The notes under the pieces are model-generated. The model was not told the origin of the DNA. It worked only from the letters and a program-made list of their open reading frames with translations, and did not search any database. The position numbers were made by a program, and so were the translations under genes. Below, one piece after another: positions 1 to 45,031 of a DNA stretch of 45,031 nucleotides. Within the stretch, counting starts at the first letter, position 1, and every line of letters starts with the position of its first letter. The DNA is from Planctomycetota bacterium (GTDB lineage Bacteria > Planctomycetota > B15-G4 > JADJEK01): contig JACQZJ010000079.1 in the NCBI GenBank assembly GCA_016213895.1, positions 1-45,031 of the forward strand. Reading direction: 5' to 3'.

Positions 1-76
1 CTGGTTCGCGCGACAGGCGCGCTGACCCGCTGGACGCGGCCTGCGCGCGCGCCGCGCGGCTGCTGGCCCGAATACC

Positions 77-238
77 TCACCACCAGTCCGCGCCTGGCCG
101 GCCCTCGTCGCCGATCTCGTCGTTGCACGTCGTCAGGAACTCCGCCGAGTTGACTTCCTCCTCGCGCCTCGATCTCGGCGACGAGGACTCGGCCAGGACA
201 GTCTGTCCCGCGGCCGTGTCCCGTCCGTGCGTGTCCAT
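77..238 (-). CDS. Small hypothetical protein (53 aa)
   Basis: A 53-codon frame starts at ATG (238-236) and ends in TGA (79-77), with an in-frame stop just upstream of the start. Support is codon bias only: about nine in ten third positions are G or C, while first and second positions are clearly lower, as in the other genes of this window. The protein is hydrophilic and acidic in its second half (EEEVNSAEFLTTCNDE) and ends in two tryptophans. A weak purine run (GAGAGAAG) lies directly before the ATG. It is divergent from murA. I recognise no family, and it could be a chance frame. Confidence 0.4.
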   Translation of the reverse strand: MDTHGRDTAAGQTVLAESSSPRSRREEEVNSAEFLTTCNDEIGDEGRPGADWW

Positions 239-296
239 CTTCTCTCGATCTCACGCCTTGCGTCGATACCCGCGCACCGGTGGTGAGATATCCGGG

Positions 297-302
297 CTAG
301 AA
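297..302 (+). promoter_or_regulatory. Possible -10 element upstream of murA
   Basis: TAGAAT lies 44 bases before the proposed murA start, inside the context CTAGAATCCGCC. Similar CTAGG.TTTCCGC strings precede the genes at 28178 and 39778. No good -35 box is visible at 16-18 bp, so the call is weak. Confidence 0.3.
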
Positions 303-346
303 TCCGCCCTGAACCCATTCCCTTCTCGCGACACACGAGGTGCATC

Positions 347-1609
347 CTGGACACCATCCTGGTCCGCGGCGGCAAGAGGCTCGAGGGGAGCGTCACGGCC
401 TCCGGTTCGAAGAACGCGACGCTGCCGCTCATGGCGGCTGCCTTGCTCACGGACGAGCCCCTCGTCCTGAGGCGCGTGCCGCACCTGCGCGACATCGCCA
501 CGCTGGCGGAGATCCTCGGCCAGCTCGGCGTGGAGGTGGCGCGCGACGGCGACACGCTCACCCTGCGCGTGGTCACTGAGGAGCCCGACACCGCGCCCTA
601 CGACCTGGTCGCGACCATGCGCGCCTCCATCTGCGTGCTCGGGCCGCTCTTGGCCAAGCGCGGCCGGGCGCGCGTTTCCATGCCCGGCGGCTGCGTCTTC
701 GGCGTGCGGCCCATCGATCTGCATGAGAAGGGCCTGAACCTGCTCGGCGCCGGGCTGAAGATCAACGGCGGCTACCTCGAGGGCAGGCCGGGCCGGCTGC
801 GCGGCGCCGAGGTCTACCTGGGATCGAGCTTCGGCTCGAGCGTGACTGGCACGGCGAACGTGCTCATGGGCGCCTCCCTCGCCGAGGGGCGCACCGTGAT
901 CGAGAACGCGGCGCTCGAGCCGGAGGTCGCCGATCTTGCCCGCTGCCTCAACGCCATGGGTGCGCGCATTTCGGGGATCGACTCCCACCGTCTGGTCATC
1001 GACGGCGTCGAGCGCCTGCACGGAACCGAGCACACCGTCATTCCCGACCGCATCGAGGTGGGCACGTACTTGGTCGCCGGCGCGATCACGGCCGGAGACG
1101 TGACGGTCTGCGAGGCGGAGCGCAGCCACCTCCTCGCGGTCATCGAGCGCCTGGAGATGGCGGGGGCGAAGGTCTCGGCCTCGGGCCGGGACATCCGCGT
1201 GATCGGGCCAGCGCGGCCCGAGGCGGTCGACGTGACGACCCTGCCCTTCCCCGGCTTCCCCACCGACCTGCAGGCCCAGTTCATGGCCCTGGCGTCCGTG
1301 GCGCGCGGCATCTCGGTGATCACCGAGAGGATCTACCCCGATCGCTTCATGCACCTGCCGGAGCTGGCGCGCCTGGGCGCCAGGGTGCGCAAGGAGGGGC
1401 CGCAGGCCATCGTGCAGGGCACGGAAACCCTGTCCGGGGCGCCGATCATGGCCTCGGACCTGCGCGCCTCGGCGGCGCTGGTGCTCGCGGGGCTGGTGGC
1501 GCAGGGAGAGACCCTGGTGCGGCGCGTCTACCACATCGACCGGGGGTACGAGCGCATCGACGAGAAGCTGCGCGCGCTCGGCGCCGACATCGAGCGCGGC
1601 CAGGAGTAG
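347..1609 (+). CDS. murA: UDP-N-acetylglucosamine 1-carboxyvinyltransferase (MurA)
   Basis: MurA transfers enolpyruvate from PEP to UDP-GlcNAc, the first committed cytoplasmic step of peptidoglycan synthesis. The 420-residue product has the family length. The N-terminal signature [13 protein letters not shown] and SGSKNA is followed by [14 protein letters not shown], with the catalytic cysteine at about residue 116; a Cys here is the fosfomycin-sensitive form. The first ATG (431) would remove the conserved first 28 residues. Reading upstream in frame reaches CTG at 347, giving MDTILVRGG, with GAGG at 337-340 six bases before it, so I chose CTG. No in-frame ATG or GTG lies between the SD and that codon. 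It stands alone before the ffh promoter. Confidence 0.93.
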
Positions 1610-1620
1610 GCGCAGGGCGC

Positions 1621-1649
1621 TTGTCTCCGTGCGCGGCATCTGATATAAA
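1621..1649 (+). promoter_or_regulatory. Sigma70-type promoter for the ffh operon
   Basis: TTGTCT (1621-1626), a 17-bp spacer and TATAAA (1644-1649). This leaves a leader of roughly 70 bases before the ffh ATG and lies just after the murA stop. Confidence 0.6.
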
Positions 1650-1723
1650 ACCCGATTCGTCCGGGTACCCCGGGTCGGGCGGCGGCGGCGCCTCCCGCCC
1701 GCATTCGAGCTGCGCAGAGCAGG

Positions 1724-3172
1724 ATGTTCGATTCGATCAGCCAGAGCCTTCAATCCGTGTTCGCCCGCCTGGGCAAGGGGGGGCGCCTCACGGAGAAGAA
1801 CATCCAGGAGGGCCTGCGGGAGATCCGCCAGGCCCTGCTCGAGGCGGACGTCAACTTCAAGGTGGCCAAGGACCTGATCGCGAGCGTGACGGAACGGGCG
1901 GTGGGGGAGAAGGTCATCGAGTCGATCCGTCCCGCCCAGCAGATCGTCAAGATCTTCCACGACGTGCTGACGGAAGCCATGGAGGGGGGCGGTCCCCTCC
2001 CGTTCGCCGCGCATCCGCCGACCGTCGTCATGCTCGCCGGCCTGCAAGGCTCGGGCAAGACGACCACCGCCGGCAAGCTCGCCCACCTGCTGCGGCGCAA
2101 GGGGCGCAACCCCCTGCTCGTCGCGGCCGACCTGCAGCGGCCGGGCGCCGTGGACCAGCTCAGGATCCTGGGCGAGAAGGTGGGGGTGCCGGTGTACAAC
2201 CCGCCGCGCCTCACGCCGCCGGAGGTGTGCCAGAGCGCGGTGCCGCACGCGCGCGCCAGCGGCCGGGACGTGGTCATCCTCGACACCGCCGGCCGCCTGC
2301 ACATCGACGAGCCCCTGATGGCCGAGCTGGCCGAGGTCAAGAAGCGCGCCGCGCCGCACCATGTCTACTTCGTGTGCGACGCCATGACCGGCCAGGACGC
2401 CGTGAACTCCGCCAAGACGTTCCACGAGCGCCTCGGCCTGGACGGCGTCATCCTCACCAAGCTGGACGGCGACACGCGCGGCGGCGCGGCGATCTCCATC
2501 CGCCAGGTGACCGGCGCCCCGATCCGCTACGTCGGCGTGGGCGAGAAGCTGGAGAACCTGGAGGAGTTCCACGCGGAGCGGCTGGCCTCGCGCATCCTCG
2601 GCATGGGCGACGTGGTCTCCCTGGTCGAGAAGGCGCAGGACGTCATCGACCAGGACGCCGCCGAGCGGCAGGTCGAGAAGCTGCTGAACGACGAGTTCAC
2701 TCTCGAGGACTTCCTCTACCAGCTGCGCGCCACCAAGAAGCTCGGGCCGCTGAAGGACGTGCTCGGGATGCTGCCCGGCATGGGGGCGCAGCTCAAGGAC
2801 ATGAACATCGACGAGAAGGCGCTGGACCACGTCGAGGCGATGGTCTGCTCGATGACCCCCGAGGAGCGCCTCAGGCCGGACGTGCTGAACGGCGCCAGGC
2901 GGCGGCGCATCGCGCGCGGCAGCGGCACCAGCGTCGAGCAGGTCAACCATCTGGTGCGGCAGTTCAGCGGCATGCGGCAGATGATGAAGCAGATGAAATC
3001 CGGCGGGCTGCTCGGCCGCTTGGCTGGCAAGATGCTGCCGGGCGGCGGGGCCGGTCTCGCGCGGCACAAGGCGGCGGCTGTCGCCGGGCTGCGCTCCAAG
3101 GGCAAGCTGGTCGACAGGAGCCGGCGCAAGCAGGAGCGCAGCCGCAGAAAGGCAAACCGGAGGCGGCGCTAG
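1724..3172 (+). CDS. ffh: Signal recognition particle GTPase Ffh (SRP54)
   Basis: Ffh binds 4.5S RNA and signal sequences of nascent membrane proteins and targets ribosomes to FtsY at the membrane. At 482 residues it has an N domain (about 1-90), a G domain with the P-loop GLQGSGKTTTAGK (about 106-118), DTAGR and TKLDGDTRGGA motifs, and a methionine-rich M domain (about 330-450) that includes MRQMMKQMKSGG. The last 35 residues are a basic Lys/Arg tail, longer than usual. The gene heads a run with rpsP and three further genes, the classic ffh-rpsP linkage. The ATG is preceded by AGAGCAGG with almost no spacing, a poor SD. Confidence 0.96.
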   Translation: MFDSISQSLQSVFARLGKGGRLTEKNIQEGLREIRQALLEADVNFKVAKDLIASVTERAVGEKVIESIRPAQQIVKIFHDVLTEAMEGGGPLPFAAHPPTVVMLAGLQGSGKTTTAGKLAHLLRRKGRNPLLVAADLQRPGAVDQLRILGEKVGVPVYNPPRLTPPEVCQSAVPHARASGRDVVILDTAGRLHIDEPLMAELAEVKKRAAPHHVYFVCDAMTGQDAVNSAKTFHERLGLDGVILTKLDGDTRGGAAISIRQVTGAPIRYVGVGEKLENLEEFHAERLASRILGMGDVVSLVEKAQDVIDQDAAERQVEKLLNDEFTLEDFLYQLRATKKLGPLKDVLGMLPGMGAQLKDMNIDEKALDHVEAMVCSMTPEERLRPDVLNGARRRRIARGSGTSVEQVNHLVRQFSGMRQMMKQMKSGGLLGRLAGKMLPGGGAGLARHKAAAVAGLRSKGKLVDRSRRKQERSRRKANRRRR

Positions 3173-3225
3173 CGCCGCCCCAGCACCTGTTTCTTCGCAG
3201 CAAGGACAAGGTAAGGAGATCCCCA

Positions 3226-3537
3226 GTGGGAGTTCGCATTCGCCTGAAGAGGCTGGGCCGAAAGAATCGTCCGTTCTGGCGCATCTGCGTGTTCGACTCG
3301 CGCACGCGGCGCGACGGCCGGTCCATCGAGGACATCGGCTTCTACGACACGCTCGCCAAGGACCCCGCCAAGGAGATGCGGGTCGACGCCGAGCGCGCGC
3401 GGCACTGGCTCGGGAAGGGAGCCAAGCCGTCGGACATCGTCAAGCAGATCTTGAAGAGAGCCGGAGTGACGAGCGGCGCGGCCAGGGCGCAAGCCGCCGC
3501 GCCCGCGGCCGGCGCGGAGAGCGAGACCGCCTCATGA
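3226..3537 (+). CDS. rpsP: 30S ribosomal protein S16
   Basis: S16 is a small-subunit assembly protein. The 103-residue frame starts at GTG 3226, seven bases after AAGGAG (3213-3218), and opens with VRIRLKRLGRKNRPFWRI, the S16 signature. IEDIGFYD and the WLGKGAKPSD segment follow. About 20 C-terminal residues are an Ala-rich extension. It is 53 bases downstream of ffh. The usual followers rimM, trmD and rplS are not here. The next gene overlaps its stop by four bases. Confidence 0.95.
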   Translation: MGVRIRLKRLGRKNRPFWRICVFDSRTRRDGRSIEDIGFYDTLAKDPAKEMRVDAERARHWLGKGAKPSDIVKQILKRAGVTSGAARAQAAAPAAGAESETAS

Positions 3538-4157
3538 CGGCGAAGCCTCGCGACCTTGCACCGGGGGCGCAGAAGAAGCTCAAGGGCCTGCTCGACCGGG
3601 CGGAGCGCGAGCACGGCAAGCTGCGCATCCTGAAGGACGCGCCCGCCCTGGAGCAGGCGCTGTTCCTGATCCTGCGCGAGGGGAACGACTTCCGCAAGGC
3701 GGCGAAGGCGCTCAAGATCCTGGAGAGGGAATACGTCGAGTGGAACGAGCTGCGCGTGGCCACGCCCAAGGAGATCGTCGCGGTTCTCAAGGACTGCGGC
3801 CTGGCCAGCCTCGACGACAAGATCTCGCGCATCCTCGCGCTCCTCGCCCGGCTCTTCTATGACTTCCACAAGAAGGACCTGGAGTTCGTCGCCATCTTCG
3901 AGGGGCCGCAGCGCGAGCGCATCATGAAGGCGCTCGACCCTCTCGGCGACCACATCCGCTACGTCCTGCTGCAGCTCTTCGAGGACCGCTCCATGGAGCC
4001 GAACGGGCTGGTCGTGTCCATGGACGTGATGAACAAGGTGCACCGCCTCGGCCTGGCCAGGAAGACGGCCAGCCCGAACGTGGCGAAGAAGATCCTCGAG
4101 AAGCTGGTGGACAAGGCGGACTACTGCCGCTTCCACTACTTCATCCACCGCGTCTGA
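3534..4157 (+). CDS. Endonuclease III-like (HhH-GPD fold) protein, probably non-catalytic
   Basis: This 207-residue cytoplasmic protein matches the layout of endonuclease III: an N-terminal helical part, ATPKEIVAVLKDCGL (compare the family's ..EEIA.LI...G.), the hairpin position LDPLGDHIRYVLLQL (compare LPGVGRKTA..), VVSMDVMNKVHRLGL (compare PVDTHV.RV..RLGL) and a final FHYFIHRV (compare the H..LI.HGR region). On this alignment the catalytic Lys of the hairpin is His, the catalytic Asp of VDTH is Ser, and the four C-terminal Fe-S cysteines are missing. The fold is therefore plausible but glycosylase/lyase activity is not. The role is unknown; a DNA- or RNA-binding function is inference. It overlaps rpsP by ATGA and is followed by maf. 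Confidence 0.6.
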   Translation: MTAKPRDLAPGAQKKLKGLLDRAEREHGKLRILKDAPALEQALFLILREGNDFRKAAKALKILEREYVEWNELRVATPKEIVAVLKDCGLASLDDKISRILALLARLFYDFHKKDLEFVAIFEGPQRERIMKALDPLGDHIRYVLLQLFEDRSMEPNGLVVSMDVMNKVHRLGLARKTASPNVAKKILEKLVDKADYCRFHYFIHRV

Positions 4158-4165
4158 GGACGCGC

Positions 4166-4780
4166 ATGCCGCTGGTCCCGCTCCTCTCGCCGCTGGTGCT
4201 CGCCTCCGCCTCGCCGCGCCGCCGGTGCATCCTGTCCGACCGCGGCTACCAGTTCGAAGTGCGGCCGGCGGAGGTCGACGAGCGCCCGGAGAACGGCGCG
4301 TCTCCGGCGACGGCGGCGCGCGAGATCGCACTGCGCAAGGCGCTGGCCGTGGCGCGGGGCGTGCGCGCGGGCACGGTGATCGGGGCCGACACCATCGTCG
4401 TGGGCGCGGACGGGACGCTGCTCGGCAAGCCTCGGGACGCGGCCGAGGCGCGGGCGATCCTGCGGTCGCTTGCCGGCACCACGCACCGCGTGATCACCGG
4501 CGTGGCCCTGGTGCACCGGCCGAGCGGGGTCGCCGCCGTGGAGCACGAGACCACGCGCGTGACCATGCGGCGCATGGACGAGCAGGAGATCGAGGCGTAC
4601 GTGGCGAGCGGCGAGAGCTTCGGCAAGGCGGGCGCGTACGCCATCCAGGAGCACGGCGACCGCTTCGTCACGCGGCTCGACGGGGACTACGACAACGTCG
4701 TGGGCTTCCCGGCGGCGCGCTTCGCGGCCATGCTCGCGCGCCTCGAGCTGGCCCTGGGCGCGCGCGGGGGGGAACGATGA
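4166..4780 (+). CDS. maf: Maf-family nucleotide pyrophosphatase
   Basis: Maf proteins hydrolyse non-canonical or excess nucleoside triphosphates (dTTP/UTP or m7GTP types) to the monophosphate and PPi. This 204-residue protein has LASASPRRR near the N terminus, RPAEVDE, the catalytic GADTIVV and LGKPRDAAEA, and the C-terminal GDYDNVVGFP. ATG 4166 follows GAGG with short spacing and lies nine bases after the preceding gene. The downstream DUF192 gene starts inside its stop codon. Confidence 0.93.
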   Translation: MPLVPLLSPLVLASASPRRRCILSDRGYQFEVRPAEVDERPENGASPATAAREIALRKALAVARGVRAGTVIGADTIVVGADGTLLGKPRDAAEARAILRSLAGTTHRVITGVALVHRPSGVAAVEHETTRVTMRRMDEQEIEAYVASGESFGKAGAYAIQEHGDRFVTRLDGDYDNVVGFPAARFAAMLARLELALGARGGER

Positions 4781-5352
4781 GCGCCGCGGCGCGCGTGCTC
4801 TGCGCGCTTCTCGCGCTCGCCGCCGGCGCGTGCAGCGGGGGCTCCGGCGCGGGCGCGGGGCAGGCCGGCGCGCCGCCCGGGGACTATCCCGCCGACCTGC
4901 CGCGGCCCGCCTACCGCGGCGCCGTCATCGAGGTCTCCGGGCTGAACGTCACGGTCGAGATCGCGGACACAGAGGAGCGGCGCCGGTACGGGCTGATGTT
5001 CGTGTCCGAGCTGGGGGACGATCGCGGCATGCTGTTCGTCTACCCGCAAGCGCGCGCTCTCGGCTTCTGGATGCGCAACACGAGGATCCCGCTCGACATC
5101 GCCTTCCTCGGAGAGCAGGGCGGGGAGCTCCGCATCATCAACATTCGCGCTGGCATGGAGCCGTACCGCGAGTCTCCCAGCTACAAGTCCTTGTGGAGCT
5201 GCCGCTTCGCCCTCGAGCTGCCGGGCGGCTGGTTCGCGCGCCACGGCGGCGCCGCGGGCGACCGCGTCGCCGTTCCCGAGGAGATCCTGAAGCTCGCGGC
5301 CGAGCCGGATCAACCCTTCTCGGGGAACATCCCGCGCCTGCTCAAGCCCTGA
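4777..5352 (+). CDS. DUF192 family lipoprotein
   Basis: A 191-residue protein with a hydrophobic signal ending in the lipobox-like LAAGAC (Cys 19), a Gly/Ala linker, then a DUF192 domain from about residue 45: EERRRYGLMFV..., GMLFVYPQAR, FWMRNTRIPLDIAFL and the C-terminal ALELPGGWFARHG. DUF192 proteins are small beta-barrel proteins of unknown biochemical role, often exported. The start ATG overlaps the maf stop (ATGA at 4777-4780), so it is the last gene of the ffh operon. Position -3 of the lipobox is Ala rather than Leu, so lipidation is likely but not certain. Confidence 0.85.
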   Translation: MSAAARVLCALLALAAGACSGGSGAGAGQAGAPPGDYPADLPRPAYRGAVIEVSGLNVTVEIADTEERRRYGLMFVSELGDDRGMLFVYPQARALGFWMRNTRIPLDIAFLGEQGGELRIINIRAGMEPYRESPSYKSLWSCRFALELPGGWFARHGGAAGDRVAVPEEILKLAAEPDQPFSGNIPRLLKP

Positions 5353-5359
5353 CGCCGAA

Positions 5360-5488
5360 CCGCGGCGATCAGCCGCGAATGCCCCGTCCCCGGGGGTCGC
5401 GAGCACCTCGGCGTTGGGCTGTGGACCCCGCGCGCGGCCGTCCCGAAGACCGCGGCGATCAGCCGCGAATCCCCCGTCCTCGGGGGTC
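5360..5488 (+). repeat. Two 39-bp double-hairpin repeats, 90 bp apart
   Basis: Copies at 5360-5398 and 5450-5488 differ at only two or three bases. Each folds as two successive stem-loops: CGCGGC-GATCA-GCCGCG, then a C-rich/G-rich hairpin (CCCCCG-TCCT-CGGGGG in copy 2). They fill the gap between the DUF192 stop and the rpmE promoter. They may act as a terminator without a T tract or be a REP-like dispersed element. Confidence 0.7.
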
Positions 5489-5524
5489 CGCCGGCTGCAT
5501 CGCCGAGCAATACCATCTGATGAT

Positions 5525-5552
5525 TTGCGCCGTCCCAGAAAGGCGCTAAACT
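5525..5552 (+). promoter_or_regulatory. Promoter for rpmE-prfA
   Basis: TTGCGC (5525-5530), a 16-bp spacer and TAAACT (5547-5552). The leader would be about 80 bases before the rpmE ATG. A second possible -10, TACCAT, lies at 5511-5516 within an 11-mer also found upstream of ssb. Confidence 0.5.
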
Positions 5553-5636
5553 GTGCGTTTTTCCGTCTGGAGTCGATCGCAGCATCGAACCGAGGGACTG
5601 GTTCGACCGTTGCGGGATCCTGGTGGGAGTCGCCCG

Positions 5637-5849
5637 ATGAAATCCGGCATCCATCCTAATTATGTGCGTTGCGAGGTCACGTGCGGCTGCGGTGCCAAGT
5701 TCGTGACCCGCTCGACGGTTCCGAAGATCAACATCGAGATCTGCTCATCCTGCCATCCCTTCTACACGGGCAAGCAGAAGTTCGTGGACACCGCGGGACG
5801 CATCGAGAAGTTCCGCAGGAAGTACGGCGAACGCAAGAGCGCGATGTAG
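5637..5849 (+). CDS. rpmE: 50S ribosomal protein L31, zinc-binding type
   Basis: A 70-residue protein beginning MKSGIHPNY. Cysteines at 16, 18, 35 and 38 (CGC ... CSSC) form the zinc site of the C+ form, followed by [20 protein letters not shown], the L31 signature. I chose ATG 5637, eight bases after GGGAG, because the 28 residues encoded upstream in frame do not match the family. It sits 15 bases before prfA, a common pairing. Confidence 0.96.
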
Positions 5850-5864
5850 ACGCAAGGGTCCCGC

Positions 5865-6929
5865 ATGCTCGACAAGCTGCAGAAGCTCTGCGCCCGGTAC
5901 GACGAGATCGAGGGGCTCCTGGCGAATCCCGAGGTCTGCGCCGACCCGCAGAAGTCCCGCCCTCTCATGCGCGAGCGCGGCAAGCTGCAGAAGACCGTCG
6001 AGAAGTTCCGCGAGTACGAACGCGTGCTGCGCCAGAAGGAGGAGGCGCGGGAGCTGGTCCAGGCCGGGGGGGAAGCGGACCTGGTGGAGCTGGCGCGCGG
6101 GGAGGTGCGCGCGCTGGAGGAGCGCGAGACCGTCCTGTTCGAGGAGATGCGCCTCCTGCTGGTGGACACGGACGCGAACGCGGCGAAGGACGTCATCGTC
6201 GAGATCCGCGGCGGCGTGGGCGGCGACGAGGCCACGCTCTTCGCGGCGGACCTGTTCCGCATGTACGCGCGCTGGGCGGAGCGCGGCAGGTTCAAGGTCG
6301 AGGTTCTCTCGTCGAGCCCGTCCGAGGCGGGCGGCCTCAAGGAGATCATCTTCGCGGTGGCCGGGGCCGGCGCCTACGAGCGGCTGCGCTACGAGAGCGG
6401 CGGGCACCGGGTGCAGCGCGTGCCCGAGACCGAGTCGCAGGGCCGCGTGCACACCTCCTTGGCGACGGTCGCGGTCCTGCCCGAGGTCGAGGACATCGAG
6501 ATCGACCTGCGGGACGAAGACATCAGGCTGGACACGTTCCGCGCCGGCGGACCGGGCGGGCAGAACGTCAACAAGACGTCCTCCGCCGTGCGCCTGACGC
6601 ACGAGCCGACCGGGCTCGTCGTCATCTGCCAGGACGAGTCCTCGCAGCACAAGAACCGCGCCAAGGCGATGCGCGTGCTGCGCGCCAAGCTCTTCGACCT
6701 GGAGGAGGAGAAGCGGCGCAGCGAGCGCGACCGCACGCGCAAGTCCCAGGTCGGTTCGGGCGACCGCAGCGAGCGCATCCGCACCTACAACTACCCGCAG
6801 AACCGGGTGACCGATCACCGGCTCAAGGAGAACTACAACCTGGAGCGCGTCATCGACGGCGATCTGGACGCGCTGCTCGGCGACTTGAAGCGCCTGGACA
6901 TCGAGGAACGACTCAAGGCGCTGCTTTGA
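5865..6929 (+). CDS. prfA: Peptide chain release factor 1
   Basis: RF1 reads UAA/UAG and triggers peptidyl-tRNA hydrolysis. At 354 residues it is full length, with the GGQ loop in RAGGPGGQNVNKTSSAVR (Gln 233) and the codon-reading loop near 187 in RVPETESQGR. The tripeptide is PET, a PxT form, which marks it as RF1 rather than RF2 (SPF). The GGQ glutamine is the substrate of PrmC, encoded two genes downstream. Start ATG 5865 follows AAGGG. Confidence 0.95.
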   Translation: MLDKLQKLCARYDEIEGLLANPEVCADPQKSRPLMRERGKLQKTVEKFREYERVLRQKEEARELVQAGGEADLVELARGEVRALEERETVLFEEMRLLLVDTDANAAKDVIVEIRGGVGGDEATLFAADLFRMYARWAERGRFKVEVLSSSPSEAGGLKEIIFAVAGAGAYERLRYESGGHRVQRVPETESQGRVHTSLATVAVLPEVEDIEIDLRDEDIRLDTFRAGGPGGQNVNKTSSAVRLTHEPTGLVVICQDESSQHKNRAKAMRVLRAKLFDLEEEKRRSERDRTRKSQVGSGDRSERIRTYNYPQNRVTDHRLKENYNLERVIDGDLDALLGDLKRLDIEERLKALL

Positions 6930-6969
6930 ACCGAACCAACCGCTCCGTCCGTTTCCGCAGGAGGTCTCG

Positions 6970-7748
6970 ATGGACAATGAACGGCTCGACGAGGTGAAGG
7001 ACCAGCCCGTGGAGGCTCCTGGGCCGGAGGGCGCCGCGCCTCCGGTCGACGCCGCGGGCGAGGCGCCGCCGTACGCGCCGCCCGAGCCGCTTCCGCCGCC
7101 GCCGCAGGCTGCGCCCGCGGGCGCCAAGGCGTTCCCGCAGCTGTTCCGCTTCCTCTGGGGGGGCATCATCGTCCTGGTCGGCGCCTGTCTGCCCTTCGGC
7201 GGGTCGGTCGTCGCGACCATGTACGGCGGGGAGACGCGGGCTCAAAAGAACGAGCAGCCGGCGCCTTCGAAAGAGGCCATTCTCGAGGGGCTGAACAACG
7301 TGGAGAACGCCCCGGCGCCGGTCGAGCCGGCGCCCGCGGCCGAGCCGGCGCCCGCGGCCGAGCCGGCGCCCGCGGCCAAGGCCGGCGTCGCCCACGGCTA
7401 CGAGACGTTCACCGGCGCCCTGTTCCTGCTCTTCGGGCTCATGCTCATCAGCCAGATGCGCACGGCTATCGCCGAGCGCAAGGTCGCCCTGGGCGCGGTG
7501 CTGCTCATGTTCCTGCCCGCGGGCTGGGCCTGGTTCAAGTTCATCGTGGTGGCCAACCACCTCGAGGACTTCAGCTACGCCATGATGTGGAAGGCCGAGG
7601 TCATGGAGAAGCTGACGCTGCACGTCGGCTCGGGGTTCCTCCTCGTCCTGATCGGCTCGTCCTGGGTGGTGGCGAACGTCCTGATCACGTTCGGGCGCGC
7701 CCTGAGCGGAGCCGGGCCGCGGCGCGCGGCCGCCAGCGCCGCCGTTGA
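6970..7748 (+). CDS. Integral membrane protein of unknown function (3' end uncertain)
   Basis: ATG 6970 follows GCAGGAGG. The product has a Pro/Ala-rich acidic N terminus (about 1-55), a first membrane helix (FLWGGIIVLVGACLPFGG), a linker containing three copies of EPAPAA, then about three more helices (FTGALFLLFGLMLI; VALGAVLLMFLPAGWAW; VGSGFLLVLIGSSWVVANVL). I recognise no family. The frame has no stop where expected and stays open to 8751, through all of prmC. A TGA at 7746-7748, just before the prmC SD, is in another frame and is the likely true end if a one-base indel lies near 7690-7745. It sits between prfA and prmC, an unusual position. Confidence 0.6.
7324..7377 (+). repeat. Three perfect 18-bp tandem repeats encoding EPAPAA
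   Basis: GAGCCGGCGCCCGCGGCC is repeated three times without change (7324-7341, 7342-7359, 7360-7377). It encodes a flexible Pro/Ala linker between membrane helices. Copy number is likely to vary by slippage. Confidence 0.95.
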
Positions 7749-7749
7749 G

Positions 7750-7754
7750 AGGAG
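7750..7754 (+). promoter_or_regulatory. Ribosome binding site fixing the prmC start
   Basis: AGGAG at 7750-7754 is eight bases before CTG 7763, in phase with prmC. An in-frame TTG at 7745 has no SD in front of it. Confidence 0.6.
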
Positions 7755-7762
7755 AGCGCACG

Positions 7763-8647
7763 CTGCGCGAAGCGCTGGCGTGGGGGACGCTGAAGCTCTC
7801 CCTGCGCGGCGTGGAGGAGCCGCGTCTCGACAGCGAGCTGCTCTTGGCGCACGTGCTCGGCGGCGACCGCGCGGCGCTCTTCGTGCGCGCGAGCGAGACC
7901 CTCGCCCGCGCGCGGCGCCGCGCCTTCGCGCTGCTCCTGCGGCGCAGGCGCGCGCGCGTGCCGCTGGCCTACCTCGTCGGCCGGCGCGAGTTCTACGGCC
8001 TCGACTTCGCGGTCGGGGAGGGGGTCCTCGTCCCGCGCCCGGAGACGGAAGGGGTGGTCTCCTGGGCCCTGGAGTTCCTGCGCGCGCGGCCCGGCCAGCC
8101 GCTGGTCCTGGACGCGGGCACGGGTTCGGGCAACATCGCCGTGGCGCTCGCCCGGAACGACGCGCGCGCCCGCGTCGTGGCCGTGGACAGGAGCGCGCGC
8201 GCCCTGGCCTGCGCGCGCCAGAACGCGCAGCGGCACGGCGTGGCGCGGCGCGTGCACCTCTGCTGCTGCGACGTGTCGGCTCTGGCGCACGCGCTCCAGC
8301 GCGCGCGCTTCGACATGCTGGTTTCGAACCCGCCGTACGTGGAACGCCCGCAGGACGGCTTCCGGGACGAGCTCTGCCACGAGCCCTTGCTGGCCCTGTG
8401 CGGCCGGGGCAAGCCCTTCCCCGCGATCTACGAGAGCCTGGCCGTGGCCGCGGCCGCGCTCCTGCTGCCGGGCGGGCGCCTCATCGTCGAGGTGGGCGCG
8501 GGCCAGGCGCGGCGCGTGCGGGAGATCCTGGCGGCCCACGCGGGCAGCACACTGGTCGAGGAGCGCCGCGACCTCGCCGGCATCCCGCGCGTCGTGTCCT
8601 GCGTCTTCTCGGGCGCGCGGCGGCCGCGGCCGGCGGAAACGGCGTAA
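7763..8647 (+). CDS. prmC: Release factor glutamine methyltransferase PrmC
   Basis: PrmC methylates the GGQ glutamine of release factors using SAM. The 294-residue product has the N-terminal helical domain (REALAWG..., EPRLDSELLLAHVLG, PLAYLVGRREFYGLDFAV), then LVPRPETEG, the SAM loop LDAGTGSGNIAVALA, and the substrate motif NPPYVE in DMLVSNPPYVE. I chose CTG 7763: it has a strong SD (AGGAG, spacing 8) and gives the family N terminus MREALAWG. The alternative is TTG 7745, without SD. It lies downstream of prfA and converges on the PilZ gene with a 19-bp gap. Confidence 0.92.
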   Translation: MREALAWGTLKLSLRGVEEPRLDSELLLAHVLGGDRAALFVRASETLARARRRAFALLLRRRRARVPLAYLVGRREFYGLDFAVGEGVLVPRPETEGVVSWALEFLRARPGQPLVLDAGTGSGNIAVALARNDARARVVAVDRSARALACARQNAQRHGVARRVHLCCCDVSALAHALQRARFDMLVSNPPYVERPQDGFRDELCHEPLLALCGRGKPFPAIYESLAVAAAALLLPGGRLIVEVGAGQARRVREILAAHAGSTLVEERRDLAGIPRVVSCVFSGARRPRPAETA

Positions 8648-8666
8648 CCGCGCGCGCCCTGCGCCG

Positions 8667-9026
8667 TCAACGCATGTTCGACTGGATGAACTCGTGCAGC
8701 GCCGCGCGCGTTTCCCTGGGCATGTCGGTCAGGAAGACCGCCAGCTCGTAGCGCTTGCTGCGCGGCGTGCACGGCTGGCAGCGGACCACCGCGCCGGTGA
8801 TGTCGAAGGCGAAGGAGGGCAGCTTCCTGTCGGGCCTGGCCGGCAGGGAGAGCCGCATGCCGACGATCGTCATCTCCGGTACCGGGCGGTCGCAGATGAG
8901 CAGGAGGCCGGACATGCTCATGTTCTTGACCGTCGCCTCGAATCCGCTGTCCGGCGTCGTGACGCTGGCATCGAGGTTGGTCTCGATGCGCGGCTTGCTG
9001 CGGCGCTCCTTGACCCGATCAGCCAT
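8667..9026 (-). CDS. PilZ domain protein
   Basis: A 119-residue single-domain protein. The c-di-GMP-binding signature is complete: RxxxR as R9-S-K-P-R13, and the N-x-S-x-x-G motif NMSMSG (35-40). It ends in a helix MPRETRAALHEFIQSNMR. It probably acts as a small cytoplasmic c-di-GMP effector or adaptor; its partner cannot be told from the context. ATG (9026) follows GGAGAGG on the minus strand. It is divergent from ssb, with 177 bp between them, and convergent with prmC. Confidence 0.87.
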   Translation of the reverse strand: MADRVKERRSKPRIETNLDASVTTPDSGFEATVKNMSMSGLLLICDRPVPEMTIVGMRLSLPARPDRKLPSFAFDITGAVVRCQPCTPRSKRYELAVFLTDMPRETRAALHEFIQSNMR

Positions 9027-9203
9027 GTTCGCCTCTCCGGCGCGCCTGCAAGGGGGCGCCTCGCCTCGTCGCAATGGTCCTTCTCTCATCGGCATTCCAG
9101 CGGGCGATCCTGAGCGGATCAGGACCGCGTTTCGCAGCCGGGACCGCTGGCAACTCGCGGCTGCACCGGCTACCATCTGATCCAGGCTTTCGCGGGGACG
9201 CAA

Positions 9204-9656
9204 ATGGCAAACCTGAACAAAGTGTTCCTCATCGGCCGGCTCACTCGGGACCCGGAGCAGCGCTTCATCCCGAGCGGCCAGGCGGTCGTGCAGTTCGGCT
9301 TGGCGGTCAACCGCCAGTACACGACGAACGGCGAGAAGCGCGAGGAGACCACGTTTCTCGACATCGAGGCCTGGGCCCAGCAGGGCGAGCTGATCCATCG
9401 CTACTTGAAGAAGGGCGCGCCCATCTTCATCGAGGGGCGCCTGCGCTTCGACAGCTGGGAGACGAAGGAGGGCGAGAAGCGCTCCAAGCTGCGCGTCGTG
9501 CTGGAGCGCTTCCAGTTCCTCGGCCAGGCCTCGTCCGGCTCCAGCGCCCGGACGGGCGGCGACGCGCAGCTCGATCCCGTCGACTTCGGCATCGATCCGG
9601 ACAACTCCCCCGGCGAGTCCACCAGCGCCGGCGGCGAGTCGGCCGTCCCGTTCTGA
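9204..9656 (+). CDS. ssb: Single-stranded DNA-binding protein
   Basis: A 150-residue SSB. The OB fold covers about 1-105 (MANLNKVFLIGRLTRDPE, FLDIEAWAQQ, GRLRFDSWETKEG), followed by a low-complexity Ser/Gly/Asp tail that ends in AVPF, the protein-interaction tip. The tip is less acidic than the usual DDDIPF. GGGGA precedes the ATG. The 11-mer TACCATCTGAT upstream (9171-9181) also occurs before rpmE. It is followed closely by moaD. Confidence 0.94.
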   Translation: MANLNKVFLIGRLTRDPEQRFIPSGQAVVQFGLAVNRQYTTNGEKREETTFLDIEAWAQQGELIHRYLKKGAPIFIEGRLRFDSWETKEGEKRSKLRVVLERFQFLGQASSGSSARTGGDAQLDPVDFGIDPDNSPGESTSAGGESAVPF

Positions 9657-9665
9657 CGGGCGCCT

Positions 9666-9914
9666 GTGCCGGCGATGCGGATTCGCGTGCTCGTCTTCGC
9701 GGAGCTGCGCGAGCTGCTCGGGGCGCCCGAGCTTGCGCTCGAGGCGCGGCCGGGCGCGACCGTCGGCGAGGTGGTCGCAGAGATCGCGAGCCGCCACGAG
9801 TCGTTCTCCCGCAGGAAGTTCTCGACCGCCCTCAACCGGCGCTACGCCGGGCCCGAGGCCGCGCTGCGGGACGGCGACGAGCTGGCGCTCATCCCGCCGG
9901 TGAGCGGCGGCTGA
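9666..9914 (+). CDS. moaD: Molybdopterin synthase small subunit MoaD
   Basis: MoaD is a ubiquitin-like sulfur carrier; its C-terminal glycine is thiocarboxylated and donates sulfur to precursor Z within MoaD2-MoaE2. The 82-residue product has IRVLVFAELRELLG, NRRYAGPEAALRDGDELALIPPVSGG and the required terminal Gly-Gly. The start is GTG 9666, or ATG 9675 three codons later; neither has a strong SD. It lies nine bases after ssb and seven before moaE. Confidence 0.92.
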   Translation: MPAMRIRVLVFAELRELLGAPELALEARPGATVGEVVAEIASRHESFSRRKFSTALNRRYAGPEAALRDGDELALIPPVSGG

Positions 9915-9921
9915 GCCGGTC

Positions 9922-10332
9922 ATGATCGAGATCACGACCGCGCCGATCGACGTGGCGTCCCTGCTCGCCCGGGGAGAAAGCGCGCAGGCGGGCGCGCTCG
10001 TCCTGTTCCTGGGCACGGTGCGCGGCAGCACGCGCGGCCGCAGGGTCCTGCGGCTCGAGTACGAGGCGTTCGGCGAGATGGCGCGCGCCGAGCTCGAGCG
10101 CGTGGCCGCCGCGGCCCGGGAGCGGCACGACATCACCGCGCTGGACGTCGTGCATCGCGTGGGGCGGCTCGAGCTGGGGGAGGTCGCGGTCGCGATCGCG
10201 GTGCGCGCGCCGCACCGCGACGCGGCGTTCGACGCCTGCCGGAGCGTCATCGACGCCCTCAAGGAGACCGTGCCGATCTGGAAGAAGGAGTTCTTCGAGG
10301 ACGGCGCGGTCTGGGCCGGCGCGGGGCCCTGA
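9922..10332 (+). CDS. moaE: Molybdopterin synthase catalytic subunit MoaE
   Basis: MoaE pairs with MoaD to insert two sulfurs and form molybdopterin. At 136 residues it has VLFLGTVRGSTRGR, LEYEAFGEMA, HRVGRLELGEVAVAIAV and the catalytic lysine region LKETVPIWKKEFFEDG. It is cytoplasmic and translated with moaD. It converges on lpxA with a 26-bp gap and no obvious terminator. Confidence 0.95.
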   Translation: MIEITTAPIDVASLLARGESAQAGALVLFLGTVRGSTRGRRVLRLEYEAFGEMARAELERVAAAARERHDITALDVVHRVGRLELGEVAVAIAVRAPHRDAAFDACRSVIDALKETVPIWKKEFFEDGAVWAGAGP

Positions 10333-10358
10333 TGAGCGGCGCGCCGGCCCGCGCGCGC

Positions 10359-11177
10359 TCAGAGGTCGCTGTCCATCGCGTGCCGCAGGGGCAGGCGGCG
10401 CGTCGACTGCTTCCGGCCGAAGCGGCAGATGCCGCGCTTCGTCTCGGCGATGAAGCGCACCATCTCGGCGAGCTCCGCGCAGGGCTCCACGCGCTCCGCC
10501 TCGGCCACGGCGTCGGTGATGGGCATGCGGAAGAAGAGGCGGTAGATGCCGCGGATGCGCTCGCGCGCGGCGGAGTCGAAGCCGGCGCGGCGCAGGCCGA
10601 CGATGTTCGTGCCCGCGATCGTGTCGATGCCCGAGGCCATGGCGTAGGGCAGGACGTCCTTGCCGATGCCGCCCAGGCCCTGGACGATGGCCAGCTTGCC
10701 GATGCGCGCGTGTTGGTGCACCACGACGTTGCCGGAAACGAACGCCCCGTCATGCACCTCGGCATGGCCGCCGAGCAGCGCGCCGTTCACCAGCGTCACC
10801 TTGTTGGCGATGCGGCAGTCGTGAGCCACGTGGGCGTGCCCCATGATCAGGTTGTCGTGCCCGATCCGGGTCTCTCCCGTGCCCTGCGGCGTGCCGCGGT
10901 GGATCTCGGCGTGCTCGCGGATGATGTTGCGGTCGCCGATGTAGAGGCGCGTCGGCTCGCCGCGGTAGCCGAGGTGCTGGGGCTCGTGGCCGACCACGGC
11001 GAAGGGGTGGATGACGTTGTCCGCGCCGATCTCCGTGTGCCCGGAGACGTGCACGAAGGCCACCAGCCGGGTGCGCGCTCCGACCTTCGCCGGCCCATCG
11101 ATCACGACGCACGGTCCGATCTCGACGTCCTCGCCGATCTCCGCCCGGGGATCGACGACCGCGGAAGGGTGAATCAC
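10359..11177 (-). CDS. lpxA: Acyl-ACP-UDP-N-acetylglucosamine O-acyltransferase LpxA
   Basis: LpxA is the first enzyme of lipid A synthesis and shows the cell makes LPS. The 272-residue product is a left-handed beta-helix of hexapeptide repeats (IHPSAVVDPRAEIGEDVEIG ...), with the catalytic histidine in HAHVAHDC (His 119) and the C-terminal helical part from about 185. The start is GTG 11177 (VIHPSAVV), seven bases after GAGAGG. The frame runs upstream another 67 codons, but those residues are Arg/Gly-rich and not LpxA-like. It stands alone, divergent from the TPR gene with 230 bp between. Confidence 0.94.
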   Translation of the reverse strand: MIHPSAVVDPRAEIGEDVEIGPCVVIDGPAKVGARTRLVAFVHVSGHTEIGADNVIHPFAVVGHEPQHLGYRGEPTRLYIGDRNIIREHAEIHRGTPQGTGETRIGHDNLIMGHAHVAHDCRIANKVTLVNGALLGGHAEVHDGAFVSGNVVVHQHARIGKLAIVQGLGGIGKDVLPYAMASGIDTIAGTNIVGLRRAGFDSAARERIRGIYRLFFRMPITDAVAEAERVEPCAELAEMVRFIAETKRGICRFGRKQSTRRLPLRHAMDSDL

Positions 11178-11407
11178 CTCGACACCTCTCGTGAACGGGG
11201 AGCGCGCCGCGCGGCCGGCACGGCGCCGGCCGGGCGCGCCGCGCTCTGACGTTCCAGCGTAGCGACCGCGGCGCCGCGCGGCGGGCTTTTCCGCCCCGAG
11301 CTCGCGCCCGCGGAACGTGCGCGCGGCCTTGCCGCCGGCCCTTGCCTCTGCTTGACTCGCTGGTCTATCGCCCTGCAAGCGGGGCGGCGCGCCGCCCTGG
11401 AGGGACC

Positions 11408-14320
11408 GTGAGAAAACCGCTGCGACTGCTCGCCTTGCTCCTCGCCGGCGCGGCGCTGGCGCCGCTCGCCCGCTCCCGGCAGGACGCCGCTGCGCCCGTA
11501 GCCGACGTCGAGGTCGCGCGCCAGGAGTTCGAGCGGGGACGCTGCCTGCAGGCCGCCGGCATCCTCGCCGAGGTCCTGGAGGCGGCCCCCGGCGACGCCG
11601 GCGCCAGGGTCCTGCTGCTGCGCGTGCACGTGGAGCGCGGGGCGTGGGCTGAGGCCGAGGCCATCGACCAGGACCTCGGCGAGCGCTTTCCCGAGGAGTG
11701 CCCCCTCGAGGTCCTGCTGGCGCGCGCCGACTACGCCTTCGCGCGCGGCCGCACGGCGCAGTCGGAGGCCCTGGGCTTGCGCACCGTCTCGGCCGACGCC
11801 GCGGACCTGCGCGCCCGCCACGTCGTGGCGCGCGCCCTGCTTGAGCGCGGCGAGCGCGAGGCAGCGCGCCGCTTCGTCGAGGAGTCTCTTGCGGGAAGGT
11901 CGCTCAAGGCGCTCGACTCCGACGGGCTCCTGGCCGCGGGCCGGCTCTACCTGACGAGCGGCCAGTGGGAAGAGGCCGCGCAGTGCTGCGCCTACGCCGA
12001 GCAGAAGCGCAAGCGCGAGGACCGGCCGACCACGGACATCCTCGTGCAGCTCGGCGACCTCTACCGGTTGGCGCACATCACCGGCGGCGACGACGTGCCG
12101 CGCGCCTTCTCGACCTACCGCGACGCGCTCGAGCAGAACCCCGCTCTCGTCGGGGCCAAGGTCGGGCGCGCTCTCGTCCATCTCTACGTCGGCGACACCT
12201 GGGACGCAGAGAAGGAGATCGACGAGGCGCTGGCCCTGAACCCCGCCAGCGTGGAGGCGCTCGCGGTGAAGGCCTGGTTCAAGGTCCTCGACGGCCAGCA
12301 GAGCGACGCGCTCGACCTGGTCGCGCGGGCGCTCGCGGTCAATCCCGCGGCCACGCAGGCGCTCGCCACGCGGGCGGCCGCCCTCTACCTGCTCAACCGG
12401 CGGGACGAGTGCCAGGCCGACGTCGCGCGCGTGCTCGCGCTCGATCCGACCTGGGGGGAGCTGTTCTTGACCATCGGCGACGCCCTCTCGCGCCACATGC
12501 GCTTCGCCGAGGCGGTCGAGTTCCACCGCCGCGCCATCGAGACCGATGCCGAGCTGCCCTTGGCGCACATCTCGCTCGGCCGCGACCTCTGCTTCCTCGG
12601 GCGCGAGCAGGAAGGGCGGGAAGCGCTGGAGCGCTCGCTCGAGCTGCATCCCTTTCCCCATCCCTGGCGCCACAACATGCTGCTCGTGCTGAAGAAGCTG
12701 GACCGCGAGTTCGTGGACGCGGGGAGCGGCGCCTTCCGCTTCCGCATCCACACCGACGAGAACCCGATCCTCGCGCCCCGGCTGCAGGAGGCCCTCGAGC
12801 ACGACGCGCGCGAGCTGGCGAAGAGGTACGGCTGGTCGCCGCCGGGAGAGGTGCTGATCGAGCTCCTGCCGGGCCACCGGGACTTCTCGGTGCGCTCCGT
12901 GGGCTTCGCCGGCCTGGGCGCGCTCGGCGCCTGCTTCGGCGACCTGGTGACGCTGCTCTCGCCGCGCTCGGAGCTGCGCCACGCGTTCCTCTGGCGCTGC
13001 ACGGCCCTGCACGAGCTGGCGCACGTCTTCACCCTGGGCCGCTCGCGCGGGCGCGTGCCGCGCTGGCTGACCGAGGGGCTGTCGGTCTACGAGGAGCGCC
13101 TGGCTGACCCGACCTGGGCGCGCGACCAGGAGCTGGAGCTGATCGACGCCTGCCGGAACGAGGATCTGATCGCGCTCGCCGATTTCAACGCCGCCTTCCG
13201 CGGGCCGCGCGTCCTGTTCGCCTACTACCAGGCCGGCCAGTTTGTGCAGTTCGTCGCCGAGCGGCGCGGGTTCGACAGAATCCTGGAGATGCTCGACTCC
13301 TACGCCGCGGACCTGGAGACGCCGGAGGTGGTGCAGAGGGTCTTCGCGTGCGCGCCCGAGGAGCTGGACGGGGAGTTCCGCGCCTGGGTGCTCGAGACCT
13401 GCGTGAACAGGTATGCGGTGCAGCCGACGTTCGGCGAGAAGAAGCGCGGCGAGCTGCGGCGCCGCCTGCGCGCGGACGAGCAGAACGTCGACCTGCTCGC
13501 GGACACGGCCTGGGCCTACTATCAGGCAGGCAAGCAGGTGGACGCGGACGTGTGGCTGGAGCGGGCGCTGGCCCTCGCGCCGGACCACGCGGGCGCCCTG
13601 CGCCTCGCCGCGTTCCGCGCCGTGGACCGCAAGCGTCCGGACCTGGCGAAGGAGAAGCTCGAGGCGCTGTTCCAGGCCGGCGGCCGCGAGTACCGCGCGG
13701 CCCTGCTGCTCGCGCACCTGCGCCGCGAGGAGCAGGACCTGGAAGGCGCGGAGGAAGCCCTGCTCATCGCGCGCGACTGCTTCCCGCGCGCCATCGGCCG
13801 CGGGAGCCCCTGGCTCGCACTCAACGAGGTGCGCGCGGCGCGCGGGGACATGGCAGGCGCGATGGAGGCGCTCATGGAGTACGCCGCTCTGGACGAGAAG
13901 GCGCTCCAGCCGCGCCTCGATCTGGCAGCCTGGTCCCTGCTGCACGAGGAGTGGGAAGCGGCGCTGCGCTTCCTGCGGGAGGCGGAGCAGATCGATCCGT
14001 TCATCTGCGAGATCCACGTGCAGAAGGGCGAGGCCCTGCGTGCGCTGGGGCGGCCGGCGGAGGCGATCTCCTCCCTGCGCGCCGCGTTGCTCGTTGACCC
14101 TCGTCTCGAGCCCGGCTACACTCCGCCCGCAGCGTCCGGCGCAGGCCCGGACGGGACCGAGGACGAGAGGCGGCGGCAGGCGGAGATCCTGGTCAGCATC
14201 GCCGAGATGGAGCATGAGGCCGGGGACGCGCCCGCGGCGCTCCGCGACCTTGCTCGGGCCCTGGAACTCGTGCCCGGCCTGCCGAGCGCGGAGGAGTTGG
14301 CGGCACGTCTGAACCCCTGA
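11408..14320 (+). CDS. Secreted TPR protein with internal gluzincin-type peptidase domain
   Basis: A 970-residue protein starting at GTG 11408 after GGAGGG, with a signal peptide (RKPLRLLALLLAGAALAPLA). Residues about 30-420 and 650-960 are tetratricopeptide-like helical repeats. Between them lies a metallopeptidase-like segment with HELAH (535-539) and, about 15 residues on, WLTEGLSVYEE, the second glutamate ligand of the peptidase MA/gluzincin type. The layout suggests an exported or periplasmic protease or scaffold. The substrate is unknown. It is the first gene of a run leading into dnaA-like, tmk and holB, but no functional link is evident. Confidence 0.8.
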   Translation: MRKPLRLLALLLAGAALAPLARSRQDAAAPVADVEVARQEFERGRCLQAAGILAEVLEAAPGDAGARVLLLRVHVERGAWAEAEAIDQDLGERFPEECPLEVLLARADYAFARGRTAQSEALGLRTVSADAADLRARHVVARALLERGEREAARRFVEESLAGRSLKALDSDGLLAAGRLYLTSGQWEEAAQCCAYAEQKRKREDRPTTDILVQLGDLYRLAHITGGDDVPRAFSTYRDALEQNPALVGAKVGRALVHLYVGDTWDAEKEIDEALALNPASVEALAVKAWFKVLDGQQSDALDLVARALAVNPAATQALATRAAALYLLNRRDECQADVARVLALDPTWGELFLTIGDALSRHMRFAEAVEFHRRAIETDAELPLAHISLGRDLCFLGREQEGREALERSLELHPFPHPWRHNMLLVLKKLDREFVDAGSGAFRFRIHTDENPILAPRLQEALEHDARELAKRYGWSPPGEVLIELLPGHRDFSVRSVGFAGLGALGACFGDLVTLLSPRSELRHAFLWRCTALHELAHVFTLGRSRGRVPRWLTEGLSVYEERLADPTWARDQELELIDACRNEDLIALADFNAAFRGPRVLFAYYQAGQFVQFVAERRGFDRILEMLDSYAADLETPEVVQRVFACAPEELDGEFRAWVLETCVNRYAVQPTFGEKKRGELRRRLRADEQNVDLLADTAWAYYQAGKQVDADVWLERALALAPDHAGALRLAAFRAVDRKRPDLAKEKLEALFQAGGREYRAALLLAHLRREEQDLEGAEEALLIARDCFPRAIGRGSPWLALNEVRAARGDMAGAMEALMEYAALDEKALQPRLDLAAWSLLHEEWEAALRFLREAEQIDPFICEIHVQKGEALRALGRPAEAISSLRAALLVDPRLEPGYTPPAASGAGPDGTEDERRRQAEILVSIAEMEHEAGDAPAALRDLARALELVPGLPSAEELAARLNP

Positions 14321-14367
14321 CGGAACCGATGGCGGGGTCGTCGTTCCCACGAAGTGGGGGAGCGCGC

Positions 14368-15690
14368 ATGAACCTGTTGGCCAGGGACCTGTGGCAGGAG
14401 GTGCAGAACGCCTTCCGTGCCGCCCGCGGCCCGGCGGTCGCCGGGCTCTGGCTGCAGCAGGCGCGCCCCCTGGGCTTCGTGCGCGGCGTGTTCACGCTCG
14501 GCGTGCCGAACGAGGTGGTGCGCGACTGGCTCGAGCACCGCTACTCCGCGGAGCTCGAGGGGATCTTCCGCCGGCTCACGGGCAGCGCCGTGCGGCTGCT
14601 CCTCAAGGTGGACGCGTCGCTCCCCGCGGCGGCGGAAGACGCCGCCGGCGCCAAGGGCGAGGAGAGCGGCGGCGCGGCGCCGGAGGCGGCCTTCGTCATC
14701 CGGCCGGAGAACCGCCTGGCGAGCGCCGCGCTGGCGCGCTTGCTCGACGATCCGGCCACGGGCAACCCGCTTTTCCTGTACGGCCCGCCGGGAGTGGGCA
14801 AGTCGGCGCTCGTGCGCCACCGCCTGATCCAGCACCAGGCGGAGCGCGGGGCGCGCACCACGATCAGCGTGACGGCCGACGCGTTCTCCGCCGGCCTGGT
14901 GTATGCCCTGCGCGAGAATCAGCTGCCCGCGTTCCGCGGCCGCATGCTGGCCGCGGAGGCGTTCGTGCTCGAGGAGGCGCACCGCCTGCGCGGCAAGACG
15001 CGCACTCAGCGCGAGTTCCTGTCGGTCCTGCAGTACCACGTGCTGCGCGGCCGGCCGGTGATCCTCACCAGCCGGCATCCGCCGAACGCCATCTTCCTCT
15101 TGGACGAGGGTCTGCGCTCCTACTTCCTCTCGGGCATCCTGCACCGCATCGCCGACTACTCGGTGCCCTCGCGCGCAGCCATCCTCGAGGCCGCCGCGGC
15201 GCGCTTCGCGCGCCCCGTGCCGGCGGAGACGATCGAGCGCGTCGCGCGGCGCGTCAACGGGCCGGTGAGCCGCCAGATCCACTTCCTGGAGAAGGCCGCC
15301 GCCTGCGCCGCGCTCGCGGAACGGCCCGCCACGCTCGAGTTCCTGGGCGGGCGCTTCCCCGAGCTGTCCGGCTCGAGCGAGGGCGAGGTCGACGTCGGCT
15401 CCCTGATCGCGCTCGCGGCTCGCGACTTCGGCTCCACGGCGGAGGACATCGCCTCGAACCGCAAGACGCGCTCGGCCGTGCTCGCGCGCCACGTCGTCGT
15501 CTACGTGGCGACGGTGGTCTTCAACCTCAAGGCGCGCCGGGTGATGCGGCACCTCGGCGGGCTCTCGCCCTCCACCACGGCGTACGCGCGGCGCCGGATC
15601 GAGGAGCGGCGCCGGGATGACCCGGTGTTCGACGCCCGCGTCCGGCGCCTGCTGGCCGAGCTCAAGACCGGCCAAAAGCTGCTCTTCTGA
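14368..15690 (+). CDS. Divergent DnaA-family replication initiator-like ATPase
   Basis: At 440 residues the DnaA order is kept: domain I (DLWQEVQNAF ... VPNEVVRDWLEHRY), an Ala-rich linker, an AAA+ core with Walker A GPPGVGKSA (about 139-147), Walker B FVLEEAHRLRGKTRTQREF (DnaA has ..DDI.FL.GKE.TQEEF), sensor 1 ILTSRHPPN and a C-terminal DNA-binding domain (NRKTRSAVLARH ... LGGLSPSTTAYARRRIEE). Key departures: the arginine finger position (SRF.WGL in DnaA) is SYFLSGI, so Arg is Tyr; and the DNA-contact motif GRDHTT is GLSPSTT. Start ATG 14368 follows GGGGGAG. No DnaA boxes were seen nearby. It may be the chromosomal DnaA of a divergent lineage or a paralog. Confidence 0.8.
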   Translation: MNLLARDLWQEVQNAFRAARGPAVAGLWLQQARPLGFVRGVFTLGVPNEVVRDWLEHRYSAELEGIFRRLTGSAVRLLLKVDASLPAAAEDAAGAKGEESGGAAPEAAFVIRPENRLASAALARLLDDPATGNPLFLYGPPGVGKSALVRHRLIQHQAERGARTTISVTADAFSAGLVYALRENQLPAFRGRMLAAEAFVLEEAHRLRGKTRTQREFLSVLQYHVLRGRPVILTSRHPPNAIFLLDEGLRSYFLSGILHRIADYSVPSRAAILEAAAARFARPVPAETIERVARRVNGPVSRQIHFLEKAAACAALAERPATLEFLGGRFPELSGSSEGEVDVGSLIALAARDFGSTAEDIASNRKTRSAVLARHVVVYVATVVFNLKARRVMRHLGGLSPSTTAYARRRIEERRRDDPVFDARVRRLLAELKTGQKLLF

Positions 15691-15738
15691 GGCGCTCGGC
15701 GCCGCCCTGGCCGGCGGCGCGCGCAGGGATGGAGACGC

Positions 15739-16235
15739 ATGTTCCTCGTGCTCGAAGGCATCGACGGCGGCGGCAAGACCACGCAGGCGCGGCTGCTCGC
15801 GGAGGAGATCAGGCGGCGCGGGCGCGAAGTGCTGCATGTCCACGAGCCGGGCGGCACGCCGCTCGGGGAGCGGATCCGGAGCGTGCTCCTCGCGTCCGAC
15901 CCAGTGCGTGGTGTGCGAACGCTACTACTACTCGACTCTCGCCTATCAGGGCTTCGGCCTGGCCGAGGACGTCCAGGCGCTGCGCGCGCTCTCGACCTGG
16001 GCCACGGCGGACCTGCAGCCGGACCGGGTGGTCGTCCTCGACCTCGATCCAGCCGCGGGCCTGGCGCGCGTGCACAGGAGCCGGGACCGCATCGAGGCGC
16101 GCGGCGCGGACTACCTGGGCCGCGTGCGCGCGGGCTTCCTCGGCCTGGCGCGCGAGGACGCGGCGCGCTTCCGCGTCGTGGACGCCTCCCTCTCCGCCCC
16201 GGAGGTGTTCCGGCGCATCCTGGAGGCGCTGGCCG

Positions 16236-16249
<14 letters not shown>
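15739..16249 (+). pseudogene. tmk: Thymidylate kinase, internally deleted and frameshifted
   Basis: Tmk phosphorylates dTMP and is normally essential. The N-terminal part reads MFLVLEGIDGGGKTTQARLL (P-loop) and HEPGGTPLGERIRSVLLASD up to about 15900. From about 15902 the family continues in the next frame: CVVCERYYYSTLAYQG, then the LID region RSRDRIEARGADYLGRVRAGF, to TGA 16249. About 30 residues expected between the parts (the AELLLF.A.RAQ...VI.PAL..G segment that binds dTMP) are missing. The two pieces give about 170 residues against the usual 205 or so. No translational trick restores missing sequence, so either the gene is broken or the assembly lost about 90-100 bases. It overlaps holB. 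Confidence 0.85.
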
Positions 16250-17206
<957 letters not shown>

Positions 17207-17304
17207 AGGCGCGGCGCGCCGCGACCGCTCGACCGTGGCGCCAGCCGGCGGTAGTGCGTACGCTTCAGCATGTCCGACGTTCCAGACCGTAGGGGATCAG
17301 CCCG

Positions 17305-19088
17305 ATGAAGCTGCCGCAGCCATGGATCGTCCTCGGCATCCTCCTCGCAATCCTGCTCGGCGTCGTCCTGTGGGCCATCGCGGTCCGCGAGCCAGAGCGG
17401 CCCACCGGCACTCCTGATGCGACGCCCGACCACGCGGAGCTTCGGCCGACCTCTCCCGAGGCGGATGCGGCGCTGGTCGAGGAGTCGTCTCGCGAGCTGG
17501 TGAGCCTGACCGAGGCGCCGGTGCTCGCGGACGTTGCTCCCGCGCGGCTGGTCGTGCATTTCGTCCTCGAGGGCAGCGGAGAGCCGCTGGCGCAGGCGCG
17601 CGCCACGGTCCGTGTCGAAGGCTGCGACCACTTTCATCAGATGACCGACGCCCAGGGCACGGCCCGCTTCGAGGCGCCACCCTCGCCTGCGTGGTACAGA
17701 ACAGCGAGGGGAAGCCGATCGCCGGCGCCCTGGTCCGGCTGTTCGCCGACGGCGCGGATGACTTCCCGGACCAGACGACTCCGGAGGACGGAACGTCCCG
17801 CTTCGCCGGCATCGACGTGGAAGCCGGCCCTGTCTCCTTGCTGGCCCGGGCCGAGGGCTACGCGGAGTTCTGGATTGAGGAGTCCGTGCTCCACCCGGGA
17901 GACAACGTGATGCAGGTCGTGCTGGAGCCGGGGGCCGAAGTCCATGGGTGCGTGCTGGCGCCGGACGGAACCCCGGCGAAGCAGACCCCGGTCTGCATCG
18001 GTCCGGACGCGAGCGTGGCCAGCGGCAGGTGGGAGCAGATGGAGTGGACAGATGATGCCGGTCAGTTCCGTTTCTCCTACCTGCGGCCGGGCACGACCCA
18101 CGTCATCCTCGCGGTGGACAGTCGCTCGCACTGGATCGCCAGCGGTGTACGGGAAGTCAAGGCCGGCAGCGAGGTGACGCTCCAGCTCGATGCCGTCGCC
18201 TACCGGCAGGTCGCCTTCCTTGGGACGGTGAAGGACGCGCTCTCCGGTCTGCCGCTGCCCGAGTTTTCGGTGTGCGTGTTCGTCGAGAACACTGGAGGGG
18301 TCTCCCCCTTCTTCCACGGCACCTACGAGCTGGCCGGCTACCCAGCGAACCGGCGGCTGCGAGTGGTCTTCGATGCTCCGGGACACGTCGAGAGGTCGGT
18401 GGCGGCCCGCATCTACGAACCGGGTGACCACCGCTTCGACATGCTGCTGTTCGAGAGCCGTGAGGTGACGTTCCGGTTGATCACGCCGGACCGCCAGCCG
18501 GCGACGGGAGCAGAGCTGCGGTGCCTCGATTGCGACGGGACCGATGTTTGCTGCACCGCGGTCACCGGGAACGTCGACCACGAGGGCCTGCTGCAAGTGA
18601 CGGGCATCCCGGCCGGCCCCTGCACCATCGAAGTGAGGCCGTACTGCGGTGGTCCAGAGCGCCGCTACTCGCTCGACTTCAGCGCGCCGCCGGCCGGCGT
18701 GGTGGAGCTCCAGGTCGAGCCCGTCACCTGGTATCAGCGTTCGGTCAGCGTCTACGGCACCGCCGATCCGACGGCGACCGTGGAGCGCCTGCCGGAGCAC
18801 ATCGCCGCCGGATCCGTCTGGCCGATCGAGGGCGCGTCGGTCGAGGTCTGGGAGGATCAGGAGCGCGTGTTCTGGCACGCCATCGAGCGCGAGGGTGATG
18901 GCTACGTGTGGAAGACGAGCAGCGCCCGCGGCCCGGCGGCAGGACCGACAGTGGGTGTCCGGATCCCGGCGATTCCCCTGCGCCTGGTCGTCGAGTCGAG
19001 CGGCTACCAGAAGGTCGAGCTGCCGATCCAGCCCGAGCAGGACGCGCGAACAACCGTGATCTTGGTGCAGAGTCCGGACGGGGAGTAG
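17305..19088 (+). pseudogene. Membrane-anchored carboxypeptidase-regulatory-like domain protein, frameshifted
   Basis: ATG 17305 follows GGGGA. Residues about 5-27 form one hydrophobic helix (WIVLGILLAILLGVVLWAIAV) that would anchor a large extracytoplasmic part. The first frame holds until about 17670 (HFHQMTDAQGTARFE). The protein then clearly continues one frame over (ATLACVVQNSEGKPIAGALVRLF) to TAG 19088. After a one-base correction it has about 590 residues. It contains several carboxypeptidase-regulatory-like beta-sandwich repeats, recognisable by GKPIAGALV..., EDGTSRFAGIDVEAG and DDAGQFRFSYLRPG. Such proteins are common cell-surface proteins of planctomycete-like bacteria. The function is unknown. 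It is the third disrupted frame within 1.8 kb. Confidence 0.75.
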
Positions 19089-19360
19089 CGGCCCTGCCGC
19101 GACGTGGAGGAAGCTCGCGCCGAGCACCTGGTGACGACACGGCCGGGCGGGATCCGCCCTCGCTGGCCGTCCGAGGCAGGGCGGCCCTCGCCGCCCGGGA
19201 GCACGTCGCTCCCGGCGAGTTGCAACCTGTGCGACGAGCGCCGGCCGCATCGCCGGAAACAGGCGACTTCCCGCTTGAGTCGCGCACTCGCCCATGACGA
19301 TAGAAGCCCTGATCCTGCACGGTTTTCCTCTTCCGTTCTTGTGCCGGTCCGGAGCGGGCC

Positions 19361-19768
19361 ATGGGCGGCCATTCGGTCGTCGATCAGAAGATTCGCGAGC
19401 TGGTGCGCGAGGATCCGCGCTACTCCGCGGGGGCCTACGAGTTCGTCTTCGACGCGCTCGACTACGCGATGATGAGGTACGGCAAGCACCGCCGCCGCGG
19501 CGGCGACCGGCACCTCTCGGTCGAGGAGCTGCTCGACGGCATCAGGTCGTTCGCGATCGGCCAGTTCGGGCCGCTGGCGCGCGTCGTCCTCGAGTCGGCG
19601 GGCCTCTACGGCACCGAGGACCTCGGCGAGGTGGTCTTCAACCTGGTCGGCAAGGGGCTGCTCAACAAGCAGGAGTCGGACGACCGCGAGCAGTTCGCGA
19701 ACGGCTTCTCCTTCCGCGAGGCGTTCGACGAGGGGGCCCTGGCGGAGATCCTCGCCTTCGAGCTGTGA
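19361..19768 (+). CDS. Minf_1886 family protein
   Basis: A 135-residue soluble protein with the conserved blocks of the uncharacterised Minf_1886 family: REDPRYSAGAYEFVFDALDYAM, HLSVEELLDGIRSFAIGQFGPLARVVLESAGL and TEDLGEVVFNLVGKGLLNKQESDDREQF (about 85-112). The function is unknown; the family is spread through Planctomycetota, Verrucomicrobiota and relatives. ATG 19361 follows GGAG at six bases. The 272 bases between the previous stop (19088) and this gene hold no supported gene. A TTGAGT near 19275 may be a -35 box. Confidence 0.8.
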   Translation: MGGHSVVDQKIRELVREDPRYSAGAYEFVFDALDYAMMRYGKHRRRGGDRHLSVEELLDGIRSFAIGQFGPLARVVLESAGLYGTEDLGEVVFNLVGKGLLNKQESDDREQFANGFSFREAFDEGALAEILAFEL

Positions 19769-19886
19769 GCCGCGCCCGCGGCGAGGGAAGTCCCCACGTC
19801 GCAGGCTACCGCCCGCAACCCGACTTCAGGACGGACGCACTGCCGAGGTTCTCATCGCGTCACGCCGGCGAAGTCACAGGTGTCGC

Positions 19887-19920
19887 GAGTTCAGACAATC
19901 CGCCTGAAAGTCGTGAACTC
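19887..19920 (+). other. Hairpin (7-bp stem) before the convergent terminator
   Basis: GAGTTCA (19887-19893) pairs with TGAACTC (19914-19920) around a 20-base loop that can pair further (GAC/GTC). It lies three bases before a stronger 13-bp stem in the gap between two convergent genes. Confidence 0.5.
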
Positions 19921-19922
19921 CA

Positions 19923-19951
19923 GCTGAGCCTCTCCGGCGGAGAGGCTCAGC
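19923..19951. terminator. 13-bp perfect stem, bidirectional terminator candidate
   Basis: GCTGAGCCTCTCC (19923-19935), loop GGC, GGAGAGGCTCAGC (19939-19951). It lies between the plus-strand Minf_1886 gene and minus-strand pgeF. The pgeF stop codon (19949-19947) is inside the right arm. No T tract follows on either strand, so it may work with Rho or as an RNA-stabilising 3' hairpin. Confidence 0.65.
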
Positions 19952-20675
19952 GCGGCCGGATGCCGATCAGCCCGGACATGCGTCCCACGCCCGCGCCGCT
20001 CTTGCGGAACGAGTGGAAGCCGTCGCCTCCGCAGATGGTGCACTCGCGGGCCAGCTCGATGCGCTGCGCGGGAACTCCGGCCGCGAGCAAGAGCGCGCGG
20101 ATGGCCTGTTTCAGGTCCACGGTGCGGCGCTCGGGGTTCACGCAGCGCTCGATCGGCACCCCTGCCCCTGCCAGGGCCTCGATCACCTCCCTGCCCACCT
20201 CGTAGCAGCACCCTCCCGCTCCGGGAGAGACCGCGGCGCTCAGTTCGGCCGGGTCGACGGCGAGGTCCTCTCGCAGCCGGCAGAGCGCCTCCTCAACGAT
20301 GCCCGCGGCTATCCCGCGCCAGCCGCAGTGCGCGATGCCGACGGCGCGCGCGTCCGCCGCGGCCAGATAGAGCAGCGGGCAGTCGGAAGAGACCGCGTGC
20401 AGCAGGAGCCCCGGTTCGGCGCTGATGAGCCCGTCGACCTCCGCGGCCGCGGCCGGAGCCGAGGCGCAAGCCAGCGCGACGACCCGCGAGTGCGTCTGGC
20501 GCGTGGCAGCGACCCGGGCGCCTTCGCCCAGCACGAGGCGGGCGGCCTGCTGCAGCGCGCCCGGAACCGTGGCGTCGTAGCCGCCGAGGGCGGCTGCCGG
20601 GACGAAGGCGTGCGCGATCCCCGGCGCCTCCTCGAGCAGGGCGAAGCGCAACAGGCCGTGCGCGCGGCGCAGCAT
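19947..20675 (-). CDS. pgeF: Laccase-domain multicopper oxidase-like protein PgeF (YfiH/YlmD family)
   Basis: A 242-residue protein of the DUF152/laccase-domain family, linked in other bacteria to purine nucleoside cleavage and to peptidoglycan editing. The signature residues are present: TRQTHSRVV, SSDCPLLYL, HCGWRGIAAG, GGCCYEVG and FHSFRKSGAGVGRM. It is cytoplasmic. ATG is at 20675, with only a weak SD (TGGAAG). It lies 34 bases downstream of the S41 protease gene on the same strand and is probably co-transcribed. Its stop sits within a strong hairpin. Confidence 0.9.
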   Translation of the reverse strand: MLRRAHGLLRFALLEEAPGIAHAFVPAAALGGYDATVPGALQQAARLVLGEGARVAATRQTHSRVVALACASAPAAAAEVDGLISAEPGLLLHAVSSDCPLLYLAAADARAVGIAHCGWRGIAAGIVEEALCRLREDLAVDPAELSAAVSPGAGGCCYEVGREVIEALAGAGVPIERCVNPERRTVDLKQAIRALLLAAGVPAQRIELARECTICGGDGFHSFRKSGAGVGRMSGLIGIRPR

Positions 20676-20709
20676 GGGCGCGGCTTCCAGCGGGCCGGGC
20701 CGCGCCCGG

Positions 20710-23196
20710 CTACTCGTTCCGCGCCTGCTTGGGCTCCGCCGGCTTCACCAGCGCGGCGGCCTTCTCCGCGAAGCGCGCGTACTGCGGGACCGCGGCCGGG
20801 TCCTGGCCGAGCGCGCGCAAGAGCTCGAGGATCGCGACCTGCAGCTGGTTGTCCTCCTGGTAGTCGCCGAGCAGGCCGTTCCCGGGGAAGGCCTTCTGGC
20901 GCAGGTCGGAGACGTGCGCGCGCAGGTGAAGGCGGATCTGGGTGCGGATGTCCTCCTGGTCGAGGTGAGTGCCGAGGGACGCGTAGAAGCGCTCGTAGTC
21001 CGGGTAGCGCGACGTGTCGAACGCGTCCCCCTCGGCCAGCTCGACGAAGAGCGGCTCGTCTTGCGCGCGGCGCGCGTCCTCCGCCTCCTTGACCTTCTGC
21101 GCCTCCTCGACGCTCAGGCCGCCGTACAACTGCGCGCCGACGTCGTGCTCGGCGAGGACCTCCTCCTGCGGCTTGCCCGCCGCCGCCTCGGCCAGGATCT
21201 CGACGATGCTCTCGGCCGAGAAGCGGCTGTGCAGGTGCTCTTCCAGGTAGTCCTGGACCACGCGGCGCTCGAACAGGTCGGTCAACTCTTCTTCCTTCCA
21301 GGGTGCTCCCCACTCGAAGGGCACCTCCACGTCCGGAGAGACGCCGCCTTCCTTGAGGACCCCGTCAGCGTCGACCTCGGTGTGGATCGACTGGCCGTTC
21401 GGCAGGTAGTAGAGCTGCGTGGTCAGCTTGAACATCGCGCCGTAGTCGTACTTGCCGTTCTGGTTCTGGTCGGTGAACTCCTCGTCGGGATCCCAGAGGA
21501 AGTTGTTGTTCTTGTCGGCGAACGGCTCGCCGCTGCGCGATTTCAGCGGGAACGGGTTCTGGACCGAGCCCTTGCCGAACGTCTTCACGCCGACCAGGAC
21601 CGCCCGGCCGTAGTGGTGCAGCGCGCCGGCGACGATCTCGGAGGCGGAGGCGCTGCGGTGGTTGATGAGGATCACGAGGGGCTCCTCGCGGCCGGCCGAG
21701 CGCAGCCCGGTGTGGTACGGCTTGGCGTCCGCCTTGCCGTGCCTTCCCTCGGTGGAGACGACCAGCTTGTTGCGGCCGGCGAACTCGCCGACCATGTCGA
21801 TCGCCGCCCTGAGGTAGCCGCCCGGGTTGTAGCGCAGGTCGAGGACGAAGCCGAGCGCGCCGCGCTTGACCAGGTCGTTCAGGGCTTTCTGCAGCTCGTC
21901 GAACGTCTTGTCGCCGAAGGTCTCGACCTCCACGTAGCCGACGCCGGCCGGGAACAGCTCCCATTGGACCGAGGGGATGGGGATGACCTCGCGCACGATC
22001 GAGAAGGAGCGCGGCTCGCGCCAGCCGTTGCGCATCACGCTCACCTTGACCGTCGTGCCCGGCTTGCCCTTGAGGCGGTCGATGACGTCCTGCTGCGGCT
22101 GCCCGTAGGTCTCCCAGTCGTTCACCTCGAGGATCTGATCGTCGGAGCGCAGTCCGGCGCGATAGGCCGGCCCCGAGTAGAACGGCCGCGTGATGGTGAA
22201 GAACCCGCCGAGGGTGTTGACGTAGGCGCCGATGCCTGCGTAGTTGCGCTGCAGGTCGAGGAGCCACTTCTCGTACTCCTCGGGGCTGAAGTAGGTGGAG
22301 TGCTTGTCGACCGAGGCCAGCATGCCCTTGGCCGCGGCGGTGAAGAGCCTCTCCTCGCCGGCGGCGTCCTGGTAGCGCTCGCCGTTGATGTGCTCGGCCT
22401 TGATCAGCTCCATGATCTCGCGCAGCGCGTCGAACTCGTCCCCGTCCGCGGCGCCGCCCGCGCGGAACTCGCGCGTCTGCCGGTTCTCGCAGTAGCGGTT
22501 GATCTCCTCGTTCTCCAGGTAGGACCGGGCCAGGCGCCCTTCCAGCGTGGGCTCGTTCTGGATCTCGCGCAGCACCGGCTGGGCCGCGTCGCAGTCGTCG
22601 ATCTCCCACAAGGCGAGAGCGCCGGCCACGCGCCGCTCGCGCTCCTCGGACTCGAGGAACTGCCGGAGCTCGGTCTTGGCGCGCTTGCGCTGGGCGGCGT
22701 CGCCCACCTCGTGCAGCGCCTTGGCCAGCGCCACCTTGACGGCGGGATCGAAGGCCTCGTCCAGGCTTCCGGCCAGGGCCTGCCCGATCTCCCGGCTCTT
22801 GGGCAGTGCCGCCACCAGCTCGGCGGCGGCGATGCGGACCTCGGCCCCCTGCTCCTTGCCGATCAGCTCGAGCAGGCGCGCGGCGACCGGCTCGGCTTGA
22901 TCGAGATCGGCGAGCGCGCGCGCGCAGCCGAGGACGACCCAAGGGTCGCTTTCCGCCTGGACGATGCCGAGCAGCGCCGGGACCACGGCGTCCTCCAGCT
23001 CGCTCAGGTCGTCAGCGGCGGCGTAGACGTCGACCAGGCGGCCGGAGCGCATCTGCTCGACGGCTGCCTCCACGCGGGCCGTGACGGTGTCGTCCGCGGC
23101 CTCCTGGCAGAGGAGGCGGCCGCTTCCGGCCGGGAAGAACGCGGCGCACGCGGCGACGAGGAAGATGAGCCTGGAAAGGACGTTGCGCGAAGGCAT
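20710..23196 (-). CDS. Exported HEAT-repeat / PDZ / S41 family serine peptidase
   Basis: An 828-residue protein starting at ATG 23196 after AAAGG; a TTG just before it is also in frame. It has a signal peptide (about 5-25), HEAT-like helical repeats (about 35-230), a PDZ domain (about 315-395), then the S41 C-terminal-processing core. The catalytic pair is Ser 517 in HRSASASEIVAGAL and Lys 542 in TFGKGSVQ, spaced as in Prc/CtpA. Just after the lysine are two Ca-binding-like loops, DKNNNFLWD (561-569) and DQNQNGKYD (576-584), inserted before the core resumes with MFKLTTQLYYLPNG. A helical C-terminal region of about 200 residues follows. It probably acts as a periplasmic tail-specific protease. 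Substrate unknown. Confidence 0.9.
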   Translation of the reverse strand: MPSRNVLSRLIFLVAACAAFFPAGSGRLLCQEAADDTVTARVEAAVEQMRSGRLVDVYAAADDLSELEDAVVPALLGIVQAESDPWVVLGCARALADLDQAEPVAARLLELIGKEQGAEVRIAAAELVAALPKSREIGQALAGSLDEAFDPAVKVALAKALHEVGDAAQRKRAKTELRQFLESEERERRVAGALALWEIDDCDAAQPVLREIQNEPTLEGRLARSYLENEEINRYCENRQTREFRAGGAADGDEFDALREIMELIKAEHINGERYQDAAGEERLFTAAAKGMLASVDKHSTYFSPEEYEKWLLDLQRNYAGIGAYVNTLGGFFTITRPFYSGPAYRAGLRSDDQILEVNDWETYGQPQQDVIDRLKGKPGTTVKVSVMRNGWREPRSFSIVREVIPIPSVQWELFPAGVGYVEVETFGDKTFDELQKALNDLVKRGALGFVLDLRYNPGGYLRAAIDMVGEFAGRNKLVVSTEGRHGKADAKPYHTGLRSAGREEPLVILINHRSASASEIVAGALHHYGRAVLVGVKTFGKGSVQNPFPLKSRSGEPFADKNNNFLWDPDEEFTDQNQNGKYDYGAMFKLTTQLYYLPNGQSIHTEVDADGVLKEGGVSPDVEVPFEWGAPWKEEELTDLFERRVVQDYLEEHLHSRFSAESIVEILAEAAAGKPQEEVLAEHDVGAQLYGGLSVEEAQKVKEAEDARRAQDEPLFVELAEGDAFDTSRYPDYERFYASLGTHLDQEDIRTQIRLHLRAHVSDLRQKAFPGNGLLGDYQEDNQLQVAILELLRALGQDPAAVPQYARFAEKAAALVKPAEPKQARNE

Positions 23197-23394
23197 CAAG
23201 GGCCTTTCTCCACGATCGGGTGGCGCGGACAGGGTTTTCGCCCGCAGGCGCGTGGTGACGAACTAATAGTCATCGACCCCGGGTCCGCGCTGTCTTGAAT
23301 TGCGGATTCGCCGGCGAAAGATGATACGGGAGCCGCTGCTCGCCCGCTGGGAAAAAGGCGGGCGGCGCGCCGGGCGCCGATCCGTGTTCCGCTG

Positions 23395-23400
23395 TAAGAT
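23395..23400 (+). promoter_or_regulatory. -10 element (TAAGAT) nine bases before moaC
   Basis: TAAGAT ends nine bases before the moaC ATG, so transcription would begin at or within a few bases of the start codon. No SD precedes moaC. This is a candidate leaderless transcript. No -35 box is evident. Confidence 0.45.
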
Positions 23401-23409
23401 GCGCCGATC

Positions 23410-23946
23410 ATGGCCGCGCCGAAGAAAAGAACGCGGGGTCGTGCGGCGTCCGGGCTGACCCACGTCGACGAGCAGGGGGCGGCCCGCATGGTGGACGTGG
23501 CGGACAAGGCGGTGACGCGCCGCCGCGCCGTGGCCGAGGCCACGGTGCGCCTCGGCTCCGCCGCGCTGCGGCGCGCGCTCAGGGGCGACCTGCCCAAGGG
23601 CGGCGTTTTCGCGGCGGCCCGCCTCGCCGGCATCCAGGCGGCCAAACGCACCTGGGAGCTGATCCCGCTGTGCCACCCGGTGCCGCTGACGTCGATCGCC
23701 GTCGACTTCGCGCGCCGCGGGCGGGAGCGCATCGTGATCACCGCCGAGGCGCGCGCCACCGACCGCACGGGCGTGGAGATGGAGGCCCTGGTGGCGGTCT
23801 CGATTGCGGCGCTCACGGTCTACGACATGCTCAAGGCCGTGGAGCGGGGGATCACGATCTCGACCATCCGCCTGGTCGAGAAGGAGGGCGGCGCCTCGGG
23901 CCGCTACCTGCGCTCCTCCCGCCCGCGGCGCCGGGGCGAGCCATGA
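23410..23946 (+). CDS. moaC: Cyclic pyranopterin monophosphate synthase MoaC
   Basis: MoaC converts the MoaA product into cPMP, the second step of molybdenum cofactor synthesis. At 178 residues it has THVDEQGAARMVDVADKAVT, AAKRTWELIPLCHPVPLT and TGVEMEALVAVSIAALTVYDMLKAV, all core MoaC motifs, plus a short basic N-terminal extension and an Arg-rich tail. It heads moaC-mog-asd, joined by 4-base overlaps, and is divergent from the S41 protease gene with 213 bp between. Confidence 0.95.
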   Translation: MAAPKKRTRGRAASGLTHVDEQGAARMVDVADKAVTRRRAVAEATVRLGSAALRRALRGDLPKGGVFAAARLAGIQAAKRTWELIPLCHPVPLTSIAVDFARRGRERIVITAEARATDRTGVEMEALVAVSIAALTVYDMLKAVERGITISTIRLVEKEGGASGRYLRSSRPRRRGEP

Positions 23947-24485
23947 GCCACGCGCCGTCCTTTCCCATCGCGGTGATCATCGTCAGCGATCGCGCGGCGC
24001 GCGGGGCGCGCGCGGACCAGACCTTCCCGCGGCTCGCGGAGCTGCTGGAGAAGAGCGGTCTCGCCCGACCGGCGGCGCCGCGCGTCGTTCCAGACGAGCG
24101 CGAGCAGATCGCGGCCGCGATCCGCGAGGCGTCCGCGCGCGCGGCGCTCGTCCTCACCAGCGGCGGGACGGGCATCGCCCCGCGCGACGTCACGCCCGAG
24201 GCGACGCGCGACGTCATAGCGCGCGAGCTGCCCGGGTTGAGCGAGGCCATGCGCGCCGCTTCGCGGCGCAACACGGCCTTCGCCGACCTCTCGCGCGCCG
24301 TCGCCGGGGTGTGCGGCGCGGCCCTGGTCGTCAACCTCCCGGGCAGCCCGCGCGGCGCCTGCGAGTGCCTGGAGGCCGTGCTGCCCGTGCTCGGCCACGC
24401 CGTCGACCTGCTGCGCGGAACGGTCGCGGACTGCCAGGCCGAGGCCTCGCGACACGCGCGCGACGCCGAGCCGGAAGGGGAATGA
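23943..24485 (+). CDS. mog: Molybdopterin adenylyltransferase (MoaB/Mog family)
   Basis: A 180-residue protein. Mog-type enzymes adenylylate molybdopterin before molybdate insertion. Visible motifs are FPIAVIIVSDRAARG, the nucleotide loop TSGGTGIAPRDVTPEAT, and NLPGSPRGACECLEAVLPVLGHAVDLL. MoaB and Mog cannot be separated with certainty by eye. ATG 23943 overlaps the moaC stop, and its own stop overlaps the asd start (ATGA in both cases). Confidence 0.88.
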   Translation: MSHAPSFPIAVIIVSDRAARGARADQTFPRLAELLEKSGLARPAAPRVVPDEREQIAAAIREASARAALVLTSGGTGIAPRDVTPEATRDVIARELPGLSEAMRAASRRNTAFADLSRAVAGVCGAALVVNLPGSPRGACECLEAVLPVLGHAVDLLRGTVADCQAEASRHARDAEPEGE

Positions 24486-25440
24486 GCCTCGCCGTGGGCG
24501 TCGCCGGCGCGACCGGCGCGGTCGGCGGCGAGCTCTTGCGCGTGCTCGAGGAGCGCGGCTTCCCGATCGCCGTTCTGCGGCTCTTCGCCTCGGAAGACGG
24601 CGCGGGACGGAAGCGCGTCTTCTGCGGGCGCGAGCATCCGGTCGGCGCGCTCGCCGGCGGCTGCTTCGACGGCCTGGACGTGGTCTTCTTCGCCACCGCG
24701 CCCGCGGTCTCGCGCGCATGGGTGCCGCGGGCGCGCGCCGCGGGAGCGCTGGCGATCGACAACTCGAGCGCCTTCCGGCTCGATCCGGACGTGCCGCTGG
24801 TGGTGCCCGAGGTGAACGGCGCCGCCCTGGCCGAGCACCGCGGCCTGATCGCGAATCCGAACTGCACGACGGCTCTCCTGGTCATGGCGCTCGCGCCGCT
24901 TTGCGGGCTGGCGCGGCCGCTGCGCCTGCTGGTCGCCACCTACCAGGCGGTCTCGGGCGCGGGCAGCGCCGGAGTCGAGGAGCTGGAGCGCGAGCTCAGC
25001 GCGGCGGCCCGCGGCGAGGAAGCGGCGGGCGGCGGGGCCGGGCCGTTCCCGGAGAGGATCGCGGGCAACGTGATCCCGGCCATCGGCCCGTGCGAGCTGT
25101 CCCGGTCCAGCGGGGAGGAGGTCAAGGTCCGCGCCGAGACCCGCAAGATCTAGTGCGCGCTCACTCGGAGGCGGTCCACGTCGGCTTCGACCGGCCGCTG
25201 GCGCCCGACGAGGCGCGGGAACGCCTCGCGCGCGCGCCGGGCGTGGCGGTCGTGGACGACCCGGCGCGCGGGCTCTTTCCCACTCCGCTGCGGGCCGAGA
25301 CGCGGGACCACGTGCTCGTGGGGCGCATCCGCGCGGACGAGGCCCTGGAGAACGGAATCGCCTTCTTCCTGGCCGGCGATCAACTGCGCAAGGGCGCGGC
25401 GCTCAACGCGGTGCAGATCGCCGAACTCGCGGCCCGGTGA
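24482..25440 (+). pseudogene. asd: Aspartate-semialdehyde dehydrogenase, short internal deletion with frameshift
   Basis: Asd reduces aspartyl phosphate on the way to lysine, diaminopimelate, methionine and threonine. The first part is intact: VGVAGATGAVGGELLRVLEERGFPI (NADP loop), NSSAFR, the active-site NPNCTT (Cys 128) and AGNVIPAIGP. The frame then stops at TAG 25153 right after AETRKI. The family C terminus resumes in another frame from about 25154 (VRAHSEAVHVGFDRPL ... NGIAFFLAGDQLRKGAALNAVQIAEL). About 20 residues expected between (the ..LRVSATCVRVPV.. segment) are absent. Either a broken gene or sequence lost in assembly. It overlaps mog by ATGA. Confidence 0.88.
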
Positions 25441-25494
25441 GGAGAGCGCCGGCCGCGGCCCGGGCGGCTTATTGGGCGCGCCGCCAGCCCGAGC

Positions 25495-25523
25495 TTGACA
25501 GCAACGCGCCGCCCGCCGAGAAT
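25495..25523 (+). promoter_or_regulatory. Promoter for efp-accB-accC
   Basis: A perfect -35 TTGACA (25495-25500), a 17-bp spacer and GAGAAT (25518-25523), giving a leader of about 65 bases. Confidence 0.6.
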
Positions 25524-25595
25524 GCCGCGCTTTTGGACGCTGGCGGACTTTTCTCCGCCGTTGTTCCAGAGCGTCGCCAGCCGGAGGCGCCAGCC

Positions 25596-26159
25596 GTGGG
25601 TCGAATCTCCACCAACCAGTTCAAGAACGGCATCACGATCGAACACGAGGGCAACCTCTTCGACTTGGTCGAGTTCCAGTTCGTGAAGCCGGGCAAGGGT
25701 TCCGCGTTCGTCCGGACCCGCCTCAAGAACATCCGCACCGGCAAGGTGCTCGAGGTCACCTTCGACTCGAAGGACACGATCGAGCAGGTGAGCGTCGAGA
25801 AGAACGACATGGAGTACCTCTACCGGGAGGGCGAGCACTACATCTTCATGGATCCGGACACCTACGACCAGGTGCCGGTGGCGAAGGAGAAGGTCGAGGA
25901 CCTGCTGCCCCTGCTCAAGGAGAACACGAAGTGCTTCTTCAAGCGGGTCGGCGATGAGATCATCTCGATCGCGCTGCCGGACTTCGTCATCCTCGAGGTC
26001 GTGGAGACGGATCGCTACATCAAGGGATCGACGGCGAGCGGCGGGCCGAAGCCGGCCAAGGTCGAGACCGGGGCCATCGTCAGCGTCCCGGTCTTCGTCG
26101 AGGTGGGAGACGTGATCAAGGTTGATACGCGTACCAGAGCATACGTGGAGCGGGTGTGA
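25596..26159 (+). CDS. efp: Elongation factor P
   Basis: EF-P relieves ribosome stalling at polyproline stretches; many proteins in this window are Pro-rich. The 187-residue product starts at GTG 25596, eight bases after GGAGG (25583-25587), giving [15 protein letters not shown], the family N terminus. The loop KPGKGSAF places the modifiable lysine at exactly position 34. The three beta-barrel domains are complete to YVERV. The frame runs 53 codons further upstream, but those residues are not EF-P. accB starts inside its stop codon. Confidence 0.95.
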
Positions 26160-26728
26160 AGAAAACGAGGAACAAGAAGGGCGCGAAGGCGACGGCGCGC
26201 GCGCCCGCGCAGCAGGAGCCGGCGGACCAGGGCGGCGCAGCGGCCGCGGGCCGCGTGAGCATGGACATCGCGTCGATCGAGCGGCTCATCCAGCTCATGG
26301 CGGCGAACGGGCTGGTGGAGATCGAGGTGCACAACGGCCCGAACCGCCGGGTGCGCCTCAGCCGCCGCCTGGAGACGCCGCCGCAGATGGTCTTCCCCGC
26401 GGCCGCGGCGCCCGCGGCCGCGGCCCCCGCGCCCGCCCAGGCCGGAGCGGCGGGGCCGCCTGCGGCCGCGGCGCGGCCGGCCGACACCATCGAGTTCGTC
26501 TCGCCCATGGTCGGGACCTTCTATCGCGCCCCCAGCCCGGAGTCGCCCCCGTACGTGACGCCCGGGGAGAAGATCACGCCGGACACGGTGCTGTGCATCA
26601 TCGAGGCCATGAAGGTGATGAACGAGATCCGCGCCGAAACGGCGGGCGAGGTCGTCGACATCCTGGTCGAGAACGGCGAGGCCGTGGAGTTCGGCCAGCC
26701 GCTCTTCCTGATCAGGAAGAGCGGCTGA
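26156..26728 (+). CDS. accB: Acetyl-CoA carboxylase biotin carboxyl carrier protein
   Basis: A 190-residue BCCP. The N-terminal part [23 protein letters not shown] is followed by a Pro/Ala linker (about 80-108) and a biotinyl domain from about 110 ([18 protein letters not shown]), with the biotin lysine in EAMKVMNE (Lys 153). I give GTG 26156, which overlaps the efp stop. An internal ATG at 26261 (MDIASIER) matches the usual BCCP start and is the alternative; the extra 35 residues are Lys/Arg- then Gln/Ala-rich. It forms the biotin carboxylase half of ACC with AccC, encoded 22 bases on. Confidence 0.94.
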
Positions 26729-26750
26729 CGGCCCGAGGCCGCGCGCAGCG

Positions 26751-28097
<1,347 letters not shown>

Positions 28098-28124
28098 CGC
28101 GCGGCGCGAATGGCGGCGCGCCCC

Positions 28125-28138
28125 GAATCCGCGGATTC
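28125..28138. promoter_or_regulatory. 14-bp perfect palindrome upstream of the AmaP-like gene
   Basis: GAATCCGCGGATTC, centred about 46 bases before the predicted transcription start at 28178. This is a place where activators often bind. No regulator can be assigned. Confidence 0.35.
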
Positions 28139-28165
28139 CGAGTGGTTCCCGGCAGCCGTCCGTTC

Positions 28166-28171
28166 TAGGCT
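28166..28171 (+). promoter_or_regulatory. -10 element (TAGGCT) six bases before the AmaP-like gene
   Basis: TAGGCT is followed by six bases and ATG, with no SD, so the predicted transcript begins at the start codon. The context CTAGGCTTTCCGCA resembles CTAGGATTTCCGCA at 39712. Confidence 0.45.
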
Positions 28172-28177
28172 TTCCGC

Positions 28178-28840
28178 ATGAACGCGACCTGGCGCTTCAT
28201 CTCCCTGCTGACGGCGGTGCTGAACCGCCTCATCGTGCTGGCCGCGACCGGCGCCCTGGTGAGTGACCTCGTGCGGGAGCCGGAGGCGGGCGCCCCCGGG
28301 CTCTTGTCGAGCGCGGTGGACCTCGCCCTGGCGGAGCCGGTCGCCGCCGTGAGCGCGGCCGCGCTGCTCATCCTGCTCAACCTGAACGTGGTGCAGTTCA
28401 CGCTCTACTCCCTGGCGAACACGCCCGCGCGGTCCTTCATCACCTCGCAGGCGCACGGCGGGAAGTCGCGGGTCGCCCTCTCGGCCATCCAGCGCGCGTT
28501 GCAGGCCACGGCCTTGCAGGTGCACGAGGTCGCGCGCGCGCGGGTGCGCGTGCACCGCGCCGGGCGCAAGCGTTTGCGCGTGCACGTGCGCTACAAGGTG
28601 CGCGAGGTCCTGGACGCCGGCACGGCGGCCGAGCACCTGCGCGTGGTGCTGAAGAGGCGCTTCTCCGAGCTCGTGGTGCTCGATCCGAGCGAGCGCGTCG
28701 AGTTCGACCTCGACATGGCGGGCATCCGCAGCATGCGCGGGGCGGCGCCCGCGCCCAAGCGGCTGCCTCCGCCCCCGGACGTGGTTCCCACCGACGCGTT
28801 CAAGGGGCCGGTCTACCCCGTGGAGGGGGAGGTCTCGTAA
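28178..28840 (+). CDS. AmaP-like membrane protein with Asp23-like domain
   Basis: A 220-residue protein with two hydrophobic helices (about 8-30 and 55-80: AAALLILLNLNVVQFTLYSL). These are followed by a short domain resembling the Asp23/AmaP alkaline-shock fold (VALSAIQRALQATALQV, RVRVHRAGRKRLRVHVRYKV, LRVVLKRRFSELVVLDPSERVEFDLDM). A Pro-rich tail of about 35 residues follows. In Firmicutes AmaP anchors Asp23 to the membrane under envelope stress; a similar envelope role here is inference. It lies 80 bp after accC with its own promoter signal. Confidence 0.65.
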   Translation: MNATWRFISLLTAVLNRLIVLAATGALVSDLVREPEAGAPGLLSSAVDLALAEPVAAVSAAALLILLNLNVVQFTLYSLANTPARSFITSQAHGGKSRVALSAIQRALQATALQVHEVARARVRVHRAGRKRLRVHVRYKVREVLDAGTAAEHLRVVLKRRFSELVVLDPSERVEFDLDMAGIRSMRGAAPAPKRLPPPPDVVPTDAFKGPVYPVEGEVS

Positions 28841-28893
28841 GAGCGCCGTCTCGGCCCGCGGCCGGCGGGCGTTCGGCTGGCGGAGCGCCGCAG

Positions 28894-29640
28894 ATGTCGT
28901 TTCTTCTTGGCTTGCTCTGGCCCGTGCTGCTGCAGCAGGCGCCGGCTGGCCAGATCGCCCTGCTCACGCGCCTCGCCGATCCCGTCGCCTTCCTGGACGC
29001 CGAGTCCCAGGCGGAGAGGACGCTCTTCCACTGGGACAAGGGCGCGCCGCTGCGCGCCGGGGACGGCCTGCGCCAGGGAGTGGCCGGCTGCTCGCAGGTC
29101 TTCTTCCTGGACGACCGCGCGGAGGCGCGGTTCTACGGGCAGACGCACCTGATCGTGGAAGCGGATGACGCGGGCGGCCACGTGCTGCTTCTCCGCGACC
29201 TGCGCTGCGCCGTGTTCGACCTCAAGACCGCGGCCACGCGCGTCCTGCTTCCCGGCGGGACCGAGGTCAGCGGCCGCGGCACGTGGTTTCGCGTCATCAA
29301 GGACGACGTGAACGGCCGATACGTGATTCGCAACGCCGGACCCGCCGAGCTGTCCCTGGCCGGGCCGGTACTGCCGCCCGGCGCGGCCGGAGTGCCCGCC
29401 GGGCACGAGGTCGAGATCCCGGCGGTCGAGGCGGAGCCGCCGCCGGACAAGCAGGTCGTCGACGTCTGGGAGGGCAAGGTGCTGCGCCTCGACCGCGGCG
29501 TGCTGCCCACGCGCGTGGGCGCTGACCTGTTCCTCGAGGGCGAGGGACTGGCGCGCGTCGGCGGCGCGCGCATCCGGCTGATCGAGGGCGGCAGAACCAG
29601 GATCTTCCGGCCGCGGCGCTCGGGCGGCGGCGAGCGCTGA
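28894..29640 (+). CDS. Exported FecR-like domain protein
   Basis: A 248-residue protein with a short hydrophobic N terminus ([19 protein letters not shown]) that may be a signal peptide. A beta-rich segment resembles a FecR/LysM-like exported domain: [32 protein letters not shown] and the [20 protein letters not shown] type of repeat. The remainder is beta-rich with no motif I recognise. ATG 28894 follows GGAG. It lies just before the polysaccharide operon and may belong to its transcription unit. The family assignment is tentative. Confidence 0.5.
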
Positions 29641-29663
29641 GACGCGCAGGAGCGACGCGAAAG

Positions 29664-30626
<963 letters not shown>

Positions 30627-30638
30627 GATGCCTGCGGT

Positions 30639-32471
30639 ATGTGCGGCATCTTCGGCAGCGCGGCGCGCCGGGACGTGGCGGGCCTGATCGTCGAGAGCCT
30701 CAGGCACCTCGAGTACCGCGGCTACGACTCGGCGGGCATCGCCATGCTCCAGGGCGGCGAGCTGGCCGTGGTGCGCCGCGAGGGCAGGATCGACCACCTG
30801 GCGGCGGCCGTGCAGCAGCTCGGGCTCCGCGGCGAGACCGGCATCGGGCACACGCGCTGGGCGACGCACGGCGCGCCGTCGGAGCGCAACGCGCATCCGC
30901 ATCGCGACTGCGCCGGCGACGTGGCGGTCATCCACAACGGCATCATCGAGAACCACGAGGTGCTGCGCGCGCGCTTGGCCGGCCTCGGCCACCGCTTCGC
31001 CTCGGAGACCGACTCGGAGATCCTGCCGCACCTCATCGAGGAGTACTTGAAGGAGCACGACCTGCTCGATGCGGTGTGCCGGGCGGTGGGAGAGATTTGC
31101 GGCACCTACGCCTTCGTGGTCCTCGACCGCACGCGCCCCGGGAGGCTGGTCGGCGGGCGCAGGGATTCGCCGCTGGTCGTCGGCCTGGGCGCGGGCGAGA
31201 ACTTCCTCTCCTCGGACGTCGCGGCGCTCCTGCCGGTGACGCGCGACGTGGTCTTCCTCGAGAACGGCGAGGTGGTGGAGATCAGGCCGGAGAGCGTGAC
31301 CATCATCGACCGCGCGGGCCGGCCGCGCGCGCCGCGCGCGGAGCGCATCGACTGGGACGCCGAGGCGGCGGCCAAGGGCGGCTACCGCCACTTCATGCAG
31401 AAGGAGATCGAGGAGCAGCCCGCGGTCGTGGCGCGCACGCTGCAGCGCCACCTGGACGCGGGCGGCAGGCGCGCGGCGCTCGCCGGCAGCGAGCCGCTGG
31501 AGCAGGAACTCGGCGCGCTGGAGAGGATCACGATCATCGCCTGCGGCACTTCCTGGCACGCGGGACTGGTCGCCAAGTTCCTGATCGAGTCGCGCGCCGG
31601 CGTGCCGGTCGAGGTCGACTACGCCTCGGAGTTTCGCTACCGCGAGCCGGTCCTGGCGCGCCGTCACCTGGTGATCGCCATCTCCCAGTCGGGCGAGACC
31701 CTGGACACGCTCGCGGCGGTGCGCGACGCGCGCTCGCGCGGCGCTCGGCTCCTGTCGATCGTCAACGTCAAGGGGTCCTCGCTGACGCGCGAGTCGGACG
31801 CCGTGCTCTTGACCGATGCCGGCCCCGAGATCGGCGTCGCCTCCACCAAGGCGTTCACCACGCAGCTCATGGTGCTGGAGCTCCCCGCCCTGAAGCTGGC
31901 GGCGTCGCGCGGGCGGCTGTCCCTCGCCGAGGAGCAGGAGGCGGTCAACGCGCTGCGGCGCGCGCCGCTGCGCATGCAGGAGTGCCTGGCGCCGGCCGCG
32001 GAGATCGCCGCGGCCGCCGAGGAGTACCGCGCGGCGCGCGACTTCCTCTTCCTCGGCCGCGGCGTCAACTACCCCATCGCGCTGGAAGGCGCGCTCAAGC
32101 TCAAGGAGATCTCCTACGTGCACGCCGAGGGGTATCCGGCCGGCGAGATGAAGCACGGCCCGATCGCCCTGATCGACAAGGCCATGCCGGTCGTGGTCAT
32201 CGCCACGCCGGGCCGGGTGTACGAGAAGGTGCTCTCCAACATGCAGGAGGTCAAGGCGCGCGGCGGCCGCATCATCGCCGTGGCCGCGGCCGAGGACGCC
32301 GCGGTCGCGAAGCTGGCCGACGCCGTGCTGCCCGTGCCCGTGGTGGAGGATGAGATCTCGCCCCTGATCAACGTGCTGCCGCTGCAGCGGTTGGCCTACT
32401 GGATCGCCGACCTGCGCGGCTGCGACATCGACAAGCCCAGGAACCTGGCGAAGAGCGTGACGGTGGAGTGA
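30639..32471 (+). CDS. glmS: Glutamine-fructose-6-phosphate aminotransferase (isomerizing)
   Basis: GlmS makes glucosamine-6-phosphate, the entry to UDP-GlcNAc. At 610 residues it is complete: the N-terminal nucleophile Cys in MCGIFGSA, the glutaminase motifs HTRWATHGAPSERNAHP and LEYRGYDSAG, two SIS sugar isomerase domains (CGTSWHAGLVAKFLIE; SQSGETLDTL; FLGRGVNYPIALEGALKLKE) and the C terminus PRNLAKSVTVE. Its place in a surface-polysaccharide operon suggests a dedicated supply of amino sugar. The glmS leader is too short for a glmS ribozyme. Confidence 0.97.
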   Translation: MCGIFGSAARRDVAGLIVESLRHLEYRGYDSAGIAMLQGGELAVVRREGRIDHLAAAVQQLGLRGETGIGHTRWATHGAPSERNAHPHRDCAGDVAVIHNGIIENHEVLRARLAGLGHRFASETDSEILPHLIEEYLKEHDLLDAVCRAVGEICGTYAFVVLDRTRPGRLVGGRRDSPLVVGLGAGENFLSSDVAALLPVTRDVVFLENGEVVEIRPESVTIIDRAGRPRAPRAERIDWDAEAAAKGGYRHFMQKEIEEQPAVVARTLQRHLDAGGRRAALAGSEPLEQELGALERITIIACGTSWHAGLVAKFLIESRAGVPVEVDYASEFRYREPVLARRHLVIAISQSGETLDTLAAVRDARSRGARLLSIVNVKGSSLTRESDAVLLTDAGPEIGVASTKAFTTQLMVLELPALKLAASRGRLSLAEEQEAVNALRRAPLRMQECLAPAAEIAAAAEEYRAARDFLFLGRGVNYPIALEGALKLKEISYVHAEGYPAGEMKHGPIALIDKAMPVVVIATPGRVYEKVLSNMQEVKARGGRIIAVAAAEDAAVAKLADAVLPVPVVEDEISPLINVLPLQRLAYWIADLRGCDIDKPRNLAKSVTVE

Positions 32472-33796
32472 TGACAGCGAAGGAAACGGACCTCCTGGCG
32501 CGACTGAAAGAGCGCGCGGCGAGCCGCGAGCTGCAGGTCGCCGTGGTCGGGCTCGGCTACGTCGGCCTGCCGCTCGCGGTGCGCTTCGCGAACGTCGGCT
32601 ACCGCGTCACCGGCTTCGACCTGGACGCCGGCAAGGTGGACGCGCTCTGCCGCGGGGAGTCGTACATCGACGACGTGCCGGCGGTCGAGGTGCGCCGCGT
32701 GCTCGAGACGCGCCGTTTCGCGGCGACGACCGACGCGGCGCTCCTCTCGGCCGTGGACTCGGTGTCCATCTGCGTGCCGACCCCGCTCTCGAAGTTCCGC
32801 GAGCCGGACCTGTCCGCGGTGCGCGCGGCCGGCGAGGAGCTGGCGCGGCGCCTGCGCCCCGGTCAACTCGTCGTCCTCGAGAGCACGACCTACCCCGGGA
32901 CGACCGAGGAGATGCTCCTGCCCCTGCTCGCCGCCGGCGGCCTGCGCGTGGGCACGGACTTCTTCCTGGCCTTCTCGCCCGAGCGCATCGACCCGGGGCG
33001 GCGCGACTTCATGGTGCACAACACGCCGCGCGTGATCGGCGGCGTCACGCGCGCCTGCGGCGAGGCGGCGGCGGCCGTCTACGGCGCCGCCATCCCCAGC
33101 ATCGTGCCGGTGGCGAACGCGCGCACCGCCGAGATGGTGAAGCTCCTGGAGAACACCTTTCGCTCGGTCAACATCGCCCTGGTGAACGAGGTGGCGATGA
33201 TGTGCGATCGGCTCGACATCCCGGTGTTCGAGGTCATCCAGGCCGCCGCCACCAAGCCGTTCGGCTTCATGCCCTTCTACCCGGGGCCCGGCCTGGGCGG
33301 GCACTGCGTGCCCATCGACCCGCTCTACCTCTCGTGGAAGATGCGCTCGCTCGACTACCGGGCGCGCTTCATCGAGCTGGCCGAGGACGTCAACCGTTCC
33401 ATGCCGCACTACGTGGCGGCCAAGGTGGGCGCGGCCCTCAACCGCCAGCGCAAGGCGGTGCACGGCTCCAGGGTGCTGGTGCTGGGCGTCGCCTACAAGC
33501 GGGACATCGACGACGTGCGCGAGTCGCCGGCGCTGGACGTCATGCGCGCCCTGGAGAGACAGGGCGCGCTGGTCTCGTACCATGATCCCTTCGTGCCGCT
33601 GCTGGAGTACGACGGCGCGGAGCGCAGGTCGGTGCCGTTCGAGCGCGAGGTGCTCGCGGCCGTGGACTGCGCCGTGATCGTGACCGATCACTCCGCCGTG
33701 GACTACGCGCAGCTGGTGCGGTCGGTGCCGGTCGTGGTGGACGCGCGCAACGCCACGCGCCACTGCCGCCACCTCGGCGACGTGATCACAATCTGA
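32471..33796 (+). CDS. wbpA: UDP-N-acetylglucosamine 6-dehydrogenase (WbpA type)
   Basis: A nucleotide-sugar dehydrogenase that oxidises C6 twice, giving a uronic acid. The 441-residue product has the NAD loop VAVVGLGYVGLPLAVRFA, CVPTPLSKFREPDLSAV, SPERIDPG, and the catalytic Cys 279 in GPGLGGHCVPIDPLYLSWK. The PIDP.YL.WK string is of the UDP-GlcNAc (WbpA) rather than the UDP-Glc type. ATG 32471 overlaps the glmS stop by one base; GTG 32468 in frame is the alternative start. The product UDP-GlcNAcA could be processed by the neighbouring epimerases. Confidence 0.87.
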   Translation: MTAKETDLLARLKERAASRELQVAVVGLGYVGLPLAVRFANVGYRVTGFDLDAGKVDALCRGESYIDDVPAVEVRRVLETRRFAATTDAALLSAVDSVSICVPTPLSKFREPDLSAVRAAGEELARRLRPGQLVVLESTTYPGTTEEMLLPLLAAGGLRVGTDFFLAFSPERIDPGRRDFMVHNTPRVIGGVTRACGEAAAAVYGAAIPSIVPVANARTAEMVKLLENTFRSVNIALVNEVAMMCDRLDIPVFEVIQAAATKPFGFMPFYPGPGLGGHCVPIDPLYLSWKMRSLDYRARFIELAEDVNRSMPHYVAAKVGAALNRQRKAVHGSRVLVLGVAYKRDIDDVRESPALDVMRALERQGALVSYHDPFVPLLEYDGAERRSVPFEREVLAAVDCAVIVTDHSAVDYAQLVRSVPVVVDARNATRHCRHLGDVITI

Positions 33797-33830
33797 CGGC
33801 CGCGCACGCGGCCCGCGAGGAGAGCAGGAG

Positions 33831-34799
33831 ATGGCCACGGTCCTTGTCACGGGAGCGGCGGGCTTCATCGGCTCGACGCTGTGCGACTGCCTCGTCGGCC
33901 GCGGCGAGCGCGTGCTGGGCTTCGACAACTTCCATCCCTTCTATGACCCGCGCATCAAGCGGCTGAACGTCGCCGGGCTTCTCGCCAGCGGCCGCTTCAC
34001 CCTGGTCGAGGGCGACCTGCGCGACCGCGACGCGCTGCGCCAGGTCTTGCGCGAGGGCGCGCCGGACGCGGTGGTGCACCTCGCGGCCATGGCCGGGGTG
34101 CGCCCCTCCATCCGCGACCCGCTGCTCTACACGGAGGTCAACCTGACGGGAACGACGCTCCTGCTCGAGGAGATGCGCGCCGCGGGAGTGCGCCGCCTGG
34201 TGTTCGGCTCCTCCTCGTCGGTGTACGGCGGCAGCCGCGCCACGCCCTTCCGCGAGGACCAGCCCGCCGACCGGCCGGTGTCGCCCTACGCCGCCACCAA
34301 GCGCGCCGGCGAGGTGCTGTGCCACGCCTACCACCACCTGCACGACTTCGACGTCGCTTGCCTGCGCTTCTTCACGGTCTACGGCCCGCGCCAGCGCCCG
34401 GAGATGGCGATCCACAAGTTCACGCGGCTCATGCAGCAGGAGAAGCCGATCCCCTTCTACGGCGACGGCTCCTCCGCCCGGGACTACACCTTCATCACGG
34501 ACATCGTAACGGGCGTGGTGCAGGCCCTGGAGCGCGCCTCCGGCTACGCCATCTACAATCTCGGCGGCTCGCATACCGTCTCCCTCAGGGAGCTGGTCGA
34601 CCTGCTGCAGGAGCGCTCTGGCCGAGAGGCGCGGCTCGAGCGGCTGCCGGATCAGCCCGGCGACGTGCCGATCACCTGCGCCGACGTGAGCAAGGCGGAG
34701 CGGGAGCTCGGCTACCAGCCGCGCGTGCGCATCGAGGAGGGGCTGGACCGCTTCCTCGCCTGGTACCGCGAGACGCGCGCGGCGCTGGAGGGCGCGTGA
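33831..34799 (+). CDS. UDP-glucuronate 4-epimerase-like SDR
   Basis: A 322-residue extended SDR. It shows VTGAAGFIGSTLCDCL, the Ser of SSSSVYGG, the catalytic pair in YAATK, and FFTVYGPRQRPEMAIHKFTRLM. This last string, with FDNFHPFYDPRIKR near the N terminus, is typical of UDP-glucuronate epimerases (UDP-GlcA to UDP-GalA). Substrate choice between GlcA and GlcNAcA cannot be settled by eye. ATG directly follows GAGCAGGAG, a strong SD run. It overlaps wecB by four bases. Confidence 0.83.
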   Translation: MATVLVTGAAGFIGSTLCDCLVGRGERVLGFDNFHPFYDPRIKRLNVAGLLASGRFTLVEGDLRDRDALRQVLREGAPDAVVHLAAMAGVRPSIRDPLLYTEVNLTGTTLLLEEMRAAGVRRLVFGSSSSVYGGSRATPFREDQPADRPVSPYAATKRAGEVLCHAYHHLHDFDVACLRFFTVYGPRQRPEMAIHKFTRLMQQEKPIPFYGDGSSARDYTFITDIVTGVVQALERASGYAIYNLGGSHTVSLRELVDLLQERSGREARLERLPDQPGDVPITCADVSKAERELGYQPRVRIEEGLDRFLAWYRETRAALEGA

Positions 34800-35950
34800 C
34801 CGCCGCCCGCCCGCTGGTGCTGGTCGTGGTCGGCGCGCGCCCGAACTTCATGAAGGCCGGGCCCGTGCTCGGCCAGCTTCGCGCGCGCGCCGCGGTCGAC
34901 ACCCTGCTGCTGCACACCGGGCAGCACTACGACGAGCAGATGTCGGCCCTGTTCTTCCGCGACCTGGGACTGCCGCAGCCGGAGGTCAACCTCGGCGTCG
35001 GCTCCGGCAGCCACGCCCGGCAGACCGCGGAGGTGATGGTGCGCTTCGAGTCCTACCTGGAAGGCGGCGCGCGCCGGCCGGCCTGCGTGGTCGTGGTGGG
35101 GGACGTCAACTCGACGCTCGCCTGCGCGCTGGTCGCCGCCAAGGCGGAGATCCCGCTGGCGCACGTCGAGGCGGGGCTGCGCTCCTTCGACCGCAGCATG
35201 CCGGAGGAGCTGAACCGCATCTGCACGGACCAGCTCGCCGCGGCCTGCTACGTGACCGAGGAAGCGGGCATGGAGAACCTGCGGCGCGAGGGGCAGGCGG
35301 CGGAGCGGCGCCTGCTGGTGGGGAACACGATGATCGACACGCTCCTCCAGCAACGCGCGCGCGCCGCCGCCTGCGGCGCGGAGCGGCGCCGCGAACTGGG
35401 CGTCGCCGGGCGGTCCTACGCCGTGTGCACGCTGCACCGCCCGTCCAACGTCGACGCGCCCGCCACCCTGGCGGGAGTCCTCGACGCCCTGGCCCGGGTA
35501 GCCGAGCGGCTGCCGCTGCTCTTGCCGCTGCACCCGCGCACGCGCGCGCGCATCGAGTCCTTCGGCCTCGCTTCCAGGCTGCACGCGGCGTCCGGCCTGC
35601 GGATCAGCGGCCCCCTCGGCTACCTCGACTTCCTCGGGCTCCTGAGTACCGCGGCTCTCGTCTTGACCGACTCCGGCGGCATCCAGGAGGAGGCCACGGT
35701 GCTCAAGGTGCCGTGCGTCACGCTGCGCGAGAACACCGAACGCCCGGTCACCCTGCAGATGGGCGGCAACGTGCTCGCCGGCGCCGATCCCGGGCGCATC
35801 GTGGCGGCGGCCGAGAGGATGCTCGCGCTCGAGAGCGGCGCGATCGGCACGCCGCCGCTCTGGGACGGCCGGGCGGCCGAGCGCATTGCCGCCGACCTGG
35901 AGCGCCGCGTCGCGGCGCGCGCGCCGGACGGCCGCGGAGGCGCCCCATGA
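34796..35950 (+). CDS. wecB: UDP-N-acetylglucosamine 2-epimerase (non-hydrolysing)
   Basis: WecB interconverts UDP-GlcNAc and UDP-ManNAc. The 384-residue product starts at GTG 34796 (GTGA overlap with the upstream stop). It shows VVGARPNFMKAGPVL, HTGQHYDEQMS, VVVGDVNSTLACALVAAK, HVEAGLRSFDRSMPEE.NR, and LTDSGGIQEEATVL with RENTERPVT. All known active-site blocks are present. With the adjacent dehydrogenase it could give an N-acetylmannosaminuronate-type precursor. Confidence 0.93.
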   Translation: MTAARPLVLVVVGARPNFMKAGPVLGQLRARAAVDTLLLHTGQHYDEQMSALFFRDLGLPQPEVNLGVGSGSHARQTAEVMVRFESYLEGGARRPACVVVVGDVNSTLACALVAAKAEIPLAHVEAGLRSFDRSMPEELNRICTDQLAAACYVTEEAGMENLRREGQAAERRLLVGNTMIDTLLQQRARAAACGAERRRELGVAGRSYAVCTLHRPSNVDAPATLAGVLDALARVAERLPLLLPLHPRTRARIESFGLASRLHAASGLRISGPLGYLDFLGLLSTAALVLTDSGGIQEEATVLKVPCVTLRENTERPVTLQMGGNVLAGADPGRIVAAAERMLALESGAIGTPPLWDGRAAERIAADLERRVAARAPDGRGGAP

Positions 35951-36915
35951 GCGGGCTGGCGCTGGTCACGGGCGGGGCGGGATTCATCGGTTCGCACCTG
36001 GTCGAGGGGCTGCTCGCCGCCGGGATGCGCGTGCGCGTCCTCGACGACTTCAGCACCGGCCGGGAGGAGAACCTGGCGGCGGCGGCGGGAAGGGTAGAGG
36101 TCGTGCGCGGGGACTGCTGCCGCGCGGAGGAGGCCCAGGCGGCTGTCAGCGGGGCGGAGCTGGTGTTCCACGAGGCCGCGCTGCCGTCGGTGCAGCGCTC
36201 GGTCGAGGATCCCTTCCTCGCCCAGCGGCGCAACCTCGACGCCACGTTGGTCATGCTGGACGCGGCGCGCCGGGCCGGGGTGCGGCGCTTCATCTACGCC
36301 GGATCGTCCTCGGTTTACGGCGACAGCGCCGAGCTGCCCAGGCACGAGGGGCTGTGTCCCGAGCCGCTCTCGCCCTACGCCGCGCAGAAGCTCGCGGCGG
36401 AGCACTACTGCCGCGTCTTCGCCGGGTGCTACGGCCTGCACACCGTGGTGCTGCGCTACTTCAACGTGTACGGCCCGCGCCAGGATCCGTCGTCCCCCTA
36501 CTCGGGGGTCATCTCGCTCTTCATCGCCGCGCTGCTCGACGGCCGCGCGCCCTTCATCTTCGGCGACGGCCGCCAGACGCGCGACTTCGTCTTCGTGGGC
36601 GACGTCGTGGCCGCGAACCTGCTCGCGGCCACGCGCGACCTGCCGCGAGGCTCGATCGTCAACGTCGCGAGCGGGCGCCGCAGCACGGTGCTCGAGCTGT
36701 TCGACACGGTGCAGAGGGCGGTGGGGGGCGGCGCCCTGGGCATCGAGCCGCTGTTCGCCGCGGCGCGCCCCGGCGACGTGCGCGACTCGCTCGCGGACCT
36801 GACGCGCGCGCGCGACCTGCTTGGTTTCCAGCCGACGGTGTCGCTCGGCGAGGGCGTTCGGCATACTGTGGTCGGCTTCCTGAACGCAACGCAACAGAAG
36901 GAGAAGCTGCCGTGA
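35947..36915 (+). CDS. NAD-dependent UDP-sugar 4-epimerase (WbpP/GalE-like)
   Basis: A 322-residue extended SDR with VTGGAGFIGSHLVEGLL, LDDFSTGREENL, HEAALPSVQRSVEDP, SSSVYGDS, the catalytic YAAQK and LRYFNVYGPRQDPSSPYSGVI. The ALPSVQRSV and GPRQDPSS.YSGVI strings match epimerases acting on UDP-GlcNAc/GalNAc or their uronates. It overlaps wecB (ATGA) and rmlA (GTGA), so translation is coupled. Confidence 0.85.
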   Translation: MSGLALVTGGAGFIGSHLVEGLLAAGMRVRVLDDFSTGREENLAAAAGRVEVVRGDCCRAEEAQAAVSGAELVFHEAALPSVQRSVEDPFLAQRRNLDATLVMLDAARRAGVRRFIYAGSSSVYGDSAELPRHEGLCPEPLSPYAAQKLAAEHYCRVFAGCYGLHTVVLRYFNVYGPRQDPSSPYSGVISLFIAALLDGRAPFIFGDGRQTRDFVFVGDVVAANLLAATRDLPRGSIVNVASGRRSTVLELFDTVQRAVGGGALGIEPLFAAARPGDVRDSLADLTRARDLLGFQPTVSLGEGVRHTVVGFLNATQQKEKLP

Positions 36916-37643
36916 AGGGCGTCATCCTGGCCGGAGGCCTCGGCACGAGGCTCTCCCCCCTCACCAAGGTGGCCAACAAGCACCTGCTGCCGGTGTACGA
37001 CAAGCCGATGATCTACTACCCGATCACCACGCTGGTGAACGCCGGCGTCAAGGACATCCTGCTGGTGACGGGCGGCAACAACGCCGGCGACTTCCTGCGC
37101 CTGCTCGGGAACGGGGCGGAGTTCGGGCTCAAGCACCTGAACTACACCTACCAGCGCGGGGAGGGAGGGATCGCCGACGCGCTCAAGCTGGCGGAGCACT
37201 TCTGCGGCGGCGACAAGCTCGTGGTCGTGCTCGGCGACAACATCATCGAGCGCAACATCGTGCGCGCCGTCGCCGCTTTCGCCGAGCAGGGGCAGGGCGC
37301 CAAGATCCTCCTCAAGGAGGTCCCCGACCCGCAGCGCTTCGGCGTCGCCACGCTCGACGGAAACCGCGTCACCAAGATCGTGGAGAAGCCGAAGCAGCCG
37401 GAGACGAACCTCGCGGTCATCGGCATCTACATGTACGACGGGCAGGTGTTCGAGATCGCCCGCAACCTCAAGCCCTCCGCGCGCGGCGAGTTGGAGATCA
37501 CCGACGTCAACAACGCCTACATCGAGCGCGGGCAGCTCACCTTCGACGTCATCGACGGCTGGTGGACCGACGCCGGCACCTTCGAGTCGCTGTTCCGCGC
37601 CTCCGAGCGGGTGCGCGCGGGCGGGGCCAACCACCTCGCTTGA
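36912..37643 (+). CDS. rmlA: Glucose-1-phosphate thymidylyltransferase-like nucleotidyltransferase (short form)
   Basis: RmlA activates glucose-1-phosphate as dTDP-glucose. The 243-residue product has ILAGGLGTRLSPLTKVANKH, VYDKPMIYYPI, VVVLGDNIIE, VEKPKQPETNLAVIGIYMYD and WWTDAGTFESL. It is about 50 residues shorter than the common RmlA (roughly 290), so it lacks the C-terminal part that forms the allosteric site there. Start GTG 36912 overlaps the upstream stop. The next genes are rmlD and rmlB, which supports the assignment. Confidence 0.85.
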   Translation: MKGVILAGGLGTRLSPLTKVANKHLLPVYDKPMIYYPITTLVNAGVKDILLVTGGNNAGDFLRLLGNGAEFGLKHLNYTYQRGEGGIADALKLAEHFCGGDKLVVVLGDNIIERNIVRAVAAFAEQGQGAKILLKEVPDPQRFGVATLDGNRVTKIVEKPKQPETNLAVIGIYMYDGQVFEIARNLKPSARGELEITDVNNAYIERGQLTFDVIDGWWTDAGTFESLFRASERVRAGGANHLA

Positions 37644-37650
37644 GGGCGCG

Positions 37651-38511
37651 ATGGGCGGCGGACTGCTGATCACCGGCGCGAACGGGATGCTCGGCAGCGA
37701 GCTCAGGTCCCTGGCCGCGCCGCGGCGCGAGGTGATCTGCACGGACATCGCCGAGATGGACGTCACCGACCTGGCGGCGGTGCGTGAGGTGTTCGCGGCC
37801 AACAGGCCGAGCGTGGTCGTGCACGGCGGCGCGCTGACCGACGTGGACGGCTGCGAGACCGATCCGGACCGCGCCTTCCGCGTGAACGCCCTCGGCACGC
37901 GCAACGTGGCGCTGGCGGCGGCAGAGCAGGGCGCGCCGGTCCTCTACGTCTCCACCGACTACGTGTTCGACGGCCGCGCCACGCGCCCCTACGTCGAGTT
38001 CGACCCGGTGGGGCCGCGCTCGGTGTACGGCGCCTCGAAACTCGCGGGCGAGCGCTTCGTCCGCGAGCTGGCCGCCGGGCGCTTCTGGATCGTGCGCACG
38101 CAGTGGGTCTACGGCTTCCGCGGCAAGAACTTTGTGGACACCATCCTGGCCGCGGCGCGCGCGGGCAAGCCGCTGCGCGTGGTGGACGACCAGATCGGCT
38201 GTCCGACCTGGGCGCGAGACCTGGCCCGGGGCGTGCTCGCCATCATTGACCAGGACCCCGGCTACGGCACGTACCACTGCTCCTCGCGCGGTTCCTGCTC
38301 GTGGTTCGCATTCGCCGGCGAGATCCTTAGGATGGCCGGCGTCGCCCCGGTCTCCCTGGAGCCGATGCCAAGCTCGGAGCTGGACCGTGCGGCTCCGCGG
38401 CCCGCGTATTCGGTCCTGCGCAACTACATGCTGGAGCAGACGATCGGCGATCTCATGCCGCCGTGGCAGGAGGCCCTCGCGGGCTACCTGGCCGCTGGCG
38501 GCGACGGGTGA
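37651..38511 (+). CDS. rmlD: dTDP-4-dehydrorhamnose reductase
   Basis: RmlD makes dTDP-L-rhamnose in the last step. The 286-residue product has ITGANGMLGSEL, HGGALTDVDGCETDPDRAF, VSTDYVFDGRATRPYVE, the catalytic pair in YGASKLAGE, VRTQWVYG and DQIGCPTWARDLA. ATG 37651 is seven bases after the rmlA stop. rmlC, which supplies its substrate, is not in the window. Confidence 0.92.
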   Translation: MGGGLLITGANGMLGSELRSLAAPRREVICTDIAEMDVTDLAAVREVFAANRPSVVVHGGALTDVDGCETDPDRAFRVNALGTRNVALAAAEQGAPVLYVSTDYVFDGRATRPYVEFDPVGPRSVYGASKLAGERFVRELAAGRFWIVRTQWVYGFRGKNFVDTILAAARAGKPLRVVDDQIGCPTWARDLARGVLAIIDQDPGYGTYHCSSRGSCSWFAFAGEILRMAGVAPVSLEPMPSSELDRAAPRPAYSVLRNYMLEQTIGDLMPPWQEALAGYLAAGGDG

Positions 38512-38599
38512 GCCGGCGCGCCTCGTCCCGGGAGCCTGGGCGGCGCGCCGCGACCGCCGGGTTGCGGGCTGGCCGCTCGTGCCCTGAGGTGCACTTCCC

Positions 38600-39616
38600 A
38601 TGAAGACCATTCTCGTGACCGGCGGAGCCGGGTTCATCGGCTCCAACTTCGTGCGCCACGTGCTGGCGCGCACGGCTCAGTACCGGGTGGTCAACCTCGA
38701 CCTGCTCACCTACGCCGGCAACCTCGAGAACCTGAAGGACGTCGAGCGCGACGAGCGCTACGCCTTCGTCAAGGCGGACATCGCCGACGCCCGGGCGGTG
38801 GAGAGGGTCTTCGCCGAGCACGCCGTCGACCTGGTCGTCAACTTCGCGGCCGAGTCGCACGTCGACCGCTCGATCGTCGACCCGGAAGTGTTCGTGCGCA
38901 CCAACGTGCTGGGTACGCAGGTGCTGCTCGATCGGGCGCGCGCCGCCGGCGTCGAACGCTACCTGCAGGTCTCGACCGACGAGGTGTACGGCTCGCTCGG
39001 CCCGCAGGACAAGGCGTTCACCGAAGAGCACCCCATCCGCCCGAGCTCGCCCTACTCGGCGAGCAAGGCCGGGGCGGACCACCTCGTGCACGCCGTCGCC
39101 CACACTTTCGGCCTGCCGGCCGTGATCACGCGCTGCTCCAACAACTACGGGCCCTACCAGTTCCCGGAGAAGCTCATCCCGCTGATGATTTCGAACGCCC
39201 TCGAGGGCAAAGAGCTGCCGGTCTACGGCGACGGCAAGAACGTGCGCGACTGGCTGCACGTGGACGACCACTGTTCCGCGATCCTGCGCGCGCTCGAGGC
39301 GGGCAAGGCGGGCGCGGTCTACAACATCGGCGGCGCGAGCGAGATGGAGAACATCGAGGTGGTCCGGCTCATTCTGCGGGCGGTGAACCGGCCGGAGAGC
39401 CTGATCCGCTTCGTCAAGGACCGCCCGGGCCACGACCGGCGCTACGCCATCGACGCCGCGAGGATCCGGCAGGAGCTGGGGTGGGAGCCGGCGTGCAGGT
39501 TCCAGGACGGCATCGCGGAGACCGTGCGCTGGTACCTCGAGCACCGCGATTGGTGGGAGCGCGTCAAGGCGGGCGAGTACCGCAAGTACTACGAGATGAT
39601 GTACGCGGGACGCTGA
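38600..39616 (+). CDS. rmlB: dTDP-glucose 4,6-dehydratase
   Basis: RmlB forms dTDP-4-keto-6-deoxyglucose. At 338 residues: VTGGAGFIGSNFVRHVLA, NLDLLTYAGNLENLKDV, FAAESHVDRSI, the Asp-Glu pair in VSTDEVYGSL, the catalytic pair in YSASKAGAD and RCSNNYGPYQFPEKLIPLMI. All dehydratase residues are in place. It is separated from rmlD by 88 bp with no clear promoter, and is the last sugar-nucleotide gene before the export genes. Confidence 0.96.
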   Translation: MKTILVTGGAGFIGSNFVRHVLARTAQYRVVNLDLLTYAGNLENLKDVERDERYAFVKADIADARAVERVFAEHAVDLVVNFAAESHVDRSIVDPEVFVRTNVLGTQVLLDRARAAGVERYLQVSTDEVYGSLGPQDKAFTEEHPIRPSSPYSASKAGADHLVHAVAHTFGLPAVITRCSNNYGPYQFPEKLIPLMISNALEGKELPVYGDGKNVRDWLHVDDHCSAILRALEAGKAGAVYNIGGASEMENIEVVRLILRAVNRPESLIRFVKDRPGHDRRYAIDAARIRQELGWEPACRFQDGIAETVRWYLEHRDWWERVKAGEYRKYYEMMYAGR

Positions 39617-39712
39617 CCGCCTGGGGCGAGGCCCGGCGGCGGGCTGGCCGGGCGGCCGGCGCGATCCCGGGCGGGGCCGGGCGAATCCCGGCGCGCTTGC
39701 CCGGCCGACCGC

Positions 39713-39718
39713 TAGGAT
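39713..39718 (+). promoter_or_regulatory. Possible -10 element upstream of the export genes
   Basis: TAGGAT within CTAGGATTTCCGCA, in the 161-bp gap between rmlB and the Wza-like gene. No matching -35 is seen. The context recurs before the gene at 28178. Confidence 0.3.
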
Positions 39719-39777
39719 TTCCGCACGAAAGGCTCAAGATCCGGGGGGCCGCGACCGAAAGAGGAGACATCGGACCG

Positions 39778-40695
39778 ATGCCGAACAAGCGAGCGGAGAG
39801 CGGGGGGCGGGACGCGACGTCCAGGTGCTTCCTGGCGTGCCTCCTCTTCCTCGTGTCCGGCCTGAGCGCGTGCCGCACCTTCGACGACCCGCGCGTCCTG
39901 CAGACCCTGAACCAGCGCGGCTTCGGGCGCAAGTACGTCGGGGACGCGAACGAGGTGCTGACGCTCGGCGTCGGCGATCAGCTCACCATCGCGGACGCGA
40001 ACAACCAGGAGATCATCGATACCCTCACCATCCGCCTGGACGGGGTGGTCAGCGCCCGGATGATCGGCGAGGTGTTCGTCGCGGGCTTCACCACGCAGGA
40101 GATCGCCCAGGCCCTGAACGCCCGCTACGCCGAGTACTACACCGACACCAGCATCATGGTGACGCCGACGAACATCACCTCGAAGCGCTTCTACATGCAC
40201 GGCGAAACCGCGTTGAAGGGCGCCCAGCCGCTCTTGCGCGACACCACGGTGTGGGACGCGGTGATGGCGACCGGGGTGCTGCCCACGGCGTCCCTTTCCG
40301 ACATCCGCGTGATCCGCTCCGACCCGCGCCACCCGCTCATCATCCCGATCGACCTCGACAAGATGCTCGAGCACGGCGACTCCTCGGACAACATCCTGCT
40401 GCGCGAGGACGACATCGTCATCATCCGGCCGAACTTCGCCGGTTGGGTGAAGAACGGCGTGGAGCTGATCCTCGCTCCGCTCATGCCGGTCACCCAGCTC
40501 CTGGTCTCGGTGCGCAACATCCAGACGATCGCCGACTCGTTCAGCACCGACAAGAACTTCTACGTCGGCGCGCGCGGCGGCTACGGCGGCGGCGGCGGCT
40601 ACTACGGCGGCTATGGAGGGGCGCGGCCCGCGCCCTACGGCGAGGAGAACCCGGTGGTCGTGCCGCCGGGCGGGAGCGACTCCTCGGGAGAGTGA
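39778..40695 (+). CDS. Wza-like polysaccharide biosynthesis/export lipoprotein
   Basis: A 305-residue outer-membrane-type export protein. It has a signal with lipobox LSAC (Cys 32), a Poly_export domain from about 55 (LTLGVGDQLTIADANNQE; LDGVVSARMIGEVFVAGFTTQEIAQALNARYAEYY) and a SLBB-like part (FYMHGETALKGAQPLL, LREDDIVIIRPN). The last 45 residues are Gly/Tyr-rich (GGYGGGGGYYGGYGG) and then acidic. It probably forms the outer-membrane channel for the polymer. GAGGAG lies 11 bases before ATG 39778. It is followed by its usual partner, a chain-length protein. Confidence 0.88.
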   Translation: MPNKRAESGGRDATSRCFLACLLFLVSGLSACRTFDDPRVLQTLNQRGFGRKYVGDANEVLTLGVGDQLTIADANNQEIIDTLTIRLDGVVSARMIGEVFVAGFTTQEIAQALNARYAEYYTDTSIMVTPTNITSKRFYMHGETALKGAQPLLRDTTVWDAVMATGVLPTASLSDIRVIRSDPRHPLIIPIDLDKMLEHGDSSDNILLREDDIVIIRPNFAGWVKNGVELILAPLMPVTQLLVSVRNIQTIADSFSTDKNFYVGARGGYGGGGGYYGGYGGARPAPYGEENPVVVPPGGSDSSGE

Positions 40696-40710
40696 GCGCG
40701 GGAGGCGAGC

Positions 40711-42399
40711 ATGGCTGATCCACAGACCCCCGACGCGCTCATGGCGGAGGCCGGCACCGGCGAGCAGATCCGGCGCCTGCTGCGCGCCGCGCGCGACAAC
40801 CGCTTCCGCATCATCCTGCTCGGCGCGATCGGCATGATCGTGGGCGCGGGGGTCGCGACCATCGTCCCCGACCTGTACGAGTCGGAGACCAAGCTGGTGC
40901 TGCGCGAGTGGAACCTGGTGGAGGAGACGCGCCTGCTCGCCTCGATCCAGGACCAGCCGCTCGCGGTGAAGGAGGACGTCCTCAGGGAGGAGCTGACGTC
41001 TTTCGAATGGATCCACGACGTGCTGGAGAAGGTCGAGTGGATCGAGTTCGCCGAGGCGCGCGGCGACGGGGCCAAGATGTTCGACCTGGTGAACAAGGTG
41101 CGCGACGAGGCGCACTTCGACATCAAGATGGAGACCAGTTCGGCGGGCGAGCTGCTGGTCGAGCTGTCGTTCCGCTGGTACGACCCGCGGATGGCCCACG
41201 ACTTCGTCCTGCAGACGCGCAGGAACTGGATCGCGCGGCGCATCGAGGAGAGCAACAAGTTCTGGGGCAAGAAGCTGCAGGACGCGGAGAAGCTGTTCCG
41301 CGACAAGCAGGAGACCTACCAGAAGGCCACGGCCGCGCGCCAGCAGTTCATGACCGAGCACGGCCTCTCCTTCATGGACGAGCGCAGCGCCGACAGCGAC
41401 CTGCAGAACGCCCTGGTCGTGCGCCTGAGCGAGCAGCAGGCCAGGATCCGCGAGCTGGAGAGCCAGACGCGGGCGCAGCAGGAGCAGCTCGACGCGACCC
41501 CGGAGAAGATCGACACGCCGATCAAGGAGCGCAACCCGGATTGGGATACCCTCAACACCCAGCTGCAGAGCGAGCGCGGCCAGCTCCAGGAGATGCTCGC
41601 GCGCTACACCGAGACCCATCCCCTGGTGAAGAAGCAGCGCAAGAGGGTGGAGGAGGCGGAGGCGGCGTTCGCGGCGGTCAAGGACCACGAGTTCATCACC
41701 GACACCGTGCGCTCGGAAACGAACCCGGCGTGGCTGGAGATTCGGAAAGCGCTGGACCTCGCCACCGCGATGCTCAGGGGCTACCGCGAGGGGCAGGCGG
41801 ACCAGGAGGCGCAGCTGCAGGAGGTGCACGAGCGCCTCAGCCAGCAGCCGACCTTGCAGAGCGAGCTGCAGCGCCTGCAGAACGAGTACGACGTCGCGCA
41901 GGAGGAGTTCAACCAGGCGAGCAGCGGGATCATGCCGCTGCGCGATCGCATGGAGCTGAAGAAGAAGCAGGGGGGCGGGACCTTCGCCGACGCCGAGGCG
42001 GAGCTGGCGTCGGGCGGCGCCTTCTCGATCCTCGAGGAGCCGGTGGTCGCCGACACCCCGGTGGGCCTGCCCAAGCCGGTGTTCCTCCTCATCGGGCTCC
42101 TGCTGGGCGTGGCCGCGGCCCTGGCCTTCGCGCTCGTCGCGGAGATGGCCCGCTCCACCTTCGACGACCCGGCCGAGGCGGCGCTGGCGCTGCGCCTGCC
42201 GGTCCTCGGAGCCGTGGGCAACATCTCCACTTCCGCCGAGCGGCGCCGGGCGCGGGTGCGCGAGGTGGTGCGCATGGCGGGCAGCGTGCTCATCGTCGCC
42301 GTCCTGGGAGTGCTCGTCTACCTCGTCACCACGCGCCCCGAGGTGCTGCCCGTCCAGGTCCAGGACGCCATCGAGGGGCTGCGCGCCGCCTTCCAGTGA
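40711..42399 (+). CDS. Wzz-like polysaccharide chain-length/co-polymerase protein
   Basis: A 562-residue inner-membrane protein. The first helix is at about 33-53 (RIILLGAIGMIVGAGVATIV) and a long periplasmic coiled coil spans about 160-440 (many heptads, e.g. LRELESQTRAQQEQL-type runs). A GNVR-like segment precedes the second helix (KPVFLLIGLLLGVAAALAFAL), and a third hydrophobic stretch lies near the end (SVLIVAVLGVLVYLV). There is no C-terminal tyrosine kinase domain. Together with the export lipoprotein before it and the transferase after it, it resembles the chain-length protein of EpsH1/PEP-CTERM-type exopolysaccharide loci. ATG follows GGGAGG. Confidence 0.85.
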   Translation: MADPQTPDALMAEAGTGEQIRRLLRAARDNRFRIILLGAIGMIVGAGVATIVPDLYESETKLVLREWNLVEETRLLASIQDQPLAVKEDVLREELTSFEWIHDVLEKVEWIEFAEARGDGAKMFDLVNKVRDEAHFDIKMETSSAGELLVELSFRWYDPRMAHDFVLQTRRNWIARRIEESNKFWGKKLQDAEKLFRDKQETYQKATAARQQFMTEHGLSFMDERSADSDLQNALVVRLSEQQARIRELESQTRAQQEQLDATPEKIDTPIKERNPDWDTLNTQLQSERGQLQEMLARYTETHPLVKKQRKRVEEAEAAFAAVKDHEFITDTVRSETNPAWLEIRKALDLATAMLRGYREGQADQEAQLQEVHERLSQQPTLQSELQRLQNEYDVAQEEFNQASSGIMPLRDRMELKKKQGGGTFADAEAELASGGAFSILEEPVVADTPVGLPKPVFLLIGLLLGVAAALAFALVAEMARSTFDDPAEAALALRLPVLGAVGNISTSAERRRARVREVVRMAGSVLIVAVLGVLVYLVTTRPEVLPVQVQDAIEGLRAAFQ

Positions 42400-43574
42400 G
42401 GATCTGCTACCTCTGCCACCGCATCCCCTTTCCACCGGACAAGGGCGACAAGATCCGCTCCTTCCATCAGGTGGAGTTCCTGGCGCGGCGGCACGAGGTC
42501 GACCTGTTCACCTTCGTGGACGACGCGGCCGACCTGGCGCACGTGGCGGCGCTTCGCCGCATGGTGCGGCGCATCCATGTCGAGCGCCTCTGGCCGCTCT
42601 CCGCGCGCCTCTGGTCGCTGCGCGCGCTTCTCGGGGGCGGGCCGTTGTCCTTCGCCTACTTCCGCCAGGGGCGCCTGCGCGCTGCGCTGCAACGCGCGCT
42701 CAGGAGCGAGTCCTACGACCTGGCCGTGGCCTTCTCCTCGGCCATGGCGCCCTATCTGGACGGCTGGGACGGGCCCCGGGCCCTCGACTTCGTGGACATC
42801 GACTCGGCCAAGTGGCTGGCCTACGCCGAGCAGCTCGGCCGCACGCCGCTCGGCTGGCTCTATGGACGCGAGGGCCGCGCCCTGCGCCGCCTGGAAGGCG
42901 CGCTGGCGGAGCGCGCGGAGCTGACCGTGGTCTGCTCGCCGCGCGAGGAGGAGGAGCTCTGCTCCTTCTGCGCGCCGCGCTGCGCCGTGACCGTGCCGAA
43001 CGGCACGGACGTAGAGCGCTTCTCGCCGGGGGAGTCGCCGCTCGCGCCGCTCGACCTCGTCTTCACCGGCGCCATGGACTACCGCGCCAACGCCGACGCC
43101 GTGCTCTGGTTCGCGCGCGAGGTCCTGCCGCTGGTGCGGAAGGAGCGGCCGGCGGCGCGCTTCGCCATCGTCGGCAGCAACCCGGGGCCGGCGGTCCTGC
43201 GCCTCGGGCGCCTCCCGGGCGTCGAGGTCACCGGCCGGGTCCCGGACGTCTGTCCCTACCTGCGCGCCGCTGCCGTGGCCGTGGCCCCGCTGCGCGTGGC
43301 GCGCGGCATCCAGAACAAGGTCCTGGAGGCCCTGGCCTGCGGCACGCCGGTGGTTGCGACGCGCGCCGCGCTCGGCGGCATCGGCGAGGCGCGCGGCGTG
43401 CTGGCCTGCGAGACGCCGGAGGAGCAGGCCGCCGCCGTGCTCTGCCTGCTGGCGGATCCGGCGCGGCGCGCCGCCCTCGGCGCCGAGGGCCGCGCCTTCG
43501 TGGTGGAGCGCTTCCGCTGGGAGGTGCGCCTCGAGGAACTCGACGCGCTGCTTCGCGTTGCCGCGTGTCGATAG
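42396..43574 (+). CDS. TIGR03087-type sugar transferase (EpsH1/PEP-CTERM-associated, GT4 fold)
   Basis: A 392-residue glycosyltransferase starting at GTG 42396, overlapping the upstream stop. The N terminus RICYLCHRIPFPPDKGDKIRS (GDKIRSFH) with LARRHEVDLFTFVDD is the hallmark of the TIGR03087 (Stp1) family. FVDIDSAKW follows, and the C-terminal half has TVPNGTDVERFSP, FTGAMDYRANADAVLWF and NKVLEALACGTPVVAT, the GT4 donor site. It is cytoplasmic or peripheral to the membrane and adds a sugar to the polymer precursor. It ends the operon before a repeat-rich gap. No exosortase is in the window. Confidence 0.87.
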   Translation: MRICYLCHRIPFPPDKGDKIRSFHQVEFLARRHEVDLFTFVDDAADLAHVAALRRMVRRIHVERLWPLSARLWSLRALLGGGPLSFAYFRQGRLRAALQRALRSESYDLAVAFSSAMAPYLDGWDGPRALDFVDIDSAKWLAYAEQLGRTPLGWLYGREGRALRRLEGALAERAELTVVCSPREEEELCSFCAPRCAVTVPNGTDVERFSPGESPLAPLDLVFTGAMDYRANADAVLWFAREVLPLVRKERPAARFAIVGSNPGPAVLRLGRLPGVEVTGRVPDVCPYLRAAAVAVAPLRVARGIQNKVLEALACGTPVVATRAALGGIGEARGVLACETPEEQAAAVLCLLADPARRAALGAEGRAFVVERFRWEVRLEELDALLRVAACR

Positions 43575-43676
43575 CGGCGGGGCGCGCGGCTGGTTGGGTG
43601 GGTGCCGGAGGGGAAGGGAAGGGAGTGTGAGGAGCGTCGCGGCCGTTTCCCTGGCCTCCGGGAGCGGCAGCGGCTC

Positions 43677-44262
43677 CCGGTGCACTCCGTGCGCGACGAA
43701 CGCGAAGCGGTTCGCTTCTGGTGGAGGCGATGCTCGAAACGGGCGCGGGTGAGAGACGGCAGGCGCCGGTGGCTGAGCCGCCGCGGCCGCTCCCTTCGCC
43801 AGGGAAACGCCGCTCCGCCCCATGAGCCCGGCTCGACTCCCACGCCGGCAGCCGTCGCCACGGGCTGACCGGGAGGCCGTCCCGCGAGAGGTCAAGCGAG
43901 AATCGTGGCGTCCGCGGCCAGACGGGGTGCGGCGTGCCCGAGAGCGGCCACGGCGCCGGCTGGGCTCGCGCACCCTGTCGACGGTGGCGGTCAAGCAAGG
44001 CGGGCCTGCTCTTGCGATCGAAGCCCTCGCGCTTGCTTTGCTTCCTCGTACATGCGGTAGGCGGTCGCGGGCAGGAGCCCGCTCGCGCCCCGGAATGAAT
44101 GCGGCGCACGGGGACGCGCGGTGAGGCGAGCGATCGCGGTCGTTGCCCCGGGGTCCGGGGCCGCATCGCGACTTCCGGTGCATCGCATGCGCGACGAACG
44201 AGCACGGGCTCGTCACGGCGAAGGCGATGCGGGCGGTTCCGTGGCGTGAGAAGCGGCAGGCG
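43677..44262 (+). repeat. B repeats (two copies, about 88 bp)
   Basis: 43677-43765 and 44175-44262. Both open with CCGGTGCA-N7-CGCGACGAAC, followed by a small hairpin of different sequence at the same place (GCGAA-GCGG-TTCGC in copy 1; ACGAGC-ACGG-GCTCGT in copy 2). GGCGATGC and a shared CGGCAGGCG end follow. The stem changes look compensatory. Confidence 0.7.
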
Positions 44263-44635
44263 TGAAGTGGCACGACGTCGCTGGCGGCCCCTGAACCGGG
44301 GAAACGCTGCTCCGCTCGACCGACGCGCCGCCCCGAAGCCCGCGTTCGAGGCGGGCCGCTCCGGTTCGACGTACTTGTGGACGGCGCTCGCGGGCCGGAG
44401 CCCGCTCCCGCCCCGGAATGGGTGCACCGCACGGGGACGCGCGGTGCGGCGAGCGATCACGGCCGGCGTTTAGAGGCATGCGGCGCCGCGGCTGAGCCGC
44501 GGGCGCTCCGCCCGTCGGATCGAGCCACGGCGTCTGGCGCGGCGCGCCGCGTCCGCGCCAGACGTAGGTCGGCGGTCGCGGGCAGGAGCCCGCTCCCGCC
44601 CCGGAATGGAAGCACCGCGCGGGGACGCGCTGTGC
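44061..44635 (+). repeat. A repeats (three copies, up to 79 bp)
   Basis: 44061-44139, 44384-44462 and 44572-44635 (the last shorter). The conserved core is GCGGGCnGGAGCCCGC (a 6-bp stem with tetraloop), then CGCCCCGGAATG and a second hairpin, e.g. GCACCGC-acggggacgc-GCGGTGC in copy 2. Copies 1 and 2 align without gaps. Confidence 0.85.
44532..44563. repeat. 11-bp perfect inverted repeat
   Basis: GTCTGGCGCGG (44532-44542) and CCGCGCCAGAC (44553-44563) with a 10-base loop, immediately before A repeat copy 3. A second stem, CCGCGGC-TGA-GCCGCGG, lies at 44486-44502. Confidence 0.8.
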
Positions 44636-44728
44636 CCGGAAATGTGGCTGCGGGGAGGCCGAAGCGCTGTCCCGCGCCGGCCGGGCCGGTAGAGTCGGGG
44701 CGGTGCGCAGAAAAGAGATCGAGGTCTG

Positions 44729-45031
44729 GTGAGCCCGCGCGAGCGCAACGTCCTCGTCGTCGCGTTCCACTTCCCGCCGATCGCCGCGGCGGGAACGCAC
44801 CGCACGCTCAACTTCGCGCGCCTGCTCAGCCGGCGCGGCTACCGCGTCTCGGTGCTGACCACGTCGTCCATCGCCGGCCAGGCGGAGGACGCGGGCCTGC
44901 TCGCGCGCGTGCCGGACTCGGTGCGCGTGGAGCGCGCCCGGCACCTCGATCCGTATCTGGTGCTGGCGCGCCTGCGCCGCAGGCGCGAGGCGGGGACGGC
45001 GGCTGACGTCATGCCGGCGGGCGACGGCTCG
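44729..45031 (+). CDS. Glycosyltransferase, GT4 N-terminal domain (cut by window end)
   Basis: The frame starts at GTG 44729 after GAGG and runs off the window after 101 codons. The N-terminal strand-loop RNVLVVAFHFPPIAAAGTHR with LNFARLLSRRGYRVSVLTT is the acceptor-side signature of GT4-type glycosyltransferases. It is most likely part of the same surface-polysaccharide region, though separated from the operon by the repeat block. The C-terminal donor domain is not visible. Confidence 0.8.
   Translation, partial: MSPRERNVLVVAFHFPPIAAAGTHRTLNFARLLSRRGYRVSVLTTSSIAGQAEDAGLLARVPDSVRVERARHLDPYLVLARLRRRREAGTAADVMPAGDGS

Follow-up and report, generated by a model that had tools for sequence, protein, structure and literature searches.

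The DnaA-derived AAA+ protein Hda carries its clamp motif at the N-terminus and needs an arginine finger of its own for its action. It is described as being homologous to domain III of DnaA (PMC5835720) and as requiring the clamp in order to act (PMC9690074), while for DnaA itself R285 of one molecule is described as touching the ATP of the neighbouring molecule (PMC6727663). Additional copies of dnaA have been reported from Ca. Kuenenia stuttgartiensis, which has three and in which the dnaN/gyrB-linked copy alone was taken, with GC skew, as marking the origin (PMC7709395), and from the Chlamydiae, with DnaA1 and DnaA3 (PMC4989314). The accessible portions of the open-access literature on DnaA paralogs, dnaA copies and origins in planctomycetes, and on DnaA1/DnaA2, contain no description of an operon-linked clade lacking the finger. 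Here we describe a member of such a clade, encoded in a Planctomycetota contig of which the window, that is the whole stretch of DNA analysed, covers 45,031 nucleotides. The protein belongs to an ancient, selected clade of Planctomycetota DnaA paralogs that works beside the canonical initiator.

A DnaA-family protein away from the origin

The gene and the domains of its product are as follows.

14368..15690, + strand: DnaA-family paralog, 440 residues plus stop (intact ORF; Pfam/TIGRFAM scores, alignment, AF2 and Foldseek)
14368..14610, + strand: domain I (DnaA_N), residues 1-81; PF11638 at 30.8 bits, cut-off 24.6
14689..15321, + strand: domain III AAA+ (Bac_DnaA), residues 108-318; PF00308 at 74.5 bits, cut-off 23
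15394..15669, + strand: domain IV helix-turn-helix, residues 343-434; PF08299 (Bac_DnaA_C) at 29.9 bits, just below the cut-off of 31.5

The DnaA domain order claimed in a first-pass annotation of this DNA holds, domains I, III and IV all being present in order with Bac_DnaA_C slightly under its cut-off. The full-length DnaA equivalog model TIGR00362 gives 170.5 bits, below its curated cut-off of 343.9, and the Hda model TIGR03420 gives 31.7 bits, below its cut-off of 194.8. An AF2 model has a confident DnaA-like fold (mean pLDDT 82.7), and when this was used in Foldseek the best matches were to DnaA (E 8.5e-19 against 8btg) with Hda appearing later among other AAA+ proteins. A contig search with the protein as query returned only three full relatives, all from MAGs, as well as weak matches to the HTH only in Alphaproteobacteria. 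Plasmids and phages yielded weak matches only, several annotated as dnaA and none covering 80% or more of the query.

A PF00308 search of the 5.5 Mb genome identified three places, on contigs C180, C120 and C139. The first of these is the canonical dnaA for which the earlier annotation had proposed a search; it has all of the motifs and scores 518 bits against TIGR00362. C120 carries the window gene. The match on C139 was considered as a possible Hda and rejected, being an IstB-type IS21 helper. No Hda (TIGR03420) was found over the cut-off in this genome; since the genome is only 95.5% complete, an Hda gene may have been missed. The proposal that the window gene is a regulatory paralog is upheld as far as paralogy goes (518 vs 170.5 bits), and its regulatory part is weighed below.

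The complete DnaA domain order could also be read in favour of a non-canonical chromosomal initiator with an origin near 14.3 kb, as had been suggested. GC skew on C180, however, passes from negative to positive at ~4-5 kb, beside the canonical dnaA at 5.6-6.9 kb. In another genome of the same order (G012, contig C17) the cumulative skew minimum at ~60 kb is the site of the canonical dnaA (60.3-61.7 kb), and skew around the paralog is negative without a break across the surrounding 200 kb. This is the stronger result because the C180 stretch is short. The surroundings of the canonical gene in G006 gave a skew too noisy to use. In the window no reversal is seen at 14.3 kb and the gene is not placed at a GC-skew origin, as that of an initiator would be. 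With a canonical dnaA elsewhere at which the skew turns, and with skew unbroken across the paralog, the idea of an initiator fails in both the window genome and G012. The reported lack of DnaA boxes nearby is real, TTWTNCACA being absent from the whole 45 kb, but the missing box cluster is weak evidence against an initiator and says little about the paralog, because no such boxes were found around the canonical dnaA either. We are therefore very nearly certain that the window protein is a paralog and not the initiator, and an origin at this gene is highly improbable.

The paralog lies within a conserved gene order.

11342..14320, + strand: TPR/Peptidase_MA_2 (PF13485) protein, opening the conserved gene order; start codon uncertain
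15739..16249, + strand: tmk (thymidylate kinase), frame-disrupted near 15900, with the PF02223 halves in two frames
16236..17206, + strand: holB (clamp loader delta prime), frame-disrupted near 16823-16870; PF13177 at 147 bits

The tmk and holB context was rightly recognised at the outset, both genes being downstream of the paralog, yet both are frame-disrupted in this MAG. The tmk break is at 15899-15903 and the gene is ~98 bp shorter than at the congener locus L035; holB, which is disrupted relative to the same locus, contains at 16812-17058 a 47-bp direct repeat with copies at 16812 and 17012. Either assembly error or strain-level decay may account for these disruptions. In families f1 and f2 of the window's order the genes run TPR/peptidase-MA, DnaA-like, tmk, holB, though in G002 some of the neighbours are hidden by contig ends. 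Of these neighbours f3 showed only the TPR gene, tmk and holB not being seen near the paralog. The same gene order recurs in f6, f10, f19, f27, f36 and f48, and partially in f8 and f37, and TPR, tmk and holB neighbours were found beside none of the sampled canonical or other second dnaA copies. The TPR/Peptidase_MA_2 protein adjoins the paralog even in f3, without tmk and holB.

Selection on the clade and loss of initiator residues

Each of the 14 genomes in the window's order has the paralog, and 13 of them also show the canonical gene. Most of the 118 sampled Planctomycetota have two DnaA-like places, as found with a profile made from operon-type paralogs whose matches include canonical copies. 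The operon set has 26 members and spans at least nine families, with 14 from the order taken by sequence and 12 from outside it taken by their neighbours (that of G049 by holB alone). In a rapidly built tree of 108 rows, with long branches flagged by the program and the deep root unresolved, a single branch (SH-aLRT 97) sets this whole set apart and the window's order is a subclade within it (support 98). Given these limits of the tree, we infer that the duplication predates the order, and probably several families too. In G085 two near-identical DnaA-like genes (L222 and L223) lie on the same contig at a distance of ~0.5 Mb, one of them at its end, and represent either a recent duplication or an assembly artefact.

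Motif positions were read from an alignment to B. subtilis DnaA (8btg), with E. coli DnaA residue numbers placed on the B. subtilis sequence where we presume them to correspond.

14779..14811, + strand: Walker A YGPPGVGKSAL, Lys145 retained
14959..14982, + strand: Walker B AFVLEEAH, Glu202-Glu203 replacing Asp-Asp
15073..15075, + strand: Arg236 (SRH) in place of the sensor-1 Asp (D269); 13/14 members of the order have Arg here
15103..15138, + strand: box VII DEGLRSYFLSGI, R281 replaced by Gly248 and R285 (Arg finger) by Tyr252
15556..15579, + strand: recognition motif GGLSPSTT where DnaA has GGRDHTTV; SPS invariant in the order

Three of these departures had already been remarked upon and are borne out by the alignment: Y252 faces the SRF arginine of 8btg (RSYFLSGI vs RSRFEWGL), EE202-203 faces DD (LEEAH vs IDDIQ) and GGLSPSTT is aligned with the DNA-contact motif of the B. 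subtilis protein. Three more can be added, namely the Gly at the R281 equivalent, the change of D269 to Arg236, and the sensor-2 Arg (R334), which is Ser in the window protein. Two hallmarks of a DnaA initiator, the box VII Arg finger and the GRDHTT box contacts, are replaced here by Tyr252 (with Arg in one of the 14 order members) and GLSPSTT.

All 14 order paralogs have the Walker A Lys. The finger column contains Tyr in eight, His in three and Phe, Thr and Arg in one each, the Arg being that of L044, so that the finger is lost in 13/14. Sensor-1 Arg is found in 13/14 and sensor-2 Arg in 0/14, the D433 column is Ser and the H434 column Pro throughout, and in domain IV R368, R374 and H375 are invariant across the order along with SPS. 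Operon members from outside the order have finger Arg in 4/12 and Ser or Thr at the D433 column in 12/12. Finger Arg is present in 55/57 of the canonical DnaA set, of which a few rows may be misassigned because the non-operon copy most similar to B. subtilis DnaA was taken in each genome, and in 26/26 of the other (non-operon) second DnaAs. Finger loss therefore marks the operon clade, frequently though not universally, and not second DnaAs generally. This pattern of residue loss across the clade is consistent with the prediction that these proteins no longer oligomerise through the finger or recognise DnaA boxes. Among the other groups, the canonical DnaA of f3 (L093, L096, L097, L098) is divergent, with AASCAP in the sensor-1 region and LQARLSGAY in box VII, and retains RELEGA and GRDHTT. 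Non-operon second DnaAs such as L195, L199, L204 and L216 keep the finger and often have a changed RDH motif (NH, KH, SH), suggesting altered box recognition.

The loss of motifs, and the frame-disrupted tmk and holB downstream in this assembly, might be thought to indicate a decaying pseudogene. However, the frame is open in all 14 order genomes (one being cut by a contig end) and dN/dS between the window genome and its congener (G000 vs G001) is 0.29 for the paralog, compared with 0.18 for canonical dnaA. By part, dN/dS is 0.24 in domain I and 0.24 in domain III, the linker (domain II, 24 codons) being the only part with a value of ~1. Together with the invariant non-canonical residues and the distribution of the gene, this selection largely refutes decay, which we find scarcely credible. 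Nor are the motif changes a sequencing quirk, since the same residues recur in the congener, losses of the same kind are seen elsewhere in the order and dN/dS is 0.29. The retention of the HTH, with its invariant SPS, R368, R374 and H375, and the inclusion of tmk in the operon could instead point to a DnaA-derived transcriptional regulator in which the altered HTH reads a new site and ties operon or nucleotide-supply genes to replication. We consider this improbable, domain I, the AAA+ domain and the tail being likewise kept under selection and no candidate binding site having come to light incidentally.

The C-terminal tail

15670..15687, + strand: C-terminal tail GQKLLF, putative beta-clamp-binding motif, predicted disordered

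In the AF2 model residues 435-440 follow the last helix with low confidence, and the tail is predicted to be disordered. The tails of the 14 order members read GQ[KQ][LM]LF in f1, AQRD[LF]xW in f2 and GQRFLFG in f3, and Q436 is invariant in the order alignment, where identity to the window protein is just 28-37% for most members. Within the last nine residues, the pattern Qxx[LMF](x)[FW] occurs in 14/14 order members, 0/12 other operon members, 1/57 canonical DnaAs and 0/26 other second copies; because the pattern was defined after the tails had been seen, the count of 14/14 is descriptive and the argument rests on how these members differ from the other groups and on a comparison with DnaE. 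The DnaE proteins of the same genomes have motifs ~240 residues from their end, which we take to be where E. coli DnaE has its clamp motif. These read GQLTLF or GQLGLF in f1, QSSLF (GQSSLF), QSALF or QGALF in f2, and GQKQLF or GQGSLF in f3, and an ImuB-like ORF in the window genome has QGSLF. Set against the DnaE motif of its own lineage, the QxxLF peptide fits in f1 (GQKLLF) and f3 (GQRFLFG), with AQRDLxW of f2 a variant. The published consensus for the bacterial clamp motif is QL(S/D)LF, located C-terminally and with more variability possible (PMC9690074), and from this five-residue consensus the f2 tails deviate. That deviation, and the absence of the tail from operon members outside the order, mean that clamp binding by the tail cannot be universal in the clade. 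On balance we consider it rather likely that the C-terminal tail binds the DnaN sliding clamp.

A clamp-docked paralog could also be a fork-side loader or adaptor, with domain I bringing in the replicative helicase or other replisome components at restart or re-priming. In favour of this, domain I itself is conserved (PF11638 above its cut-off; dN/dS 0.24), the gene order is shared with the clamp-loader gene holB, and the equivalents of the ssDNA contacts V211 and R245 are retained in the window protein. In f3 and outside the order, however, the counterpart of R245 has been lost, and the V211 column is variable; we judge such a function unlikely, if a little less so than a transcriptional one.

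Possible restraint of DnaA and comparison with known systems

The loss of the parts for assembly and origin recognition, together with the presence of a clamp-like tail, suggests that the protein does not initiate replication but probably regulates it. Our overall reading, to which we would give an even chance, is of a clamp-tethered DnaA-family regulator that probably caps or restrains canonical DnaA, by a mechanism that we infer as follows. At active forks the tail would dock the paralog onto the sliding clamp, DnaN. The AAA+ domain, with a nucleotide pocket and without a finger, could then receive a finger from canonical DnaA at one face while presenting none at the other. As R285 contacts the ATP of the next DnaA, a protomer without the finger could accept that of its neighbour but could not extend the oligomer, and DnaA oligomers might in this manner be capped or disassembled by the paralog after initiation. 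This would follow the logic of Hda, that is replication-coupled restraint of DnaA, minus Hda-type finger catalysis; Hda-type action proper is doubtful for the paralog because the finger that Hda needs is absent. Against the overall reading stand the one order member with a finger Arg (L044) and f3, without tmk and holB nearby. That the paralog restrains canonical DnaA is a possibility that we rate at somewhat under even. More tentative still is the wider proposal of a phylum-level Planctomycetota paralog family, co-inherited with tmk and holB, that in the window's order acts as a clamp-recruited, finger-less cap independent of Hda.

No dedicated Hda was found in this genome, and the conserved paralog, with its clamp-like tail and its place in an operon with holB, offers a named candidate gene for the prevention of re-initiation in planctomycetes. 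If the proposal is true, it would be a second case of DnaA having been duplicated and converted into a clamp-linked partner. Multiple dnaA copies in planctomycetes were known already from Kuenenia; what is new here is the order-wide clamp-motif-like tail resembling the DnaE motifs of the same genomes. The tail, the conserved operon and the distribution across the phylum had all escaped the first-pass annotation.

The paralog and DnaA (TIGR00362; PDB 8btg, 1l8q, 2hcb) share the domain order I-III-IV, the fold, Walker A and a full-length alignment. Unlike DnaA, the paralog has no R281/R285, no sensor-2 Arg and no RDH contacts, has Arg for the sensor-1 Asp, ends in a clamp-motif-like tail, is located away from the origin and scores 170.5 vs 343.9 bits with TIGR00362. 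The extra copies in Kuenenia and the Chlamydiae resemble it, as far as copy number goes, in being DnaA-family genes besides the origin-linked one, whereas sampled non-operon second copies retain the finger (26/26). With Hda/HdaA (TIGR03420) it has in common a DnaA-derived AAA+ domain, a putative clamp peptide and coexistence with canonical DnaA, but it differs in that domains I and IV are present, the motif is C-terminal, the finger is absent and the score is 31.7 vs 194.8 bits.

Follow-up and report, generated by a model that had tools for sequence, protein, structure and literature searches.

Near the right end of the window, the whole stretch of 45,031 nucleotides that was analyzed, profile searches resolve the block at 43575-44728 into a tandem, modular repeat array. 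The array lies between an upstream glycosyltransferase gene (42396..43574, + strand; Pfam Glyco_trans_1_4, E 9.1e-29) and a downstream gene truncated by the contig end (44729..45031, + strand), the start of which is 90% identical in contig C236 of a congener. A preliminary description had taken both neighbors for glycosyltransferases; this holds for the upstream gene by its Pfam match and not for the downstream one, as its 101-aa fragment matches no Pfam family.

The modules, all on the + strand, occur in the order D, B, about 210 nt of unique sequence, A, B, C, A, E, A. Module D begins 11 nt past the TAG stop of the glycosyltransferase gene and occupies, together with a G-rich linker, 43585..43631 (nhmmer D match from 43585, the end being the start of B). 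It is followed by the first copy of B (43632..43820; B covariance model R1, E 4.7e-28) and by the non-repeated sequence (43840..44050), where repeat coverage from the examined loci is 0–2 hits nearly throughout and 8 at the right edge. The remainder comprises A copy 1 (44060..44122; A model, E 5.3e-13), B copy 2 (44128..44317; R1, E 1.7e-36), C (44323..44381; nhmmer), A copy 2 (44383..44445; A model, E 4.3e-14), module E, which replaces C ahead of an A (44478..44566; nhmmer E match from 44478), and A copy 3 (44571..44633; A model, E 1.4e-14). This last copy has a terminal hairpin at its end, after which similarity between copies stops. The three A and two B units of the preliminary description are thus present at this place, far above chance. 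B, which it had given as about 88 bp, is about 190 nt long, and what actually repeats is B-C-A, a unit of 320 nt led by module D; its looser C units are indeed repeats, which separate into the three modules C, D, and E. Elsewhere in the window, a DnaA-like protein (14368-15690; initiator or paralogue) matches, with modest scores, each of the three DnaA domains.

Modules, copy number and distribution

A search of the 5.5-Mb genome with the 1.18-kb block found at least 81 matching places with 40 of the 370 candidates scored (best non-self E 1.5e-121). Profiles of four modules, built from the window together with 40 stretches of this genome and 11 of the congener, gave 94 B, 71 A, 62 C, and 34 D matches over 703 kb (nhmmer, E < 1e-3), none of them listed in four stretches from contig starts that served as controls (L052-L055, 73.6 kb). 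The alternative module E has 18 matches in the examined loci, and all those listed fall inside clusters. Module lengths are about 39 nt (D), 190 nt (B), 59 nt (C), and 63 nt (A), and the B-C-A unit of about 320 bp is repeated in tandem. Order is fixed on one strand (D, B, C or E, A, then B or D again), with a single mixed-strand case among the 125 clusters found in 1.64 Mb of examined loci (89 in the window's genome and 36 in the congener). The genome-wide search with a covariance model that the preliminary description had proposed did reveal further copies: the model of B identifies at least 125 in the window's genome, a lower bound obtained with 150 of 14,624 first-look candidates scored. 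At two places (L026:32-333 and L099:9634-9685) A joins inner B sequence directly at the common TGCA(C/T)CGCG, as if recombined at short similarity.

Among the 98 genomes of a phylum sample, the A model was positive in two, the window's own (G000; 54 of 54 scored) and that of the congener (G001; 53 of 54 scored); with strict filters and draft genomes, the other 96, including two of the same family, gave no match. The congener corresponds to DYIW01, labeled by its depositors as Phycisphaera mikurensis isolate FI88_71_9, an assignment based on an SRP54 protein that is 95% identical and on hit coordinates that are the same as in G001 (73 of 150 scored); this makes the host a planctomycete MAG. The family was not found in three further planctomycete MAGs, a distant-mode search of plasmids and phages gave no match, and neither did a strict A pattern over the genome contigs. 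Weak matches of 31–62 nt in G002, G007, and G037 were taken as chance, since profiles recognized no module in them (best E 0.11). Rfam yielded 0 matches at the gathering score, the best (E 0.34) being to a microRNA model and falling well short of that model's cut-off.

That these modules form a genuine family of dispersed structured repeats is near certain. The family is previously undescribed within the literature searched, where a non-exhaustive search found no description of it, but of an understood kind.

Long-range pairing in module B

The fold of module B is a long-range palindrome, and compensatory change in it is strong. From 60 full-length copies aligned with MAFFT, RNAalifold derives 30 pairs, 17 of which show compensatory change. 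Column pair 46-171 ranks first in a structure-free analysis of covariation (AT 37, CG 14, GC 9, and 0 mispairs in 60 copies), and five more of the top eleven column pairs are helix pairs. Over the 25 long-range pairs 96.9% of cells are paired, and 15 of the 25 change on both sides. The covariation score of 0.244 compares with 0.099 (sd 0.006) after shuffling and was reached in 0 of 500 shuffles, a control inflated by kinship among the copies; sliding the partners by 1–3 columns, which is free of that effect but favors a structure derived from the same sequences, destroys the score. Whole copies fold at -104.9 kcal/mol with their own halves versus -97.5 with halves swapped between copies, and the folding z of the window copies is -3.8 (B1) and -2.3 (B2). 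Window modules A1, A2, and C have z values near 0 or above, and A folded alone has 7 pairs, 2 with compensatory change, which is a weak signal.

Stems kept while sequences change, as the preliminary description had it, are therefore a property of the long-range B helix and not of the inner hairpin that it quoted (GCGAA/TTCGC versus ACGAGC/GCTCGT). The latter occurs in both window copies and is unsupported over the 60 copies (mean z -0.23; MFE -7.08 with own arms versus -6.89 with swapped arms). Absence of further copies and of supported covariation had been named as what would tell against selection on structure; because both are present, the sequences support the view that structure is maintained in the lineage that makes the copies.

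Gene neighborhood and comparison with the congener

All gene distances given here rest on custom codon-usage gene calls rather than on a standard gene finder. The upstream gene is co-directional in 73 of the 106 clusters for which one was called (binomial p 1.3e-4) and opposing in 33. In co-directional gaps the element lies in gene sense 27 times and antisense 11 times (p 0.014), with 12 versus 1 for D-first clusters. Most D-first clusters have a co-directional upstream gene (37 of 46), and in 27 of those 37, D is no more than 16 nt from the stop. The nine with an opposite upstream gene are 19–145 nt from a start. Where both neighbors are known, 22 of 22 D-first cases lie within 16 nt of a stop or overlap a gene end, against 7.5 expected for placement anywhere within each case's own gap. 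B-first clusters are farther from stops than D-first ones. At L062 the reading frame enters the element, which supplies a new stop, whereas the gene in the window's genome (L081) reaches its own.

A Pfam scan of 107 of the 111 listed flanking proteins (four genes were omitted) gave 153 families with at most five members each, Glycos_transf_1 accounting for 2 of the 107, and no functional enrichment was apparent among them by eye. An ArfB-like ribosome-rescue gene (L037:10351-10788; NCBIfam PRK09256.1) lies between two module groups, which is odd for repeats that sit at stop codons but possibly a coincidence. In the congener, a PemK/MazF-like toxin gene is found at L095:5492-5836 (C44); at the corresponding place in the window's genome, L136:19009-19246, the gene is absent and a single module group is present.

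The flanks of 28 clusters of the window's genome match congener stretches, two of them (in L026) via modules in the flank. Congener modules lie beside the match in 14 rows (13 sites), often in other numbers (e.g., L061 vs. L051); most other compared rows run out at the end of a contig or into sequence with no match, so that presence cannot be judged there. Since at least 13 comparable sites are common to both species, recent movement seems to be slow. Insertion polymorphism between the relatives occurs at L019/L082, L062/L081, and L116/window. The first is a two-sided empty site, with about 397 bp in L019 versus 23 bp in L082 between flanks that are about 88–89% identical; it retains a short GCACCGCGC, as in A, and could thus reflect a deletion in the other species. 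At the one-sided junctions L062/L081 and L116/window 25490 the element begins exactly at the end of homology. Window 25484-25490 is empty, and the corresponding place in the congener, L116:18130, is occupied by a D-B element at the end of the contig. Neither target duplication nor terminal inverted repeat was seen by eye at the one two-sided and two one-sided junctions.

At the site of the window array, the left congener contig ends in D-like sequence just past the TAG stop of the same gene, and the right one starts with an E-like hairpin ahead of the same downstream gene (90% identical). With these ends beside the same genes, the site is most likely common to both species and its gene order kept, as far as the contigs can be compared.

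Rival readings and origin of the arrays

If each copy worked as an RNA, G-U mismatches would be expected to exceed A-C mismatches in the stems. No such excess was found in B, either over the 1469 cells of the long helix (23 G-U, 21 A-C, 24 other) or among the 47 closest pairs of copies, which are non-overlapping and 80–99.5% identical, include paralogues and mix two genomes (one-side changes: 26 G-U, 21 A-C, 29 other; 21 compensatory and 6 doubly broken). The acceptor stems of 13 tRNAs in the examined loci, a small control, have 4 G-U and 0 A-C in 84 cells. A same-site compensatory test (12 locus pairs, two of which gave none) was set aside because it took the most similar B pair of each locus pair, which for several of them is not from the same site. 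Given that G-U and A-C are about equal, most resident copies would decay without preference for an RNA strand, and the pattern, taken at the level of sequence, argues against each copy acting as an RNA. We read it as neutral decay of resident copies, the structure being kept in the copying lineage; it is no proof of a DNA mechanism.

These figures bear on a rather unlikely alternative, namely that the modules are working 3'-UTR elements which are transcribed past the stop and stall terminating ribosomes, or stabilize or end the mRNA. Such a function would agree with the location of D within 16 nt of co-directional stops, with the long stable fold of the window B copies and with a G-quadruplex motif that fits the G-rich tract in 15 of 58 D regions (e.g., window 43585-43631) versus 0.4% of random 75-mers, and it has an analogy in Escherichia coli REPs within 15 nt of stops, which stall ribosomes according to the excerpted report (PMC12306157). 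It is at odds with the lack of the G-U bias seen in the tRNA control, with the distance of B-first clusters from stops and the 33 of 106 clusters with an opposing upstream gene, and with the differences between the species in the copies present at syntenic places, which imply dispensability. Strand symmetry of the mismatches and wide dispersal between convergent and co-directional genes would rather suit DNA sites for a nucleoid or topology protein, kept for chromosome organization in the manner of BIMEs, which are sites for gyrase or IHF; yet this proposal, which we hold to be highly unlikely, does not account for modules that always run head to tail or for D being anchored to stops, and the family is confined to one genus. 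The preliminary idea of a recombination hotspot that shuffles surface-sugar genes is hardly credible. The MazF/PemK-like gene between same-strand module groups of the congener, where the window's genome has a single group, suggests that repeats may bracket gain or loss; however, the family is spread genome-wide, glycosyltransferases are only 2 of 107 flanking proteins, and the proposed comparison of flanking genes, run against one congener, found both neighbors of the array gap kept. With ordinary flanking genes and conserved gene order, a role in sugar-gene shuffling is not supported.

The array is probably a lineage-specific, non-autonomous, modular mobile repeat, with the look of a genomic parasite. 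This reading accommodates copy number and dispersal, confinement to one genus (2 of 98 genomes), fixed order and strand, the empty site and the differences in unit number, as well as the intact D end at stops, the covariation, the non-directional decay and the mixed flanking genes; against it stand the lack of a linked transposase and of any target duplication or terminal inverted repeat seen. A trans-acting enzyme would recognize folded B/A DNA and insert the unit near gene 3' ends or, instead of such targeting, selection may keep only insertions near these ends. Recombination between copies would then alter array length, and each inserted copy would decay more or less neutrally, so that compensatory changes would record the lineage of active copies. 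A more specific proposal, which we consider unlikely, is that a candidate enzyme recognizes the 190-nt long-range DNA palindrome and inserts D-B-C-A at or just inside gene 3' ends, left end first and in sense orientation, sometimes with a new stop codon, and without inverted repeats or target duplication.

The window's genome has four Y1_Tnp matches (contigs C81, C27, C65, and C49), related genes for Y1 (REP-type) tyrosine transposases, and one of the four proteins matches REP_Tyr_transpos of NCBIfam below cut-off (40 of 80 bits). No module occurs within 1.5 kb of these genes, nor in stretches of 13.5–14 kb around them. The congener has seven Y1 matches, four starting within 61 nt of contig starts, and no module in the stretches examined. 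Mobilization by a RAYT was rejected on proximity, no module being near Y1 genes of either genome in the stretches examined; moreover, such genes are present in relatives that lack the repeat, with a match in 6 of 14 genomes. Regarding a retro-element, the genome has one RVT_1 match, and the region around it (L252) contains no module.

The family works like a BOX-type modular repeat, falls outside the REP definition (length, inverted dimers, flanking RAYT) and is filed in no class. BOX of Streptococcus pneumoniae is described, in the excerpted account, as modular and structured, with a variable number of inner modules and about 125 elements; it occurs almost only in a single species group, strains have about half of its insertions in common, and it is unlinked to gene function and regarded as parasitic (PMC3049150). 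Modularity, fixed order, variable repeats of an inner unit, similar copy number, structure, narrow host range and lack of a link to gene function are common to both. As far as known, the modules and sequence are unrelated. Terminal inverted repeats and target duplications are reported for BOX, neither of which was seen in the present family, and the long-range B helix and the location of D at stop codons do not appear in the excerpted BOX description (PMC3049150).

REP/BIME repeats of the GTAG and CGTC families, as excerpted from their description, are 20–40 bp long (CGTC stems 8–9 bp), number more than 100 copies per genome, form mostly inverted dimers and lie mostly behind genes, no more than 20 bp from the 3' end of a co-directional or convergent gene, for which some of them supply the stop codon (PMC3733652). 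The present family likewise exceeds 100 copies per genome (at least 125 B), lies behind genes and in some cases supplies a stop codon. It differs in the length of B (190 nt) and of the unit (about 320 nt) as opposed to a palindrome of 20–40 bp, in head-to-tail modules (1 mixed-strand cluster of 125) instead of alternating orientation, and in that no RAYT gene is adjacent (4 Y1 loci here, 7 in the congener). Read by eye, many B copies have CGTCGCGG beside the stem and others CGATCGCGG, so that CGTC just ahead of the stem in many copies may correspond to the GTAG or CGTC tag of REPs. IS200/IS605-type non-autonomous elements and REPINs are characterized by hairpins near both ends, no target duplication and HUH Y1 enzymes. 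The present family also has hairpins close to its two ends, target duplications were not seen, and HUH Y1 proteins are present in the genome, but no conserved target tetranucleotide or flanking transposase was identified. Insertion polymorphism between relatives is shared with MITEs, in which target duplications are usual.

For the Planctomycetota, in which few such families were found described, these results add a large one that is modular, covaries unusually strongly and shows a measured anchoring to stop codons. The two congeners, syntenic at about 90% identity and with some insertions in common and others not, provide a ready system to study how repeats move, and suit the question of whether the position at stop codons arises by targeting or by filtering. 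The arrays also help explain the breaks in draft assemblies of this genus, many contigs of which end within arrays.
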